Positions 1 through 64,000 of a DNA stretch of 64,000 nucleotides are shown one piece after another. Both the position numbers and the translations under genes were made by a program. The DNA comes from Opitutia bacterium (GTDB lineage Bacteria; Verrucomicrobiota; Verrucomicrobiia; Opitutales; Opitutaceae): NCBI GenBank assembly GCA_016217545.1, contig JACRHT010000016.1, positions 124,001 to 188,000 of the forward strand, written 5' to 3'. Under the pieces are notes generated by a model. The model had not been told where the DNA came from. It ran no database searches and was given only the letters and a program-made list of their open reading frames with translations. Every line of letters starts with the position of its first letter. Within the stretch, counting starts at the first letter, position 1.

Positions 1-75
1 GAGATGTGCTATCTCGGTTGGCAGGAGTCGCTCCTCCAACTCGCGCAAGTGGTCGAGCCGGCCATCAAGCAGTGA
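1..75 (+). CDS. C-terminal end of a protein, possibly SRPBCC/AHSA1 family (partial)
   Basis: An open frame enters from the left edge in frame 1 and stops at TGA 73-75, giving 24 residues that end with GWQESLLQLAQVVEP and a few more. Third codon positions are GC-rich like real genes of this window. The pattern of Gly-Trp followed by Leu-rich spacing resembles the last helix of SRPBCC/AHSA1 domain proteins, but 24 residues are too few to be sure. The following 200 bases up to 279 show no gene I can support. Confidence 0.4.
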   Translation, partial: EMCYLGWQESLLQLAQVVEPAIKQ

Positions 76-279
76 CCCGCGCACCGTCCGCCGACAAACG
101 GAGCGCGGCTTCACGCGTTCCGTGCGATCGGCTTTGGAGCGGCACTCGCGATTGCGTCGCGGACCAAGGTCGTTGGCTGTCGCCGATGCGTGGCACTCGC
201 GCGAGCTCACCGGCGAGTGCCGAGGACGTAGCGTTGCCGACCCAGGATCGCACCGGATCGGCAAGCGGCGGCGTGGAGA

Positions 280-2115
280 TCAGGAGGACGCGACGGTGTA
301 TGCGCCGGGGAGCAGCGTGATCTCGACGTAGTTGGTGGAGCCGTTGGAGAAGAACATGTCGGGATCGCTTGAGCCCTGCAGGCGGTCCGTGAAGGCCATG
401 TTGTAGGCGTTGGTCAGGCTCTGGAAATCGCTCGCGTAGTTGTTGTAGAAATTGGCGTTGCTCGGCTGGAGGTTGGAGCCGAACCACAGCGCCACGTCGG
501 CCGTGGTGGGCTGGAGCGAGAGCAGGTAGAAGAACTGGCCGGTGGACAGTTGACCGATCGCGGTGTTGGCCAGCGCGCCGGTGTTCACGTCGAACACCGA
601 GCCAGTGAGGTTGGCGGCGGTGCCGCTGCTTTGGGCCTGCGCGGCGACGGTGGTGGTGCAGGCGGCCCAGCCGAAGTTGAAGCCCGCGAGCAGATCGCCG
701 ACGATGCGTCCGCTCAGATCGTTCGCGATGCTGTTGTAGGGGTAGGCAGTCGGAGTGGGCTCGCTGGTCCAGTCGACAATGTAGGGCGGGTTGGCGCCGT
801 AGATGCCGGTGGGCGCGTCGAGATCCTGATCCGTGAGGTAGATGCTGAAAGCACCCACGGTCGAGCCACTCCCCGAGAGAATGATGCCCGATACTCCGGC
901 CAGCTGGGGAATGCGCGGGTTTGCCTTGTTGGGATTGAGATCGGAGACGGCGGTGGCGGTCATGCTATAGCTCTGCGCCGCGAGCCACTGGGAGGAGATG
1001 ATCGAAGTGCCGGTGCTGCCCGCGAACCCGAACAGCGTGCCGGTGGGAACGCTGACGTTTTGATCCGAGGTGACATAGCTCGACACGTTGAGTGCGGTGA
1101 CGTTCGCACGGAGGTTGTCGATGAGGCTGCCCGAGCCGGTCCAGCCGTGATACGGCGTCGCGCCACTGATCATCGACGCATCGTAGAGCGACGGCGAAAG
1201 GATGCGCGCCGTCTGGGAGATGGTGTAGGTGGTGCCGTTGGTGCTGGTCGCCGAACCGCTCGCCGCGACTTGCGTGCCGGTCGGGACATTGGAGTCGCTC
1301 GTCAGCGCGTTGAAGAGGGGCATGCCCGACGGACTGGTGAGGGGGTTGTTCGCCGGCGGGTTGGCGAGGGCGCCGGTCGTCGCGTTCTTGATCGCGATGG
1401 AGACCGGTATTCCGACGAAGTCGACGTAGGAGGCGTCGATGTTGGTGCTGCCGGTGGCGGGAGTGGGGAAGACGGACGGTTCGACGTAGGCGTAGACGGT
1501 GGAGAAATCCGGATCGTTCGGGTTCTGCGCTGCGGGTATCGTGGTCGAGTTGAGTTCGTTGATGAGGCTGAAATAGATCCGGCCGCCGGAGTAGCTGTTG
1601 AGCGTGAAATTGGCGACGGGATCGGGCAACGCAGGCAGCGCGAGCTGCGAGGTCATCTCCGCGAGGCTGTAGGATTGGCTCGAGGTTTGGCCGCCGTTGG
1701 CCAGCGGGACCGTGCCGGCGTAGTTCTGCGCCAGTGAGTTCGCCGCGATATTGGCGCCGAGAAACTTCACGTAGACGAGATCGTTGGGCACGCCGGTCTT
1801 GTTCACGACGACGAACTGGACGTTTTGCGGGGCCGCCGTTTCGAACTGGAACGTCACGCTCGGATTGTCCGGCGTCTTGCCAGTGGGGACGTTGACGCGC
1901 ACGTCCCACGTGCCCGTGCTGGGCATCGAAGGGGTCGTGGCCGTCACCTGGGTATCGGAGGCGCTGATGACCTTGCCCTGAACCTTGCCGAAGATCACGG
2001 CCGTGGCGCCGGAAAGACCGGTGCCAGTGATCGTGATGAGGGTGCCGCCAGCGACGGGACCTGAAGTGGGTGAAACACCGGTGACGGTGGCGATAGTGGC
2101 GGAACTATTGGACAT
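280..2115 (-). CDS. IPT/TIG domain plus GH64-like beta-1,3-glucanase domain protein
   Basis: About 611 residues. Residues 5-95 look like an IPT/TIG immunoglobulin-like domain (VSPTSGPVAGGTLITITGTG). The next 160 or so resemble the thaumatin-like GH64 beta-1,3-glucanase fold, with a YSGGRIYFS strand, a YVEP segment and a YVDFVGIPV segment that could carry the catalytic Glu and Asp of that family. The rest is Ser/Thr/Asn-rich and typical of extracellular proteins. The ATG at 2115 opens directly into the TIG domain. A frame-open upstream ATG at 2181 would add 22 residues but no signal peptide. No clear Shine-Dalgarno precedes either start. Predicted role is binding or hydrolysis of beta-1,3-glucan outside the cell. 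The domain call is by eye and the enzymatic activity is inference. Confidence 0.6.
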   Translation of the reverse strand: MSNSSATIATVTGVSPTSGPVAGGTLITITGTGLSGATAVIFGKVQGKVISASDTQVTATTPSMPSTGTWDVRVNVPTGKTPDNPSVTFQFETAAPQNVQFVVVNKTGVPNDLVYVKFLGANIAANSLAQNYAGTVPLANGGQTSSQSYSLAEMTSQLALPALPDPVANFTLNSYSGGRIYFSLINELNSTTIPAAQNPNDPDFSTVYAYVEPSVFPTPATGSTNIDASYVDFVGIPVSIAIKNATTGALANPPANNPLTSPSGMPLFNALTSDSNVPTGTQVAASGSATSTNGTTYTISQTARILSPSLYDASMISGATPYHGWTGSGSLIDNLRANVTALNVSSYVTSDQNVSVPTGTLFGFAGSTGTSIISSQWLAAQSYSMTATAVSDLNPNKANPRIPQLAGVSGIILSGSGSTVGAFSIYLTDQDLDAPTGIYGANPPYIVDWTSEPTPTAYPYNSIANDLSGRIVGDLLAGFNFGWAACTTTVAAQAQSSGTAANLTGSVFDVNTGALANTAIGQLSTGQFFYLLSLQPTTADVALWFGSNLQPSNANFYNNYASDFQSLTNAYNMAFTDRLQGSSDPDMFFSNGSTNYVEITLLPGAYTVASS

Positions 2116-2350
2116 GGAGGCAGGGGGACGGAGTGACGGTTGATGGGAGCGCGAATTTCGCGTGCGCCCGTGTGCAGGCACCCTACATGCGCGAATCGCA
2201 TGCAGAAGATGTCACGTCGCGTGAATTATTTCCCCCTGCGCGCGCAAATCGGCGATGAAAGGCGCGCTTGGCGAGCGAGCGAGCGCGCGCGCTCCCACTC
2301 GCCGGAACCATACTGCTGATTTTCCGGTGAGCGCGCGGCTCAGGCGAGGC

Positions 2351-2788
2351 TCACTTCTTCTCCATGCAATTGAACATCCACTTCACACCGAACTTGTCCG
2401 TGAGCGTGCCCCAGTAGGCGCCCCAGAACATCTCTTGCAGCGCCATCTCGACCTTGCCGCCGACCGCGAGCGCGGCGAAAAGCCGATCCGTTTCCGCACG
2501 CGTGTCGGGCTCGAGATTGATGCAGATGTTGTTCCCGATGTTCACGGTGAAGCCCATCGACGGCGGAGCGTCGGTGCCCATGAGCATGTGCCCGCCGATC
2601 GTCGGCAGGGCGACGTGCATCACGAGTTGTTTGTCGGCCTCGGCGAGCGCGGGTGCGCCCGGGCACGGAGGACCGTCGGTGAAGCGCATGATGGGACCGG
2701 CAAACTCGGTTTGGAAAACCGACTTGTAGAACGTGAACGCTGCTTCGGTTTCGCGGGCGAAGTTGAGGTAGGTGGAGACGCGGGCCAT
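2351..2788 (-). CDS. VOC superfamily protein (PhnB/glyoxalase-like)
   Basis: A 145-residue protein of the PhnB-like VOC type: it begins with the usual N-terminal strand and helix around NFARETEAAFTFYKSVF and ends with the WGTLTDKFGVKWMFN block typical of the family. These are small dimeric barrel-forming proteins, often annotated as 3-demethylubiquinone-9 methyltransferase-like, whose substrates are mostly unknown. Length matches the family. The gene stands alone on the minus strand. Family assignment is firm and function is not known. Confidence 0.85.
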   Translation of the reverse strand: MARVSTYLNFARETEAAFTFYKSVFQTEFAGPIMRFTDGPPCPGAPALAEADKQLVMHVALPTIGGHMLMGTDAPPSMGFTVNIGNNICINLEPDTRAETDRLFAALAVGGKVEMALQEMFWGAYWGTLTDKFGVKWMFNCMEKK

Positions 2789-2974
2789 GGTGATGAGGTT
2801 GGTTAAGGACAGGCCGGAGGCTGAGGTGTCGCCGCGCGCGGCCGCGACAATTCATCGATGAACGCCCCGGAAAAGCCATGAATCATCAAGAAAATCGCGT
2901 TGTAGCGCGGCTGGCGAACCGCCGTCAGGCGTCGTTCCCTGGGACCGCGCGCGAGGCGGTCGGGGCCACACGGC

Positions 2975-4567
2975 CTAGCGGTGCGGCTCCGCCGAAGACA
3001 GCATGTCGCGCTCGGCTTCGGCAACGACTGGGTCGATCGAGTCGCTGGCCACGAACACCCGCCGGCGAATCACTCCCCGATGGTCGATCAGGTAAACAGT
3101 CGGCCAGCCTTTCACGTTCCACGCCTTGGAAATGTGGCTATCGTCGCCGTTCCAGAACGAGCGCCAGGTCATGTGCTCCTGCGCAATAGCGCGGCGCGCG
3201 CGATCCTTGTTCGAGTCGCTGTTCACGCCGACGATGGCGAACGGACGGCCTTGAAATTTCTCAACGAGAGCCCGTTCGCGCGGGACCGCAGCCATGCACG
3301 GTCCGCACCACGTGCCCCAGAAGACGAGCAGCACGACCTTGCCGCGATAGTCGCTCAGCTTGAATCGCGCACCGTCCAAATCCTCATCCGCAATCTCCGG
3401 CGCCGGCAGGCCGACGCGCAATGTGCGCAATTCGACGAGCTGGCTGGCGGCCTCCGCGCCGATCGTTTCGATGTATGCCGCGTCGAGAAGATAGGGCGCG
3501 TCCGCGTAGTCGCGTTGGACGGCTTCCATGGCCTCGACGGCGCGGCGCGCGCCTAGCGCTGCCGCCCCAGAATCGCCCGTGCGTTCCAACTCGTCGAAAT
3601 CGTCCTTCCCGTAGTTCGCCAGCCCGAGTGCGGCTTGGGCCCGAACGTCCCGGCTCGGATTCTTGTCGATCGCGGCTTGGAAGAGCGCGACGACGGATCG
3701 CCGTCGCGGATCGTCCGACCAGAGCCGGTAGTGGGCAAGGTAGGCGAGGGAAGGGCCGATGTCCGGACGCGCGAGGTAGTCGGTGCGCAGAAGTTCGATG
3801 AGGCGCGCGCCCGAAGGATGATCGAGGGCTCCGCCGCTGCGCAGGGTCCACTCCACTGCCGCCACGCCATCGGGGAAATCGCGGCGGGCGGCCGCAAGCT
3901 CGATGGCCGCTTCGTTTAGTCGCTCGCGATCTTCGCGCGCTTGGGCGTAGAGCTTCGCCGCGGCGGCTTCACCGGCGGCGTTGTCGTCCAATCGAAACAG
4001 GGCGTGGAAAAGCGCGTTTTGCTGCCGGGCGTATTGTTCCTGGATGGAAGCCAGCGTGCCCGACGCGGGCTTGAGGTAACGCTTGATGGCGAGGCTTCGG
4101 AGCTTCGCCGGTTCGCGTCCCGCGACGATCAATCGATGCTCGCCGGCGGAGAGGGAAAAGAACTTCGGATCGAACTCGTCGTCATCGACGCCGCCTTTGC
4201 CGCGCCATGTGACCGGGCGTCGATCAAAGTCGTAGGTTTTTCGAATATCCCAAATCATCGTCGGGTCTTCCGGCGCGGCATCGAAATTGATGTAGAATGA
4301 GTTCGCGTCGCTGCTGGGTGCGTTCACCTCGGCTTCGATGAAATAGTCGCCGGCCTCCGGCAGGGTGACGACGAACACCGCAGTGCCGGACTGCGCCAGC
4401 GACGTTTTCTCGGGCTGCTGGAGCGCGCCGTCGATCCGCTGCATCGGAGCGGTGAGCTGGGCGTCGGCCGCGCGAAGGATAATTTCGTTCGCCGCTCGCG
4501 CGGCGACGTTCGACAGGCAGCCGGCGGCCAGGAGGAGAAGCAGCGCGCGCATGCCTCGAAAAATCAC
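2975..4567 (-). CDS. Exported TlpA-like thioredoxin-fold protein with long N-terminal region
   Basis: 530 residues. The start MIFRGMRALLLLLAAGC looks like a signal sequence, possibly with a lipobox (AAGC), though cleavage after ARA is an alternative. Residues 25-140 resemble a carbohydrate-binding or jelly-roll-like beta region, followed by a helical, repeat-rich middle. The last 150 residues are a redoxin/TlpA domain with the redox motif WCGPC at 420-424 and the cis-Pro segment GWPTVYLID. Such proteins reduce disulfides or cytochrome c apoproteins in the periplasm. The long N-terminal part is common in Verrucomicrobiota and Planctomycetota but has no assigned role. It is divergent from the esterase gene at 4669. 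Confidence 0.8.
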   Translation of the reverse strand: MIFRGMRALLLLLAAGCLSNVAARAANEIILRAADAQLTAPMQRIDGALQQPEKTSLAQSGTAVFVVTLPEAGDYFIEAEVNAPSSDANSFYINFDAAPEDPTMIWDIRKTYDFDRRPVTWRGKGGVDDDEFDPKFFSLSAGEHRLIVAGREPAKLRSLAIKRYLKPASGTLASIQEQYARQQNALFHALFRLDDNAAGEAAAAKLYAQAREDRERLNEAAIELAAARRDFPDGVAAVEWTLRSGGALDHPSGARLIELLRTDYLARPDIGPSLAYLAHYRLWSDDPRRRSVVALFQAAIDKNPSRDVRAQAALGLANYGKDDFDELERTGDSGAAALGARRAVEAMEAVQRDYADAPYLLDAAYIETIGAEAASQLVELRTLRVGLPAPEIADEDLDGARFKLSDYRGKVVLLVFWGTWCGPCMAAVPRERALVEKFQGRPFAIVGVNSDSNKDRARRAIAQEHMTWRSFWNGDDSHISKAWNVKGWPTVYLIDHRGVIRRRVFVASDSIDPVVAEAERDMLSSAEPHR

Positions 4568-4668
4568 GCCCGGCGCGCGCGGGCGAGGCGGATTTGACGG
4601 TGCGCGTGCGACAGTTAACCTGCGGAAGTCGCCGTCGCGTGTGGCGCGGCGGCCTACGTTGTTGTCCC

Positions 4669-5541
4669 ATGAAATCCCTGGTTGCCCGGTTGATCATTTT
4701 CGTCGCGGTGAGCGCGTCTGCGTTGCCTGCGGAAGCGCCGAGATTTTCGCCGCACGTCGTCCCGAACTCGGAGCTCCGGGCGTTGCCGACGAACGCGCAC
4801 GGCCGCACCTACCAGTTGCACATCGGCCTGCCCGGCAGCTACCGCGAGCACCCGACGCGGCGCTACCCGGTCGTCTTCGTGACGGATGCCTACTGGGATT
4901 TTCAAAAGATCGACGCGATCCGCGGCTCGCTGGTCTACGACCGGGTGGCGCCCGAGTTCATCATCGTGGGACTCGGCTACGCGGGCGAGAAACTGGACTA
5001 CGATCGCCTGCGCCGGTGGGAACTGTCGCCGGTGCCGCTGGGGCAGGGTGACGACGCCGCGGACTCGGGGCATGCTGCGGACTTTCTGCGCGTGCTCGAG
5101 AGCGAGATCATCCCCTTCGTCGAACGCGAGTATCGCACCGATCCGGCGCACCGGGTGTTGGCGGGCGCATCGATGGGCGGCCTCTTCGCCCTCTACGCGA
5201 TGTATACGAAGCCCGAGCTGTTCACGGGCTACATTGCCGCGTCGCCGGCCGTGGTCTTCGGCGACGATTGGCTGCTGGGTTACGCGGACCGATTCGCCGC
5301 GACGAAGCGTCCGTTGCCCGTGCGCTTGTTCGTGAGCGGCGGCGGCGACGAGTCGCCCGGTTTCCTCGGCGGCGTCACCCGATTCAACGAACACCTCACC
5401 GCCCATCGTCCCGAGGGTCTCGCTTATCAGTTTCGAATAATCGAAGGCGCGCGACACTCGGGCATGCAATTCGAGTCCTACGTGCGCGGGCTGACCTTCG
5501 TCTTCGCACCACTGGCACCGGAGTCGGGGCCGAGTCGCTGA
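4669..5541 (+). CDS. Secreted alpha/beta-hydrolase, esterase D / enterochelin esterase-like
   Basis: 290 residues starting MKSLVARLIIFVAVSASALPAEA, a clear signal peptide, so ATG 4669 is preferred over the longer frame from 4594. The body is a putative esterase (PF00756 type) with the nucleophile elbow GASMGG, Ser about residue 168, and a late GARHSG that can supply the catalytic His about residue 263. Members hydrolyse esters of siderophores, acylated sugars or S-formylglutathione. With a signal peptide, a periplasmic or secreted role is likely. The substrate cannot be read from sequence. Confidence 0.8.
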   Translation: MKSLVARLIIFVAVSASALPAEAPRFSPHVVPNSELRALPTNAHGRTYQLHIGLPGSYREHPTRRYPVVFVTDAYWDFQKIDAIRGSLVYDRVAPEFIIVGLGYAGEKLDYDRLRRWELSPVPLGQGDDAADSGHAADFLRVLESEIIPFVEREYRTDPAHRVLAGASMGGLFALYAMYTKPELFTGYIAASPAVVFGDDWLLGYADRFAATKRPLPVRLFVSGGGDESPGFLGGVTRFNEHLTAHRPEGLAYQFRIIEGARHSGMQFESYVRGLTFVFAPLAPESGPSR

Positions 5542-5607
5542 GCGGCATACGGTGCGGAGAAACGGAGTTGGAATTCGGTTGGTTCGCGCGCTTACCTGAG
5601 CGTGATC

Positions 5608-6774
5608 ATGTCACTGCCGCGCACGGCCGGGCTTCTCCTGGTCATCATCTATCTCGGATTCGTGAGCCTCGGTTTGCCCGACGGAACGCTGGGCGTCGCG
5701 TGGCCTGCGGTCTATCCGGAGTTGGGTTTGCCGGTCGGTCTCGCGGGGGCGTTGATGTTTGTCGGCACCTTGATGACGGCGACCGCTGGATTCTCGAGTG
5801 GCTGGCTGATCGCGAAGTTTCGCACCGGTCCGGTGCTGCTGGTGAGTTGCCTGCTGACCTCCGGAGCGATGCTGCTGCTGTCGCAGGCGCACGGCGCGGC
5901 CCTGCTTTTCGGCGCCGCGATACCGCTCGGGCTCGGCGGAGGCGCGGTGGATGCGGGACTCAATGGTTACGTCGCGCGACACTACTCGGGGCGGCACATG
6001 AACTGGCTGCACGCGTGCTGGGGCATCGGGGCGACAACCGGACCGTTGCTGATGGGGCACGCGTTGGCCGCCGCACATGGCTGGCGCGCCGGATACCTGT
6101 TGATCGGGGCGATCCAAGGAGGATTGGCCGTGCTGTTCTTCGCGACGCTTGGACTCTGGGAGAAGGTGCCGGAGCATGCGGCCGACGCGCAGCGAACGGA
6201 AACGAGGAACGCTCCGACGCTCACGGCGTCATCGTTCGCGGGCTGGTTGTCGACGGTGATTTTCGCGCTCTACACCGGGGCGGAAGTTTGCATCGGGCTC
6301 TGGGCGGGCACGATTCTCGTCGCCAGCCGCGGACTCGCGCCGGAGCGCGCCGCACTGTGGGTGGCGTGCTATTACGGAGCGATCACGGGTGGGCGAATCC
6401 TCGTCGGGTTTGTGCACGGACGCTGGACGAATCGCGCGGCGGTGCGTGCGGGCACGTTGCTGGCGGCGGCGAGCGTGCTCGGTTTCGCGTTGGGCGGCGC
6501 GGGGCCGGTCGCAACGGTTTCGCTGGCGCTGCTGGGGCTCGGGTTCGCGCCGATCTATCCGGGGTTGATGCACGAGGTGCCGCGGCGTTTCGCGCCGGCA
6601 GCGGTGCAAACGGTCATTGGCCGGCAGTCGGGCGCGGGCGCGCTCGGTGCGGCGTTGTTTCCCGCGCTCGCCGGCGCGATCGCACAACGCGCGCTGGAAG
6701 GCATCGTCGTGCTCGTCGTCGCGTTGATCGTGGCGCTGGTGGGCGCCGCTTGGTGGCTGGATCGGCGGACGTGA
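5608..6774 (+). CDS. MFS transporter
   Basis: 388 residues with about 12 hydrophobic segments and the loops expected of a major facilitator. The first helix is LLLVIIYLGFVSLGLPDGTLG, and an internal repeat of the fold begins near residue 205. ATG 5608 is chosen, and an in-frame GTG at 5602 would add two residues. The N-terminal LPDGTLGVAWP segment resembles the FHS-like or sugar-type MFS branch, but the cargo is not inferable. The gene lies 66 bases after the esterase and 70 before the M50 protease gene, all on the plus strand, so the three may be cotranscribed. Confidence 0.85.
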   Translation: MSLPRTAGLLLVIIYLGFVSLGLPDGTLGVAWPAVYPELGLPVGLAGALMFVGTLMTATAGFSSGWLIAKFRTGPVLLVSCLLTSGAMLLLSQAHGAALLFGAAIPLGLGGGAVDAGLNGYVARHYSGRHMNWLHACWGIGATTGPLLMGHALAAAHGWRAGYLLIGAIQGGLAVLFFATLGLWEKVPEHAADAQRTETRNAPTLTASSFAGWLSTVIFALYTGAEVCIGLWAGTILVASRGLAPERAALWVACYYGAITGGRILVGFVHGRWTNRAAVRAGTLLAAASVLGFALGGAGPVATVSLALLGLGFAPIYPGLMHEVPRRFAPAAVQTVIGRQSGAGALGAALFPALAGAIAQRALEGIVVLVVALIVALVGAAWWLDRRT

Positions 6775-6844
6775 ATTCGGTGCAGCGTGTTTGCCGGCGA
6801 TTGCCGGGTTGCACTGCGGGGGCGGGGCTGTTGCCTTCACGCGC

Positions 6845-7756
6845 ATGTCGCCCACCCAGCAAGGGTCTTTTCGTCTGTTTCGCTTCCGAGGAATCGATGT
6901 CCACGTGCATTGGTCGTGGTTCATCGTCGCGATCTATTCCGTCTCGCAACGCGTGCCGGGTTACGAGTCGCCCGTGTGGGCGCTGTTCGAATACCTGATG
7001 CTCTTCGTGGTGGTGACGCTGCACGAGTTCGGCCACGCGCTGGCGTGCCGGCAGGTGGGTGGCAGCGCGAATCAGATCGTGCTGTGGCCGCTGGGCGGCG
7101 TGGCCTACGTGGCGCCGCCGCAACGGCCGGGGGCGACGCTGTGGAGCATCGCGGCCGGCCCTCTGGTCAACGTGGTCCTGTTGCCGGTGTTCATCGGCGC
7201 GGCGTGGGCCTGTGGTGCGGCCGGGTTGTTCGAGGCGATGCCGGACTTCGCGCGATTCATGCGTGCGCTCATCATCATGGATGTGAGCCTGCTGATCTTC
7301 AATGTGCTGCCGGTTTACCCGCTCGATGGCGGGCAAATCCTGCGCTCGCTGCTCTGGTATCCGCTCGGCCGGGCGCGCAGCCTGCAGATCGCGACCATCG
7401 TCGGACTTGTGGGCGGGGTGGCGCTCGCGGGCCTCGCGTTGTGGGATCGATCGATTTGGCTGGGGGTGCTCGCGTTCTACCTGTTGTCGCAATCGTGGCA
7501 GAGCTACAAGGCGGCGGGGGAGCTGGTGAAGTTCGAGCGACTGCCGCGGCGGCCGGAGTTCAAATGCCCGGTGTGCCACGCGTCGCCGCCGAGCGGGGCG
7601 CTGTGGCTGTGCGCCTCGTGTCGCGGCGCGTTCGATGCGTTCGCCACCGGCGGGGTTTGTCCGCACTGCCAAACGGAGCAGAAGGAGACCACGTGCCCGG
7701 ATTGCCTGAGCGCGCGCCCGCACCGCTCGTGGGACGCGACGATCGTGGATGCGTAA
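6845..7756 (+). CDS. Site-2 protease family (M50) membrane metalloprotease with C-terminal zinc ribbons
   Basis: 303 residues. The zinc-binding HEFGH motif is at about 60-64 inside a hydrophobic helix, and NVLPVYPLDGG provides the third ligand Asp, as in M50 site-2 proteases. Several more membrane helices follow. After a short basic linker the tail carries Cys pairs CPVC, CASC, CPHC and CPDC, forming probably two zinc ribbons on the cytoplasmic side. ATG 6845 (MSPTQQGSFRLFRFRGI) fits the usual family N-terminus better than the longer frame from 6791. M50 proteases cut membrane-embedded substrates. The ribbon tail could bind nucleic acid or a partner, which is inference. Confidence 0.85.
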   Translation: MSPTQQGSFRLFRFRGIDVHVHWSWFIVAIYSVSQRVPGYESPVWALFEYLMLFVVVTLHEFGHALACRQVGGSANQIVLWPLGGVAYVAPPQRPGATLWSIAAGPLVNVVLLPVFIGAAWACGAAGLFEAMPDFARFMRALIIMDVSLLIFNVLPVYPLDGGQILRSLLWYPLGRARSLQIATIVGLVGGVALAGLALWDRSIWLGVLAFYLLSQSWQSYKAAGELVKFERLPRRPEFKCPVCHASPPSGALWLCASCRGAFDAFATGGVCPHCQTEQKETTCPDCLSARPHRSWDATIVDA

Positions 7757-7780
7757 GGTCGTCTTCTGCGAATGCCCTTT

Positions 7781-8521
7781 CTAGGGCAAATCTATAGTCG
7801 GTTTGGCTCCCAGCCGATCGTATAGATTCTCAACGTCGCGCAATTGGAGCACTGCTGCAGCGACGCTCATCTCGAACATCAAGTCTCCGAGGTGCCTGAT
7901 GGCGCTCAGCAAAAAAGCCGGTTGAACACAGTTTGGCGGATGGCCTCGCGAAAATCTATGTCTGATGTTGCGCCACTCGACTTCCGTGTCGGCCTGAGTG
8001 AAGACGCCATTGTTGTGGATGCAATTCCTGACGTTGAACAAGATCGCCAAGAGTGGGATGTCGATGTGCGAGGACATCGACAGATTCTCTAGAACGTCCC
8101 TTCGTATTTGCCACCAGGCGATGGTGCTATTTTCCGCTGATCGATTCACCAGCAGCCGATGCAACGCTCTGAAATAATTCTCTGTGATCATAACTGCACT
8201 GAAAAACACTCCTCTCACCGTGAATGCCTGGAAATGGGAGGCATTTGCCATCAATTGAGCGTCGGTCCCGTCGGCATAATTCGGAAATCTTCTCCACCAA
8301 GAAGGATCCACGAGGTGCTCGGCGATGAGACGGAAACCAATCTCAAGATCATGGCAAGTGATCGCGAGATGATAGAGTGATTTTTCGCGCAGATCGCCTG
8401 GCGACGCCGTAGATGGCAGCCTACTCCTTACCCGCTGGCTGAGATTCGCCAGATAGTTGGTGAGAACCCCGGCTTCTCCTGCGATCTCGAGTAATCTGCG
8501 CTGGTCGAATGACTCGCCCAT
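7781..8521 (-). CDS. Hypothetical protein with HEPN-like RNxIHNNG motif, low GC
   Basis: 246 residues, mostly helical, no signal peptide, no recognised family. Residues 165-172 read RNCIHNNG, reminiscent of the R-N-x-x-x-H-N-x-G signature seen in HEPN-like proteins, though here the Arg-His spacing is one residue shorter than the usual Rx4-6H. By hand count its DNA is about 52-55% G+C, against roughly two thirds in its neighbours, which suggests recent acquisition. It stands alone between the M50 gene and isocitrate dehydrogenase. HEPN proteins are often toxins or RNases in defence and toxin-antitoxin systems. No antitoxin partner is visible here. Confidence 0.65.
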   Translation of the reverse strand: MGESFDQRRLLEIAGEAGVLTNYLANLSQRVRSRLPSTASPGDLREKSLYHLAITCHDLEIGFRLIAEHLVDPSWWRRFPNYADGTDAQLMANASHFQAFTVRGVFFSAVMITENYFRALHRLLVNRSAENSTIAWWQIRRDVLENLSMSSHIDIPLLAILFNVRNCIHNNGVFTQADTEVEWRNIRHRFSRGHPPNCVQPAFLLSAIRHLGDLMFEMSVAAAVLQLRDVENLYDRLGAKPTIDLP

Positions 8522-8585
8522 AAGGCTGTGTCGACGAATAGCTCCCGCACGACTCTAGGTTCAGTAGGACGGTTGCCAGCGGAAT

Positions 8586-10925
<2,340 letters not shown>

Positions 10926-11071
10926 TCAAAGGCAAACCCCGGGCATACGGTGCTCAGAGGCAGCCGTGATAGTTTTCACGGCGGGGCGATAAGTGCGGCT
11001 GTTGCGCGAACGGAGCGGCGAGCGAGCGAAGGAGGGCGAGGGCTTCGCGTCCTCCGGCGTCGGGCAAACAA

Positions 11072-11099
11072 AAGGCCCGCGCGGTGAGGCGCGGGCCTT
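11072..11099 (-). terminator. Rho-independent terminator after the DUF2911 gene
   Basis: On the minus strand an 11-bp GC-rich stem (AAGGCCCGCGC paired with GCGCGGGCCTT) with a six-base loop is followed by TTTTGTTTG. It lies 45 bases downstream of the stop at 11144, the right place to end that transcript. The stretch from 10878 to 11071 holds no gene I can support. Confidence 0.75.
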
Positions 11100-11143
11100 G
11101 CGAAGCGGAAGTGGGTTGGCGCGAAGGCGGGTGGCGGCGCGCC

Positions 11144-12241
11144 TTAGTTGATGTTTTCGCCGCGTTTGAGCTTTTCGATGTTCGTGGCGATGGCGGCGGC
11201 GTTGACGGTGTCGCCGGCGGGGATCTGCTTCTGCGCCTTGAGCAGGGCCTCGAGCGCGGCCGGATAGTTGCCGACGCCGCTGTAGCCGCGAGCCAAGCCG
11301 TAGTTCACCGGCCAGACATCCGGGAAGCGCTGGGCGTTATACTTGAAGACCTCGAGCGCGCGCTCGAACTGCTTCGCGCCGATGAGGCGGTGGCCGTATT
11401 GATGGATCAACTGCGCGGTGCCGAGCGGCAGGGCTTGGTCCATGGCCGCGGCGGCTTCGGCGTGACGGCCGAGCTTTTCCAGCACGATCGCCTTCTGCGA
11501 GAGACCCGCGAAGGAGACCTGACCGGTGCGCGGATCGACCGCGCGGTCGGCCCATTCGAGGGCGAGATTCAGATCGAGATTGTTTTGGACGAGGTAGTTC
11601 GAGGCGACGCTCCAAGCGCGATCGTCGAAACCGTTGCTGCCGGTCAGCTCGCGCTTGAGCGAGGCAACGACCACGGCGTCGGTGTCGACCGCGACGGGGA
11701 TCGCGATGCGCTTCTTCTCCCAAAGCAGCGAGAGCACGGCGCCGGTTTTCGTGACGTCGGTGAACTCATAGGTGAGCAATTCGTGATGCGCGCCGCTGTC
11801 CTCCAACTTGCTGGGGACGCGCAGGGCGTCGTGTGCCGGGTCGTAGAAAAAGCTGCCCCACGCTTCGTGGTCGCGGGAGAAGACGACGGTCACGCCGCCA
11901 TCGGCAGCGAGAATCATATGCAGCCCATAGGCGCCGGCGGCGAGCGGCTGGCCGGCGACGCGCACGTCGTGCTGGAAAGTGATGCTCGTGTTGATATCGG
12001 CGCCCGCGCGCCATGGGGCTTCGCGCGTCGTGCCGTAACCGAGATCGGCGAGGCCGTAGGGGACGAGTTTGCCCCAGACTTCGCGCTTGTTCACGGCAGG
12101 GCGGGCGTAGTCGACGCTGATGCGGGTGATGCCGACGGTTTGGGAAACACTGGCGCGCGAGCTAGCCGCGGGCAGCGTGAGGTTCTGGGCGAGGACCGGG
12201 GCGACGAGCGCCAGGCCGATCGACAGGAGGCGAGTTTTCAT
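11144..12241 (-). CDS. DUF2911 domain protein with C-terminal TPR-like repeats, exported
   Basis: 365 residues. A signal peptide (MKTRLLSIGLALVAPVLAQ) is followed by a DUF2911 domain of about 150 residues with characteristic segments such as SVDYARPAVNKREVWGKLVPYG and WRAGAD. Residues from about 215 form helical tetratricopeptide-like pairs (AALEWADRAVD-like, QFERALEVFKYNAQRFP, YPAALEALLKAQK). DUF2911 proteins are predicted periplasmic proteins of unknown function. The ATG at 12241 places the signal peptide at the N-terminus, and the frame is open further upstream to 12355 without a sensible start. Confidence 0.85.
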   Translation of the reverse strand: MKTRLLSIGLALVAPVLAQNLTLPAASSRASVSQTVGITRISVDYARPAVNKREVWGKLVPYGLADLGYGTTREAPWRAGADINTSITFQHDVRVAGQPLAAGAYGLHMILAADGGVTVVFSRDHEAWGSFFYDPAHDALRVPSKLEDSGAHHELLTYEFTDVTKTGAVLSLLWEKKRIAIPVAVDTDAVVVASLKRELTGSNGFDDRAWSVASNYLVQNNLDLNLALEWADRAVDPRTGQVSFAGLSQKAIVLEKLGRHAEAAAAMDQALPLGTAQLIHQYGHRLIGAKQFERALEVFKYNAQRFPDVWPVNYGLARGYSGVGNYPAALEALLKAQKQIPAGDTVNAAAIATNIEKLKRGENIN

Positions 12242-12375
12242 TTTTGGGGGAGTAAGGTGGAAGTGTGCGGAACCTCCGGCGCGCGAACATCGTGAAATCG
12301 ACAACTCGCGACAGAAACGCGTCAGAAGGACCAATCGGCACGAAAAACCGTCCAACGGCAGGAGGCGCGTTTACT

Positions 12376-14958
12376 TCATGCTCCGATCGGAGCGACGGAG
12401 AGGAAGCGCAGCACGGGCGCGGCGGCGGCGCGGGACTCGGCGAGCGAGAGCGTGAAGGTGGCTTCCCAGTCGTTGGCGTCCTCGGCGTCGATGAGGACTT
12501 GGGCGATGGTCCAAGTGCCGTCGTCGTGCTCGTCGATGTGCGTGTTGAGTGCGGAGCGGCCTTCGGGATCGAGGCGGAAGCGCTCGCGGGCGTCGAAGTA
12601 GGCGGCGAAGGATTTCTCGATGCGGCGGGCTTCGGCGAGCGCGGTGAGGCCGGGGTCGGCGGCCCCGGCTACAGGGGCGATCGGCGCCAGGCGCGCGACG
12701 GCGGCTTCCCAATCGCGCGAGGCGACGTCTTGCAGGAAGCCGAGCACGTCGATGCGCACGGTGCGGCGAAACGCGGCGGCGTCGCGCGTGACGTCGAAGC
12801 TGGACGGACGCGCGGGCTTGTCGGCGGCGTCGGCGGCGACGAACTCGGGGTTGCGCAGGCGCTCCCATTCCTCGAGCAGCGACGAGTCGATGCCGCGGAT
12901 GAGTTCGCGGAAATAGTCCTCCATCTCGATCACCGGCTCGGTCTTGAACGACTCGGGCACAGTCTGCGAAAGGACTTTGAAGGTCTGCATGAGGTGGCGC
13001 AGCAGCAGGCCCTCGCCGCGTTCGAGGCCGTAGTCGCGGATGTAGTCGGCGAAGGACATGTAGCGCTCGAACATCTCGCGCGCGATCGACTTCGGCCGCA
13101 CGTTCTCCTGCTCCACCCACGGGTGCGCGGCGGCGAAGGCGTTGAAGGTGTCGTAGAGGAACTCGCGCTGCGGCTTCGGGTGCTCGGTGATCTCCTCGAG
13201 TTGGGCCATGCGCTCGTCGTAGGGGACGCCGGCGGCTTTGAGTTCGTTGAGCTTGGCGGTTTTCAGGCGGTCCACCTGCTTGCGGAGAATCTGGTCGGGG
13301 TCCTCGACGATGGCTTCGCAGAGCGTGAGGACGTTGAAAGGGTAGTCGGGGCTCTCGCGGTCGAGCAGCGGCAGCGTGTCGATGAGGTAGAGCGAGAGCG
13401 CTTGGTGAAGGGAGAAATCGTCCTGCAGCTCGACGTTCACGCGGAGCTTGCGGCCGGATGGCGGGCGCGCGTCGCGCGGGAGGATTTCGACGATCTTGCG
13501 GTCCACGAGCGCGCGGAAGAGCTGCCACGCGCGACGGCGCAACGCGTTTTTCTTCGTCGCGGTCTCGTGGCAGTCGCGGATGAGACGCTGCATCGCGCGG
13601 CAGCCGTCGGTGTCGCGGCCGAGCATGAGCAACAGCATCCCGTGCGAGACGCTGAAGCGCGATTGCAGCTCCTCGGACGGCGCGGTCATCAGGCGCTCGA
13701 AAGTCTTCGCGTCCCAACCGACGCTGCCTTCCGGCGCGGATTGCTTCACGAGTTTCTTTTTCTTCGCCGGGTCGGCGGCGGCTTTGGCCTCGGCCTGCTT
13801 GTTGGCGATGATGTGCTCGGGCGCCTGCACGACGACGTAGCCAGTGGTGTCGTAGCCCGCGCGACCGGCACGCCCGGCGACTTGGCGGAAGTCGCGCACG
13901 CTGAGGATCGCGGCCTTGCTGCCGTCGTATTTCCAGAGCTGGGTGAAGACGACGGTGCGGATCGGGACGTTGATGCCGACGCCGAGCGTGTCGGTGCCGC
14001 AGATGAGTTTGAGCAGGCCTTTCTGCGCGAGTTGTTCGACGAGGATGCGGTATTTCGGCAGCAGACCGGCGTGGTGGACGCCGATGCCGTGGCGCAGCCA
14101 GCGCTTCATGTCGCGGCCGTAGGGGCTGTTGAATTTCACGCGCTCCAACTCCGTCGCGAGGGCGGCCTTCTCGTCCTTCGTGCAGACGTTGAGGCTCATT
14201 AGCGCCTGCGCGGCTTCGCTCGCCGCGCGCTGAGTAAAGTGCACGAGGTAGATCGGCGCGCGATTCAACGCGAGGAGATCGCCGAGCTTTTCGGGCAACG
14301 GCGTTTCGGAATACTCGAAGGTCAACGGCACGGGCCGGCGATCGCTGCGCACGGTGAGCGACGGCGCGCCGGTGAGCTTCGTCATCTCCCTCTCGAAAAA
14401 TTCCGTCGAGCCGAGCGTGGCCGACATGAGGAGGAAGCGCGCTTGCGGCAACGTGAGCAGCGGCACCTGCCAGGCGTAGCCGCGCTCGGCGTCCGAGTAG
14501 TAGTGGAACTCGTCCATGATCACCGCACCGATGGGCGCGCGGTCGCCGCGGGCGAGGGCGATGTTGGCGAGGATCTCGGCGGTGCAGCAGAGGACGGGAG
14601 CGTGCGGATTCACCGAGGCGTCGCCGGTCATCATGCCGACGTTTTCCGGGCCGAAGTCGCGGCACAGGGAAAGGAATTTCTCGTTCACCAACGCCTTGAT
14701 CGGGCAGGTGTAGACGGACTGGCGACCGGCGCAGAGCTCCTTGAAATGCAGCGCGGCGGCGACGAGCGATTTGCCGGAGCCGGTCGGCGTGTTGAGGACG
14801 ACGTTCTGGCCGTCGAAGAGCGCGAGGATCGCCTCCTCCTGCTCAGGATAGAGCGAGATGCCGCGCGCCGACATAGCGGCGAGGAAGCGCTCCAGCACGA
14901 CGTCGGCCGCCGGGTGGCCGGGCAGTGGTGCGAGCGGAGCGGGGAGCGGCGAGGACAT
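12376..14958 (-). CDS. Ski2-like DEAD/DEAH-box helicase (DUF3516 type)
   Basis: 860 residues. Walker A TPTGSGKS at 57-64, motif II DEFH at 149-152, motif III SAT near 180, and motif [12 protein letters not shown] near 375 define an SF2 helicase of the Ski2-like branch. The long C-terminal region matches what is annotated as DUF3516 in bacterial members. These are presumed RNA or DNA unwinding enzymes in the cytoplasm, with no defined substrate. The C-terminal third carries a short in-frame palindromic insertion at 12650-12673 (PVAGAADPG). The start codon at 14958 is the only one that keeps the whole N-terminal domain. Confidence 0.9.
12650..12673. repeat. Palindromic element inserted in frame in the helicase gene
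   Basis: A 24-bp copy with stem CCGGGGTC/GGCCCCGG plus CTACA, the same design and the same reading frame as the copies in icd. It encodes PVAGAADPG on the minus strand. Confidence 0.7.
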
Positions 14959-15025
14959 CGCGCGAGCACGACGCCTCGGAGTCGGGCTGACAAGTCAGGA
15001 GCGCGCGCGTGTCGGCGCGGTGCGG

Positions 15026-16600
15026 TCAGACGTGAGCGCGCGCGTGCGCCGTGGGCGCGGACTGCGCCGTGCGCGGCGCGTGAGGTTTGGCCTGGGCGGC
15101 CTTCAGGAGACCATCGGGAATCTTCAACTCGATGGGCTTGGGGATGTCGTCGAAGTCGGCCGTGACGACGTGGCCGGACACGACGCACTCGAGGTGGTTG
15201 ACGATCTTGTGCAGCGAATCGGCCTGGCTCTGGAGTTCGACGGCGGCGCTAGCGCTTTCCTCGGCGGCGGCCGCATTTTGCTGGGTGACGGTTTCCATCG
15301 AGTCCATCGACTTCTTGAGTTCCTGCATGTGCGAGTCGCGCGCGTGGGAGGCGGCGACGATTTCGCCCATGATGTCGTCGATCTGGTGGACCTTGCCGAT
15401 GATGTCGGCCATGCGCGTGCTGACCTTGTCGGAGATGGCCTTGCCCTCGACGGATTTGGCGGAGGCGGCGGTGATCTTGGCGGCGGAGTCCTTGGCGGCG
15501 GAGGCGCTGCGCTGCGCGAGATTGCGCACTTCTTCCGCGACGACGGCGAAACCCAGGCCGGCCTCGCCCGCGCGGGCGGCCTCGACGGCGGCGTTCAACG
15601 CAAGGATGTTCGTCTGGAAGGCGATTTCATCCATGCTCTTGATGATGTCGCCGATGGCGTCGCTGGAGGCGCGGATTTCCTCCATCGCCTGGCCCATCGT
15701 TTCGAGTTCGCCGCGTCCTTCGTCGGCGGTGTGGCGCGCTTCCTTGATCAGGGCGCTGCTCTTGCTGGTGCGAGCGGCGTTCTCTCGCGTCATGGCGGCG
15801 ACGTGATCGAAGGCGTCGTTGGAATTCACGAGCGAGCACGATTGTTCGGAAGCGCCTTCGGCGACGGTTTGCGCGCTGGTTTGCAGTTGCGCGGCGGCGG
15901 CGGCGGTCTCGTGGGCGTTGGATTGGAGTTCCACTGCGAGCGAGACGAGCGGCTTGATGACGGAGCGCTGGGTGGCGAAGAAGAAGGCCAGCGAGAAGAG
16001 GAACGCGATCGCGCCGCCGACGATGACGATGTTGCGCAGTCGGTGCACGTCGCTGGAGATCGAGTCGAGCGAGCCCGCCATTTCGGCGAGGTGGCGTTGC
16101 ACGAACGGATCGAGCGCCTGCCCGAGCGTCCCGGCTTTGCCGTCGAAGGCGGGCATGAATTTGTTGCCCTCGGCCGGGCCGCCCGCGACGTAGTGGCGCG
16201 CCATTTCCCGGCCGACTTCATAGTATTCCTCGAAGGCGGCGACGATGCGTGCGAGCTCCGCTTGCGCGGCGCGGTCGTCCTGCGCGGAAATAATGGCGCG
16301 GCAAGTCGCGGCGTTGGTGCGAAAACTGTTGGCGTGCTCCTCGGCCGCCTTGAAGCCGTCGTCGAGCCCGTCCTGACCGCGGGTCGCTGAGATGTCGCTG
16401 AGGAATTGCTGCACCTGGACGGTGTGCAGCTGCATCTCCTTCGCGAGCAGCGCGAGTTGGAGCGAGCGCTCGCGACCTTGTCGGACGGTGGCCTCCACTT
16501 GGCGGGCGAAAAAGACGAGACTGGCAACAAACGCCACCAACACGAGGGCGGGCGTGAGGATAGCCCCCACGAGCTTGGCGCGAAGGGAAACAGTAACCAT
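15026..16600 (-). CDS. Methyl-accepting chemotaxis protein
   Basis: 524 residues. One membrane helix at about 10-32, a periplasmic helical domain of about 160 residues (four-helix-bundle type), a second helix near 190-212, and then a long coiled coil. The signalling hairpin tip [20 protein letters not shown] is fully conserved, with flanking methylation-helix sequence. It would sense a ligand in the periplasm and control CheA/CheW in the cytoplasm, implying chemotaxis or a related Che-type pathway. No che genes lie nearby. The ligand is not inferable. Confidence 0.95.
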
Positions 16601-16777
16601 GGTCCCGGCTAAATCGGCCCAGTCTGCGGGTTAATTTAGTGATTTAAACGCCTCGCAGATAGGGTGAAGAGGGTGCGCGAGGTTGGCGTAGGGCGACTGG
16701 GGCTCCGGGCGGGAAATCCCACGCGCGAGCCGTGCCGCGGGCTCGGCTAGTCGCAGTCCGTCACCTGTGATTTCGAC

Positions 16778-18220
16778 TCACGGGCGACCGCGCGGGCGGA
16801 AGCGAAATGAGGCGCGCGGTGGATCGAGTGGGAAAAGCGGTTCGGCGAACGGCGTGCTCCGGGCCGGCTTGCGCGGCGGAACGTTGGACGCGGGTGCCTT
16901 GGTGAGGCTGGGCGATGCGCCGTGCGCGGTGTCCAGCGGCGCAGCGCTCGGCGGGAGATCGTGCGGCGCGCCGTCGGCGGCGAGGCCTTGCGCGCGGGCG
17001 GCGGCGGCGCGGGCTTTGTCTTTTTTGTTCGGGCGCTTGCCCTTGATGCCGCCGGTCGGGCTGGGCGCGGGCGCGTCGAGTTCGACAGGTTCGAAGCCTG
17101 CGATCTGTTCGCGCGGCACGTCGAGGTGGTTGCGTTTTTCGATCAGGCGGAAGTGCGCGTGCGTGCCGGCGCTGACGAAGCTGACGGCAGTGCCGCTCTC
17201 GCCGGCGCGGCCGGTGCGCCCGATGCGGTGCGTGTAGTCGGTGGGCGAGCGGGGAAGGTCGTAGTTCACGACGACGGGCAGTCGCGCGATGTCGAGGCCG
17301 CGCGCGGCGACGTCGGTGGCAAGGAGGACGCGGACTTGGCCGGCCTTGAAATCGGCGAGCGCCTGCGTGCGCGCGCCTTGGCTGAGTTCGCCGTGGAGCG
17401 CGGTGGCGGTGAGGCCGGCTTTGCGGAGTTTTTCCGCGACGTGCTCGGTGGCGTATTTCGTGGCGACGAACACCAGCACGCTGGACCAGTCGTGGGTTTC
17501 GATGAGGTGGCGGAGGAGTTGCGTGCGGCGCGGTGGGTCCACCTCGATCGCGCGCTGGAGGATGTCGGGTTTCGTGGCCGGCTCGGTGGCGACTTCGATG
17601 CGCACGGGGTCGCGCAACAGCGCGGTGGCGAGCGCCTGCACCTCGGGTGGGAAGGTGGCGGAGAAGAGGAGATTCTGTCGCCGCGCCGGCAGGAGACCGA
17701 GGATGCGGTTGAGTTCGTCGGCGAAGCCGAGATCGAAGAGGCGATCCGCCTCGTCGAGCACGAGCGTGGAGACGGAGGCGAGCGAGAGCGCGTTGTGATT
17801 GATGAGGTCGAGCAGGCGACCCGGCGTCGCCACGACGACATCGGCGCCGCCGCGCAGGGCCATCATCTGGGGATTGATCGAGACGCCGCCGAAGACGGCG
17901 AGGGTCTTGACGGGAACGGGCAAGTGATGCGCGTAGGTGCGGAAGGATTCGCGGATTTGGGCGACCAGTTCGCGCGTCGGCGCGAGCACGAGCGTGTGGA
18001 CGCGGCGCGCACCGCCCGGCCGGCGAGCCGCGAGGTGTTCGAGGATCGGCAGCGCGAACGCGGCGGTCTTGCCCGAGCCGGTCTGCGCCGAGGCCCACAC
18101 ATCGAGGCCGCGCAACACGGCGGGGATCGCGGCGGCTTGCACGGGCGTGGGCGCGACGTAGCCACGCGAGGCGATGGCGCGCAGGAGCGGCTCGGAGAGG
18201 CCGAGAGAGGCGAACGGCAT
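16778..18220 (-). CDS. DEAD-box RNA helicase, RhlE-like
   Basis: 480 residues starting MPFASLGLSEPLLRAIASRG, the usual Q-motif region, so ATG 18220 is chosen although the frame runs on to 18484. Motif I AQTGSGKT, motif II DEAD in LVLDEADRLFD, motif III SAT and motif VI HRIGRTGRAG are all present. The tail from about residue 370 is Lys/Ala/Pro-rich and low in complexity, as in RhlE proteins that bind structured RNA. These ATP-dependent RNA helicases act in ribosome assembly and RNA turnover. The 260 bases between this start and the next gene at 18483 show nothing I can support. Confidence 0.92.
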   Translation of the reverse strand: MPFASLGLSEPLLRAIASRGYVAPTPVQAAAIPAVLRGLDVWASAQTGSGKTAAFALPILEHLAARRPGGARRVHTLVLAPTRELVAQIRESFRTYAHHLPVPVKTLAVFGGVSINPQMMALRGGADVVVATPGRLLDLINHNALSLASVSTLVLDEADRLFDLGFADELNRILGLLPARRQNLLFSATFPPEVQALATALLRDPVRIEVATEPATKPDILQRAIEVDPPRRTQLLRHLIETHDWSSVLVFVATKYATEHVAEKLRKAGLTATALHGELSQGARTQALADFKAGQVRVLLATDVAARGLDIARLPVVVNYDLPRSPTDYTHRIGRTGRAGESGTAVSFVSAGTHAHFRLIEKRNHLDVPREQIAGFEPVELDAPAPSPTGGIKGKRPNKKDKARAAAARAQGLAADGAPHDLPPSAAPLDTAHGASPSLTKAPASNVPPRKPARSTPFAEPLFPLDPPRASFRFRPRGRP

Positions 18221-18482
18221 GAAGACTGGATGCAGGTCGGGCGCGAGCGAGGGAACCTCAAAGTGCGCGGAGCGGGGGCGCGCCCGCAGTTCGGGCTTCG
18301 CATCGGGGCGGCGTTGTGTGTTCGTTGGAGCACATGAGCCGTGAAATGAGCCACCGCTGTTTCTGTGACCGCCGCCGCCCAGCTTCACTGCGTGCGCGCG
18401 GCGATCATCCCTGCGCGATCTCAGCGGGACACGCGCCAGTCGGCGCGCGACATCTCCGCGCCTTCCCGCTCCGTGTCCGCGC

Positions 18483-19241
18483 ATGAGGGAGACTTGCTAC
18501 CGCTGTTTCTGGCCCAAGGCGCTGTGCTGGTGCCCGACGCTGCGCGCGATGGCGACGCGGACGCGGTTCGTGTTCCTGATGCACCCGAAGGAATTCAAGC
18601 AGGAGAAGGCCGCCACGGGCAGGCTCACGCGGCTGTGTCTCGAGAATAGCGAGCTGCACATGGGCATCGAGTTCGACCGCGACGAGGCGGTGCAGGCGCT
18701 GATCGCCGACGAGGCGAATCTCTGCGTGCTCGTTTATCCGGGACGCGAGGCGCTGAATCTCTCGACGGCGGACGCGGCGACGCTGGGAGCGTTTCGCGGG
18801 CAGCTCGGCTCGCGGCGACTGTTGGTGTTCCTGCTCGACGCGACGTGGGCCGGGGCGCGGAAGATGCTCCGACTAAGTCCGAGCTTGCAGCGGTTGCCGC
18901 GCGTGATGTTCACGCCCACGGCGCCGAGCCGCTACGTCATCAAGCAGCAACCGCAGGAAGGCTGTCTCTCGACACTCGAAGCCACGCATGAGCTGTTGCT
19001 GGCGTTGGAGACCGCCGGGCTCGACGACTACGCGGACAAAGCGCAACTGCTCGACGTGTTCGCGCGGATGCAGGACTACCAGCTCAAGTGCGCGGCGGAC
19101 CCGGAGCGGCCGGGCTATCGGCGCCGCGCCTACAGCGCACCGGAGGAGCGCACGGCGGCGCGCGGGCGCAGCGGCGAGCGACGGCAGAATTTTTTGAGGC
19201 GGCCGGCGGAAGGGCAGGGCAGCCCTGCGATCGGCCAGTAG
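18483..19241 (+). CDS. tRNA-uridine aminocarboxypropyltransferase, DTW domain
   Basis: 252 residues. N-terminal Cys-rich segment CYRCFWPKALCWC, then the DTW-domain core with the signature motif DATW at 119-122 and the PSRYVIKQQPQEGCLSTLEA block. Enzymes of this family transfer the aminocarboxypropyl group of S-adenosylmethionine to uridine, making acp3U in tRNA. The C-terminal 50 residues are basic and poorly conserved and contain a small repeat-like GC stretch near 19210. It is divergent from the RhlE gene. Confidence 0.88.
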   Translation: MRETCYRCFWPKALCWCPTLRAMATRTRFVFLMHPKEFKQEKAATGRLTRLCLENSELHMGIEFDRDEAVQALIADEANLCVLVYPGREALNLSTADAATLGAFRGQLGSRRLLVFLLDATWAGARKMLRLSPSLQRLPRVMFTPTAPSRYVIKQQPQEGCLSTLEATHELLLALETAGLDDYADKAQLLDVFARMQDYQLKCAADPERPGYRRRAYSAPEERTAARGRSGERRQNFLRRPAEGQGSPAIGQ

Positions 19242-19337
19242 GTGGAAGGCGTCGACGTCAACGCGTTCGAGTGAGCAGCGCATTGAGGGCAATGCGCTCC
19301 ACCTTGCTCGCCCCCCTGACAGCAGTGGCAAAAAATC

Positions 19338-19416
19338 TGTAGCCGCAGTCGCTGCCCCCGGGGAGGAACTTCCCCGAGAGACGAAGTGCCGACCGGGCTC
19401 AGCGAGCCCGGCTACA
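19338..19416. repeat. Intergenic palindromic element, TGTAGCC...GGCTACA type
   Basis: A 79-bp element bounded by TGTAGCC and GGCTACA. Its right hairpin CCGGGCTCAGCGAGCCCGG matches the design of the copies inside icd and the helicase gene. It lies between the convergent DTW gene and S4-domain gene. Confidence 0.7.
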
Positions 19417-19433
19417 GGAGATCAGAAAACGCG

Positions 19434-19664
19434 CTAGCTGCCGCGCACGATCAGCGTCTGACCGTTGTAGCTCACGCGGTCGCCGGGGACGATCTTCTTG
19501 CCGCGCTGGGTCTCGGTGGAGTCGTTGACCAGCACTTGGCCGGCGGCGATGACCTGCTTGGCTTCGCCGCCCGTGTCGGCGAGGCCGGCGAACTTGAGCA
19601 GCTGGGCGAGCTCGATGTGGGCGTCGCGGATGAAGACGATGCGAGATTCGGATTCGGCGGACAT
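19434..19664 (-). CDS. Small RNA-binding S4 domain protein
   Basis: 76 residues forming little more than one S4 domain (HIELAQLLKFAGLADTGGEA, then GQVLVNDSTETQRGKK and a final strand pair). Similar to the YbcJ family of single-domain S4 proteins, thought to bind structured RNA. The start at 19664 lies two bases after the FKBP stop (19667-19669), so the two are probably translationally coupled. A longer frame to 20069 is the FKBP shadow and is not used. Confidence 0.85.
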   Translation of the reverse strand: MSAESESRIVFIRDAHIELAQLLKFAGLADTGGEAKQVIAAGQVLVNDSTETQRGKKIVPGDRVSYNGQTLIVRGS

Positions 19665-19666
19665 GG

Positions 19667-19999
19667 TCAGCCGATCTTCAACAGCTCGACTTCGAACACG
19701 AGAGTGGCGTTCGGCGGGATGGCGCCAGGGAATCCGCGCGCGCCGTAGCCGAGGTGCGGCGGGATGGTGAGCTTCACCTTGTCGCCGATTTTCATGGTGG
19801 CGACGCCTTGGTCCCAGCCGCCGATGACCTGACGCATGCCGAGGGCGAAAGTGAACGGCTCGTCGCGGTCGCGCGAGCTGTCGAACTTCTGGCCGTTGGT
19901 CAGCCAGCCGGTGTAGTGGACGGTGACGAGGTCGCCTTTTTTCGGCGCGGCGCCGGTGCCGGCGGTGAGGACTTCGATCTGGAGGTCGGAGGAGGTCAT
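19667..19999 (-). CDS. FKBP-type peptidyl-prolyl cis-trans isomerase
   Basis: 110 residues, a single FKBP domain: [38 protein letters not shown] and the final FEVELLKI strand are all in place. It catalyses proline isomerisation during protein folding. No signal peptide, so cytoplasmic. The ATG at 19999 is preceded by no long leader, and the upstream frame to 20191 is not supported. It is the first gene of a two-gene unit with the S4 protein. Confidence 0.95.
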
Positions 20000-20070
20000 T
20001 TGTCGGCGACGTTGGGCGAAGGCGCGTCGGAGACAAGAAGCGACTTGCGCGGCCGGGGACGTAATACATA

Positions 20071-20090
20071 GTTTGACGTCATGATCAAAC
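20071..20090. promoter_or_regulatory. Candidate operator of the AbrB/Doc pair
   Basis: An inverted repeat GTTTGA...TCAAAC with eight bases between the arms overlaps the start codon of the antitoxin gene at 20081, next to the A/T-rich TAATACATAG. AbrB-fold antitoxins commonly repress their own operon through such sites. This is a by-eye candidate only. Confidence 0.3.
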
Positions 20091-20308
20091 GCATCACCAA
20101 AGTCGGCAACTCGCAGGGCATCATGCTGGACGCGGCGCTCATGGACCTCGCGCGCCTCAAGGTCGGCGATGAGGTGAACGTGACCGTGCACGAAGGCGGC
20201 GCGCTCTACCTGACGCCGGTGCGGCCGGTGGTGACGAAGGAGGAGGCCGGCGCGCTCGCGAAGGAAATCATCGGCAAGAACCGTGAGCTGTTCCGGCGCC
20301 TCTCGTGA
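20081..20308 (+). CDS. AbrB/MazE-family antitoxin
   Basis: 75 residues with the swapped-hairpin AbrB fold pattern: [38 protein letters not shown]. The C-terminal 25 residues are charged and probably bind the toxin. Such proteins bind operator DNA as dimers and neutralise a toxin. The toxin gene begins inside the last codon-stop overlap (GTGA, 20305-20308), the tight coupling typical of toxin-antitoxin operons. Confidence 0.88.
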
Positions 20309-20745
20309 GCACTGGGTTCAAACACCCGACTGTCACCGCAGTGTTGGCAATCCACGCGGAAGTTCTCGCTGCGCATGGCGGGGGCGAAGGCTTGCGCGAG
20401 GAGGCGCTGCTGGAGTCTGCCGTCGCTGCGCCGCAGGCGACTTGGGGTGGCGATCCGATCATGACCGATCCGGTGGAAATCGCGGCCGCGTATCTTTTCT
20501 ACATTTGTCGCAACCATCCGTTCGTGGACGGAAACAAGCGAACGGCGCTGGCGACTTGCCTGGTATTTCTGGCGGCCAACGAACTGCTGTTGCCGCAGCC
20601 ATTAGCGGTGGACGACTGGGAACGACTCACGCTCGACGTGGCGGCTTCGAAACTTGATCGCGATGCGACGACGGAGCGGTTGCGGGCATTGCTACCGGGC
20701 ACGAAGGCTGCGAAAACGAAGCCGCGCGCGAAACCGAAAAAGTAG
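20305..20745 (+). CDS. Doc/Fic-family toxin (death-on-curing type)
   Basis: 146 residues, GTG start overlapping the antitoxin stop by four bases. The Fic core [10 protein letters not shown] at 71-80 is intact, so the His and the Asn-Lys-Arg needed for phosphotransfer are present. Doc proteins phosphorylate elongation factor Tu and stop translation. The length fits the Doc subfamily. The Lys/Ala/Pro-rich tail ends at a TAG supplied by the GTAG of the repeat that follows. Pairing with an AbrB-type rather than a Phd-type antitoxin is known but less usual. Confidence 0.9.
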
Positions 20746-20835
20746 GGCCGGTCTCTGACCGGCCGGTTTGAGGTCTAAAACGGTAATGAGTGCCGTTACG
20801 CGGCTTGGTTTGGGCCGGTCGGAGACCGGCCCTAC
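20742..20835. repeat. GTAG-headed REP-like inverted repeat
   Basis: Arms of 23 bp (20742-20764 and 20813-20835) beginning GTAGGGCCGGTCTC and its complement, with one mismatch, around a 48-bp spacer. The left GTAG provides the doc stop codon and the right arm abuts the EamA gene stop at 20836. It sits between convergent genes and may also act as a bidirectional transcript end. Confidence 0.85.
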
Positions 20836-21732
20836 TCAGCCGAGCAACGTCAGGGCGATGCCGACGAGCACGCCGAGGACGGCGGGAAGTTTTTGCAGGC
20901 CGTTTTTCTCACCGAAGAACCAGAGTCCGCCAGCGAAGGCCACCAGCGTGCTGCCGCGGCGCAGGCTGGAGACGAGTGAGACGAGAGCGTCGGTATTGCG
21001 CAGCGCGTCGAAGTAGAGGAAGTCCGCCGCGAGCAGGCCGAAGGAGACGAGCAGGATGCTCCAGCGCCAGTGGAACTCGTTGCGCTGCCAAAGGCGGAAT
21101 TTCCACGCCAGCGTGAGCGGCAGGAAGAACGCCACGAGGTAGATCGCGAACCACGCCTGCACCGTGGCGGCCGTGAATCCCTGGCGGTGGAGGAGGAACT
21201 TGTCGTAGAGCCCACTCGACGCGCCGAGCAACGTCCCGAGCACAAGCCAGCCGATCCATTTGTTGCGGTGAAAATGGATGCCCTCGCGCGCGCCAGCGAG
21301 CGCGAGCCCAACGAACGACGCGAGCGTGATGGCGACGCCGAGCAATTCGAGCCTCGAGGGACGCTCCCCGAGCACGAGCAGCGCGCCGCAGAGCGTCCAA
21401 ACTGGGCCGGTCGCGCGAATCGGCGAGGCGATGGAGACGGGCAGGTGTTTGACGGCGAAGTAGCCGCAGATCCACGAGCTGCCGACGAGGACGGACTTCG
21501 CGGCGAGTTGCAGATGCTGGAACGCGGTGAGCGGCGCGACGTGCAGGATCGCGGGGAGGCCGGAGCCGGCGCGGTCGATCGCGATGAGCATGCACCAGAC
21601 GGTGGCGCTGCAGAGGTTGGCGAAGAACAGCACCGGGAGCACCGCGTTGTCGCGCACGGCGTGCTTCGTCCCGAGGTCGTAGAGACCGAGGAAGAAGGCC
21701 GAGAGCAACGTGGCGGCGACCCAGGGAATCAT
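20836..21732 (-). CDS. EamA/DMT-type membrane transporter
   Basis: 298 residues with about ten hydrophobic helices in two halves, the layout of the drug/metabolite transporter superfamily. The second half starts near residue 145 (WIGWLVLGTLLGASSGLYDK). ATG 21732 begins MIPWVAATLLSAFFLGLYD, the first helix. The longer frame to 21828 passes through a REP-like repeat and is rejected. Substrate unknown; relatives export amino acids, nucleosides or drugs, or move sugars. Confidence 0.85.
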   Translation of the reverse strand: MIPWVAATLLSAFFLGLYDLGTKHAVRDNAVLPVLFFANLCSATVWCMLIAIDRAGSGLPAILHVAPLTAFQHLQLAAKSVLVGSSWICGYFAVKHLPVSIASPIRATGPVWTLCGALLVLGERPSRLELLGVAITLASFVGLALAGAREGIHFHRNKWIGWLVLGTLLGASSGLYDKFLLHRQGFTAATVQAWFAIYLVAFFLPLTLAWKFRLWQRNEFHWRWSILLVSFGLLAADFLYFDALRNTDALVSLVSSLRRGSTLVAFAGGLWFFGEKNGLQKLPAVLGVLVGIALTLLG

Positions 21733-21755
21733 GACGAGGCGCGTGCGAAGCGATG

Positions 21756-21828
21756 GTGGTCGCCGACGTCCCGGCGGCGACGAGGGGCGTGCCGCGAGCG
21801 TAGTGCCGACGGGGACGTCGGCGCCCAC
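21756..21828. repeat. REP-like inverted repeat upstream of the EamA gene
   Basis: Arms of 17 bp (21756-21772 and 21812-21828) sharing GCCGACGTCCC, one mismatch. A GTAG at 21800-21803 precedes a compact hairpin GCCGACGGGGACGTCGGC, the canonical layout of a REP unit. Confidence 0.7.
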
Positions 21829-21886
21829 CCGCGCTGCCGCGCGAATTGTTCTGCGTTTTCTTGCGCCGCGGTCTGCTGTTCCGCGC

Positions 21887-24235
21887 TCACTTCTTCTTGT
21901 TCAGCGCGGAGCTGAACCAATCGCTGTTGAGCGACTGCGTGGATTTCGGGAGCGGGGCGGGGCCGCGGTTCATGCCGACGCCAGAAGCAGGACGCGGGCC
22001 GTTGCCACCGCCGGGGCGAGCGCCGGCGGCTTGCGGCGTGCGCGGGCCGAGCTGCGGGTTGCTGCGCATCGAGAGGGCGATGCGCTGGCGCGGGAGATCC
22101 ACTTCGGTGACGGTCACCATGACCTTCTGGCCGGGTTTCACGACTTCGGCGGGCTCCTTCACGAAACTGTCGGCGAGCTGCGAGACGTGCACGAGGCCGT
22201 CTTGGTGCACGCCGACGTCCACGAAGGCGCCGAACGCGGTGACGTTCGTGACGATGCCGGGGAGCTTCATGCCGGGCTTCAAATCCTCGGGCTTGCTCAC
22301 GCCCTCCTGGAAGCTGAACGCCTCGAACTTCTCGCGCGGGTCGCGGCCGGGTTTGGCGAGTTCGGAAAGGATGTCCTTGAGCGTCGGCAGGCCGACGTCG
22401 GCGGTGACGTAGCTCTCAAGCTTGATGCGCTTGCGGAGTTTCTCGTCGCGCATGAGGTCGGCGACGGTCGCGCCGAGGTCGGCGGCCATTTTTTCGACGA
22501 GCGCGTAGCGCTCCGGGTGCACGGCGCTGGCGTCGAGCGGATGCGCGGCGTCGCGGATGCGGAGGAAGCCCGCGGCCTGCTCGAAGGCCTTCGGGCCGAG
22601 GCGCGGGACCTCGAGGAGATCGGCGCGCGACTTGAAGGCGCCCTTTTCGTTGCGCCGCGCGACGATGGCGGCGGCGGTGGCTGCGTTGAGGCCGGAGACG
22701 TAGGAGAGGAGCTGCTTCGAGGCGGTGTTCACCTCGACGCCGACGCCGTTCACGCAGGAGACGACACGGTCGTCGAGCGAGCGCTTGAGGGCGGACTGGT
22801 CCACGTCGTGTTGGTATTGGCCGACGCCGATGGATTTCGGGTCGAGCTTCACGAGTTCGGCGAGCGGGTCCATGAGGCGGCGGCCGATGGAGACGGCGCC
22901 GCGCACGGTGAGATCGTGATCAGGGAACTCTTCGCGGGCGACTTCGCTGGCGGAGTAGATCGACGCGCCGGACTCGTTGACCATGACGACCGGGATCGAC
23001 GCAGGCAGCCCGATGGCGCGGACGAAGGTCTCGGTCTCGCGGCCGGCGGTGCCGTTGCCGATGGCGATGGCCTCGACTTTGAAGAAGTCCACGAAGCCCT
23101 TGAGCTTGTCCTTCGCTTCGGCGGGCGACCGATCGGGGAAGATGACGTCGTTGTGCAGCAGCTTGCCCTGGCGGTCGAGGAGCACGGTTTTGCAGCCGGT
23201 GCGGAAACCCGGGTCGATCGCCATGACTGCGCGCTGGCCGAGCGGCGCGGCGAGGAGGAGTTCGCGGAGGTTTTCCGCGAAGACCTTGATCGCGGCTTCG
23301 TCGGCGCGCTTCTTCGATTCGAGGCGCATCTCGGTTTCCATCGCGGGAGCGAGGAGGCGCTTGAAGGCGTCTTGCGCGGCGAGGCGGACTTGCGAGGCGG
23401 CGGGCGAAGTGTTTTTGGCGAAGTGCAGCTCGACGACGGCCTGCGCGGCGAGTTCGTCGGGCAGCGTGATGCGCATGATGAGGAACGACTCGTTCTCGCC
23501 GCGACGCATCGCGAGGATGCGGTGCGAGGGCGCCTTGGCGAGCGGCTCGCTCCAGTCGAAGTAGTCCTTGAACTTCGCTCCCTCGGTTTCCTTGCCATAC
23601 ATGACCTTCGAGGAAACGACGGCTTGCTCGCGGTAAATGGCGCGGAGCTTCTCGCGCACGGCGGCGTCGTCGCTCATGCGCTCGGCGAGGATGTCGCGCG
23701 CGCCGGCGAGGGCTTCGTCGGCGGTCTCGATCTTGCCCTTGGTGTTCTTGCCGTCGTCGAGCGTGTATTCGTGGCCGACGAGCGCGGCGGCAGCGGCGGC
23801 GATGTCGCTGGCGGGATCTTGCGCCCAGATGAGTTCGGCGAGGGCTTCGAGGCCTTTCTCCTTTGCGATGGTGGCGCGGGTGCGTTTTTTCGGACGGAAG
23901 GGAAGATAAATGTCCTCGAGCGCGGTGAGCGTGTCGGCGGCGCCGAGGGCGGACTTGAGGGCGTCGGTGAGAAGATTGCGCTCCGTGAGCGAGGCGATGA
24001 TGGCGCCGCGGCGGGCGTCCACGGCTTCCATGCGCTCCATGCCGTCGCGGATGGCGGTGACCTGGACTTCGTCGAGTTCGCCGGTGACCTCCTTGCGGTA
24101 GCGGGAGATGAAGGGCACGGTCGCGCCGCCTTTGAGCAGTTCGGCGGTCGAGGCGACTTGATGCACCTTGAGCTTCAGTTCCTCCGCGAGGCGGAGCACA
24201 TGGTCGGGATTGGGAAGAGCCGGAGTGGCGGACAT
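21887..24235 (-). CDS. tex: Tex-like RNA-binding transcription accessory protein
   Basis: 782 residues with the full Tex layout: N-terminal helical region, a YqgF/RNase H-like domain (AIDPGFRTGCKTVLLDRQGK), helix-hairpin-helix segments (SYVSGLNAATAAAIVARRNE; VPRLGPKAFEQAAGFLRI) and a C-terminal S1 domain (GMKLPGIVTNVTAFGAFVDV). The last 60 residues are a Pro/Gly/Arg-rich tail. Tex proteins bind nucleic acid and influence transcription and stress responses. ATG 24235 begins at the conserved N-terminus. Divergent orientation is not seen; it follows the Gre factor gene on the same strand at a distance of 112 bases. Confidence 0.95.
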   Translation of the reverse strand: MSATPALPNPDHVLRLAEELKLKVHQVASTAELLKGGATVPFISRYRKEVTGELDEVQVTAIRDGMERMEAVDARRGAIIASLTERNLLTDALKSALGAADTLTALEDIYLPFRPKKRTRATIAKEKGLEALAELIWAQDPASDIAAAAAALVGHEYTLDDGKNTKGKIETADEALAGARDILAERMSDDAAVREKLRAIYREQAVVSSKVMYGKETEGAKFKDYFDWSEPLAKAPSHRILAMRRGENESFLIMRITLPDELAAQAVVELHFAKNTSPAASQVRLAAQDAFKRLLAPAMETEMRLESKKRADEAAIKVFAENLRELLLAAPLGQRAVMAIDPGFRTGCKTVLLDRQGKLLHNDVIFPDRSPAEAKDKLKGFVDFFKVEAIAIGNGTAGRETETFVRAIGLPASIPVVMVNESGASIYSASEVAREEFPDHDLTVRGAVSIGRRLMDPLAELVKLDPKSIGVGQYQHDVDQSALKRSLDDRVVSCVNGVGVEVNTASKQLLSYVSGLNAATAAAIVARRNEKGAFKSRADLLEVPRLGPKAFEQAAGFLRIRDAAHPLDASAVHPERYALVEKMAADLGATVADLMRDEKLRKRIKLESYVTADVGLPTLKDILSELAKPGRDPREKFEAFSFQEGVSKPEDLKPGMKLPGIVTNVTAFGAFVDVGVHQDGLVHVSQLADSFVKEPAEVVKPGQKVMVTVTEVDLPRQRIALSMRSNPQLGPRTPQAAGARPGGGNGPRPASGVGMNRGPAPLPKSTQSLNSDWFSSALNKKK

Positions 24236-24347
24236 GCGGGAAAAGCGCTGAGTTGACCTCGCGCTCTCCGCGTCGGGCAACGGAAAAGTCCCGGCGATGC
24301 TATTTCGCTCGCGTCAGGCGCGGGCAGATGCTCGCGCGCGGGACGCG

Positions 24348-24827
24348 TCAGGTGACCGAGGCGATTTGATTTTCGGTCCTGCGACCGCCGACATCGAGCA
24401 TCAGGGAATCGCCCTGCTTGCGGCCGAGCAGCTGGCGGCCGAGCGGCGATTGCGGCGTGACGACCATCACGGTCTTGCCGTCGACGTCGATCTCGGTGCC
24501 ACCGGCGCGCGGGCCGATGAAGTAGCGGGAAAGAGCTCCCTTGTTTTCGAGGACAACGAGCGCGCCGAGTCCGATCGGATCGGCGGCGGAAAAGTCGCGT
24601 GGCGCGAGCGCGCGGAATTGGGCGAGAGCCTGCGCGGCTTCCTCGGCGGCCTTCGACTGACCGTGGGCGAGGTAGGAAGCCTCGAGGCCGCGCGTGTCGT
24701 ATTTGTCCTCGGCCTTGTTCTCGTCGTCGGTCGCCTCGGCGTGCGTGGCGAGGGCGGCTTTGGTCATCGCCTCGACCTCGGCCGAGAGGTGCGCGATGAG
24801 TTGTTCGAGCAAGGCACGTTTGGTCAT
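24348..24827 (-). CDS. GreA/GreB-family transcript cleavage factor
   Basis: 159 residues. The N-terminal 75 are helical with an acidic tip around ATDDENKAEDKYD, and the C-terminal half is the FKBP-like Gre domain (GTEIDVDGKTVMVVTPQSPLG and GRKQGDSL). Gre factors enter the secondary channel of RNA polymerase and stimulate cleavage of backtracked RNA. The acidic tip is slightly different from classical GreA, so a GreB-like or Gre-related role is possible. The start MTKRALLEQLIAHLSAEVEA at 24827 sits 22 bases after the FMN reductase stop at 24850. Confidence 0.85.
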   Translation of the reverse strand: MTKRALLEQLIAHLSAEVEAMTKAALATHAEATDDENKAEDKYDTRGLEASYLAHGQSKAAEEAAQALAQFRALAPRDFSAADPIGLGALVVLENKGALSRYFIGPRAGGTEIDVDGKTVMVVTPQSPLGRQLLGRKQGDSLMLDVGGRRTENQIASVT

Positions 24828-24849
24828 GCGTGGGGGTAAGCGGGGAATT

Positions 24850-25392
24850 TCACTCGGCAATCCCGGCGCGTCGAGCGCGGATTGCGGCGGCGAGTCGCCC
24901 CAGGCCGGCGCGGATGGGAGCGGCGCAGGCGGGGTCGGTTGCCGGGTCGAATCCTTCGGGGATGCGGCCGCGGAGATTGACGGCGATGGCGGCCTCCGGG
25001 CGGAAGTCGGCCGAGATGGCGCGCAGCACCTCTTCGAGCGCCGGGCCGGAATAGATCGACAGCGGCGAGGCATGCAGGATGGCGACGGGCTTGCCCACGA
25101 TCTCGATGCCGCCGACGAGCCAATCGAGCGCGTTTTTCAGCGTGCCGGGGATGCTGTGGGCGTATTCGGGCGTGCTGAACAGCAGGCCGTCGGCGCGGTC
25201 AACGGCGGCGCGCCAGTGCGCGACAGCGGCATGCGGCACGTCTTCGATATCGGGGTTGAAGTGAGGCAGGGCGCCGATGCCCTCGAACAATTCGAGCGCG
25301 CAATCGGGAGGCGCAAGGCGAGCGGCGGCGCGGAGGAGAAGCGTGTTGGACGAGGCGGCGCGCAGGCTGCCGGAGACGGCGAGGATTCTCAT
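24850..25392 (-). CDS. NADPH-dependent FMN reductase family protein
   Basis: 180 residues, flavodoxin-like fold. The phosphate-binding segment MRILAVSGSLRAASSNTLLL at the N-terminus and TPEYAHSIPGTLKNALDW in the middle are family hallmarks. These enzymes reduce FMN or quinones, azo dyes or chromate with NAD(P)H. ATG 25392 is the family start. It lies ten bases downstream of the asparaginase stop and just upstream of the Gre gene, so the three may form one transcript. Confidence 0.9.
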   Translation of the reverse strand: MRILAVSGSLRAASSNTLLLRAAARLAPPDCALELFEGIGALPHFNPDIEDVPHAAVAHWRAAVDRADGLLFSTPEYAHSIPGTLKNALDWLVGGIEIVGKPVAILHASPLSIYSGPALEEVLRAISADFRPEAAIAVNLRGRIPEGFDPATDPACAAPIRAGLGRLAAAIRARRAGIAE

Positions 25393-25402
25393 GCGCGGAG
25401 GC

Positions 25403-26482
25403 TCAACGCGGCTCGTCGCCGTAGATGGCAACGACGGGCGGCTGGCCGGCGACACGGTAGGCGCGATACATCCCCTCGGAATTGAAGTCGGTCATCACGT
25501 TGCCGCGCGCGTCGATGCCGATGACGCCGCCGTCGCCACCGAGCGTGGCGACTTTGGCGAGCGTCGCGGCGGCGGCCGGGCGGAGGGCTTTGCCGGCGTA
25601 TTCCATTTGCGCGGAGATGTCGTGGGCGACGTTGGCGCGGATGAAGAATTCGCCCCAGCCGGTCGAGCTGATCGCGCACGTCGCGTTGTTGGCGTAGGTG
25701 CCGGCGCCGATGACGGGGACGTCGCCGACGCGGCCGAATTTCTTGTTCGTCATCCCGCCGGTGGAAGTGCCGGCGGCGAGGTTGCCGTGCTGGTCGAGGG
25801 CGACGCAGCCGACGGTGCCGTATTTCTGCTCGTGGATGAAATGCAGGTCGTCGCGCACGCCCGGCGACGTGAGGTCGAGCGGGACGGCAGCGGTGCCATT
25901 GTCCTTGCGCGACTCGAGCTGCTTGGCGCGCTCGAGCTGTTTGCGGCGGAAGTCGGTTTGGAAATACTCGTTGGGAACGTTCTCGTAGCCGAGCGACCAC
26001 GCGAATTTTTCCGCGCCTTCGCCGATGAGGAAGACGTGCTTGGATTTCTCCATGACGTCGCGCGCGAGATGGAGCGGGTTCCTGATGTGGCGGATTCCGG
26101 CGACGGCGCCGGCTTGGAGCGTGGCGCCGTTCATGATCGAGGCGTCCATTTCGCAAAAGCCGTCGGCGTTGAGCACGGCACCCTTGCCGGCGTTGAAGAG
26201 CGGCGAATCCTCCATAACCGTGACGGCGGCGATGACCGCATCGAGGGACGTGCCGCCGCGCTCGAGGACGGCGTAACCGGCGTCGAGGGCTTGCTGGAGC
26301 GTGGCGCGGTATTGGGCGTCGAGCTCGGGCGACATGGCCTTGCGCTCGATGACGCCCGCGCCGCCGTGGATGACGAGGCCGTAGGGCTTCATGGGGGAGG
26401 CGGTCGATGAGGGTTGGGCGGAAGCGGGGGCGGTGGCGGCCAGCGCGAACGCGGTGAAGGATAGGGCGAGCGTGAGCTTCAT
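25403..26482 (-). CDS. Isoaspartyl peptidase / L-asparaginase (Ntn-hydrolase, type 2), exported
   Basis: 359 residues. Signal peptide MKLTLALSFTAFALAATAPA, then GLVIHGGAGVIERKAMS, the conserved start of the mature alpha chain, and the autocleavage site at GTVGCVALDQHGNLAAGTST, where the Thr becomes the N-terminal nucleophile. GDVPVIGAGTYANN is also typical. It hydrolyses L-asparagine and beta-aspartyl dipeptides, clearing isoaspartyl damage. The signal peptide indicates a periplasmic location, common in Gram-negative members of this group. ATG 26482. Confidence 0.92.
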   Translation of the reverse strand: MKLTLALSFTAFALAATAPASAQPSSTASPMKPYGLVIHGGAGVIERKAMSPELDAQYRATLQQALDAGYAVLERGGTSLDAVIAAVTVMEDSPLFNAGKGAVLNADGFCEMDASIMNGATLQAGAVAGIRHIRNPLHLARDVMEKSKHVFLIGEGAEKFAWSLGYENVPNEYFQTDFRRKQLERAKQLESRKDNGTAAVPLDLTSPGVRDDLHFIHEQKYGTVGCVALDQHGNLAAGTSTGGMTNKKFGRVGDVPVIGAGTYANNATCAISSTGWGEFFIRANVAHDISAQMEYAGKALRPAAAATLAKVATLGGDGGVIGIDARGNVMTDFNSEGMYRAYRVAGQPPVVAIYGDEPR

Positions 26483-26493
26483 TGTGGATCGCG

Positions 26494-26511
26494 GCGCGGC
26501 GGTAGCCGCGC
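26494..26511. repeat. Small REP-like hairpin between asparaginase and S9 peptidase genes
   Basis: A 7-bp stem GCGCGGC/GCCGCGC with a GGTA loop, flanked by a GC-rich CCCTCC. It fills the short gap between two co-directional genes. Confidence 0.45.
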
Positions 26512-26519
26512 CCTCCAAG

Positions 26520-28622
26520 TCAGCGGGCGAGGCCGAGCGCGCTCAGGAAGAACGCGTAGTCGCGCGCGGTGTCGTGCAGGGCATCGTAACGGCCGGACGC
26601 GCCGCCGTGGCCGGCGCCGAAGTTGGTGTGGATGAGCGTGGCGTTGCCCTTCGCGTGGTCGAGCGTGCGCAGTTTCGCGAGGTATTTGGCACCTTCCCAA
26701 TACGGGACCTGGCTGTCGTAGAAGGAGACGTTGACGAGGACGTTGGGGTAGGAGGCCGGCTTCAGGTTGTCGTAGGGGCTGTAGGCGCGCATCCAGAGGT
26801 ATTGCTCGCGGATGTTCGGGTTGCCCCACTCGACGTATTCCTCGGTGGTGAGCGGGAGCGAGGCGTCGAGCATGGTGTTGAGGACGTCGACGAACGGCAC
26901 GACGACGAGCGCGGCCTTGAACAGATCGGGACGCTGGTTGAGCACGGCGCCCATGAGAAGGCCGCCGGCGCTGCCGCCGGAGGTGACGAGCTGTTGCGGC
27001 GTGGTCCACTTGTTGTCCACGAGCCATTGGGCGCAGTCCACGAAGTCGTTGAACGTGGTCATCTTTTTGTCCATGCGGCCGGCTTCGCGCCATTCCTCGC
27101 CGAGTTCGCCGCCGCCGCGAATGTGCGCGATGGCGAAGATCATGCCGCGATCCAGCAAGCTGAGACGGTTGGCGCTAAATGTGATCGGCATGCTGATGCC
27201 GTAGGAGCCGTAGCCGTAGAGGTGGAAGGGCTGCGGCTGGGCGCGGTCGAGGTCGGCGCGGTAGACGATCGAGAGTGGCACCTTCACGCCGTCGCGCATG
27301 GTGGCCCAAACGCGCTCGGCGCGGTAGTTCTTCGGGTCGAAGCCGCCGAGCACTTCCTGTTGCTTGATGAGCTTGCGTTCGCCGGTCGCGAGGTTGGCCG
27401 CGAAGGTCGAGCGCGGACGCACCATCGACTGGTATTCGAAGCGGAATTCGTCGGTGTCGTAGTTCCAGTTCGAGGCCGACGAGACTTCGTAGGCGGCCTC
27501 GGGCATCGCGAGGCGCGAGGATTGCCCGGTGGCGAAATTGAAGACGCGGAGATGCGGCAGGCCGTTCTCGCGTTCCTCGACCACCATGTAGCGGGCGAAC
27601 GGCGTGAGGCCTTCGATCTTCACGGCGGGATTGTGCGGGATGACGTCCTCGAGTTGCGCGGGATGGGATTCGGGCGCGCGAGCGACCTTGTAGTTCTTCG
27701 CGTCGCGGTTGGTGACGAAGTAGAAATGCTCGCCGTGGTGCTCCGGGTAGACCTTCACGTTCTCGGTGCGTGGGAGCAGCGACTGGAAATTGCCGGTGGC
27801 GTCGTCGGCGCGGAGCGCGAAGGCCTCGGACGTGATCTTGCTCTCGGCGGAGCTGAAGAGCCAGCGGCCGTCCTGCGACTTGGCGACGTCGATGTTGAAC
27901 AACTCGTCGGCTTCGGTGCGGAGCAGTTCGTGGCGCGCGGTGCTGAGCGTCCAGCGGTGGAGTTTGTCGGAGCGTTTCGCGTCGTTCTCCGTGACGTAGT
28001 AGAGGACGTCGTGGCCGGCGCCCCACTCGAGATCGGAGACCTTGCCGATTTGCTGCGGGATGAGCTGCTTGGTGGCGAGGTCCATGACGAAGACCTCGTA
28101 TTGGCGGTAACCGGTCCAATCGATCGAGTAGGCGAGGCGCGCGCCGTCGTCGCTCACGCGGTAGTGGCCGACGGCGACGTAGGGTTTGCCTTCGCCGAGC
28201 TTGTTCAGGTCGAGGAGAACTTCCTCCGTCGCGCCGGGCTTGTCCGCGACGCGGCAGAAGATCGGATACTGCTTATCCTTTTCGGTGCGGGTGTAGTAGA
28301 GCCAGCCGAGGTAGGGGACTTTGGCGCCGGTGTCGTCCTCCTTGATGCGACCGCGCATCTCCTTGAAGAGCGCCGCGCGCAGCTCCTTCGCGGGCGCGAG
28401 CACGGACTCGGTGTAGGCGTTTTCCTGTTCGAGGTAGGTTTTGACCTCGGGGTTGTCCTTCTCGCGCAGCCAGAAGTAGTCGTCGATCCGCTTGTCCTCG
28501 TGGACGGTCACGTCCTTCGGCTTTTTCGCCGCGACCGGCGGCTTGGGCGTGGCGAGGTCGAACTGGGCGGACAACGGAGCAGCGAGCATAAGGGACAGGA
28601 CGAGGACGGTGGGGACTTTCAT
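26520..28622 (-). CDS. S9 family prolyl oligopeptidase (oligopeptidase B-like), exported
   Basis: 700 residues. Signal peptide MKVPTVLVLSLMLAAPLSAQ, N-terminal seven-bladed propeller, C-terminal alpha/beta-hydrolase. The serine lies in GGSAGGLLMG, the Asp in VSFYDSQVPYWEGAK, and the His in FGAGHGGASGR. IRGGGELGEEWREAGRM is the S9A block typical of oligopeptidase B, which cuts after basic residues in short peptides. The Glu pairs that set Arg/Lys preference were not checked. A periplasmic role in peptide breakdown is likely. ATG 28622 restores the signal peptide. Confidence 0.92.
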   Translation of the reverse strand: MKVPTVLVLSLMLAAPLSAQFDLATPKPPVAAKKPKDVTVHEDKRIDDYFWLREKDNPEVKTYLEQENAYTESVLAPAKELRAALFKEMRGRIKEDDTGAKVPYLGWLYYTRTEKDKQYPIFCRVADKPGATEEVLLDLNKLGEGKPYVAVGHYRVSDDGARLAYSIDWTGYRQYEVFVMDLATKQLIPQQIGKVSDLEWGAGHDVLYYVTENDAKRSDKLHRWTLSTARHELLRTEADELFNIDVAKSQDGRWLFSSAESKITSEAFALRADDATGNFQSLLPRTENVKVYPEHHGEHFYFVTNRDAKNYKVARAPESHPAQLEDVIPHNPAVKIEGLTPFARYMVVEERENGLPHLRVFNFATGQSSRLAMPEAAYEVSSASNWNYDTDEFRFEYQSMVRPRSTFAANLATGERKLIKQQEVLGGFDPKNYRAERVWATMRDGVKVPLSIVYRADLDRAQPQPFHLYGYGSYGISMPITFSANRLSLLDRGMIFAIAHIRGGGELGEEWREAGRMDKKMTTFNDFVDCAQWLVDNKWTTPQQLVTSGGSAGGLLMGAVLNQRPDLFKAALVVVPFVDVLNTMLDASLPLTTEEYVEWGNPNIREQYLWMRAYSPYDNLKPASYPNVLVNVSFYDSQVPYWEGAKYLAKLRTLDHAKGNATLIHTNFGAGHGGASGRYDALHDTARDYAFFLSALGLAR

Positions 28623-28656
28623 GCGTAGAAAAGGAAGCCGGGGCCAGGGCACCGGC

Positions 28657-29400
28657 TCAACGGGCGGCGCCCGGGGACTTGGGCAACTGGATGCGGTTGG
28701 CCAGCTCGACGAGTCGCGCGCGCAGGATTTCGTTTTCCTGCTCGGGTGTCTTTTGAAAGGCGGAGCGCTGCGTGACGCGCTCGGCGAGCTCGGCGGTGAG
28801 GATGAAAATATTGTTGTTCTGGACGAACAGCAGCGTGCCGCGCTTGGCGACGGCGGGGGCGTTCACCGGGCCTTCGAGGACGCTGGCGCGCGCCTCGAAC
28901 ACAGAGCCGCCGGGGAGCAGCGAGAACACGAAAAGCGCGCCGTCGCGCAGTTGCGGACTGTAGAGGCTGGCCTCATTCGTCGAGCGCGGGAACCGCTGCG
29001 CGAAATCCGGGAAGACGAAATCCTTGAAGAAATACTCCAGATAGTCGCGGATGCCGCGGGTCTCGAGTTCCCACTTGTTCGACAGATCGAGCGGGAAGCA
29101 CGCCACGCTGACATGCGTGCTCACGGGGTCGTCGAAGGTGACGACGTTCTCGGTGTCGTGGATCTGGCCGCCCAGCTCGGGCAAAACCGGGATCGTCATG
29201 CGGAAGCGGTTGCCGGGCGCGACGTAGGTCGTGCCTTTGACTTCGCCGTAGAGCGAGGGCGGCGGCGTCGCCACCTGGGCGCGCGCCGCGGCAAGGGCGA
29301 GCAGGCCGAAGCAGCAGGCGGCGAGGCGGCAGATGCGCGGGGGAACAACCACGAGGTCGCAGAATGTGCGGGCGCGGAGCGGAATTTCAAGCGCGGGCAT
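28657..29400 (-). CDS. Hypothetical exported protein
   Basis: 247 residues, not recognised. The N-terminus is hydrophobic after a short leader (RLAACCFGLLALAAARA), consistent with a signal peptide, so the true start may be a GTG inside the leader rather than the ATG at 29400. The mature part is a beta-rich fold with LYGEVKGTTYVAPGNRFRMT near the start, FVQNNNIFILTAE in the middle, and an amphipathic helical tail. It is placed six bases downstream of rsmA (stop at 29407) on the same strand. Confidence 0.75.
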   Translation of the reverse strand: MPALEIPLRARTFCDLVVVPPRICRLAACCFGLLALAAARAQVATPPPSLYGEVKGTTYVAPGNRFRMTIPVLPELGGQIHDTENVVTFDDPVSTHVSVACFPLDLSNKWELETRGIRDYLEYFFKDFVFPDFAQRFPRSTNEASLYSPQLRDGALFVFSLLPGGSVFEARASVLEGPVNAPAVAKRGTLLFVQNNNIFILTAELAERVTQRSAFQKTPEQENEILRARLVELANRIQLPKSPGAAR

Positions 29401-29406
29401 GGGCCC

Positions 29407-30231
29407 TTAGACGCTCAGTCGCTGCCAGAGTGCCACGGGAATCTGCTCCGGGCGCGCGCGGAAATCGAGTCCGGCCTCCGGCAGGAGCGCCAGCCAGGCG
29501 GCGCCGCCGTCGGGCAGCTTGCCGCGCAGGAGCGAGCCGATCTGTTTGCGGCGTTGCTGAAAGCACTCGCGGATCAGGCGCTTCACCGCCGGCGCGAAGA
29601 TGAACGGCTCGGGGCGCCGGACGAGGTTGAGCAGGTAAGATTCGACGTCGGGCGCCGGGTAGAAGCACGTCGCGGGAACTTTGTGGCCGGGGTCGGCCGT
29701 GAATGAGGATTGGATGAAGATCGAGATCGCGCCGAATTGCTTTGTGCCGGGCGACGCGACGTAGCGCTGTGCCGCCTCCTGCTGGAGCATGAGCACCATG
29801 CGCTGCGGCAGCGGACCGCCGAGCACGGCGTCCATCCACGGCGTGGAAATCGCGTAGGGCAGGTTGGCGACGATCTTGAAACTCGCCGCGCGCTCGGGCG
29901 GCAGACCGGCGATCGGGTGTTCGACCGCGTCCTCCTCGATGAGGTGCAGCTTGCCGGGATGCTCAACGGCGAGCGTGCCGCGAAGGTGCGCCGCCATCGT
30001 CGCGTCCTTCTCCACCGCAAAAACCTCCGCGCCCGCCGCGAGCAGCGCCGAGGTGAGCGTGCCGAGACCGGGGCCAACCTCGACCACGGTGTCACCGGGC
30101 GCGACGGCGCCGAGTTCGACCGACTTGCGGACGATGTTACCGTCGATGAGGTAATTCTGGCCGAGGAAGCGCTTCGGCGAGTGGCCGAGGCGCGCGAGCA
30201 ATTCGCGGGTGCCGGTGAGCGTGAGCGGCAT
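29407..30231 (-). CDS. rsmA: 16S rRNA (adenine1518/1519-N6)-dimethyltransferase
   Basis: 274 residues. SAM-binding VVEVGPGLGTLTSALL and the catalytic NLPYAIST block are both intact, as are the N-terminal KRFLGQNYLIDGNIV and the C-terminal helical domain. It dimethylates two adjacent adenosines near the 3-prime end of 16S rRNA. Also known as KsgA; loss gives kasugamycin resistance. Three bases separate its start from the stop of the DUF5069 gene, which lies upstream on the same strand. Confidence 0.95.
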   Translation of the reverse strand: MPLTLTGTRELLARLGHSPKRFLGQNYLIDGNIVRKSVELGAVAPGDTVVEVGPGLGTLTSALLAAGAEVFAVEKDATMAAHLRGTLAVEHPGKLHLIEEDAVEHPIAGLPPERAASFKIVANLPYAISTPWMDAVLGGPLPQRMVLMLQQEAAQRYVASPGTKQFGAISIFIQSSFTADPGHKVPATCFYPAPDVESYLLNLVRRPEPFIFAPAVKRLIRECFQQRRKQIGSLLRGKLPDGGAAWLALLPEAGLDFRARPEQIPVALWQRLSV

Positions 30232-30234
30232 GCC

Positions 30235-30660
30235 TCAGGACTTGCGGCCTTCGTCGACTTCCCAGAACTCGAAGAACGTGCGGATGTCCGCGCGCGCGCC
30301 GAAGCCGGCTTCGGCTTTCTGCTTTTCGAGGACGGGCGTGGCTAGATCGTTCCAACCGCGTTTGCTCACGAAATCGTTCCAGATGATCACGTCGTCGGCG
30401 TTCAAGGCGCGACCGTGTTGCGCGCACCAAGCAAGGGCCTGCTCGTCGCTCGCGCCGGCGAGAACCTGGGCCCCGAGCGCCGCGTAGTCGACATGGAGGA
30501 AGTTGCAGAGGCGGCTGTCCATGCCCTTGCCGAGGTTCGGCAGGTAGTCATCGCGCAACTCGCCGCGCGCGTGCTTGCGGATCTTGTCGAGCATGCGGCC
30601 GAAATAGAACAGGCCACCAACGGTGACGCGCGGATCGGACGGAAATTGCTTGGTGCTCAT
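30235..30660 (-). CDS. DUF5069 domain protein
   Basis: 141 residues, single DUF5069 domain: PRVTVGGLFYFGRMLDKIRK at the N-terminus and VIIWNDFVSKRGWND in the last third. No known function; the domain is frequent in Verrucomicrobiota and Planctomycetota. Its ATG overlaps the trpC stop by four bases (30657-30660), so its translation is probably coupled to trpC. No signal peptide. Confidence 0.85.
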   Translation of the reverse strand: MSTKQFPSDPRVTVGGLFYFGRMLDKIRKHARGELRDDYLPNLGKGMDSRLCNFLHVDYAALGAQVLAGASDEQALAWCAQHGRALNADDVIIWNDFVSKRGWNDLATPVLEKQKAEAGFGARADIRTFFEFWEVDEGRKS

Positions 30661-31454
30661 GCGGTGGAAAACTCGTGGATGAGAACGGCCGGGTCGTCGG
30701 CGCGCATCAGCGCTTCGCCCACGAGCACGGCCTGCGCACCCGCGGCGCGAACTCGTCCGGCGTCCCGCGCGGTAAAGATGCCGCTCTCGCTGACCGCGAT
30801 GACGTCGGCCGGGAATTGCGGGATCAAGCGCTCCGAGAGCGCGAGGTCGCACTTGAAGATGGCGAGATCGCGATTGTTCACGCCGATGATCGTCGCCCCG
30901 TGCTTCACCGCGCGTTCGAGGTCTTTCTCGTCGTGAATTTCGAAGAGCGCGCTCATGCCCGCGGCCTTGGCGCTGGTGTGGAGCTGGGAAATCTCGGAAT
31001 CGTCGAGCGCGCGAACGATGATGAGGATCGCGCTCGCGCCGGCCTCGCGCGCCTGCAGCACCTGGACGGGGTGCACCATGAAATCCTTGCGCAAGCACGG
31101 CAGGGCCGGGGTCTGTTGCTGGAAAAACTGCGTGACCTCCTCGAGGTCGGCCATGCGGCCGCCGAAGAATTTCTCGTCCGTGAGCACAGAAAGCGCGCTG
31201 GCGCGGGCGGCTTGGTAGCGCGCGGCCTGTTCGCTGGCCTTCGTGCTCTCGCTGATCGCGCCGGCCGACGGGGAGCGGCGCTTGATCTCGGCGATGACCG
31301 CGAGCTTGCCGTCGGCGCGGCGCAGCGCGGCCGAAAAGGACGGCACCGGCGACAGCGAGCCGTTGAGGCGGGCGAGTTCCTCCTCGAAAACCGGCCGGAG
31401 GAGCGGCGCGATCTCGCGCCGTTTGTGCGCCATGATTTCGGCGAGTTTGTCCAT
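30657..31454 (-). CDS. trpC: Indole-3-glycerol phosphate synthase
   Basis: 265 residues. Catalytic blocks EIKRRSPS, LRKDFM, GVNNRDL, SESGI and VGEALMR of the TIM barrel are all present. It closes the indole ring in tryptophan synthesis (CdRP to indole-3-glycerol phosphate). The start MDKLAEIMAHKRREI at 31454 matches family N-termini. No other trp gene is in the window, so tryptophan genes are dispersed in this genome. It is divergent from mazG. Confidence 0.96.
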   Translation of the reverse strand: MDKLAEIMAHKRREIAPLLRPVFEEELARLNGSLSPVPSFSAALRRADGKLAVIAEIKRRSPSAGAISESTKASEQAARYQAARASALSVLTDEKFFGGRMADLEEVTQFFQQQTPALPCLRKDFMVHPVQVLQAREAGASAILIIVRALDDSEISQLHTSAKAAGMSALFEIHDEKDLERAVKHGATIIGVNNRDLAIFKCDLALSERLIPQFPADVIAVSESGIFTARDAGRVRAAGAQAVLVGEALMRADDPAVLIHEFSTA

Positions 31455-31543
31455 GCAGAGGGAAGCGCTCAGGATTGGCGAACGCCCGGACAGCGCAACC
31501 ACAAGTTTCTTGCCGCCGCCGCTGTGACGCGAAGAGTGGGCGC

Positions 31544-32215
31544 ATGAGCGCCATCGACGACCTGCGCCAGACCATGGCCCGCCTCCGCGCCCCGGACGGC
31601 TGCCCTTGGGACCGCGAACAGACCCACCAAACCCTCGCCCGCCACCTGATCGACGAGTGCAGCGAGTTGCTCGACACCATCGACCGGGCGGACATCCCGC
31701 ACATGCGCGAGGAACTGGGCGACGTGCTGCTGCAGATCGTCTTCCATGCGCAGCTCGCGGCCGAGCGGGGCGATTTCAACTTCGACGACGTGGCGCGCGA
31801 GATCAACGAGAAGCTGATCCGGCGCCACCCGCACGTCTTCGGCACCGCCACGGCGGGAAACTCCGACCAGGTGATTGACGTGTGGGAAGGGATCAAGGCG
31901 CAGGAGAAGGCGGCGGCAGGGAAATCCGAATCCACGCTCTTCAAAAAACTCCCGCCGCGCCTGCCGGCGCTGATGTTCGCGGAGGATGTCGACAAGCGAA
32001 TCGCCAAGCAGCGACTGCCGGCGGACGGCATCGTCGATAGCACCGCAATCGCGCGGCTCGCCGACACGCTGACGCCGGAAGCGGCCGGGCGCGCGCTCTA
32101 TGAGATCGCCGCAGCGTGCCGCGCCCGCGGAATCGATCCGGAGATGGCGCTGCGCCGCGAATGCGATCGCGTGATGCGCGAAGTCGAGGCGCGCGTGGGA
32201 GCAAAGACGCCGTGA
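31544..32215 (+). CDS. mazG: Nucleoside triphosphate pyrophosphohydrolase MazG
   Basis: 223 residues with the MazG domain core LRAPDGCPWDREQTHQTLA and the metal-binding DECSELLDTI and EELGDVLLQIVFHAQ blocks. It hydrolyses NTPs to NMPs and pyrophosphate, which removes aberrant nucleotides and, in some bacteria, lowers ppGpp during starvation. The second half is a degenerate or shortened MazG repeat. ATG 31544 is the family start; the frame runs on upstream. Confidence 0.93.
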   Translation: MSAIDDLRQTMARLRAPDGCPWDREQTHQTLARHLIDECSELLDTIDRADIPHMREELGDVLLQIVFHAQLAAERGDFNFDDVAREINEKLIRRHPHVFGTATAGNSDQVIDVWEGIKAQEKAAAGKSESTLFKKLPPRLPALMFAEDVDKRIAKQRLPADGIVDSTAIARLADTLTPEAAGRALYEIAAACRARGIDPEMALRRECDRVMREVEARVGAKTP

Positions 32216-32245
32216 AGGACGCGGACGGGAGTGCCGACGCGTGCG

Positions 32246-32308
32246 GTAGGGCGGGACCGCTGGGCCCGCCGAAACGCGTTCCCGGCGCGCCCAGCGGTCG
32301 CGCCCTAC
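32246..32308. repeat. GTAG-headed REP-like inverted repeat
   Basis: Arms of 25 bp (32246-32270 and 32284-32308) headed GTAGGGCG, with two mismatches, around 13 bases. It lies between the co-directional mazG and Xer recombinase genes. Confidence 0.8.
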
Positions 32309-32360
32309 CAGTTGGGCCGACTGCGGTGATGTCGTCGCGATTGGACTGCCGACCGAGGCG

Positions 32361-33314
32361 ATGAGCGAAAAAACTCCAGCGCCTGAGACGAAATTGCCGG
32401 CAGCCATCGCGACGGAGTGGCTCGCGCCGTTTCTCGATTTCCTCGCGAAGGAGCGCCGCTATTCCGCCTACACGGTTCGAAACTACCGGCAGGCGTTCGA
32501 AGACTTCTTCGTGTGGGCGCAGACCGGGGCGCGTTGGCAGACGCGCGGGCTAGCTGGGCTGACGACGCGCGACATGAGGGACTTCGTGATCGAAGGCCAG
32601 CGGCGGTTCGGTCGGCGCACCCTGCACAATCACGTCTCGGGCTTGCGCGCGTTTTTTCGCTACTGGCAGCGACGCGGACGGCTGACGCGCAATCCGTTCA
32701 CCGGTGTGCCGCTGCCGAAGCTGGAGAGGTCGCTGCCTAAATTCCTCACGGAAACCCAAACAGCGACGCTCCTCGCCGGACCGCAGAAGCTCCTCGAACG
32801 CGACGAAATCGACAAATTCACCGCATGGCGCGACCGGCTCGTCCTCGAGCTGCTCTACGGTGGCGGGCTGCGCGTCAGCGAGGTCGTCGGGCTGAACTAC
32901 GGCGCGATCGACTTCGGCACGGGTAGCGCGCGCGTGCTCGGCAAGGGCCGCAAGGAGCGCATTTGCCCGCTCGGCGCGGTGGCGATGGCGGTGCTGACGA
33001 AATTCCGGGACGAGTTCGCACCCGACCCGAAGCCGACGCATCCCGTGCTCATCACCGAGCGACACGACCGCCTCACGGTGCGCGCGGTGCAGTTGATCGT
33101 GAAGCGCTACCTCGCGGTCGCCGATCTGCCGATGGATTTGTCGCCGCACAAGCTGCGGCACTCGTTCGCGACGCACCTCTTGAATTCCGGCGCCGATCTG
33201 CGCGCGGTGCAGGAGCTGCTCGGTCATGCGAATCTGGCGACGACGCAGATCTACACGCACACCAGCGTCGCGCGGCTGAAGGAAATCTACGCCAAGGCGC
33301 ATCCACGCGCCTGA
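32361..33314 (+). CDS. Tyrosine recombinase XerC/XerD-like
   Basis: 317 residues. N-terminal SAM-like domain (FLAKERRYSAYTVRNYRQAF), then the catalytic domain with Arg in GGGLRVSEVVGLNYG, Lys in GKGRKER, HKLRHSF, the His in LGHANLATTQIYTH and the Tyr nucleophile in that last segment. Single copies of this type usually resolve chromosome dimers at dif. A dedicated integrase is unlikely because no element is bounded here. Placement next to a REP and mazG gives no further hint. Confidence 0.9.
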   Translation: MSEKTPAPETKLPAAIATEWLAPFLDFLAKERRYSAYTVRNYRQAFEDFFVWAQTGARWQTRGLAGLTTRDMRDFVIEGQRRFGRRTLHNHVSGLRAFFRYWQRRGRLTRNPFTGVPLPKLERSLPKFLTETQTATLLAGPQKLLERDEIDKFTAWRDRLVLELLYGGGLRVSEVVGLNYGAIDFGTGSARVLGKGRKERICPLGAVAMAVLTKFRDEFAPDPKPTHPVLITERHDRLTVRAVQLIVKRYLAVADLPMDLSPHKLRHSFATHLLNSGADLRAVQELLGHANLATTQIYTHTSVARLKEIYAKAHPRA

Positions 33315-33324
33315 GCGCGAGCGG

Positions 33325-34158
33325 CTACACGAGTCGGATGCGGTTCGGCTCGATCACGATCTTGCGCTCGCGGTAGAGCGCGCCGATCGCCTGTTTGAAG
33401 GCCTTTTTGCTCACGCCGAATGCCTCGCGGATTTCCTCGGGGATGCTGTTGTCGCCGTAGGGCAGCTGGCCGCCTTTGGCTTCGAGGGCTTCGAGAATCT
33501 GGTCCGTGAGCGCGGCGATGCGACGGTAGCCGGCCTTGCCGAGCGCGAGATCGATTTTGCCGTCGGGCCGGATGGCGCGGACGTAGCCTTCGACCCAATC
33601 GCCGATCGCGAGCGGTTTCGCGACGTCCGTGTGGTAGAGCAGGCCGCGGTGCGCGTGGTTGATCACCATGTTGTAGCCGATGGGGCTGCGGCTCGCGACG
33701 AGGAGGCGGACGGATTCGCCTTCGTGGTAGCGTGGGGGAGTGCGATCGAGGAAGCGATTGAAGCGCGCCGTGGCGACGAGGCGGTCGGTGTGCGGATCGA
33801 CCATGACGAGCACGACGACCTTGTCGCCGGGTTGCACGGGGCCGGACATCTCGCGGATCGGCAGGAGCAGGTCCTTCTCCAAACCCCAGTCGAGAAACAC
33901 GCCGATCCGTGGCGTGAGGCTGACGACGCGCAGCGCGGCGAATTCGCCGGCGCAGGCGAGCGGCTTGTCGGTCGTGGCGACGAGGCGGTCCTCGGTGTCG
34001 CGATAAACCATCACGTCGATCTCGTCGCCCGGCTTCGTGCCGGCGGGGATGTAGCGGCTCGGCAACAGGATTTCGCCGTGGCTGCCGCCATCGAGGTAGT
34101 ATCCCGGTTGGGCGAAGCGGACGATGCGGAGGCGGTTGATTTTGCCAAGAAGGGCCAT
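33325..34158 (-). CDS. S1 RNA-binding domain protein, CvfB/YitL-like
   Basis: 277 residues, several S1-like barrels: MALLGKINRLRIVRFAQPGYYLD, a second near 70-130 (RIGVFLDWGLEKDLLLPI), a third (GDWVEGYVRAIRPDGKIDLAL), and a winged-helix end (FGVSKKAFKQAIGALYRERKIVIE). This matches the conserved virulence factor B family, RNA-binding proteins with a regulatory role in some Gram-positive bacteria. Role here is inferred only as RNA binding. It converges on xerC with ten bases between stops. Confidence 0.88.
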   Translation of the reverse strand: MALLGKINRLRIVRFAQPGYYLDGGSHGEILLPSRYIPAGTKPGDEIDVMVYRDTEDRLVATTDKPLACAGEFAALRVVSLTPRIGVFLDWGLEKDLLLPIREMSGPVQPGDKVVVLVMVDPHTDRLVATARFNRFLDRTPPRYHEGESVRLLVASRSPIGYNMVINHAHRGLLYHTDVAKPLAIGDWVEGYVRAIRPDGKIDLALGKAGYRRIAALTDQILEALEAKGGQLPYGDNSIPEEIREAFGVSKKAFKQAIGALYRERKIVIEPNRIRLV

Positions 34159-34261
34159 TGCGCTGCGAACGTGAACGCGTTTGGGGCAAATTAGGAGGGA
34201 AATCCTCGCGCGCGGTGGACGGCGCGCGCGACTCAGGCTGCCAGTTTGCAGGGGTGTTCGT

Positions 34262-34290
34262 TGCAGGCTGGAAGCCTGCGCTACGGCTAC
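34262..34290. repeat. REP-like hairpin at the end of the beta-propeller gene
   Basis: A 7-bp stem GCAGGCT/AGCCTGC at 34263-34279. Read on the minus strand it is preceded by GTAGCCGTAGC, and the first TAG (34287-34289) is the stop of the gene that ends here. Confidence 0.55.
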
Positions 34291-36566
34291 TTCAGCGGAA
34301 CGCGGCGAGCGGCGCTGTTGCCGGACTTGTCGTAGAGCGTGATTTCGACGGAGGTCGCGTTCGCGGCTTTGGCGTCGGTGAACTCGGCGACGAAGGTCTC
34401 GCGGCGGCTGTCAAGAATGCCGTCGGCGGGTTGCTCGAGCGTGAGGCGCGCGCCGTTGTTCAGCACGAACTCGGCGCCTTCGAGGAGGCTCAATCCGTCG
34501 CGTCCGTCGATCGTGATGCGCCACGCGCCGCCGATGTGCTCGACCTTGGCGTCGAGGATCTCGGGCGGTGTGCGATCGACGGTGAGGTAGTCGGTCTCGA
34601 AGGTGTAGCTGAGGCGTTGCGCTTCGGGGCGTGGCGCCTGCTCGCGCACGGCGAGGCGCGAACGGTAGCGCCCCTCGGGCAGGTGGCTGACGTCGAACTG
34701 CACGAACGAATCCGTCGCGTTGATCGCGAGGTCAGTCCACTCGTCTTTGCCCTCAGGGCTGATGGAGAAGGTGGCGGCGAGGTTGTCGTCGTCCGGATCG
34801 GCGAGGGTCCAGTAGACGATCTGCGCGCCGGGCGCGGGCACGACGGGGCTGTTGAGCAGACCGCCTTTGCGTTTACTCGCGCCGTCGTCCTTCGTCTCGC
34901 GCGGCGAGGGGAAGAGCAACTGGCCGAGCGTCATCGTGGGCATCGCGGGCGCGGTCTCCGGCGCGGGCACGAGGCCGAGATTGGCGGGGAAGATGCGAAA
35001 ATCGTTCAGCTGCGGGCGGCGATTCTGCGGGAGATGGAAGAGCGTGGCCTTGTCGATGTTGGGCTCGGCGCCGAGGAGGAATTTCCACGTCACGCGCAGC
35101 TGCACGTAGCGGCCGCGCAGGCCGGGCGCGAACCAGCCGCCGTCGAGCGGCTTCAGTTCGGTCCAGTCGGTCCAGCCCTCGAGTTCGTCGCTGCCGAAGC
35201 TCGTGCGCAGCGCGACGCGCACCCGGTCGGCGGCCGCGCCTTCGAGGCGGGCGAAGCGCACCTGGCCGATCTCCGAGGCGACGCCAAGGTCGAGCTTGCG
35301 GGTCTCGAGCGAGCGGTCGACCGACTCGGAGAAATTCAGCTGCGAGAGGCCGCTGGCGTTGTTGCGCAGCAGGTGAAACTGGCCGCGCGCGCCGGCGTGG
35401 CTGGGGAGAATGGCGTTCACCTGCGCGGACGGAACGGCGCCGAGGTTGACGCTGCGACGCTCGGCCGGGGCGTAGGCGAGGAGTTCGCCTTGCTCGCCGC
35501 CGCTGATGAGGATCCAGCGGTTCGCGCCGTCCTCGTGCCACGTGAGGCGATAGAACGCGGTGCCGGGGCGGGCAGCGACCGTCTCGGGCAAACCACCGTC
35601 GGGAAAATAGACCAGTTGCGCGCGGCCGGTGAATTTCTCGGTGCGCGCAGCGTCGGCGGCATCGTCGGCCGGCGCGTCCGGTTTTGCGGCGGCGGGGGTG
35701 GCCGGCGTGCGGTTCAGGCGCGATTCGCCGGACGCACCGGAAAAGGTGACCGCGGCGTAGAACGAGCTGTCGCCGTCAGCGAGGAGGTCGGTGGTTTCGG
35801 CCTCGCGATTTTCGAGCAGCAGCAGCGGCGCGCCGCCCGCGGCGGGGAAAGCGTAGACGTTGCCCTTCGGCGCGGAGCCGGCGATGACGCGGCCGTCGCC
35901 GAGTGCGAGCAACGAGCGGACGTTGCGGTCGCGGATTTCGCCGAAGGTCGTGATGCCGTGCTTCGCGAGTTCGCTGGCGGCGAGTTTGCCCTTCGCTTCG
36001 CCCGCTGCGGCGAATTTGGCGAGGTCGACGCGGTAGATGCGGCCGGGATTGCCGGTGGCGACGAGGGCGGTCGTGGCGTCTTTCGGTAGGAGCGTAATGT
36101 CGAAGATCGAATCGGCGGGGAGCGCGACCGATGCGACGAGCTTGCCGCCGCGCACGAGGCTCAATGTGCCTTGCGGCGACGTGCCGGCGAGGAACGCGTC
36201 GCCCTCGAGCGCGCAGACGGCGAACACGTGCGTGGCGTCGAGATCGACCGCGAGCTCGGCCTGGTAATCGGCGCGCACGTCGGTGTTCACGCGGAAGACT
36301 TTTCCCTCGGGACCGGTGCCGACGAGCCAGGCTTTGTCGTCCCCGGCGCGGACGAAGGTCCAGAGCAGGTCGGCGGGGATCGAGCCGGGCAGCTCGCGCA
36401 CGGTCGGGCCGACGAGCAGGCGGCCGTCGGAGCGGACGGCGAGGCCCTTGATGTTGCGGCTCGGGACCTCGCGGTAGAAGTCGATCTCGAGCTGCTTGGA
36501 GAGCGGATCGGCGGCGAGGGTTGCGGCGAGTGTGCCGAACGCGAGGAGAGCGGAAGCGAGGCGCAT
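34287..36566 (-). CDS. Large exported beta-propeller-type protein, function unknown
   Basis: 759 residues. Signal peptide MRLASALLAFGTLAATLAAD. Residues 25-400 have repeating strands of the form GLAVRSDGRLLVG, VFAVCALEGDAFLAG, GRVIAGSAPKGNVYAF, typical of a propeller. The remainder looks like stacked beta-sandwich domains, ending in a strand-rich ETFVAEFTDAKAANATSVEI region. No catalytic signature seen. It is 36 bases downstream of the S55 peptidase gene, on the same strand, so likely one operon and one pathway. Confidence 0.8.
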   Translation of the reverse strand: MRLASALLAFGTLAATLAADPLSKQLEIDFYREVPSRNIKGLAVRSDGRLLVGPTVRELPGSIPADLLWTFVRAGDDKAWLVGTGPEGKVFRVNTDVRADYQAELAVDLDATHVFAVCALEGDAFLAGTSPQGTLSLVRGGKLVASVALPADSIFDITLLPKDATTALVATGNPGRIYRVDLAKFAAAGEAKGKLAASELAKHGITTFGEIRDRNVRSLLALGDGRVIAGSAPKGNVYAFPAAGGAPLLLLENREAETTDLLADGDSSFYAAVTFSGASGESRLNRTPATPAAAKPDAPADDAADAARTEKFTGRAQLVYFPDGGLPETVAARPGTAFYRLTWHEDGANRWILISGGEQGELLAYAPAERRSVNLGAVPSAQVNAILPSHAGARGQFHLLRNNASGLSQLNFSESVDRSLETRKLDLGVASEIGQVRFARLEGAAADRVRVALRTSFGSDELEGWTDWTELKPLDGGWFAPGLRGRYVQLRVTWKFLLGAEPNIDKATLFHLPQNRRPQLNDFRIFPANLGLVPAPETAPAMPTMTLGQLLFPSPRETKDDGASKRKGGLLNSPVVPAPGAQIVYWTLADPDDDNLAATFSISPEGKDEWTDLAINATDSFVQFDVSHLPEGRYRSRLAVREQAPRPEAQRLSYTFETDYLTVDRTPPEILDAKVEHIGGAWRITIDGRDGLSLLEGAEFVLNNGARLTLEQPADGILDSRRETFVAEFTDAKAANATSVEITLYDKSGNSAARRVPLK

Positions 36567-36602
36567 GAGAATTCGATGGCCGCGGAAGCAGCGGCCGCAG
36601 GA

Positions 36603-38414
36603 TCAATCCGTGACCTTGAGCGGGCGGCGCGCGGAGGCGTTGAAGAGGCGGCCGGGTAGGAGGTGTTCTTCCCAGAGCGGCAGCGAGGCCTCGCGACGCT
36701 GGTAGCGCGCGGCATCGGCCGAACGCGCGATGCGCTCGAAGGAGCCGGGCAGTTCGACGGTGGTCGCGGTGTTGTCGGTGAAGAGCGCGGTGCGTTCGAC
36801 GACGGCGAGATAAAGTCCGTCGGCATCGCGGGCGTCGCGCAACATGCCGAGGTATTCGTCGAAGGAGCGGAGCTGGCTGACGTTCAAGACGCGCGGGCGG
36901 CCGGTGAGTTCGTCGAGCTGGCGGCCGTTCATCAGGACGATTTCCAGATCCTTGCCCGTCCAGTCGGAAGGCACGGGAATCTGCACAGTCTCGGTGGATT
37001 TTTCCGCTTGGAAACCGCGCCAGCTGAGCGTGGCGGTCAGCGTGTCGCCGGCGGCGGCGGTCGTGCGCGAGACTTGGAAAAGTTCGAGATAGCCGACGGG
37101 CGTCTCGCTGGTTTCCTCGACGGCGAAGCGAATCTTCTCCGGGAACGTGCGCTCGTAAGGGTTGAAGAGCCACTGCTGGAGATTTTGCGTGAACTCGCCG
37201 ACGCCTTGCGCGAAGCCCTGCGGGCCGGGGTAGAGGCGGCTGAATTCGAGCGGCTCGCGGCCGGCGTATTCGACGGTGGCGCGCAGGCGGAAGCCGCGGG
37301 TGAGGCCGGCTTCGTTCGAGCCGAGGACGGCTTGCGTGAGGCCGGTGGCGGCGATGGTGGGCAGCAGCATTTCGTGCTGCACGACGGAGAAGTGGAGACT
37401 CTTGCGATTGAGGCGAGCGGGCAGGCTGATCTCGACCGGCACGAGGTGCGGCATGCGGCCGACTTCGCCGTAGATGCCCGACAGGCGGTCCTGCGAGAAG
37501 GAGCCGATGACGCGGCCAGTGTTCGCGACTTTGATCGAGTTCAACGAACTCGGGAGAATCGTGACGATCTCGGCTTCGGCCATCGGCACCTCGGTGGCGC
37601 CGAGCGTCATGAGCGGGTGGCCGAATGCCAGCACGTGCGTGCCGTCGATGTGCGAGACGGTGCCGCTCGCGGCCATCGAAACATCGCCGACGGCGAGCGC
37701 AGCGGCGACGACTCCGCCGGGCTTGAGATTCGCGGCGGGGGCGTTCGGCGTCTCTTCGGCGGCCGAGCCGAGGTTGCCGCCGAGCGCGACGGCGTTGAGG
37801 CCGATGGCTTCGAATTGCGGCGCCATCACTTCCGCGACCTGCGGCGCGATGCCGCCGAGCGAGAAGACCGGGCGAAAGGGTTGGAAATCCGCGCTCAAGC
37901 CGGCGCGCGGAGCCGCGGCCCGGCCATCGCGCGCGCGTGAACCGTTGACGGGAATCGGGAGCGTCGTGGCCGGCGCGGGCGTGCTGGCGGGCAGCGCGCT
38001 GACTTCGAGCATGTCGGCGATCGGCGTGAAACCCGCGTAGCGCACGGTCTCGAAACGCTGGATTTGGTAGGAGAGGACGCCGACGAGTTTGCCGTCGATG
38101 TAGAGCGGGCTGCCGCTCATGCCGGCGACGGCGCCCATGGGCTGAACGCGCGGGTCGGTGAGCTCGCAGAGGATGAGGCTCTTGCCGGGGCCGAGGGCGT
38201 TTCGGAGGACACCGGTGACTTGGACGCCGAACGGCTCCGACTGCGTGCCGCGGAAGACGGTCCAGACCTCGCCCTTCATGCCGGGCTTCAACTCCGAGAG
38301 CGCGAGCACCGGAGCGTTCGCCGGCTGCGCCTGCGCCGCGACGCCGAAGAGCAACGCGGCGACGAGTGCGACTGCCTCGGCGGCAGCGCGGGCGTGGAGG
38401 GAGAGGAATCGCAT
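36603..38414 (-). CDS. SpoIVB-type S55 peptidase domain protein, exported
   Basis: 603 residues. Signal peptide, then an S55-type domain with GMSGSPLYIDGKLVG (serine candidate at residue 100) and, later, HVLAFGHPLMTLG (His candidate near 262). Together these make the Ser/His pair of the SpoIVB peptidase family, in the opposite order to classical SpoIVB as I remember it. The C-terminal half is beta-rich (TLSWRGFQAEKSTETVQI). In Bacillus, SpoIVB signals across the spore membrane. Non-sporulating Verrucomicrobiota carry such proteins of unknown role. It is the first gene of a probable operon with the propeller gene. Confidence 0.85.
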   Translation of the reverse strand: MRFLSLHARAAAEAVALVAALLFGVAAQAQPANAPVLALSELKPGMKGEVWTVFRGTQSEPFGVQVTGVLRNALGPGKSLILCELTDPRVQPMGAVAGMSGSPLYIDGKLVGVLSYQIQRFETVRYAGFTPIADMLEVSALPASTPAPATTLPIPVNGSRARDGRAAAPRAGLSADFQPFRPVFSLGGIAPQVAEVMAPQFEAIGLNAVALGGNLGSAAEETPNAPAANLKPGGVVAAALAVGDVSMAASGTVSHIDGTHVLAFGHPLMTLGATEVPMAEAEIVTILPSSLNSIKVANTGRVIGSFSQDRLSGIYGEVGRMPHLVPVEISLPARLNRKSLHFSVVQHEMLLPTIAATGLTQAVLGSNEAGLTRGFRLRATVEYAGREPLEFSRLYPGPQGFAQGVGEFTQNLQQWLFNPYERTFPEKIRFAVEETSETPVGYLELFQVSRTTAAAGDTLTATLSWRGFQAEKSTETVQIPVPSDWTGKDLEIVLMNGRQLDELTGRPRVLNVSQLRSFDEYLGMLRDARDADGLYLAVVERTALFTDNTATTVELPGSFERIARSADAARYQRREASLPLWEEHLLPGRLFNASARRPLKVTD

Positions 38415-38449
38415 GGTTGCTCTAGGTAAACGGCACGAGGTGCCGTTTC

Positions 38450-39727
38450 TTAGAGCGACCTAATGGCCTTCGAGATGGTTTCGCAAGCCCGGGCAATGGC
38501 ATTTCCCTCGTGCGCGGTGCTGAGGAACCACGCTTCGTAGGCGCTCGGCGGCAGATAGACGCCGCCGTCGAGACAGGCGTGGAAAAACCGGCCGAAAAGC
38601 TTCGCGTCGGACTTCAGCGCCGTAGGCATGTCGCGCACGGGTGTCGGCGTGAAGAAGAGGCTGAACATCGAGCCGACTTGCGGCGCCTGCAGCGGGAGGC
38701 CCTTGGCGGCGGCAGCGGATTTGGCGGCCTCGACGACCTGGCGCCCGAGCGCGTCGAGACGTGCGTAGGGATTCAACTCGTCGAGCATGCGCAGCGACGT
38801 GATGCCGGCAGCCATGGCGAGCGGATTGCCGCTGAGCGTGCCGGCCTGATAGACAGGGCCGAGCGGCGCGAGGTAGTCCATGATCTCGGCGCGACCGCCG
38901 AACGCACCGACCGGGAGGCCGCCGCCGATGATTTTGCCGAGGGTCGTGAGGTCGGGCGTGATTTTCTCGAGTTCCTGCACGCCGCCGCGGGCGAGGCGGA
39001 AACCGGTCATGACTTCGTCGAAGATCAGGATGGCGCCGTGCGCGGCCGTGAGCTGGCGGACGGATTGGAGGTAGCCCGCGTCGGGTTTGATGAAGCCCAC
39101 ATTGCCGATGTAGGGCTCGAGGATGACGCAGGCGATCTGACCGGGATTGGCGGCGAACGCGGCTTGGAGCGCGGCGGTGTCGTTGTAGGGAAGAACAATG
39201 GTCTCGCGCGCGAACGCTGCGGGGACGCCGGCGCTGTCGGGATGGCCGTGCGTGAGGGCGCCGGAACCGGCGGCGACGAGCAGGGAGTCGCTGTGGCCGT
39301 GGTAGCAGCCGGCGAACTTCACGATCTTGTCGCGCTTCGTGTAGCCGCGCGCGAGGCGGATGGCGGACATCGTCGCCTCGGTGCCGCTGGAGCACATGCG
39401 GACCTTCTGGATCGACGGGAAGAACTTCACGATCAGCTCGGCCATCTCGACCTCGAGCGGATTCGGCGTGCCGAAGGACGTGCCGCGCTCAAGCGCGTCG
39501 GCGATGGCGGCCTTGATGCGCGGGTGGTTGTGGCCATGGATGGCCGGACCCCAGGTGCAAACGAAGTCGATCAGCTCGCGGCCGTCGGCCGTGGTGAGCG
39601 TGGCGCCCTGCGCGGAACGGGTGAAGAACGGCGCGCCGCCGACGGAGCGGAAGGCGCGCACGGGGGAATTCACGCCGCCGGGGATGAGTTGCTTGGCGCG
39701 TTCGAAAAGTTGTTCGGAAGGGGACAT
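38450..39727 (-). CDS. hemL: Glutamate-1-semialdehyde 2,1-aminomutase
   Basis: 425 residues. The start [20 protein letters not shown], the [16 protein letters not shown] segment, [13 protein letters not shown] and the PLP lysine in [16 protein letters not shown] are all in place. It makes 5-aminolevulinate from glutamate-1-semialdehyde, the C5 route to haem. ATG 39727 is chosen over the longer frame to 39820 because the family starts there. Confidence 0.95.
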
Positions 39728-39848
39728 GCGAGGGAGAAGGAAACCACTAATTGACGCTAAGGGGACACTAATCAGGTCAGAGCACCACGCGTTTCCACTC
39801 AAGCTTCGGGAATGCGCCACTTTTGACCAAGGTTCACCGCGTTTTGCG

Positions 39849-40085
39849 CTAGTTGAGGAACCAGGATGCGGCGATGCCTCCCGCGATCACGATACCCATG
39901 ATCAACGACGCCAGCGCGAGGTTGCGATGCGAGCGTGCGGTGCCGCCCGCCCAATTCTCGTCGATGAACCGCTGGAGCCGCTTCCCGGCCCAGTTCGCTT
40001 CCGGGCCGGCCAAGGCCAAAAACCCCAGCGCGATGCAAGCAAGGCCCAGCGCGAACTGCAAAAGGTCGGAGATCAGGTCGAGCAT
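39849..40085 (-). CDS. Small two-helix membrane protein
   Basis: 78 residues with two hydrophobic stretches ([20 protein letters not shown] and [19 protein letters not shown]) around a polar middle. Not recognised. It lies nine bases after the nadE stop on the same strand and 121 bases before hemL, so it probably belongs to a nadE transcript. ATG 40085 is good. Confidence 0.7.
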
Positions 40086-40094
40086 CGCCGTGAA

Positions 40095-41744
40095 TCAGCT
40101 CACGTATTTTTGGACGATTGGGATGCGGCGGCCGACGCCGAAGGCGAGGGGCGTGATCTTCAGGCCGGGCGCGGCTTGCTTGCGCTTGTATTCGCTGAGG
40201 TCGACCTTGCGGACGACGTCGTGCACGACGGCCGGCGGGAAACCTTGCGCGACGAGGTCGGCGCGCGACAGGCCTTGCTCGACGTAGCCGCGAAGAATGG
40301 CGTCCAGTTGGTCGTAGGGCGGCAGGCTGTCCTGGTCGGTCTGGTTCGGGCGCAGCTCGGCGCTCGGCGCCTTGTCGATCGTGTTCTGCGGAATGATCTC
40401 GCGCTCGCGGTTGATCCAGCGGGAGAGCGCGTAGACCTGTGTCTTGAACACGTCCGAGATAACGGCGAGTCCGCCGCACATGTCGCCGTAGAGCGTGCAG
40501 TAACCGACGGCCAGTTCGCTCTTGTTGCCCGTGGTGAGGAGGAGCGAGTTGAACTTGTTCGACATCGCCATGAGCAACAGGCCGCGAGCGCGGGCCTGGA
40601 TGTTTTCCTCGGCGATGTCGCGCGCGGTGCCGGCGAAGAACGGCGCGAGCGTCGCCTCGGCGGAGCCCACGACATCCGCAATCGAAACCGTGTGGAATGG
40701 AATGCCGAGATGACGCGCGAGCGTCGCGGCGTCGTCCTTCGAGTGCTGGCTGGAAATGACGGACGGCAGGCTGACGCCGGTGACGTTTTCCTTGCCAAGC
40801 GCCTCGGCGGCGAGAACCGCGACGAGCGCGGAGTCGATGCCGCCGGAGAGACCAAGGAGCGCCTTCTTGAAGCCGGTTTTGTGCGCGTAGTCGCGCACGC
40901 CGAGGACGAGCGCATCGTAGATGTCGGCGAGTTCCTCCTGCGTGTAGGTGAGATGAACGCTGCCGCTCGTGGCCGGCGCGCCGAGATCGATGACGCGCAA
41001 CTCCTCGCGAAACGCCGCGAGCCCGCCGAGCAAGTCGCCGTTGGCCGCGCAGGCGAGGCTGCGGCCGTCGAAGATCAGTTCGTCGTTGCCGCCGATGGAA
41101 TTCACGTAGACCACCGGCGCACGGACGGTGCGCGCGGTGTCGGCGACGAGCGCGGAGCGGACGAGGCCCTTGCCGCAATTCCAAGGACTGGCGGAGAGGT
41201 TGAGAACCAAGTCACAACGCTGTCCGGCGAGTTGGGCGACGGGAGTCTGCGCGCCGTAGAGGCGGCGGGTCGGGACCATCTCGTGCGTCCAAATGTCCTC
41301 GCAAATCGTCAGGCCGATGCGGCGTCCGGCAAACTCAACAATGGTCGGCGCGGTAGCGGGCTCGAAGTAGCGGTCCTCGTCGAACACGTCGTAGGTCGGC
41401 AGCAGGCACTTGTGGGCCGAGCGCAGGATCTGTCCGCGATGGCAAAACGCCGCAGCGTTGAACGCCGGACGGCCGACCCCGGTCGAGTTGGTCTCGACGG
41501 TGCCGACGACGGCCGGCACCTCGCCGATCTCGGCGGCGATGGCGCGAGTGGACTCCTCGACGTCGCGCACAAAACGCTTCTTGAACAGCAGGTCGCGCGG
41601 CGGGTAGCCGCAGACGATGAGCTCGGGAAACAGGACCAGCTCCGCGCCTTGCGCGACGAGGCCGCGATAGGCTTCGAGGATGCGGCGGCGATTGCCCGCG
41701 AGGTCGCCGACGATGGTGTTGAGCTGAGCCAATCCGATACGCAT
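40095..41744 (-). CDS. nadE: NAD+ synthase, glutamine-hydrolysing
   Basis: 549 residues. N-terminal nitrilase-type amidase domain (catalytic Cys within LTICEDIW), C-terminal synthetase domain with the P-loop [11 protein letters not shown]. It makes NAD from nicotinate adenine dinucleotide using ammonia released from glutamine. The length is usual for two-domain NadE. It is divergent from maf. Confidence 0.96.
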
Positions 41745-41831
41745 GACGCCGGAAACGTGGGCGGCGGGCGCGCGGCTGGCAACAGCTACTTCCCGCTAGC
41801 CGGAACGCGAATTCCCTGCCAACTGTGCCAC

Positions 41832-42404
41832 GTGCCGCGCCTTATTCTTGCCTCCGCCTCGCCTCGCCGCCGCGAACTCCTCGCGCAACTCGGAGTCGCG
41901 TTCGAAATCGTCACGGCGGCGGTGACCGAGCACGAAGCACCGGATGCCGATCCGCGGCACATGGTGCTCCACAATGCCGCACTGAAGGCGGATTGGGTCA
42001 GTGCGCGGCACCCGGAGGACTTCGTGCTCGGCGCCGACACGACGGTGTGCATCGACAACCATGTGTTGAACAAACCCGCCGACCTCGCCGAGGCGCGGGC
42101 GATGCTTTGGCGGCTGAGCGGTCGCACGCACTCGGTGTTCACTGGACTGGCGGTGCGGCGTGGAGTGGACGGCCTGCGGATCGACGAGATCGTGGAAAGC
42201 CGTGTCACCTTCCGGGAACTCGATGAGCCGACCATCTCGCGTTACCTGGAGCGCGTGCATACCCTCGACAAGGCGGGCGGTTACGCGATCCAGGAGCACG
42301 GCGAGCTGATCGTCGCGTCATATTCGGGGTCCTTGACGAACATCGTCGGTCTTCCCGTGGAAGAAACGAGAACACTTTTGACTCGTGCGGGTCTGATGCG
42401 CTGA
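41832..42404 (+). CDS. maf: Maf family nucleoside triphosphate pyrophosphatase
   Basis: 190 residues. GTG start at 41832 gives VPRLILASASPRRRELLAQL, the exact family N-terminus. ADTTVCIDNHVLNKP, ESRVTF and DKAGGYAIQE are the active-site and family blocks. Maf proteins hydrolyse dTTP, UTP and modified pyrimidine nucleotides, and overexpression blocks septation. The ORF reaches back to 39360 in frame, but that part is antisense to hemL and nadE and is not coding. Confidence 0.92.
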   Translation: MPRLILASASPRRRELLAQLGVAFEIVTAAVTEHEAPDADPRHMVLHNAALKADWVSARHPEDFVLGADTTVCIDNHVLNKPADLAEARAMLWRLSGRTHSVFTGLAVRRGVDGLRIDEIVESRVTFRELDEPTISRYLERVHTLDKAGGYAIQEHGELIVASYSGSLTNIVGLPVEETRTLLTRAGLMR

Positions 42405-42417
42405 ATCCGCCCCGAAA

Positions 42418-43542
42418 GTGGTAACTTCGACCAATCCTCTGCGTCCCGACACCGCGCCCGAACCCAGCTCGCCCGTTCAGGCCCCCTCGAACCGTTCGGT
42501 TGCGATCGGCCTGCTCTGCACGCTGCTCTTCCACGTGCTGCTGCTGTGCCTCGCGCCGCTCTTCCCGGTCGAGAAATTCGCCGGCTCGCACTCGAATCTC
42601 GATTGGGTCGCCAAGGCGAACCGCGGCAAGGAATTCAACTTCGAGCTCGCCCAACCCGAGCCGCAGCCGAAGCAGCCCGATCCCTTCAAGTTCGTCGAAA
42701 CCAATCCCGACGCCCCCGAAAACACGCCGGACAAGACGAACAACTACTCTAACCGCAACCAGCAGTCGGCCCAACAGGAGAAGCCGAAGGAAACCGATCC
42801 GGAAAACCGCCCGAGCATCAAGGGCCGCGACGACATCAAGAACGACTCCGCCATCGTGTCCGGCGACATGGCGCGCCCACAGGACGGCGCCGCGGTGACG
42901 GCGATGCAGAACGCGCTCGACAACACCACGCCGCAAGCGGCGCAGCAGGCTCGCGCTGAGCAAATCCCGCTGCAGGGCACCGAAAAGATCGACGGCAAGT
43001 CGGAGGAGGGCGTCGGCAGCAACATTTCCCAGAGCCAGTCGCCCTCGAACCACGCCGCGCAATTCCAGGAAGGCGCGAAGAACGGCAAGAGCGCGACCGG
43101 CGGCCTAACCGAGAGTCCCGATGTGCAGGAGCAACGTCCGAAGCCGAAGGCGCGCCCGCGTCTCACCCAAGCGCGTCCGAACGTGCTGCAGAACCGTTTG
43201 GCCGGTGTGCAGAACATCGGCATCCTCGGCATCGACGCGCGCTGGAGCGAATACGGCGAATACATGCAGGAGTTCGTCGAGATCGTGCAGGCTTCGTGGT
43301 ATTCGATCCTCGACGAATCGCGCATCGCTCCGAAGTCCGGCACGCACGTCTTCGTGACCTTCACCCTGAATTCCGACGGCGAGGTTTCCATCGTGAACAC
43401 CGAGGAGACCGCGGGCAAGCCGGGCACCTACGCGTGCACCAACGCGCTGACGATGCGCCAGCCCTACCGCAAGTGGACGGACCAGATGATCGCCGTGCTG
43501 GGCAAACAGCAGACGATCACGTTCAGCTTCTATTACTGGTGA
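42418..43542 (+). CDS. TonB/TolA-like energy-transducer protein
   Basis: 374 residues, GTG start. One membrane helix at about 30-50 (VAIGLLCTLLFHVLLLCLAP), a long Pro/Gln/Lys-rich, low-complexity linker, and a C-terminal TonB-like domain (SGTHVFVTFTLNSDGEVSIV; PYRKWTDQMIAVLGKQQTIT). It should span the periplasm and transduce energy or link membranes, but no ExbB/ExbD gene adjoins it; the nearest are at 51.8 kb. Its last bases overlap the next gene (GTGA). Confidence 0.8.
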   Translation: MVTSTNPLRPDTAPEPSSPVQAPSNRSVAIGLLCTLLFHVLLLCLAPLFPVEKFAGSHSNLDWVAKANRGKEFNFELAQPEPQPKQPDPFKFVETNPDAPENTPDKTNNYSNRNQQSAQQEKPKETDPENRPSIKGRDDIKNDSAIVSGDMARPQDGAAVTAMQNALDNTTPQAAQQARAEQIPLQGTEKIDGKSEEGVGSNISQSQSPSNHAAQFQEGAKNGKSATGGLTESPDVQEQRPKPKARPRLTQARPNVLQNRLAGVQNIGILGIDARWSEYGEYMQEFVEIVQASWYSILDESRIAPKSGTHVFVTFTLNSDGEVSIVNTEETAGKPGTYACTNALTMRQPYRKWTDQMIAVLGKQQTITFSFYYW

Positions 43543-44300
43543 GCACCGTCGGGGTAGAGTTCTGGTCCACTGTGCCGCTCGGGTTCGGGGTCAAGTTGCT
43601 CGCGCACGACGCCAACGGCCTCGCTGCCTTCGACAAGCCTGCCGGCGTGCTGTCGCATCCCAACTCGCGCGCCGACGAACCGCGCTCGCTGCTAACGTGC
43701 CGCTACGACGACGCGGCGGAGAGCTGGGTCTGGACCGACGCGAACGGCGGAGAGCGACGCGTCTGGTTGCTCAACCGCCTCGACGGTGCGACTTCCGGCG
43801 TGATTCTCGTGGCGGCGGACGGCGCGCTGGCGCGGGCGATCAAGGAGCAGTTCGCGCGGAAACAGATTCGCAAGGTCTACCACGCGCTCGTCTTCGGCAA
43901 ACCCTCGGAGCGGGTGCAACTGTGGCGAGATCTCCTCGCGGTGCAAAAGAAGGGCGGCCAGGTGCGCACGAGCGCGAGCGCCGGCCACATTCCCGCCGTG
44001 ACGCAATTCAGCTTCGTGCGGCACCAGCAGGGTGCGTTCTCGACCTCGTTGATCAAACTCGAGCCGCACACCGGGCGCAGCCATCAGCTCCGCGTGCAAT
44101 GCGCGAAGCGCAATCTGCCGATCGTCGGCGACCAGACCTACGGCGACTTCGGCCTGAATCGCGCCTTCACGAAGGCCACGGGCGAGAAGCGCCTTTTTCT
44201 TCACTCCCTCGAAACGAGCTTCAGCTACGACTTCGCAGGGGCGACGCACCACTTCAAGGCCCACGCCCCGCTGCCGCCGGAGTTCATGGCGAAGTTCTGA
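43539..44300 (+). CDS. RluA-family pseudouridine synthase
   Basis: 253 residues. GTG start at 43539 overlaps the previous stop by four bases. The catalytic Asp lies in LLNRLDGATSGVILVA, and GRSHQLRVQCAKRNLPIVGD is the RNA-binding signature of the family. These enzymes isomerise uridine to pseudouridine in rRNA or tRNA. Coupling to a TonB-like gene appears positional. The 164 bases after it, up to the transposase gene, hold a REP repeat. Confidence 0.88.
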   Translation: MSTVGVEFWSTVPLGFGVKLLAHDANGLAAFDKPAGVLSHPNSRADEPRSLLTCRYDDAAESWVWTDANGGERRVWLLNRLDGATSGVILVAADGALARAIKEQFARKQIRKVYHALVFGKPSERVQLWRDLLAVQKKGGQVRTSASAGHIPAVTQFSFVRHQQGAFSTSLIKLEPHTGRSHQLRVQCAKRNLPIVGDQTYGDFGLNRAFTKATGEKRLFLHSLETSFSYDFAGATHHFKAHAPLPPEFMAKF

Positions 44301-44370
44301 GAAGGAGGAACACGCGTCCAAGCGGATCGGACGCACGACACGGCACAGCGTGGACGGACAAGTGAGCACA

Positions 44371-44411
44371 GGCCGCGAACGGGAAACGGCCCGTGAGGAC
44401 ACGGGCCCTCC
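44371..44411 (+). repeat. REP copy, left flank of RAYT gene
   Basis: A 41-bp repeat beginning GGCCGCGAACG and ending GGACACGGGCCCTCC, with a stem ACGGCCCGTG/CACGGGCC-type fold. A near-identical copy in the same orientation lies at 44969-45010, on the other side of the transposase gene. Confidence 0.85.
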
Positions 44412-44464
44412 GAAAAGCGTTCGTTTATCGGATAGGATGCGGCACTTTGCTGGCGGGCCGCTCA

Positions 44465-44944
44465 ATGACACCTGATTCATTCTCGGAATTGCCCAAGCGC
44501 CGTCGGCCGGTGCACCTGCCATTGTGGGATGCCGCCGTTCGTTCGAATATCGTCTTTCTCACGGTGTGCACAAAAGACCGGCGTCCGGTGCTCGCGAATC
44601 CGGAAATGATGCGACGATTGACCGAAGCGTGGAGTGCGGCGACACGGTGGCGGGTGGGGCGCTACGTCATCATGCCGGACCACGTGCATCTCTTCTGCGC
44701 GCCGGGAAGCTGGCCGGCGGAGTCGCTGGCGCTTTGGGTGCGTTACTGGAAGCGACTGACAGCGCAGGCTGTCGCTGGCGACATCTGGCAGAAGAATTTT
44801 TGGGACACCCAGCTGCGTCGACACGAAAGCTACGGCGCCAAGTGGGAGTATGTGCGGCAAAATCCCGTGCGCGCCAAACTGGTGCGGCACGACGAGGATT
44901 GGCTCTACCAAGGCGAACTGAACGTCTTGGAATGGGTGGAGTGA
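44465..44944 (+). CDS. REP-associated tyrosine transposase (RAYT, Y1 family)
   Basis: 159 residues. The HUH motif is HVH in MPDHVHLF (residues 73-75), and YVRQNPVRAKLV supplies the likely catalytic Tyr near 129. The length and the absence of any other transposase domain fit RAYTs rather than IS200. RAYTs cut and join REP hairpins with GTAG or similar tetranucleotides as single strands. ATG 44465 is chosen; the frame is open upstream to 44393. The stop is five bases before the right-hand REP hairpin. Confidence 0.9.
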   Translation: MTPDSFSELPKRRRPVHLPLWDAAVRSNIVFLTVCTKDRRPVLANPEMMRRLTEAWSAATRWRVGRYVIMPDHVHLFCAPGSWPAESLALWVRYWKRLTAQAVAGDIWQKNFWDTQLRRHESYGAKWEYVRQNPVRAKLVRHDEDWLYQGELNVLEWVE

Positions 44945-44949
44945 AACCG

Positions 44950-45010
44950 GAGGGCCCGCGTCCCCGCGGGCCGCGAACGAGAGAACGGCCCGTGAGGACA
45001 CGGGCCCTCC
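44950..45010 (+). repeat. REP copy with extra hairpin, right flank of RAYT gene
   Basis: A first hairpin around GGGCCCGCG/CGCGGGCC at 44951-44972 leads into a 42-bp copy (44969-45010) of the left repeat. The block ends one base before the mutS stop codon at 45012. Confidence 0.85.
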
Positions 45011-45011
45011 C

Positions 45012-47582
45012 TTACAGCAGGTTCAACTGCGAGTCGTCGGTCGGCTCGACCGTGATCTTTTTCTTCGGCTTCGCCTGCGGTGCGGCGGGGAGCGTCACGG
45101 TGACTTCGTCGGATTCGAGCTGACTGAGGATCGTCTTGGCGCGGTCGATCACCGTGAGCGGCAAGCCCGCGAGGCGGGCGACTTGGATGCCGTAGCTGCG
45201 GTCGGCGGCGCCTTCGACGACGCGGCGCACGAACACGATGTCGTCGTTCCACTCCTTCACGGCGACGGAGAAGTTGCGCAGGCGCGGCAGGTGTTTGTCG
45301 AGCTGCGTGAGTTCCTGATAGTGCGTGGCGAACAGCGTGCGCGGACCGCGATCGGCGGAGCGGTGCAGGTGTTCGACGACGGCCCACGCGATCGAAAGGC
45401 CGTCGTAGGTCGACGTGCCGCGGCCGATTTCGTCGAGGATGATGAGCGAGCGGTCGGTGGCGTTGTTGAGGATGTTCGCGGTCTCGTTCATCTCGACCAT
45501 GAAGGTCGAGTTACCGCGCGCGAGATCGTCGCTGGCGCCGACGCGGGAGAAAATGCGGTCCACGAGTCCGAGTCGGCAGGCCTTGGCGGGCGTCCAGCAG
45601 CCGATCTGCGCCATGAGCGTGATGAGCGCGACTTGGCGGATGTAAGTGGATTTGCCCGCCATGTTCGGACCGGTGAGGAGGATGATCTGCGCGTCGGTGG
45701 CGGAGAGCGCGGCGTCGTTCGGCACGAAGGTGTAGCTGCCCGCGAGGCCGAGGCGTTCCTGCTTCATCATCTGCTCCACGACGGGATGGCGGCCGTCGGT
45801 GATCGAGAGCGAGTCGCCTTCGTCGAGGTCGGGGCGGCAGTAATCCCACTCGCGCGCCAGCACGGCCCAGCCGCCGAGCACGTCGAGTTCGGCGAGCGCC
45901 TCGGCGGTGCGCTGGAGCGCGGCGGCTTCGGCGAGGACGGCGCCAACGAGGTAGGCGAAGAGCTCCTGCTCGCGCGCGAGCGATTTCTCCTCGGCGGAGA
46001 AGATTTCCTTTTCCTTCAGCTTGAGGTCTTCGGTGACGTAACGCTCGCCGTTCACCGTCGTTTGTTTGCGGACGTAGTCGGCGGGGACGAGGTGGACGTT
46101 GGCCTTGGTGACCTCGATGTAGTAACCGAAGACGGACGTGAAGCGGACCTTGAGGCTCTTGATGCCGGTGCGCTCCTGCTCACGGCGTTCGAGTTCGGCG
46201 AGCCAGCTCTTGTTGTCGGTCGTGAGGCTGCGCAGGCGGTCGAGCTCGGCGTCGTAGCCGGCGCGGATGTAATTGCCGTCGGCGAGGTCGTTGGGGAGTT
46301 CGTCGGCGAGCGCTTGCGAGAGCAGATCGCGCAGCGCGGGCAAGTCGGTGAGGCGCGCGCGGACCTTGGAAATTTCTCCGCCGTGGCTGCCGACGAGGTG
46401 CGAGTCGAGCAGGTCGAGGCAGGCGATGATGGCGGGAATCTGCGCGAGCGTGTCGCGCACGCCGCCGAGTTCGCGCGGGTTGCGGAGGCGGTTTTGCAGG
46501 CGACCGAGGATGCGCGGGATGTCGCGGACTTTGTTGAGCAGTTCGCGGATGTTCGCGAGGTCGCTCGGTTGGGCGACGAATTCGCCCACGGCGGTCTGGC
46601 GGCGGCGAATTTCGGGGAGATCGAGAGTTGGCGCGGCGAGCCAGCGTTCGAGCAGGCGGGCGCCGGCGGCGGTCGTGGTGCGGTCGATGGCGCCGAGCAG
46701 CGAGGCGTCGCGGGTGCCGCGGATGGAGGCGAAAATCTCGAGGTTGCGCAGCGTCGCGGGGTCGAGGAGCAGGGTGTGCGCGCTGCGGTATTCCTGAAGC
46801 GAGCGGAGGTTTTCCGGCTTCGCGCAGAGATTTTCCGTCGCATAGTAAACGACGGCGCCGGCCGCACCGAGCGCGGCATGGTTGTTGGCGAGGCCGAAAC
46901 CTTGGAGATTCAGCACGCCGAGCGCGTCCATCACGGTCTTCGCGCCGCCGCTGATCTCGAAATGGTAGCCGGGCAACTCGGTGATGAGACGCTCGGCGCA
47001 AAAGTGCTGGAGGTTGTGCGTGACGTGCTCCTCGTGCGGCGCGGCCTTCCATTTTTCGAGGTCGCCCTCGATGAGGACAAGTTCGGCGGGGTCGAGCGCG
47101 GTGAGAACGGGCAGGAGATTTTCCGGACGCGCGTCGGTCGCGACCCGGAACTCACCGGTCGAGACGTCGAGCCACGCGGCGTGCAGGCCGTGTTTGTTCA
47201 GCTCGAGGGCGCAGAGGTAGTGGTTTTTCGCGGCTTCGAGCTGATTGGCGGCGAGCGTGGTGCCGGGCGAGAGGATGCGGGTGAGCTGGCGCTTGACGAG
47301 TTTGCCGGCCTTGGCGGGCTCGGCCTGGTCGCAGATCGCGACCTTTTTGCCGGCGGCGAGGAGCTTGGTGACGTAGTTGTCGGCGGCGTGGAACGGGATG
47401 CCCGCCATCGGGTAGTCTTGGCGCTTGGTCAGAGTGATCCCGAGCAGACGCGAGGCGACCTCGGCGTCCTCGAAGAACATCTCGTAGAAATCGCCCAGGC
47501 GGAAAAGCAGCAGCGTGTTCGCCGGGAGGCCGCGTTTGACCTCGAAATACTGCTGCATCATCGGCGTGAGCTTTTCGGACAT
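45012..47582 (-). CDS. mutS: DNA mismatch repair protein MutS
   Basis: 856 residues. The start MSEKLTPMMQQYFEVKRGLP is followed by the mismatch-binding F-x-E element (GDFYEMFFEDA), the connector and lever domains, and the ATPase with Walker A GPNMAGKSTYIRQ and DEIGRGTSTYDGLS. The C-terminal helix-turn-helix tail for dimerisation is present. It recognises mismatches and recruits MutL; no mutL here. ATG 47582, because the longer frame to 47780 is shadow. The gene is separated from an antiparallel hydrolase gene by about 115 bases. Confidence 0.96.
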   Translation of the reverse strand: MSEKLTPMMQQYFEVKRGLPANTLLLFRLGDFYEMFFEDAEVASRLLGITLTKRQDYPMAGIPFHAADNYVTKLLAAGKKVAICDQAEPAKAGKLVKRQLTRILSPGTTLAANQLEAAKNHYLCALELNKHGLHAAWLDVSTGEFRVATDARPENLLPVLTALDPAELVLIEGDLEKWKAAPHEEHVTHNLQHFCAERLITELPGYHFEISGGAKTVMDALGVLNLQGFGLANNHAALGAAGAVVYYATENLCAKPENLRSLQEYRSAHTLLLDPATLRNLEIFASIRGTRDASLLGAIDRTTTAAGARLLERWLAAPTLDLPEIRRRQTAVGEFVAQPSDLANIRELLNKVRDIPRILGRLQNRLRNPRELGGVRDTLAQIPAIIACLDLLDSHLVGSHGGEISKVRARLTDLPALRDLLSQALADELPNDLADGNYIRAGYDAELDRLRSLTTDNKSWLAELERREQERTGIKSLKVRFTSVFGYYIEVTKANVHLVPADYVRKQTTVNGERYVTEDLKLKEKEIFSAEEKSLAREQELFAYLVGAVLAEAAALQRTAEALAELDVLGGWAVLAREWDYCRPDLDEGDSLSITDGRHPVVEQMMKQERLGLAGSYTFVPNDAALSATDAQIILLTGPNMAGKSTYIRQVALITLMAQIGCWTPAKACRLGLVDRIFSRVGASDDLARGNSTFMVEMNETANILNNATDRSLIILDEIGRGTSTYDGLSIAWAVVEHLHRSADRGPRTLFATHYQELTQLDKHLPRLRNFSVAVKEWNDDIVFVRRVVEGAADRSYGIQVARLAGLPLTVIDRAKTILSQLESDEVTVTLPAAPQAKPKKKITVEPTDDSQLNLL

Positions 47583-47697
47583 GAGCGGGCTTTCTTGAAC
47601 CACCAACGGCCGGAGGGCACGCAGAAAATCGCCCCGGAAGGGGCGCGGGCTTTTCGCGCTGGTTTTGTGGGGCGGCGTGTGCTTCGTGTGCGGCGTG

Positions 47698-48465
47698 GTG
47701 AATCTTTTCCATGTCGATTTGGGCGGGCAGGGGAATCCGCCGATGATCGTGCTGCACGGGTTGCTCGGCTCGTCGCGCAACTGGCAAACGACCGGGCGCG
47801 ACCTCGCAACGCGCTTTCACGTCGTCGCGCTCGACTCCCGCAATCACGGCCGCTCGCCGCACGCGGGCGACATGAGCTACGAGCTGATGGCGGACGATGT
47901 GCTCGCGTGGATGGACGCGCGCGGGCTGCCGGCGGCGACGATCGTCGGACACAGCATGGGCGGGAAGATCGCGATGCTGCTTGCCTGCCGCCATGCGGCG
48001 CGCGTGCAGCGACTCGTGGTCGTCGACGTGGCACCGCGCGACTACAGCTGGCAGGGGCATCGCGCGGAGTTCATGGCGATGAACGAGCTGAATCTGACGA
48101 ACCTCCAGTCGCGGCAGGAGGCCGAGATGCGCTTCGAGGCGCGCGTGCCTGACCTGGGCATGCGGAAATTTCTCACGACGAATCTCGCGCGCAATGACGC
48201 GGGCGAGTGGTCGTGGGCGATCAACCTGCCGGTGCTCACACGTGAGTTGCCGCGACTCGAAAAGGACGCCTTGACACCCGCCGATCGTTACGAAAGGCCA
48301 ACGCAGTTCATTCTCGGCGGCCGGTCACGCTACGTGCAGGAGAGCGACCACGAAGCGATTCGCCGGCACTTTCCGCAGGCGCGGCTCACGACGATCCCGG
48401 AAGCCGGCCACAATCCGCACATGGATGCGCGCGAGGCGTTCGTGCGCGCGGTGCTCGATGGATAG
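47698..48465 (+). CDS. Alpha/beta-hydrolase (YbfF-like esterase)
   Basis: About 255 residues. GNPPMIVLHGLLGSSRNWQT provides the oxyanion region, VGHSMGGKIA the nucleophile Ser, and EAGHNPHMD the His. LDSRNHGRSPH is the mark of the YbfF/ABHD11-type family, which act as acyl-CoA or ester hydrolases. No ATG fits the N-terminus; GTG at 47695 or 47698 opens into VNLFHVDLGGQG and is the best guess. It converges with the MATE gene, six bases apart. Confidence 0.85.
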   Translation: MNLFHVDLGGQGNPPMIVLHGLLGSSRNWQTTGRDLATRFHVVALDSRNHGRSPHAGDMSYELMADDVLAWMDARGLPAATIVGHSMGGKIAMLLACRHAARVQRLVVVDVAPRDYSWQGHRAEFMAMNELNLTNLQSRQEAEMRFEARVPDLGMRKFLTTNLARNDAGEWSWAINLPVLTRELPRLEKDALTPADRYERPTQFILGGRSRYVQESDHEAIRRHFPQARLTTIPEAGHNPHMDAREAFVRAVLDG

Positions 48466-48471
48466 GGCGGA

Positions 48472-49863
48472 TCAGGTCTCGGACACCATCGGCAGCCGGC
48501 CGCCGCTCGCGACGGCATCGCGGCTGCGTTGCGCATGCGGGAGCCACGAGCGCTTCGTCCAGCGGCGCAGCATCATGAGACCACGTGCCCATTCCTCGAC
48601 CGCCATGGCCACCCAGACGCCCACGAGTCCCCAGCCGAATTTCAGGCCGAACAGCCAGCAGAGCGGCACGCTGAAGCACCATTGCGAGAAGACCGCGATC
48701 GAGATCGGGAAACGCGCGTCGCCGGTGGCGCGGAGCGCATTGATGATGACAATATTCAGGACGCGACCTGGCTCGTAGGGGATCGAAATCAGCAGCAGAA
48801 ACGCTCCGCCCGCGACTACCACAGCGTCGTGCGAGAATTGTCCGAGCAGTTGCTTCGCGAAAATCGCCACGAGCACGATCGCCGTGGTCGAGATGGCGAA
48901 ACCGATGCGCACGCTTTTCATCACCTCTCGATAGGCGCCTTCGAAATCGCCCGCGCCGACGAGGCGGCCGATCAGCAGCTCGGTGCCGAGACCGAGCGCG
49001 ATGGAGAAGAGGATCACCAGCAACTGCACCTGCCGGGTGTAGGTCATCATCGCGAGGCTCTCGGAGCCCATGCGGGCGACAAAGCTCGTGATCACCATCA
49101 GCGACACCCAGTAACTCATGTGCTCGCCGGCGGCCGGCAGGCCGATGTGCAGGATGCGCTTGATGCGGTCCATGCTCACATCGACGAAGTCGCGCGCACG
49201 CAGCATGAGCTTCAGGCGGCGATCGAGCAGCACCCAGAGGATGATGCATGCGACAACACGGCTGAAGACGCTCGCGAGCGCCACGCCGGTGACGCCCATC
49301 TTCGGTGCGCCGAAGAGCCCGAAGAGCAGCACGCAGCTGCCACCGATGTTGATCAGATTCTGCAGCGTCGTGACGACCATCGCATCGCGCGTGTGGCCGT
49401 GCGCGCGGAGCGAGGCGCCGAGCGAGACGTTCATCGATTCCATGAACAAGGTTCCGCCCATCAGCGTGAGGAACGGCCGGGCGTGCACCATCAGCTCGTC
49501 GGGCAACTGCATCAGGCGCAGCAGCGGCGTGGCGCACGTGAACGCCACGAGGCTGACGGCGAGACCGATCCAGGTGTTCACCGCGATGGCGGTTGTGACG
49601 ATTTTCTCCGCGCCCTTGGCGTCGCCCGCGCCGACGTGATGCGTGATGACGACGCTTGCGCCGATGCCGATGAAGTTGAAACAAATTAGCGCCAGCACGA
49701 CGAACTGGTTGGCGACACCCAGCGCCGCGACGGCGCCGTCGGACACGTGGCTGACCATGAAGGTGTCCACGACGCCGATGAGTATGCGCAGCGACTGCTC
49801 GATGAAGATCGGCCAGGCGATCTGGAGCAGAGTCGGTGCGGCTTTGGTATTCGACGAGTTCAT
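48472..49863 (-). CDS. MATE family efflux transporter
   Basis: 463 residues with 12 predicted helices in two homologous halves (start of second near 245). FIEQSLRILIGVVDTFMVSH and GVTGVALASVFSRVVACIIL are typical helices. MATE proteins export cationic drugs or secondary metabolites in exchange for H+ or Na+. No linked regulator or drug-resistance gene helps to assign the substrate. ATG 49863. Confidence 0.9.
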   Translation of the reverse strand: MNSSNTKAAPTLLQIAWPIFIEQSLRILIGVVDTFMVSHVSDGAVAALGVANQFVVLALICFNFIGIGASVVITHHVGAGDAKGAEKIVTTAIAVNTWIGLAVSLVAFTCATPLLRLMQLPDELMVHARPFLTLMGGTLFMESMNVSLGASLRAHGHTRDAMVVTTLQNLINIGGSCVLLFGLFGAPKMGVTGVALASVFSRVVACIILWVLLDRRLKLMLRARDFVDVSMDRIKRILHIGLPAAGEHMSYWVSLMVITSFVARMGSESLAMMTYTRQVQLLVILFSIALGLGTELLIGRLVGAGDFEGAYREVMKSVRIGFAISTTAIVLVAIFAKQLLGQFSHDAVVVAGGAFLLLISIPYEPGRVLNIVIINALRATGDARFPISIAVFSQWCFSVPLCWLFGLKFGWGLVGVWVAMAVEEWARGLMMLRRWTKRSWLPHAQRSRDAVASGGRLPMVSET

Positions 49864-49955
49864 CGGGCGGGAGGAACCACAGACAGCCGCCGCCGCGCCA
49901 AGACAAGGCGAATTCCCGTCAAGGAGGAGAGCGTCCGGCCAAAATCGGCGGAGAG

Positions 49956-50039
49956 GTAGGGCGAGTCGTCCCGACGAGCCGCGAAAGGGAAAGAGGCGCG
50001 CGCCGCGGCCGAGCGGCTCGTCGGGACGACTCGCCCTAC
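49956..50039. repeat. Perfect GTAG-headed inverted repeat
   Basis: Two perfect 27-bp arms (49956-49982 and 50013-50039) headed GTAGGGCGAGTCGTCC, with 30 bases between. The right arm supplies, on the minus strand, the TAG stop of the adjacent polymerase subunit gene. It is the largest perfect inverted repeat I see in the window. Confidence 0.9.
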
Positions 50040-51022
50040 CGTCGCGACCAGATCCGCAGCGAGCTGAGGAGGAAATTTTCCAAGGCGGCGGCTTCGTTCA
50101 GATTCAGGCGCAGGAGGCCGACGTCGTGCTCGAGTTGGGCGATGGCGGCGACGGTCGAGCGGCGCGCGGCTTCGTCGCCGGCCGCGAGGCGGGCTAGCGC
50201 GAAATCTCGGGTGGCGTGCTCGAGCTCAGCGAAGAGCTTCAGGCGGATGCCGTTCGTGATTCCCGTCTGGATCGCGTCGACTTCGTCGTCGTCGAGATCG
50301 TCCGGAAGCTTTTCCTTTTGCTGCTTCCACGCCTGCTCGGTGGCGGCGGAGAGCACGGCGTTGAAGCGCGTGGTGAGGCCGTAGACGGAAATCACCTGGT
50401 CGGCCACGGCGCGCTTGTCGGCGGCGCCATCGGCGAGCTTGCCGAGCCAGGCAGCATAGGCGGTGCGCGCTTGCTGCCAGGACGCGATTAAGTCGGGCTC
50501 GCAGCCGGCGAGCGCCTCGGCGCCGGAGTCGGTGAAGCGGAAGTGCAGGCAGCGGCTGCGGATGGTGGCGAGGAGCGAGTAGGGGCGCGTCGTGAGCAGC
50601 AGGATGGCAGTGCTTGCGGGCGGCTCCTCGAGGGTTTTGAGGAAGATGTTGGCCGCGGCGACATTCATGCGGTCGGCCTCGTAGACGACGGCGACCTTGC
50701 GGTGCGAGACCTGCGGCGAGACTTGGATGCGGTTGATCAGGTCGCGCGTGGCGTCGGCACCGATCTGGCGCATCTTGCCGGCGGGGCGGAGAGCGAAAAA
50801 ATCCGGGTGCTGCTTCGGCGCGAAATACTGGCTCGGCGTGCGCGGGTCGTTGAGCAGGCGGTCGGCGATGCCGTGGGCGACGGTGGCGAGCGTGGCGAGG
50901 TTCTCGCCGTGGAGCAGGAGGCTGTTCGCGAGACGGCGGCGCTCGATCGCGCGCTCGATCACGGAGACGGCGGGCGTGCCGGCGAGCGTGTCGGGCCAGG
51001 GAGCTGGAGTTACGGAGGACAG
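50036..51022 (-). CDS. holB: DNA polymerase III delta-prime subunit (HolB-like)
   Basis: About 328 residues, clamp-loader type. The P-loop region is not conserved (LLHGENLATLATV), as expected for delta-prime, and the KVAVVYEADRMNVAAANIFLKTLEEPP block and the following LLTTRPYSLLATIRSRC segment (sensor 1 and SRC motif) are intact. The family N-terminus (PAPWPDTLAGTPAVSVIERA) has no ATG, GTG or TTG ahead of it after the tmk stop; CTG at 51022 is a guess, and GTG at 50962 would trim conserved residues. It is placed after tmk on the same strand, the usual neighbour. Confidence 0.85.
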   Translation of the reverse strand: MSSVTPAPWPDTLAGTPAVSVIERAIERRRLANSLLLHGENLATLATVAHGIADRLLNDPRTPSQYFAPKQHPDFFALRPAGKMRQIGADATRDLINRIQVSPQVSHRKVAVVYEADRMNVAAANIFLKTLEEPPASTAILLLTTRPYSLLATIRSRCLHFRFTDSGAEALAGCEPDLIASWQQARTAYAAWLGKLADGAADKRAVADQVISVYGLTTRFNAVLSAATEQAWKQQKEKLPDDLDDDEVDAIQTGITNGIRLKLFAELEHATRDFALARLAAGDEAARRSTVAAIAQLEHDVGLLRLNLNEAAALENFLLSSLRIWSRR

Positions 51023-51060
51023 GGGACGGAGGCCGGTAGGGAAAGGACCGGTGCGCGGGC

Positions 51061-51723
51061 TCAGGCGGTTTGGAGGTCGAGGAGGCGGAGTTGCACGGCG
51101 CCCCAGATTTGTTCCTCGAGGGCGTTGGGGGCCTGCGTGCCGTCCATGACGACGACGCGTTCGGGCCACTGGCGCGCGAGCAGCAGGTAGCCTTCGCGGA
51201 CCTTGTTGTAGAACTCGATGTTCTCGCGCTCCATGCGGTCGGGCAGGTCGGAGGCGCGCTGGCGGACGCGCTGCAGGCTGACCTCCGTCGGCACGTCGAG
51301 GACGATGGTGAGGTGCGGCATGACGTTGCCGACGGCGAAGCGGTTGATCTGGTTCACCGGATCGGGGGCGAGGTTGCGCGCGACGCCTTGGTAGACGGTC
51401 GAGGAATCGAGGTAGCGGTCGCTCAGCACGACGGCGCCGCGGAGCAGGGCGGGGGCGATGACTTCGCGCACGAGTTGGGCGCGGGCGGCGGTGAAGAGCA
51501 GGAGCTCGGTCTCCGGGCACATCTCGTCGCCGCGATGATTGTGGATGAGAATGTTTCGGATCTGCTCGCCGATCTCGGTGCCGCCGGGCTCGCGCGTGGC
51601 GATGACTTCGCGGCCGAGTTTCTGGAGATGCTCGGCGAGACGCATGATTTGCGTGGACTTGCCGGAGCCTTCGGAGCCCTCGAACGAGATGAGTTTGCCA
51701 GCGAGTTTGGACTTGTTGGGCAT
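51061..51723 (-). CDS. tmk: Thymidylate kinase
   Basis: 220 residues. P-loop FEGSEGSGKSTQ, DR(Y/F) motif in DRYLDSST and the lid segment RASDLPDRMERE identify the dTMP kinase, which makes dTDP for DNA synthesis. The start MPNKSKLAGKLISFEG is at 51723. It is the first gene of a tmk-holB unit, found together in many bacteria. Confidence 0.95.
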   Translation of the reverse strand: MPNKSKLAGKLISFEGSEGSGKSTQIMRLAEHLQKLGREVIATREPGGTEIGEQIRNILIHNHRGDEMCPETELLLFTAARAQLVREVIAPALLRGAVVLSDRYLDSSTVYQGVARNLAPDPVNQINRFAVGNVMPHLTIVLDVPTEVSLQRVRQRASDLPDRMERENIEFYNKVREGYLLLARQWPERVVVMDGTQAPNALEEQIWGAVQLRLLDLQTA

Positions 51724-51845
51724 GGGAATGCGGGAGGTGGGAAAACGAAACGCGCGCGAGCGATTGGCGGCAACCGTTTTTCCGCGCGGCCGCGGGAGGA
51801 AACCCCTTGATTGCGCCGGACAATCGCGCCAACACTCGGCGCGTC

Positions 51846-52553
51846 ATGCTCAGCCCTGTCTCGGCGCCGCTTTTTCTCGCCACCACCAACATCGTCGAAG
51901 TCTTCGCCCGCTGCGATCCGGTCGGCCAAGTCATCACCACCATCCTGCTGATCTTCAGCGTCGTCGCCTGGTCGGTGATGCTCGGCAAGAACTCCGAGCT
52001 GAACAAACTGCGCGCGCGCAACTACCAGTTCGAACAACGCCTGCGCGAGGAGCGCAAGCTGCTCGATCTGCCGGAGTCGTTCCGCAACATGCGCTCGATT
52101 CCCTACGCCGATCTTTTCGCCGATGCCTCGGAATCCTACTGGCGCGCCGCCGCGATCGGCAAGGAGAAGGGCGACGACTCGCTGCACGCGCGCCTCGAAC
52201 ACGCCGAAAACGCCATTTCCCGCGCGCTCGCGCGGCAAGTGCTCCGCTACGAGGAGAGCATGGTGTGGCTCGCGACGATGGTGACGGTCGCGCCGTTCAT
52301 GGGCCTGCTCGGCACGGTGTGGGGCGTCATGGAGGCGTTCAGCGCCGTGTCGGTGATGCAGACGGCGAGCATCCAGACGCTCGCGCCGGGCGTCTCGGCG
52401 GCGTTGCTCACGACGATCGCCGGCCTCGTGGTCGCGATTCCGTCCGTCGTCGGCTACAACGTCCTGTTGAACAAAACCAAGACGCTCACGACCGAGATCG
52501 AGAACTACGCGAGCACGCTCGCGGACCGCATCGAATTGGAGATGCAGAAATAA
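51846..52553 (+). CDS. MotA/TolQ/ExbB-type proton channel protein
   Basis: 235 residues. Three membrane helices (first near 22-42, TTILLIFSVVAWSVML; the others at 135-160 and 185-210), with the conserved GLLGTVWGVMEAFSAVS block. ExbB/TolQ proteins form the proton channel that powers TonB or TolA. ATG 51846 fits the family; the frame opens at 51807. It is 12 bases upstream of the exbD-like gene. No flagellar genes are near, so ExbB or TolQ is more likely than MotA. Confidence 0.9.
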   Translation: MLSPVSAPLFLATTNIVEVFARCDPVGQVITTILLIFSVVAWSVMLGKNSELNKLRARNYQFEQRLREERKLLDLPESFRNMRSIPYADLFADASESYWRAAAIGKEKGDDSLHARLEHAENAISRALARQVLRYEESMVWLATMVTVAPFMGLLGTVWGVMEAFSAVSVMQTASIQTLAPGVSAALLTTIAGLVVAIPSVVGYNVLLNKTKTLTTEIENYASTLADRIELEMQK

Positions 52554-52565
52554 GGAGCCGTCACC

Positions 52566-52991
52566 ATGGCCCGCACTTTCCGCCGCGCGCGCGCCGCGCA
52601 TCCGATCTCGGAGCTGAACGTCACCAACCTCATCGATTTGGCGTTCACGCTTCTGATCATCTTCATGATCTCGACGCCGCTGATCCAGTCGGAACAGACG
52701 GTCCCGGTCAATTTGCCCGTCGAATCGAAGAGCGAGCAATCGCGTCCGGACAAAGACACGCGTTTCGAGACGATCAGCATCAAGGCCGACGGCACGTGCA
52801 CGCTCGGCAGCAAGCTGGTGCCGATTGCGAATCTGAAGAAGGCCCTCGCGACCTACGCCGCCGAGGCGAAGCCGCCGGTCTTCCGCATCCGCATGGACCA
52901 GAAGGCGACGGCGCAGCACTTCATCAGCGTCATGGACGCCCTGAAGCAGAACGGTCTCTCCAAGGTCACTTTCGACACGCAGACTCCCTGA
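52566..52991 (+). CDS. ExbD/TolR-type protein
   Basis: 141 residues with one N-terminal helix that carries the essential Asp (NLIDLAFTLLIIFMISTPL), then a periplasmic domain. An AAGGAG ribosome-binding site at 52552-52557 precedes the ATG by eight bases. It completes the ExbB/ExbD or TolQ/TolR stator. The gene following six bases later is the TonB/TolA-like partner, so the complex appears encoded as one operon. Confidence 0.92.
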   Translation: MARTFRRARAAHPISELNVTNLIDLAFTLLIIFMISTPLIQSEQTVPVNLPVESKSEQSRPDKDTRFETISIKADGTCTLGSKLVPIANLKKALATYAAEAKPPVFRIRMDQKATAQHFISVMDALKQNGLSKVTFDTQTP

Positions 52992-52997
52992 GCGCCG

Positions 52998-53915
52998 ATG
53001 CGCGCGAATTCCCCCAGCGCCTATTTTGCTTCGTTGATGCTGCACGCCGCGGTGGCAGCGATCATCGCGGGACTTTCGCTCTACATCGCGCAGGTGCAAT
53101 CGCAGCAGCGGCCGCCGGTGATTTTCGATCTCGTCGCCGGTCCGCCCACGGCGCCGGACGAACTGGTCGCCGCCAAACTCGGCAACACGCTCATGGCGCC
53201 CAAAATCACGCCGCCGGCGGATGCGCCTGTGCGCCAGCCGGAAGTCGCGCCGCAGCCCGATCCGGTCGTCGAGACGGTGAAAACTCCGCCTCCCGAGGAC
53301 GTCATTCCCACGCCGCCGAAGGAGACGCCTAAGCCGAAACAAAAGGTCAAGGACGTGCCGAAGCCGAAGGAGCCGTTGACGAAGGAAGCGAAGGCGGTCG
53401 TCGACAAGATGAAGAACAAGCAACTCGTCTCGTATCTGAACGAGAAGAGGAAGATCGACCGCGAGATCGCGAAGCAGGAGGCCGCGCGCAAAGCCGCCGA
53501 AGCTCGCGCCGCGAAGGCGAACGCCGGCGTCAAGGGCGTCGACGTTGAAGGCATCAAGGAAGGCGTGCTCGGTGGCTCGACCGCGAACAAGCGCGGCGGC
53601 GGGGGCGGCAAAGCGCTCTCACGCGAGGAGGCGGACGAACTTTTGGTCTACCAGACGCTGCTGAAGAATGAGCTGAAGCCGATCTTCGATGAACTGAAGC
53701 CCACTGGCGTCTCGGACTCGCTCACCGCGGACATCTCCTTTCTGATGACTGCTAACGGGGAGTTCGGCAACGTGCGCGTCGCGCGATCGTCGGGCAACGC
53801 GGAGTTCGATCAGGCGGCGTTGGCGTCCTTCAAGAAGCTCGCATGGGGCAAACGCCGGCCAGACGGCAAGACGAGCACCTGGGTGCTGACGTTCCGCATG
53901 CGCGACGTCGATTGA
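52998..53915 (+). CDS. TonB/TolA-like periplasm-spanning protein
   Basis: 305 residues. Membrane helix at about 12-34 (SLMLHAAVAAIIAGLSLYIA), then a Pro/Lys-rich and a helical Lys/Ala-rich linker (RKIDREIAKQEAARKAAEA), then a C-terminal TonB-type fold (LMTANGEFGNVRVARSSGN). The helical Ala/Lys region recalls TolA more than TonB. The operon may therefore be TolQRA-like, but tolB and pal are not visible. Transcription ends at the terminator that follows. Confidence 0.88.
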   Translation: MRANSPSAYFASLMLHAAVAAIIAGLSLYIAQVQSQQRPPVIFDLVAGPPTAPDELVAAKLGNTLMAPKITPPADAPVRQPEVAPQPDPVVETVKTPPPEDVIPTPPKETPKPKQKVKDVPKPKEPLTKEAKAVVDKMKNKQLVSYLNEKRKIDREIAKQEAARKAAEARAAKANAGVKGVDVEGIKEGVLGGSTANKRGGGGGKALSREEADELLVYQTLLKNELKPIFDELKPTGVSDSLTADISFLMTANGEFGNVRVARSSGNAEFDQAALASFKKLAWGKRRPDGKTSTWVLTFRMRDVD

Positions 53916-53944
53916 CCGACCCGGCGTAACGCACTGGAGAAAAG

Positions 53945-53980
53945 AAAAAACCGCCGGATCGCTCCGGCGGTTTTTCGTTT
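53945..53980. terminator. Bidirectional rho-independent terminator
   Basis: An 8-bp stem CCGCCGGA/TCCGGCGG with a TCGC loop, preceded by AAAGAAAAAA and followed by TTTTTCGTTT. It ends the ExbB-ExbD-TonB operon on the plus strand and, on the minus strand, follows the tRNA gene. Confidence 0.92.
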
Positions 53981-53984
53981 AAAG

Positions 53985-54060
53985 TGGTGGACCCGATCAG
54001 ATTCGAACTGACGACCTCCTCAATGCCATTGAGGCGCTCTGCCAACTGAGCTACGAGCCC
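53985..54060 (-). tRNA. tRNA-Ala (anticodon GGC)
   Basis: 76 bases including the encoded CCA. The anticodon stem CCTCA/TGAGG encloses the loop ATGGCAT, giving anticodon GGC. The acceptor stem contains the G3-U70 pair that identifies alanine tRNA. D-arm GCTCAGTTGGCAGAGC and T-arm GTTCGAATC are standard. The gene reads leftwards into the terminator. Confidence 0.97.
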
Positions 54061-54135
54061 ACAAAGAACTGCGGAGGGCCAAAAAGCGGAGTTTGCCGGG
54101 CGAATGCAAGGCCTTTTTGAACGAGATGCCGAAAC

Positions 54136-54945
54136 TTAGTTCGGACCGTGGAAAACCAGCGGTGGGGGCGGCTGGGAAGGGTCGTCGGGGTTCGCCGCGG
54201 CCGCCGCTTGGGCCGCCGCCATGCGCTGGGTCCACTCCGCCCAGTAGGCCGCCTCGCGTTCGCGGCGCAGCAACTGGCGGTATTCCGCGTCACCCGCAAA
54301 GAAGATGAAAATGAACAGCACCGACAGCAGATACCAGTGAAGGAAATACGCCGCCGCCAACGCGAGCAACGGCGCGGCGATCTTCCCGATGAGAACGGCG
54401 CGGCGAGTGGCCTTGAGGTAATCCATCTTGCGGGCCAGCAACGCGCGGAGGATGCGCCCGCCGTCCATCGGGAACACCGGCAGCAAGTTGAACGTCCCCA
54501 TCACCAGATTGCCGAGCGCGAGCTGGATGAGCGTCATTTGCGAACCGTAGGCGGGCACCGCCTGCTCCGACCAGAGGTCGCGCCACACCAGCGGCAGCAA
54601 GACGGCCACGAGCACGAAGTTCACCGCCGGGCCCGCGACGGTGATGAGCAACTCCGCGCGCGGCCGGCGCGGGATGCGGTCGAACTCCGCCATGCCTCCG
54701 ATCGGCATCAGCAGGATGCGCGGGACGTGGACGCCGTAGCGCCGGGCGGTCAGCGAGTGGCCTAATTCGTGCAGCACCACGCAACCGAAGAACAATGTCA
54801 CCACGAGCAAACTCCACAGCGCGCCTGTCGCGCCCGCATCCATCCAGCCTTCCCAACCGAAGTAGGCCAGCAGCAGCAAAAAGCTCACGTGGATCGCGAG
54901 CTGTATGCCAAAGATGCGGAACAGATTAATTGACCACCCTAACAT
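54136..54945 (-). CDS. Site-2 protease family (M50) membrane metalloprotease
   Basis: 269 residues, several helices. The active site HELGH lies in VVLHELGHSLTARRYGV, with the third ligand in NLLPVFPMDGGRILRALLAR. The short C-terminal tail is helical and Ala-rich; there are no zinc ribbons or PDZ domain, unlike the copy at 6845. The start MLGWSINLFRIFGIQLAIH is a typical first membrane segment. It is divergent from the NtrC-like gene at 54991, with 45 bases between. Confidence 0.9.
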   Translation of the reverse strand: MLGWSINLFRIFGIQLAIHVSFLLLLAYFGWEGWMDAGATGALWSLLVVTLFFGCVVLHELGHSLTARRYGVHVPRILLMPIGGMAEFDRIPRRPRAELLITVAGPAVNFVLVAVLLPLVWRDLWSEQAVPAYGSQMTLIQLALGNLVMGTFNLLPVFPMDGGRILRALLARKMDYLKATRRAVLIGKIAAPLLALAAAYFLHWYLLSVLFIFIFFAGDAEYRQLLRREREAAYWAEWTQRMAAAQAAAAANPDDPSQPPPPLVFHGPN

Positions 54946-54990
54946 CGGCCCTAAGTAGAACCATCGCTCTCGAAAGCGCTAATACAATCC

Positions 54991-56424
54991 ATGTCCACCG
55001 ACGCTCCGGCACCCACCATTCTCGTCATCGATGATGACACCGAGGTGCGCTACTCGCTCAACCGCGTGCTCAGTTCCCAACGCTACCGCGTGCAAGAGGC
55101 CGCGAGCGGCGAGGAGGGCGTGGCGGCGGTCAAGAAACAGGCGCCCGACGTCGTGTTGCTCGACAACCGCATGACCGGCATGACCGGCCTCGAGACGCTG
55201 CAGCACATCCGCGCCGCGAGCCCGCGGCAGCTGGTGATTTTCATGACGGCCTACGGCACCGCGCAGACGGCGATCGAGGCGATGAAATACGGTGCCTACG
55301 ACTACGTGGTGAAGCCGTTCGATCCGCCGAAATTGCTCGCGCTGGTCGAGAGCGCTTTGCGCACGCAGGCCGACAGCAAGTCCGCCAGCAGCTACCAGCC
55401 GGTGGTCAATTCCGACGAGCACAAGGAAGGCATCGTCGGCACCTCGCCCGCGATGCAGGAAGTCTTCAAGGCGATCGGCCAATTCGCCGCCTCCGACGCC
55501 TCGGTGATGATCACGGGCGAGTCCGGCACCGGCAAGGAGCTCGTCGCGCGCGCCATCCATCGCCACAGCCACCGCTCCGCCAAGGCGTTCGTCGCGGTCA
55601 ACTGCGCCGCGATTCCGGAAAACCTGATCGAGAGCGAACTCTTCGGCCACGAGCGCGGCTCGTTCACTGGCGCCACCGCGCAGCGCCTCGGCAAGTTCGA
55701 ACTCTGCGACGGCGGCACGATCTTCCTCGACGAAATCGGCGACATGACGCCGACGACGCAGACGAAGATTCTCCGCGTGCTCCAGGAAGGCGAGATTCAG
55801 CGCGTGGGCGGCGTCGAGACGATCAAGGTCAACGTGCGTGTCGTTGCTGCGACGAACAAGAATCTCGAGGTGCTCGTGAAGGAGAAGAAATTCCGCGAGG
55901 ACCTCTACTACCGGCTCAACGTCGTCCGCGTGAAGCTTCCGCCGCTGCGCAAGCGCGTCGAGGACGTGCCGCAGATCGTCGATTTTTTCCTCCAAGGCCT
56001 CTTCAAAGCGAAGAAGACGAAGGTCCGCAAAGTCTCGCCGGAGGCGCTCGCGCTGTTCTGCCGCTATCGCTGGCCCGGCAACGTGCGCGAACTTGAGAAC
56101 GTCGTCTACCGCAGCGCCGTGGCGGCGACCGGCGACGCCATCCTGCCGCGCGATTTGCCCGACGAAGTTCGCCAAGCCGGCGAACAGGAGGACGTCGCGC
56201 TCGCCGCCGACAGTTCGACCGGCGCACCCGTAGCGTCAGTCGCACCGGCAGCACCACTCGCGAGCACCGCCGACTCAGTCGAGGAACTCGCTGCCCGCCT
56301 GCTCGCCGCGATCGCAGCCGCGCACCCGGGCAACGAGCGCGCAGCACTCGCGCAGCTGCTCGGCGACAAATTGCCGGCCCCTGAAGCGCTCGCGCCGAAG
56401 AAGCGCGCGGCCAAGAAACACTGA
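54991..56424 (+). CDS. NtrC-family sigma-54 response regulator lacking a visible HTH domain
   Basis: 477 residues. Receiver domain with phospho-acceptor Asp at about 58 ([11 protein letters not shown]) and the conserved KPF, then an AAA+ domain with [14 protein letters not shown] (in place of the commoner GAFTGA) and the sigma-54 contact loop region. After the AAA+ domain there is an Ala/Pro-rich stretch of about 95 residues ending in a basic KKRAAKKH, and I see no Fis-type helix-turn-helix. It should activate sigma-54 promoters when phosphorylated. The partner histidine kinase is not in the window. It converges with galE. Confidence 0.9.
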
Positions 56425-56439
56425 TCCGCGCTGGCGGGG

Positions 56440-57435
56440 CTACTTGCGGTCGCCGTAGCCTTTGGGGCGGGCCCTATGCCAGCGCCACGCGGTCTCGACG
56501 ATCGGTTCGATGTGCGTGTATTTCGGCGTCCAGCTGAGTTCGGTCTTCGCCTTGGTGGCGTCCGCGTAGAGCGCCGGCGGATCGCCCGCGCGGCGCGGCG
56601 CGTAGGTGACGGGGACCTTGAGCCCGCTGACTTTTTCGACGGCCTTGATGACTTCGAGCACGGACGTCGGCGTGCCGGTGCCGAGGTTGTAGAAGAGTTT
56701 CGTGCCCGGCGTGCCAAGTTTGTCGAACGCGGCGATGTGCGCGCGGCTGAGATCGTCGACGTGGACGTAGTCGCGCAGGCAAGTGCCGTCGGGCGTCGGG
56801 TAATCCGTGCCGAAAACCTGCAGGGCAGGGCAAAGCCCTTGCGCGGCGCGGATCGACACGGGAATGAGGTGTGTCTCGGGATCGTGGTCCTCGCCGATTG
56901 CGCCGTCCTCGGATGCGCCGGCGGCATTGAAGTAGCGGAACGCGGCGAAACTCACGCCGTGTGAGCGGGCGAGCGCCTTGAGCAGGTTTTCGAGATCGAG
57001 CTTGGTCTGGCCGTAGGGATTGATCGGCGCCTGCGGCAAATCCTCGGTGATCGGCATGCGCTGCGGGATGCCGTAGGTCGCGCACGTGGAAGAGAAGACA
57101 AATTTCCGCACCCCGCGCTTGAGCATCGTCTCCAACAACGTGAGCGGGGCGGCGACGTTGTTGCGGTAATATTTGATCGGATCGGTGACGGACTCACCGA
57201 CGTAACAGTAGGCGGCGAAGTGCATCACGAGATCGATCGCATGCGCGTCGAACACGCGATCGATCGCGGCAGCGTCGCCGAAGTTCACGTCGTAGAACGG
57301 CACGTCGGGCGCGACCGCCGCGCGATGACCGTAGACGAGATTATCGACCACGACGGGTTGATGGCCGGCGGCTTGGAGCTGGCGCACGCAGTGACTGCCG
57401 ATGTAACCGGCTCCGCCGGCGACGAGCACTTTCAT
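56440..57435 (-). CDS. galE: UDP-glucose 4-epimerase
   Basis: 331 residues of an extended SDR. The Rossmann start is MKVLVAGGAGYIGSHCVRQL, and the catalytic YGQTK and INPYGQT region and the GTDYPTPDGTCLRDYVHV segment are specific to GalE. It interconverts UDP-glucose and UDP-galactose for polysaccharide and galactose metabolism. It is divergent from the ketosynthase gene, 74 bases away. Confidence 0.94.
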   Translation of the reverse strand: MKVLVAGGAGYIGSHCVRQLQAAGHQPVVVDNLVYGHRAAVAPDVPFYDVNFGDAAAIDRVFDAHAIDLVMHFAAYCYVGESVTDPIKYYRNNVAAPLTLLETMLKRGVRKFVFSSTCATYGIPQRMPITEDLPQAPINPYGQTKLDLENLLKALARSHGVSFAAFRYFNAAGASEDGAIGEDHDPETHLIPVSIRAAQGLCPALQVFGTDYPTPDGTCLRDYVHVDDLSRAHIAAFDKLGTPGTKLFYNLGTGTPTSVLEVIKAVEKVSGLKVPVTYAPRRAGDPPALYADATKAKTELSWTPKYTHIEPIVETAWRWHRARPKGYGDRK

Positions 57436-57509
57436 AGGGCAGACAAAGTTCTATTGAGGTTGCTTTCGCAGTGGCTAGGCAATTCCGTGTCCATTTTCCC
57501 GCCCGCCAC

Positions 57510-58748
57510 ATGAAGCAAACCCGCATCGTCATCACCGGAGTCGGCCTCACCGCGCCGAACGGCAATACGTTGGCCGAGTTTCGCCAGAACCTGCTGAAAG
57601 GCATTTCCGGCATCACGACCGTCGACGTCCGCTACATGGGACGCTGGCCGGCGGGCATGTGCACGTTCGACCCTCTGAAATATCAGAAGAAAAAGGACGT
57701 CCGCATCGGCACCCGCGCGGGCAGCATCAGCGTGTATTGCGCGCGCGAGGCGCTCGCCGATGCCGGCGTGAACGTTGAAACGCGCGACAAGAGCCGGATT
57801 GGCATCTACGTCGGCATCACCGAGCACGGCAACGTCGAGACCGAAAACGAGGTCTACAACATCTCGCAGTTCAAATACGACACGAAGTTCTGGACGCACC
57901 ACCACAACCCGCGGACCGTCGCCAACAACCCGGCGGGCGAGGTATCGCTCAATCTCGGCATCACCGGTCCCGCCTACACGATCGGCGCCGCTTGCGCGGC
58001 CGGCAACATGGGCCTGATCCACGCCGCGCAGATGCTGCGCCTCGGCGAAGTCGATTTCGCCATCGCCGGCGGCATCAGTGAGAGTCCGCAGACCTTCGGC
58101 ATCTTTGCTGGTTTCAAGAGTCAAAACGCCCTCGCGGCCCACGCCGACCCGACTAAGGCCAGCCGGCCGTTCGACAAGGCGCGCAACGGCATCGTCATTT
58201 CCGAAGGCGGCTGCCTCTACACGATCGAACGCCTCGAGGACGCGCAGGCGCGCGGCGCGAAGATTTACGGCGAGATCGCGGGCTACTGCGTCAACTCCGA
58301 CGCGACCGACTACGTGTTGCCCAACCCCGAGCGTCAGGCCGAGTGCGTCCGCAAGGCCCTCGCCAACGCCGGCATGACCGTCGACGACATCGACATCGTA
58401 AACACGCACGCCACCTCGACGCCCCAAGGCGACATCCAGGAGTGTCAGGCGATCGCCGCCGTGTTCAAGGACCGCAAGGAACCCGTCGCGATCAACAACA
58501 CGAAGAGCTTCATCGGCCACTGCATGGGCGCGGCCGGCGCGTTGGAGCTGGCGGGCAACTTGCCCAGCTTCGACGACCTCGTGGTTCACCCAACGATTAA
58601 CGTCGATGAGCTTGATCCCCAGTGCGATATCCCGGGCCTCGTGCTCAACCAACCGCGCTCGGTTAAACGGGTTGACGCCATCCTGAATAATTCCTTCGGT
58701 ATGCTCGGAATTAATTCCACGCTGATCATCAAGCGATTTACTGCCTGA
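57510..58748 (+). CDS. FabF-type beta-ketoacyl-ACP synthase of a dedicated lipid cluster
   Basis: 412 residues. The catalytic Cys is at 162 (GAACAAGNMGL), His at 300 (NTHATSTPQGD), Lys 332 and His 337 (TKSFIGHCMGAAG), so the C-H-H triad of condensing ketosynthases is intact. The sequence around the Cys is shorter and less canonical than in primary FabF (no TACAT), which fits a specialised paralogue. ATG 57510 starts MKQTRIVITGVGLTAPNG. It is the first gene of a run of seven, all on the plus strand. Confidence 0.93.
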   Translation: MKQTRIVITGVGLTAPNGNTLAEFRQNLLKGISGITTVDVRYMGRWPAGMCTFDPLKYQKKKDVRIGTRAGSISVYCAREALADAGVNVETRDKSRIGIYVGITEHGNVETENEVYNISQFKYDTKFWTHHHNPRTVANNPAGEVSLNLGITGPAYTIGAACAAGNMGLIHAAQMLRLGEVDFAIAGGISESPQTFGIFAGFKSQNALAAHADPTKASRPFDKARNGIVISEGGCLYTIERLEDAQARGAKIYGEIAGYCVNSDATDYVLPNPERQAECVRKALANAGMTVDDIDIVNTHATSTPQGDIQECQAIAAVFKDRKEPVAINNTKSFIGHCMGAAGALELAGNLPSFDDLVVHPTINVDELDPQCDIPGLVLNQPRSVKRVDAILNNSFGMLGINSTLIIKRFTA

Positions 58749-58765
58749 CCTCACCTCCGCACACC

Positions 58766-59020
58766 ATGACGAAAGACGCCTGCAAGAAGCTGGTTATCGA
58801 CATCATCTCCGACATCGCCCCCGACGAAGATCTCTCGGCCATCAAGCCGGACGTCCGTCTGCGCGACCAGCTCCAGCTCGATTCCATGGACTTCCTCGAC
58901 ATCGTCATGGAGCTCCGCAAGCGCCACGGCATCGAGGTCCCCGAAGCCGACTACATGCAGCTCGCCTCGCTCGACAGCTGCGCCGAATACCTGACGCCGA
59001 AGTTCCAAGCCAAGGGCTGA
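58766..59020 (+). CDS. Acyl carrier protein
   Basis: 84 residues, all helical and acidic. The phosphopantetheine attachment Ser lies in QLDSMDFLDIV (DSM instead of the usual DSL). It begins 17 bases after the ketosynthase stop. The presence of its own carrier protein implies a separate assembly line rather than primary fatty-acid synthesis. Confidence 0.94.
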   Translation: MTKDACKKLVIDIISDIAPDEDLSAIKPDVRLRDQLQLDSMDFLDIVMELRKRHGIEVPEADYMQLASLDSCAEYLTPKFQAKG

Positions 59021-59046
59021 ACCGGAACCCGACGAACACGCGAGAG

Positions 59047-59077
59047 TAGGGGCGCAGCTTGCTGCGCCCTTTGTTTT
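59047..59077 (+). terminator. Hairpin with T-rich tail between ACP and CrtI-like genes (REP-like)
   Basis: A GTAG head (59047-59050) precedes a stem GGGCGCAGC/GCTGCGCCC with a tiny loop, then TTTGTTTTA. The same GTAG-stem design occurs in the REPs of this window, so it may be either a REP copy or a partial terminator inside the operon. If it terminates, expression of the later genes would be lowered. Confidence 0.55.
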
Positions 59078-59097
59078 ATCCGGATCGCGACGGGCAG

Positions 59098-60534
59098 ATG
59101 CACACCTCCAGCCACTACGACGCAGTCATCATCGGCGCCGGCATGTCCGGCCTCGCCGCCGGCATCCGTCTCGCGCACTTCGGCAAGAAAGTCTGCATCT
59201 TCGAACGCCACAACGCCCCCGGCGGGCTCAATGGTTTCTACAGCATCGCCGGCCGGAAGTTCGACGTCGGCCTGCACGCGATGACCAACTTCGTGCCGCC
59301 CGGCGTCAAAGGCACGCCGCTCACGAAGCTCCTCCGCCAGCTCCGCATCGACCGCGACGAGTTCGCGCTCTGCCCGCAAAAGCAATCAAAGATCGCCTTC
59401 GGCCCGCGCGGCGAAACGGCGCTGCGTTTCACCAACGACTTTGCCGTGCTCGACGCCGAGGTGCGCGAGAAATTCCCGCACGAAGCCGAAGGCTGGAGCC
59501 GCCTCGTCCAACTCGTCCGCACCTACGACGACGTGTCGCTCGACGCCCAGCCGCGCTCGGCGCGCGAAGTCGTCGCCCAGCACCTCCGCGACCCACTGCT
59601 CACCGACATGATCTTCTGCCCGGTGATGTATTACGGCAGCGCGCAGGAGCGGGACATGGAGTTCGGCCAGTTCGTGATCATGTTCAAGGCGCTCTACCTC
59701 GAAGGCTTCGCCCGGCCGCTCGATGGCGTGCGCGTGATCATCCGCGTGCTGCTCGAGAAATTCCGCCAAGCCGGCGGCGAGCGCCGCATGAAGTGCGGCG
59801 TCGCCCGCATCGTCGAGCGCGACGGACGCGCCGCTACGCTCATCCTCGACGACGGCTCGGAGATCACCGCCGACCACGTCATCTCGTCAGCCGGCTTCGC
59901 CGAGACAATGCGTCTGTGCGAGCCGGCCCGCACCGCCGAGGCGGCCGCAAACACCGGCCAGCTTTCTTACGCGGAAACGATTTCCGTTTTTCAATCCGCG
60001 CCGGCGACGTGGGGTTGGGGCGCCGACACGATCATCTTTTTCAATGACTCGCCGCGCTTCGCCTACGAGCGCGCGAGCGAGCCTGTGGACCTCCGCAGCG
60101 GCGTCATCTGTTTCCCGAACAACTTCGCGTATCCCGACGGTGCCGACCTGCCCGAGGGCCTCGTCCGCGTCACCTGCCTCGCGAACTTTGACCGGTGGGC
60201 AAACCTCCCCGAGGAAGCCTACCAAGCCGGGAAACGCCGCTGGTTCGACGCCATCCAGCGCAGCGCGCGGCGTTTCCTGCCGCCGGTGGACGACGCGGCG
60301 CTCGCCGCGCAACTCGTCACCACCGACATGTTCACGCCGCGCACAGTGAAAAAGTTCACCGGCCACCTGAACGGCGCGATCTACGGCGCGCCGCAAAAGA
60401 TCCGCGACGGCCGCACACACCTGCGCAACCTCTACCTTTGCGGCACCGACCAGGGATTCCTTGGCATCATCGGTGCCATGCTCAGCGGAATCTCCATGGC
60501 CAACTACCACGTGCTGCAGGGGAGCGCGAAATAG
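59098..60534 (+). CDS. CrtI/phytoene-desaturase-like FAD oxidoreductase, copy 1
   Basis: 478 residues. FAD-binding [19 protein letters not shown] at the N-terminus, and the C-terminal FAD segment [20 protein letters not shown] typical of the CrtI family. Members desaturate or isomerise polyenes and lipid chains. The start [16 protein letters not shown] at 59098 fits; the first base of the ORF is upstream. It is 78 bases after the ACP stop. Homology to copy 2 is limited outside the FAD-binding parts, so the two likely act on different substrates or steps. Confidence 0.9.
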
Positions 60535-60611
60535 CGCCGCCTTCCGCCGGGCGCTTGCCTCAACTTCCCGGTTGCCCTGCCTCCGCGCGCACTCTTACTT
60601 GGGCCGCTTTC

Positions 60612-62051
60612 ATGGCCTACGACTGGCTCAAAGGAACCCACGATCACTACGACGTCATCGTCATCGGCAGCGGCCTCGGCGGCTTGACCGGCGCCAATGT
60701 GCTGGCCAAGTGCGGCCACAAGGTCCTGCTGCTCGAGCACCACTACCAACTCGGCGGCCTCGCGACGTGGTTCACCCGCAAAGGCGGACACATCTTCGAC
60801 ATCTCGCTGCACGGTTTCCCGCACGGCATGATCAAGTCCTGCCGCAAGTATTGGAGCCAGGACATCGCCGACGCCATCGTTCAGCTCAAAGGCGTGCGGT
60901 TCATCAACCCGCAGTTCCAGATCGACACGACGTTCGACCGCGACGACTTCACGCGCCAACTGATCGAGACGTTCAAGATCCCCGCCGAGACGGTGGAGCG
61001 TTTCTTCACCGACCTGCGCGCGATGAACTTCTACGACAACTCGACCGAGACCACCGGCGAGATGTTCGAGCGCTACTTCCCGGGCCGCGACGACGTGAAG
61101 CGACTCCTCATGGAGCCGATCGCCTACGCCAACGGCTCCACGATGAACGACCCCGCGATCACGTTCGGCATCGTGTTCTCGAATTTCATGAGCAAGGGCG
61201 TCTTCACGTTCCAAGGCGGCACGAACGTCCTGATCAAGCGCATGGCCGAGGAGCTGAAGAAGAACGGCGTGGAAATCCGCAAGCACGTCCTCGTCGAGAA
61301 AATCCTCACCGAGGAAGTCGACGGCCGAAAGCGCGTCTGCGGTGTCGTCGCCAACGGCAAAACCATCCGCTGCGGCGCCGTGCTCTCGAACTCGAACGTC
61401 AAGAACACCGTGCTGCGCATGGCGGGCGAGGAGAACTTCACACCCGAGTTCGTCGCCGCCACCAAAGCCGTGCGCGTGAACAGCAGCTCGTGCCAGGTCT
61501 ACCTCGGCATCAAGAAAGGCGAGACGCTGCCGCACATCGGCGACCTCGTGTTCACGTCCGACGAGCCGAAATTCTCGAGCGAAGCGCTCGTCGGCCTGCA
61601 CACGACGAGCCGGACGTTCTCGATGTATTACCCTGACACCCGTCCCGGCACCGACCGCTACACCGTCGTCGTGTCGATCAACGCGAAGTATCAGGACTGG
61701 GCCGCCCTGTCGGACGACGACTACGCGAAGCACAAGGAGCGCCTCATCGAGGAATCGATCACGTCGCTCGAGCGCTTCATCCCGGACATTCGCGGCAAGA
61801 TCGAGTGGAAGGAAGCCGCGACGCCGCGCACCGTCGAATACTACACGAAGCACTGGCACGGCACGTCGTTCGGCACGAAGTTCGAGGGCCTGAAAATCTC
61901 GATGGACCTGCCGACGCAGCTGCCCGGTCTCTACCACGCCGGCTCAGTCGGCATCATCATGTCGGGCTGGCTCGGCACGATTAACTACGGCGTGATCGTG
62001 GCCAACCAGATCGACAAGGCCCTCGCCGCCGCGAAGCGCACCGCCGCCTGA
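60612..62051 (+). CDS. CrtI/phytoene-desaturase-like FAD oxidoreductase, copy 2
   Basis: 479 residues. FAD-binding [20 protein letters not shown] near the N-terminus; [20 protein letters not shown] at the C-terminus is the family end. Between them a long substrate region with an acidic/basic mix ([20 protein letters not shown] is typical). It starts [14 protein letters not shown] at 60612, 78 bases after copy 1. Two different CrtI-like proteins with a ketosynthase and an ACP are the mark of the cluster type discussed in the findings. Confidence 0.92.
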
Positions 62052-62058
62052 TTTCCCC

Positions 62059-62511
62059 GTGAACGAAGTCGAGCAACTCATCCCGCACCGTCCGCCGTTT
62101 CTGTTCGTCGACGCCATCGTGTCCCACGACGGAGAGACCATCGTCACGCGCCGCACTTGGCGCGCCGAGGAGGATTTCTACAAAGGCCACTATCCGGGCG
62201 CACCGATCACACCGGGCGTGCTGCTCAGCGAAGCCGTCTTTCAATCCGGCGCCTGTCTCATGGCCAAACTCATGGCGGGCTCGGCCGGGCAGGGCGGCGG
62301 CGTTCCTTTGCTCACCAAGGTTTCGGACATCCGTTTCCGTCTGCCGGTTTACCCGGGCGACACCGTGACGATCGAAGTGAAGCGCAAGGAGACCGCCGGC
62401 GAGTTTCATTTCCTCACCGGCCTCATGAAATCTGCGGACGGCAAGAAGATCATGAACGTCGATTTCGCCGTCGCGTGGAAGAAACCCGAAGGCCAGGTCA
62501 CCACGGCATGA
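62059..62511 (+). CDS. FabZ-type 3-hydroxyacyl-ACP dehydratase
   Basis: 150 residues, hot-dog fold. The catalytic His is at 44 (GHYPGAPITPGV) and the Glu at 58 (LLSEAV). It starts at GTG 62059, seven bases after the copy 2 stop. The stop overlaps the start of the next gene by four bases (ATGA). FabZ-like enzymes dehydrate 3-hydroxyacyl chains to trans-2-enoyl chains; this one has the unusual PITPGV variant of the common PIMPGV. Confidence 0.92.
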   Translation: MNEVEQLIPHRPPFLFVDAIVSHDGETIVTRRTWRAEEDFYKGHYPGAPITPGVLLSEAVFQSGACLMAKLMAGSAGQGGGVPLLTKVSDIRFRLPVYPGDTVTIEVKRKETAGEFHFLTGLMKSADGKKIMNVDFAVAWKKPEGQVTTA

Positions 62512-63329
62512 GCGATTTCCTCCAAGTCGCGGGCAAAACGTTCCTCGTCCAAGGCGTTGCCAACAAGAAGAGCGTCGCGTGGTTGATCGCGAAATCGCTG
62601 GAAGAGCAGGGGGCGCGCGTCGTCTACGCGGTGCGCTCCGAGGCGCGCAGGAAATCCCTCGAAGCCCTGCTCGCCGACCGCCCGGTCTTCGTCTGCGACG
62701 TCGAACAGGAGGGCGCGGGCGAGAAACTTGCCGCCGATGTCGCCGCCGCCGGCTTCGCGCCGCTGCACGGCTTGGTTCACTCGATCGCATTCGCGAACTA
62801 CAGCGAAGGGTTCAAGACGTTCGCCGAGACGAAGCGCGGCGACTTCCTGCAGGCGACCGCCATCTCCGCCTTCTCGCTCGTCGAGCTGACGCGCGCCTTC
62901 AAGCCGCACCTCGCGCGCGACGCCTCCGTCGTGACCATCGGCATTTCCTCGCTGCTCGTGACACCCGACAACTACGGCTACATGGGCCCGATCAAAGCCG
63001 CGCTGGAATCCTGCGCGCGTTTCCTCGCCAAGTCGCTCAGCGCCGACACCGCCATCCGCGTCAACGTCCTTGGCAGCGGTCCGCTTAAAACGAGCGCTTC
63101 GGCTGGCATTCCCGGTTATCTCGAAAGCTATCTCTACGCGGAGAAAATGACCTTCCGCAAACGCGCGCTCGAGACGCAGGAGGTCGCCAACGCCGCGCTC
63201 TTTCTCCTCAGCCCGCGCAGCAGTGGCGTGAACGGCACGACGCTGGTCGTGGACGGCGGCCTTGGCTCGAACTACTTCGACAAGGACATCATCCACCTCG
63301 CCATGCGGCCGGAGGCACCGAAAGCATGA
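62508..63329 (+). CDS. FabI-type enoyl-ACP reductase-like SDR
   Basis: 273 residues. NAD-binding [16 protein letters not shown] (the FabI type, not a classical GxxxGxG), catalytic Tyr156 and Lys163 in [14 protein letters not shown] with the FabI spacing Y-x6-K, and [20 protein letters not shown]. The neighbouring active-site Tyr146 of E. coli FabI appears to be Ile here. It reduces, or at least binds, an enoyl-ACP; with the changed residue its substrate may differ from that of primary FabI. It overlaps the FabZ gene by four bases. Confidence 0.88.
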
Positions 63330-63349
63330 ACCGAGCGCGGCCGCAACAT

Positions 63350-63400
63350 GTAGGAGCCTGCTTGCAGGCGACCACAAATTATCGCCTGCAAGCCGACTCC
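63350..63400. repeat. GTAG-headed REP-like inverted repeat
   Basis: Arms GTAGGAGCCTGCTTGCAGG (63350 on) and a complement ending GCCGACTCC, with a 12-base centre CACAAATTAT-type. It separates the enoyl reductase and FabH-type genes of the lipid cluster. Confidence 0.75.
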
Positions 63401-63429
63401 TCCGGGCCAAAGGCGCATGCCGCAGCCGC

Positions 63430-64000
63430 ATGAAATTCGCGCACGCCTGCATCGAGTCCATCGCCGCGGTCGAGCCGGGCGAAGTCTGGTCGTCAGCCGC
63501 CATCGAAGCGCAGCTGAAGCCGATGTATGAACGGCTGCGCCTGCCGGAAGGGCGCCTCGAACTCATGTCCGGCATTCGCGAGCGTCGCATGTGGGCCGCC
63601 GGCACGCGGCCTTCCGACGCGAGCGCCGCTGCTGGGCGCAAGCTGCTCGGCATTTCACGAATCCCCGCCGCGAAACTTCAGGTGCTCATGCACAGCGCCG
63701 TGTGCCGCGATATGCTCGAACCGGCGACGGCGACCTTCGTGCACCACAAGATGGGCCTCGGCGGCGGCATGCAGGTTTTCGACGTCTCGAACGCCTGCCT
63801 CGGTTTCCTTAACGGTCTCGTGCTACTCGGCGGCATGATCGACGCCGGCCAGATTCGCGCAGGCATTGTGGTCTCCGGCGAAAACGGACGCCCGCTCGTC
63901 GAGCGCACGATTCAGCACCTGCTCGGCGCCAATCTCGACCGCAACGCGATCAAGCCGTTCTTCGCCAACCTCACCATCGGCTCCGCCGCCGTCGCGGCCG
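63430..64000 (+). CDS. FabH-type beta-ketoacyl-ACP synthase III (partial, runs off the window)
   Basis: 190 residues to the right edge, still open. The catalytic Cys is at 123 ([14 protein letters not shown]), the classic KAS III position and context, and [13 protein letters not shown] is unmistakable. The N-terminus [17 protein letters not shown] is unlike E. coli FabH, closer to long-chain or OleA-like KAS III. It could prime the assembly line or join two chains. The His and Asn of the triad lie beyond the window. Confidence 0.9.

Follow-up and report, generated by a model that had tools for sequence, protein, structure and literature searches.

RESULTS

Gene content and conservation of the locus

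Seven plus-strand genes occupy the right end of the window (the whole stretch of DNA analysed, 64,000 nucleotides), and all seven frames claimed in a preliminary description of this DNA were confirmed. The first encodes KAS (57510..58748), a FabF-like ketosynthase that forms an orthologue group of its own and scored 324.4 bits against the fabF model TIGR03150, below its cut-off of 493.75. It is followed by a dedicated ACP with an LDSMDFLD site (58766..59020; PF00550, 40 bits), two CrtI-fold flavoproteins, CrtI-1 (59098..60534) and CrtI-2 (60612..62051), and a FabZ-type dehydratase with a His/Glu pair and a GTG start (62059..62511), which reached 92.8 bits against NF000582 (cut-off 113) and scored above the cut-off of PF07977. 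The sixth gene encodes a FabI-like enoyl-ACP reductase (62508..63329) whose best NCBIfam match was FabI NF006369 (169.5 bits, cut-off 370) and which matched PF13561 above cut-off at 198 bits; the seventh is the 5' part of oleA (63430..64000), the full gene ending at 64467 (L001:8467), past the window. Intergenic distances from KAS through OleA are 17, 77, 77, 7, -4 and 100 bases, so that the several four-base overlaps described earlier come down to a single one within the window, between the FabZ and FabI-like genes. Because orthologues of the seven-gene set span two phyla, its composition is not a chance arrangement.

Residues that the preliminary description had called intact in KAS, FabZ, the FabI-like protein and the protein it named KAS III, together with the ACP serine, proved invariant in alignments of relatives, from which rows with an internal stop, less than 85% coverage or a score below the limit were left out. 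KAS C162/H300/H337 and the gate loop residue Met398 were kept in 62/62 relatives, ACP Ser40 in 59/59, FabZ H44/E58 in 67/67, and FabI-like Y156/K163, as well as Ile146, in 71/71.

The supposed KAS III is OleA in both profile and active site: it scored 426 bits against NF006720 (cut-off 285), its best PDB match was 3row (E 1.5e-57), and E97-P98, C123, H272 and N302, of which we take the Cys, His and Asn to be catalytic, were kept in 93/93 relatives. The role of the Glu117-Pro pair of OleA is described in PMC7064751. Extension to the right of the window, as had been suggested, revealed the end of oleA and, directly 3' of it with a one-base overlap, an OleB-type gene (P0008) that the preliminary description had not seen. 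Its product is a haloalkane-dehalogenase-like alpha/beta hydrolase found with ole genes: it matches haloalkane dehalogenase profiles, none above cut-off in a set without an OleB-specific model, D114/H274 were kept in 65/65 relatives, and its relatives sit between OleA and OleC in Planctomycetota. The genome also encodes OleC (NF006754, 639.6 bits, cut-off 478), away from the window locus on contig C12, where an OleD-type gene adjoins it (3beta-HSD PF01073, 160.2 bits).

Relation to primary fatty-acid synthesis

A near-complete elongation set could in principle be the primary fatty-acid synthase of the organism, and the preliminary description had named the lack of other fab genes in the genome as grounds for abandoning its reading. 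The genome does carry a canonical fabG-acpP-fabF run (C17, L301 7770-10163, read from translations), so the set at the locus is not its sole fab set, and 141/193 genomes of the phylum have no KAS orthologue at E 1e-100; we therefore regard primary synthesis as vanishingly improbable. The view of the locus as a dedicated acyl-ACP elongation set, standing beside primary synthesis, holds. As to the FabG that the preliminary description had not seen, the C17 run supplies a housekeeping FabG, and one relative (L219) has FabG inside the cluster. Ketoacyl-synthase matches in the genome numbered four: three lie within frames 436-444 aa long, and the fourth, a weak one, within a 581-aa frame; these frames, and the lack of PfaD in the KAS-bearing Planctomycetota described below, do not fit a type I PUFA synthase (Pfa), with its multidomain KS proteins and PfaD. 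Gene content shows a predicted supplier-OleABCD unit that is separate from primary synthesis.

The CrtI-like flavoproteins

For both flavoproteins the best NCBIfam match was carotenoid isomerase TIGR02730 (CrtI-1, 88.2 bits; CrtI-2, 104 bits), far under the cut-off of 586.9, and TIGR02734 gave 67 and 81.5 bits, respectively, against a cut-off of 238.1; neither protein scored above a curated cut-off for CrtI/CrtISO carotenoid enzymes. Carotenoid or aryl-polyene pigment synthesis, which a CrtI-like pair with KAS, ACP and FabZ might suggest, is highly improbable given these low scores and a gene set that travels with OleA. The only PADLOC match was a desaturase-like one, to CrtI-2 (57.9 bits).

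Structure models (pLDDT 88.5 for CrtI-1 and 83.7 for CrtI-2) confirm the predicted CrtI fold of both proteins. The carotenoid desaturase 4rep was the top PDB match of each and 4dgk (CrtI) ranked high in both; since carotenoid desaturases and amine oxidases dominate the PDB lists, fold does not separate isomerase from desaturase, and CrtI-1 is best described as a candidate enoyl-ACP isomerase or desaturase. Isomerisation might not fall to the flavoproteins at all, since some FabZ relatives, FabN among them, are capable of it; we consider the chances evenly balanced that the two CrtI-like proteins act as isomerases of enoyl-ACP. The pair might instead be true flavin desaturases acting on the finished acyl-ACP within the same pathway. 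The fold and the 4rep and 4dgk matches favour this, as does the proposal made for anammox bacteria and D. psychrophila (Rattray 2009, PMC2649909). We hold it to be possible but rather doubtful, considering that the best NCBIfam family of both proteins, though under cut-off, is an isomerase, that neither CrtI-like protein of Kuenenia showed CrtI-like activity when assayed with lycopene (PMC4790861), and that introducing an initial double bond into a saturated lipid is the harder task (PMC2649909).

Distribution and co-occurrence with OleA

We searched 193 genomes of the window's phylum, Verrucomicrobiota, and found a KAS orthologue (E 1e-100) in 52. CrtI-2, at 53% identity or above, was present in the same 52 genomes, 51 of which carried OleA, 51 CrtI-1 and 48 OleC. 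All 33 sampled genomes of the window's order, the smallest 1.3 Mb, contained CrtI-2. The genome of Geminisphaera colitermitum TAV2 carries both CrtI-2 and OleA. The misfits were G108 (KAS, both CrtI, OleC and OleD with no OleA at E 1e-40), G135 (a CrtI-1 relative alone), G167 (without CrtI-1) and four KAS genomes without OleC at 1e-80. Outside the order, physical linkage is mostly lost within the phylum: none of 20 CrtI-2 loci fetched there had other cluster genes nearby, and 20 OleA loci of those same genomes had KAS nearby in two cases and FabZ-FabI in one. In two genomes of another family (L064, L066), KAS-ACP-CrtI-1 adjoins OleA.

Among 244 Planctomycetota genomes, 58 carried KAS (E 1e-90); OleA was present in 58/58 of these and PfaD, which marks type I PUFA synthases and was searched for across the same sample, in 0/58. 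A further 38 Planctomycetota had OleA without KAS, and PfaD was found in 36 of them. KAS genomes thus lack PfaD while most other OleA genomes have it, and the cluster therefore takes the place of the type I synthase: the comparison shows that, as far as gene content can tell, it replaces PfaD-bearing synthases as the predicted supplier of OleA. Exceptions were G214 and G336 (OleA with neither supplier) and G280 and G418 (PfaD without OleA). KAS and OleA lay at most 10 kb apart in 26/58 KAS Planctomycetota, and all ten genes (six supplier genes plus OleABCD) fell within 20 kb in 7/20 fetched Planctomycetota loci and in one MAG labelled Nitrospirae (L225). Confinement of such neighbourhoods to a single lineage, another stated ground for rejection, is contradicted by their presence in another phylum.

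Ladderane synthesis, raised in the preliminary description, fares poorly. The window's cluster shares FabF, ACP, FabZ and CrtI-like proteins with the anammox clusters (PMC2649909, PMC4790861). Nevertheless, a Pfam scan of 16 neighbourhood genes (8 + 8) gave no radical SAM match, the Planctomycetota genes are often found together with OleABCD, as in the ten-gene loci above, and ladderanes are said to be unique to anammox bacteria (PMC4790861). A ladderane lipid or precursor as the product is accordingly most improbable.

On an OleA tree, the supplier labels required five changes, compared with a mean of 33.5 when shuffled. The OleA type and the supplier have mostly been inherited together, leaving few independent events; with only five label changes, the co-occurrence amounts to a few independent switches, and Fisher values therefore overstate the association of KAS, OleA and PfaD. 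Two genomes of the window's phylum that have OleA without KAS (G046, G120) place their OleA within the Pfa-linked clade, and in G046 the neighbour of oleA is a Pfa-like synthase containing FabA-type domains. Five KAS-linked OleA branch beside the Pfa-linked clade. The OleA of G216, which has PfaD, and of G214 fall on the KAS side on long branches, where placement is unsure.

DISCUSSION

We conclude that the six-gene line very probably supplies OleABCD, and the explanation that we find likely is a type II synthase dedicated to making a polyunsaturated acyl chain for this pathway. The earlier suggestion of a novel, perhaps polyunsaturated lipid agrees with what is now the best reading.

In the proposed pathway, the chain would be assembled by a dissociated synthase on its own ACP. 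KAS would elongate, the housekeeping FabG, whose gene is present, would carry out ketoreduction, FabZ would dehydrate, and the FabI-like protein would reduce the enoyl group in cycles that end saturated. The two flavoproteins would place the double bonds, one by 2-trans to 3-cis and the other by 2-trans to 2-cis isomerisation; by the logic of PUFA synthases, these two isomerisations are needed for a methylene-interrupted n-3 chain. A 16:4n-3 chain would then pass to OleA, which would join two such chains head to head, and OleD, OleC and OleB would convert the product to a long-chain olefin, C31:9 hentriacontanonaene, with double bonds 4+4+1.

A polyunsaturated chain and a C31:9-type product are probable, with both the polyunsaturation and the chain length deduced indirectly. 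Two 16:4n-3 chains have been predicted to give C31:9 via OleABCD (PMC4882568, PMC6463001). Against this, one review has all C31:9 producers also making EPA or DHA (PMC4882568). C31:9 has been reported from Planctomycetes, which does not favour the cluster because the species are unspecified and some Planctomycetota have PfaD. The link to OleA is by itself no proof of polyunsaturation, since OleA takes ordinary acyl groups in other bacteria. The line could thus feed OleA a special chain that is not highly unsaturated (monoenoic, branched or short) and so lead to a different olefin; core fatty-acid synthesis does feed OleA in Xanthomonas and Stenotrophomonas (PMC6463001). We think this unlikely, as it is PfaD that is exclusively replaced among OleA genomes and as the synthase adjoining oleA in the KAS-less G046 is Pfa-like.

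We tentatively propose, at somewhat less than even confidence, that the polyunsaturated-chain pathway represents a third mode of making PUFAs de novo, O2-independent and dissociated, with one FabZ and two CrtISO-like enoyl-ACP isomerases (2-trans to 3-cis; 2-trans to 2-cis), that it is the source of a C31:9 hydrocarbon across much of Verrucomicrobiota and Planctomycetota, and that its relatives may make ladderane polyene precursors. If true, there would be a PUFA route that needs neither oxygen nor a giant synthase, which would be useful for engineering, and clusters of like composition, currently read as ladderane-like, would be recast. In D. psychrophila, which produces both C31:8 and C31:9, CrtI-like genes occur in FASII clusters, yet no other known PUFA pathway was present according to a 2009 report (PMC2649909); the six-gene cluster is a candidate source of the polyunsaturated arms.

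The CrtI-containing FASII clusters of Kuenenia stuttgartiensis and Desulfotalea psychrophila, compared here by description, likewise hold FabF-like, ACP, FabZ and CrtI-like proteins, the CrtI-like proteins of D. psychrophila having consecutive locus tags (DP2405/DP2406), and a CrtI-containing anaerobic PUFA route has been proposed from them (Rattray 2009, PMC2649909). Unlike the window's neighbourhood, they contain radical SAM enzymes and a phenylacetyl-CoA ligase (PMC2649909). The term "OleA" does not occur in the text of that paper, and the titles and abstract openings of the matches listed, from a search whose coverage left out most subscription papers, gave no printed link between such clusters and ole genes.

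The closest parallel in function is the pfa-oleABCD type I secondary lipid synthase clusters of Shewanella and Geobacter, in which a dedicated synthase also co-occurs with, and is often linked to, ole genes and is thought to feed OleA (Shulse and Allen 2011, PMC3098273); Geobacter bemidjiensis and pfa-bearing Shewanella produce C31:9, and pfa genes combined with OleA have given a polyunsaturated C31 ketone, 31:8 (PMC6463001). Those systems use multidomain Pfa proteins, whereas the proteins here are small and separate; FabA-type dehydratase domains, such as those of the G046 Pfa-like protein, contrast with FabZ and two CrtI-like flavoproteins, and PfaD, absent from all 58 KAS Planctomycetota, with a FabI-like SDR. 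The OleABCD olefin pathway of Xanthomonas and others (PMC7064751, PMC6463001) shares the Glu-Pro motif of OleA and has the same OleB-type, OleC and OleD-type proteins as this genome; in Xanthomonas, core fatty-acid synthesis provides the acyl chains, whereas here a dedicated supplier adjoins OleA.

Results

All seven genes in the preliminary description of the cluster (KAS, ACP, CrtI-1, CrtI-2, FabZ, FabI-like and a KAS III; plus strand, from window position 57510) exist as open frames in the 5.09 Mb genome that holds the window (contig C16, 124001-188000). When we read on to the right, the last gene was found to end at window position 64467, its stop codon overlapped by one base by an alpha/beta hydrolase gene. 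This last gene is real, but its product is OleA of the head-to-head olefin pathway and not KAS III: it scored 426 bits against NF006720 (cut-off 285), and its best solved-structure match was 3row (E 1.5e-57), a Xanthomonas campestris structure. The hydrolase belongs to the haloalkane-dehalogenase type, which includes OleB. On contig C12, OleC (639.6 bits; cut-off 478) adjoins a 3beta-HSD gene in the OleD position. With OleA and an OleB-type gene at the cluster and these two genes on C12, the genome thus carries a complete OleABCD set divided over two places. Downstream of the hydrolase are matches to APS kinase, a PAPS-reductase domain and an elongation-factor-type GTPase, read as cysC, cysD and cysN, then signal peptidase and, further right, an acyltransferase-domain gene read as fabD.

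We rejected primary fatty-acid synthesis as the role of the cluster; a canonical fabG-acpP-fabF run lies on contig C17 (L301 7770-10163). The gate loop reads GFGG in the C17 FabF versus GMLG in the cluster KAS, in which Met398 is invariant (62/62 orthologues). In the FabI-like protein, Tyr156 and Lys163 are conserved in 71/71 sequences, and residue 146, which is Tyr in E. coli FabI, is Ile in 71/71. A third, divergent ketosynthase (C17:744957-748255; L302:4957-8255) adjoins an SDR gene and a glycosyltransferase-like gene, both named by eye, and this neighborhood is perhaps another specialized lipid set.

Among 193 Verrucomicrobiota genomes of at least 90% completeness, 52 carried CrtI-2 at 53% identity or more (E 7e-164 or better; next match 1e-22), while some match at E 0.001 was present in 110. 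Exactly the same 52 contained KAS at E 1e-100. CrtI-1 (1e-60) was present in 52 genomes, OleA (above cut-off) in 53 and OleC (above cut-off) in 50, of which 51, 51 and 48, respectively, belonged to the KAS/CrtI-2 set. One KAS genome (G167) had no CrtI-1 at 1e-60, OleC was not found at 1e-80 in G145, G155, G170 and G184, and G046 and G120 had OleA and OleC with KAS absent. In G108, a 1.7 Mb genome from the window's order (L232, L233), we found no OleA at E 1e-40 despite KAS, CrtI-1, ACP, CrtI-2, OleC and OleD; either its OleA is too divergent to appear at this threshold or the acyl chain serves another purpose. G135 carries a lone CrtI-1 relative (C1:244645-246015, L229; 41% identity) and has no KAS, strong CrtI-2 or OleA.

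Each of the 33 genomes from the window's family and order had CrtI-2 and KAS, including one of just 1.3 Mb. Linkage was weaker outside the order: no other cluster gene was found near CrtI-2 at the 20 loci examined (19 of them in genomes outside the order, the other in G145), and at 20 OleA loci from the same genomes, OleB was nearby in nine, KAS-ACP-CrtI-1 in two (L064, L066) and FabZ-FabI in one (G145). We also scanned a CrtI-2 alignment against genome contigs and kept the best 80 of at least 533 confirmed stretches. Judged by title, these were mostly from Opitutales or other Verrucomicrobia, including Geminisphaera colitermitum TAV2, Coraliomargarita, Pelagicoccus and Cerasicoccus. Near CrtI-2 in these best 80 loci, many of which end at a contig edge, were FabZ (60, one match at 25% identity), FabI (56), OleA (53), OleB (49), CrtI-1 (38), KAS (32) and ACP (32). 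All 19 genomes searched, representing 16 of the 27 loci without a nearby OleA and three with one, contained OleA, 18 above cut-off and one divided between two contigs. A MAG labelled Nitrospirae, a label that may be erroneous, carries OleA-OleB-OleC-OleD-KAS-ACP-CrtI1-CrtI2-FabZ-FabI on a single strand in one run (L150, the same place as L225).

In 244 Planctomycetota genomes of at least 85% completeness, KAS was present in 58 (62-72% identity) and OleA above cut-off in 96. This set was defined as the phylum to which G195 belongs, a genome whose MAG carries the title Phycisphaerae. Every one of the 58 KAS genomes had OleA, on the same contig in 37 and within 10 kb in 26. The ten-gene set (OleA, OleB, OleC, OleD, KAS, ACP, CrtI-1, CrtI-2, FabZ and FabI) lay within 20 kb in 7 of the 20 KAS loci fetched. 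These follow two layouts, in which the ole genes are either in line or divergent. Among the other 13 loci, several end at a contig or region edge. OleA was not found near KAS in L208, L210 and L222. At L219, FabG lies between CrtI-2 and FabZ (NF009466, 253.7 bits; cut-off 222), so the ketoreductase too can be cluster-encoded. In three clusters, the two fabZ halves are separated by a long in-frame insert, and the whole forms a single open frame of 384-399 aa. The insert at L207:11845-13044 (plus strand) matches the REP-associated tyrosine transposase NF047646 (68.3 bits, below the cut-off of 80) and Y1_Tnp PF01797 (30.6 bits, above 23), and those at L209:13774-14928 (plus) and L212:1546-2730 (minus) resemble it by eye.

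If the cluster supplies OleA with polyunsaturated chains, OleA genomes lacking it would be expected to rely on a different supplier, and Pfa synthase is the known one. We searched the same 244 genomes for PfaD, the mark of these type I synthases, with TIGR02814. PfaD was present in 38 genomes: in none of the 58 KAS genomes by this model, and in 36 of the 38 OleA genomes without KAS. In 19 of these 36, PfaD and OleA are no more than 20 kb apart. G214 and G336 (OleA at L297 and L245) had OleA with neither KAS nor PfaD, and G280 and G418 had PfaD without OleA. The exclusion between KAS and PfaD among OleA genomes gave a Fisher p of 2e-24, a value inflated by relatedness.

We built an OleA tree of 103 proteins. 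From Planctomycetota it included 39 of the 58 KAS-linked genomes, all 36 PfaD-linked ones and the two with neither supplier (G214, G336), and from Verrucomicrobiota 22 of the 51 KAS-linked genomes; the remaining proteins were those of TAV2, G046, G120 and the Nitrospirae-labelled MAG. Supplier labels required 5 changes versus a shuffled mean of 33.5, so OleA splits into KAS-linked and Pfa-linked types largely co-inherited with their suppliers. As exceptions, five KAS-linked OleA adjoin the Pfa-linked clade, and two more, from G216 (which has PfaD) and G214 (which has neither supplier), group with the KAS-linked type, on long branches of unsure position. The G336 OleA is sister to one Pfa-linked protein. 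OleA from G046 and G120, the KAS-less genomes, were placed among Pfa-linked OleA, so the tree itself predicts a Pfa-type supplier there. Next to oleA in G046 is the gene of a 2322-residue protein that combines PfaA-like ketosynthase domains (594 bits; the whole-PfaA model requires 1010) with four stretches of FabA-type dehydratase domain (233 bits; cut-off 124). We found no Pfa-like gene within the 19 kb fetched from G120.

Discussion

The best explanation is that the cluster encodes a dissociated synthase dedicated to supplying OleABCD with polyunsaturated acyl chains, replacing a type I PUFA synthase, with the product and the flavoprotein role predicted. The dedicated acyl line of the preliminary description is retained, with OleA in place of its KAS III. 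In Pfa logic for 16:4n-3, full reduction occurs at C4, C10 and C16, 2-trans to 3-cis isomerization at C6 and C12, and 2-trans to 2-cis isomerization at C8 and C14. The cluster would offer the FabI-like protein as single reductase, two CrtISO-like flavoproteins as candidate isomerases and a single FabZ. Because one reductase and two candidate isomerases would fit these steps, we infer that both flavoproteins are isomerases. Alternatively, they may act by flavin desaturation, as proposed for similar anammox and Desulfotalea clusters (PMC2649909); fold searches were compatible with both readings.

Among the publications listed in a literature search, none linked CrtI clusters to ole genes. In Sukovich 2010, C31:9 is reportedly the most frequent product of bacteria with ole genes, including Verrucomicrobia and Planctomycetes. 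Already noted are oleABCD in Opitutae (PMC5673642) and oleC in PVC bacteria (PMC10176705). Rattray 2009 reported C31:8 and C31:9 in D. psychrophila, cited C31:9 for unspecified Planctomycetes members and proposed that CrtI-containing FASII clusters carry out oxygen-free PUFA synthesis; "OleA" is absent from its text (PMC2649909). The Planctomycetes report favors neither supplier, because some Planctomycetota have PfaD. According to one review, every C31:9 producer also makes EPA or DHA, the strict anaerobe Geobacter bemidjiensis, with pfa-ole genes, produces C31:9, and this product is predicted to arise from two 16:4n-3 chains via OleABCD (PMC4882568). In one model, OleA draws 16:4n-3 from the PfaA ACP domains (PMC6463001), and pfa-like and ole genes frequently co-occur and are frequently linked (PMC3098273). 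Whereas Pfa synthases have FabA-type dehydratase domains, the cluster has in that place FabZ, the FabI-like protein and two CrtISO-like flavoproteins, the candidate isomerases.
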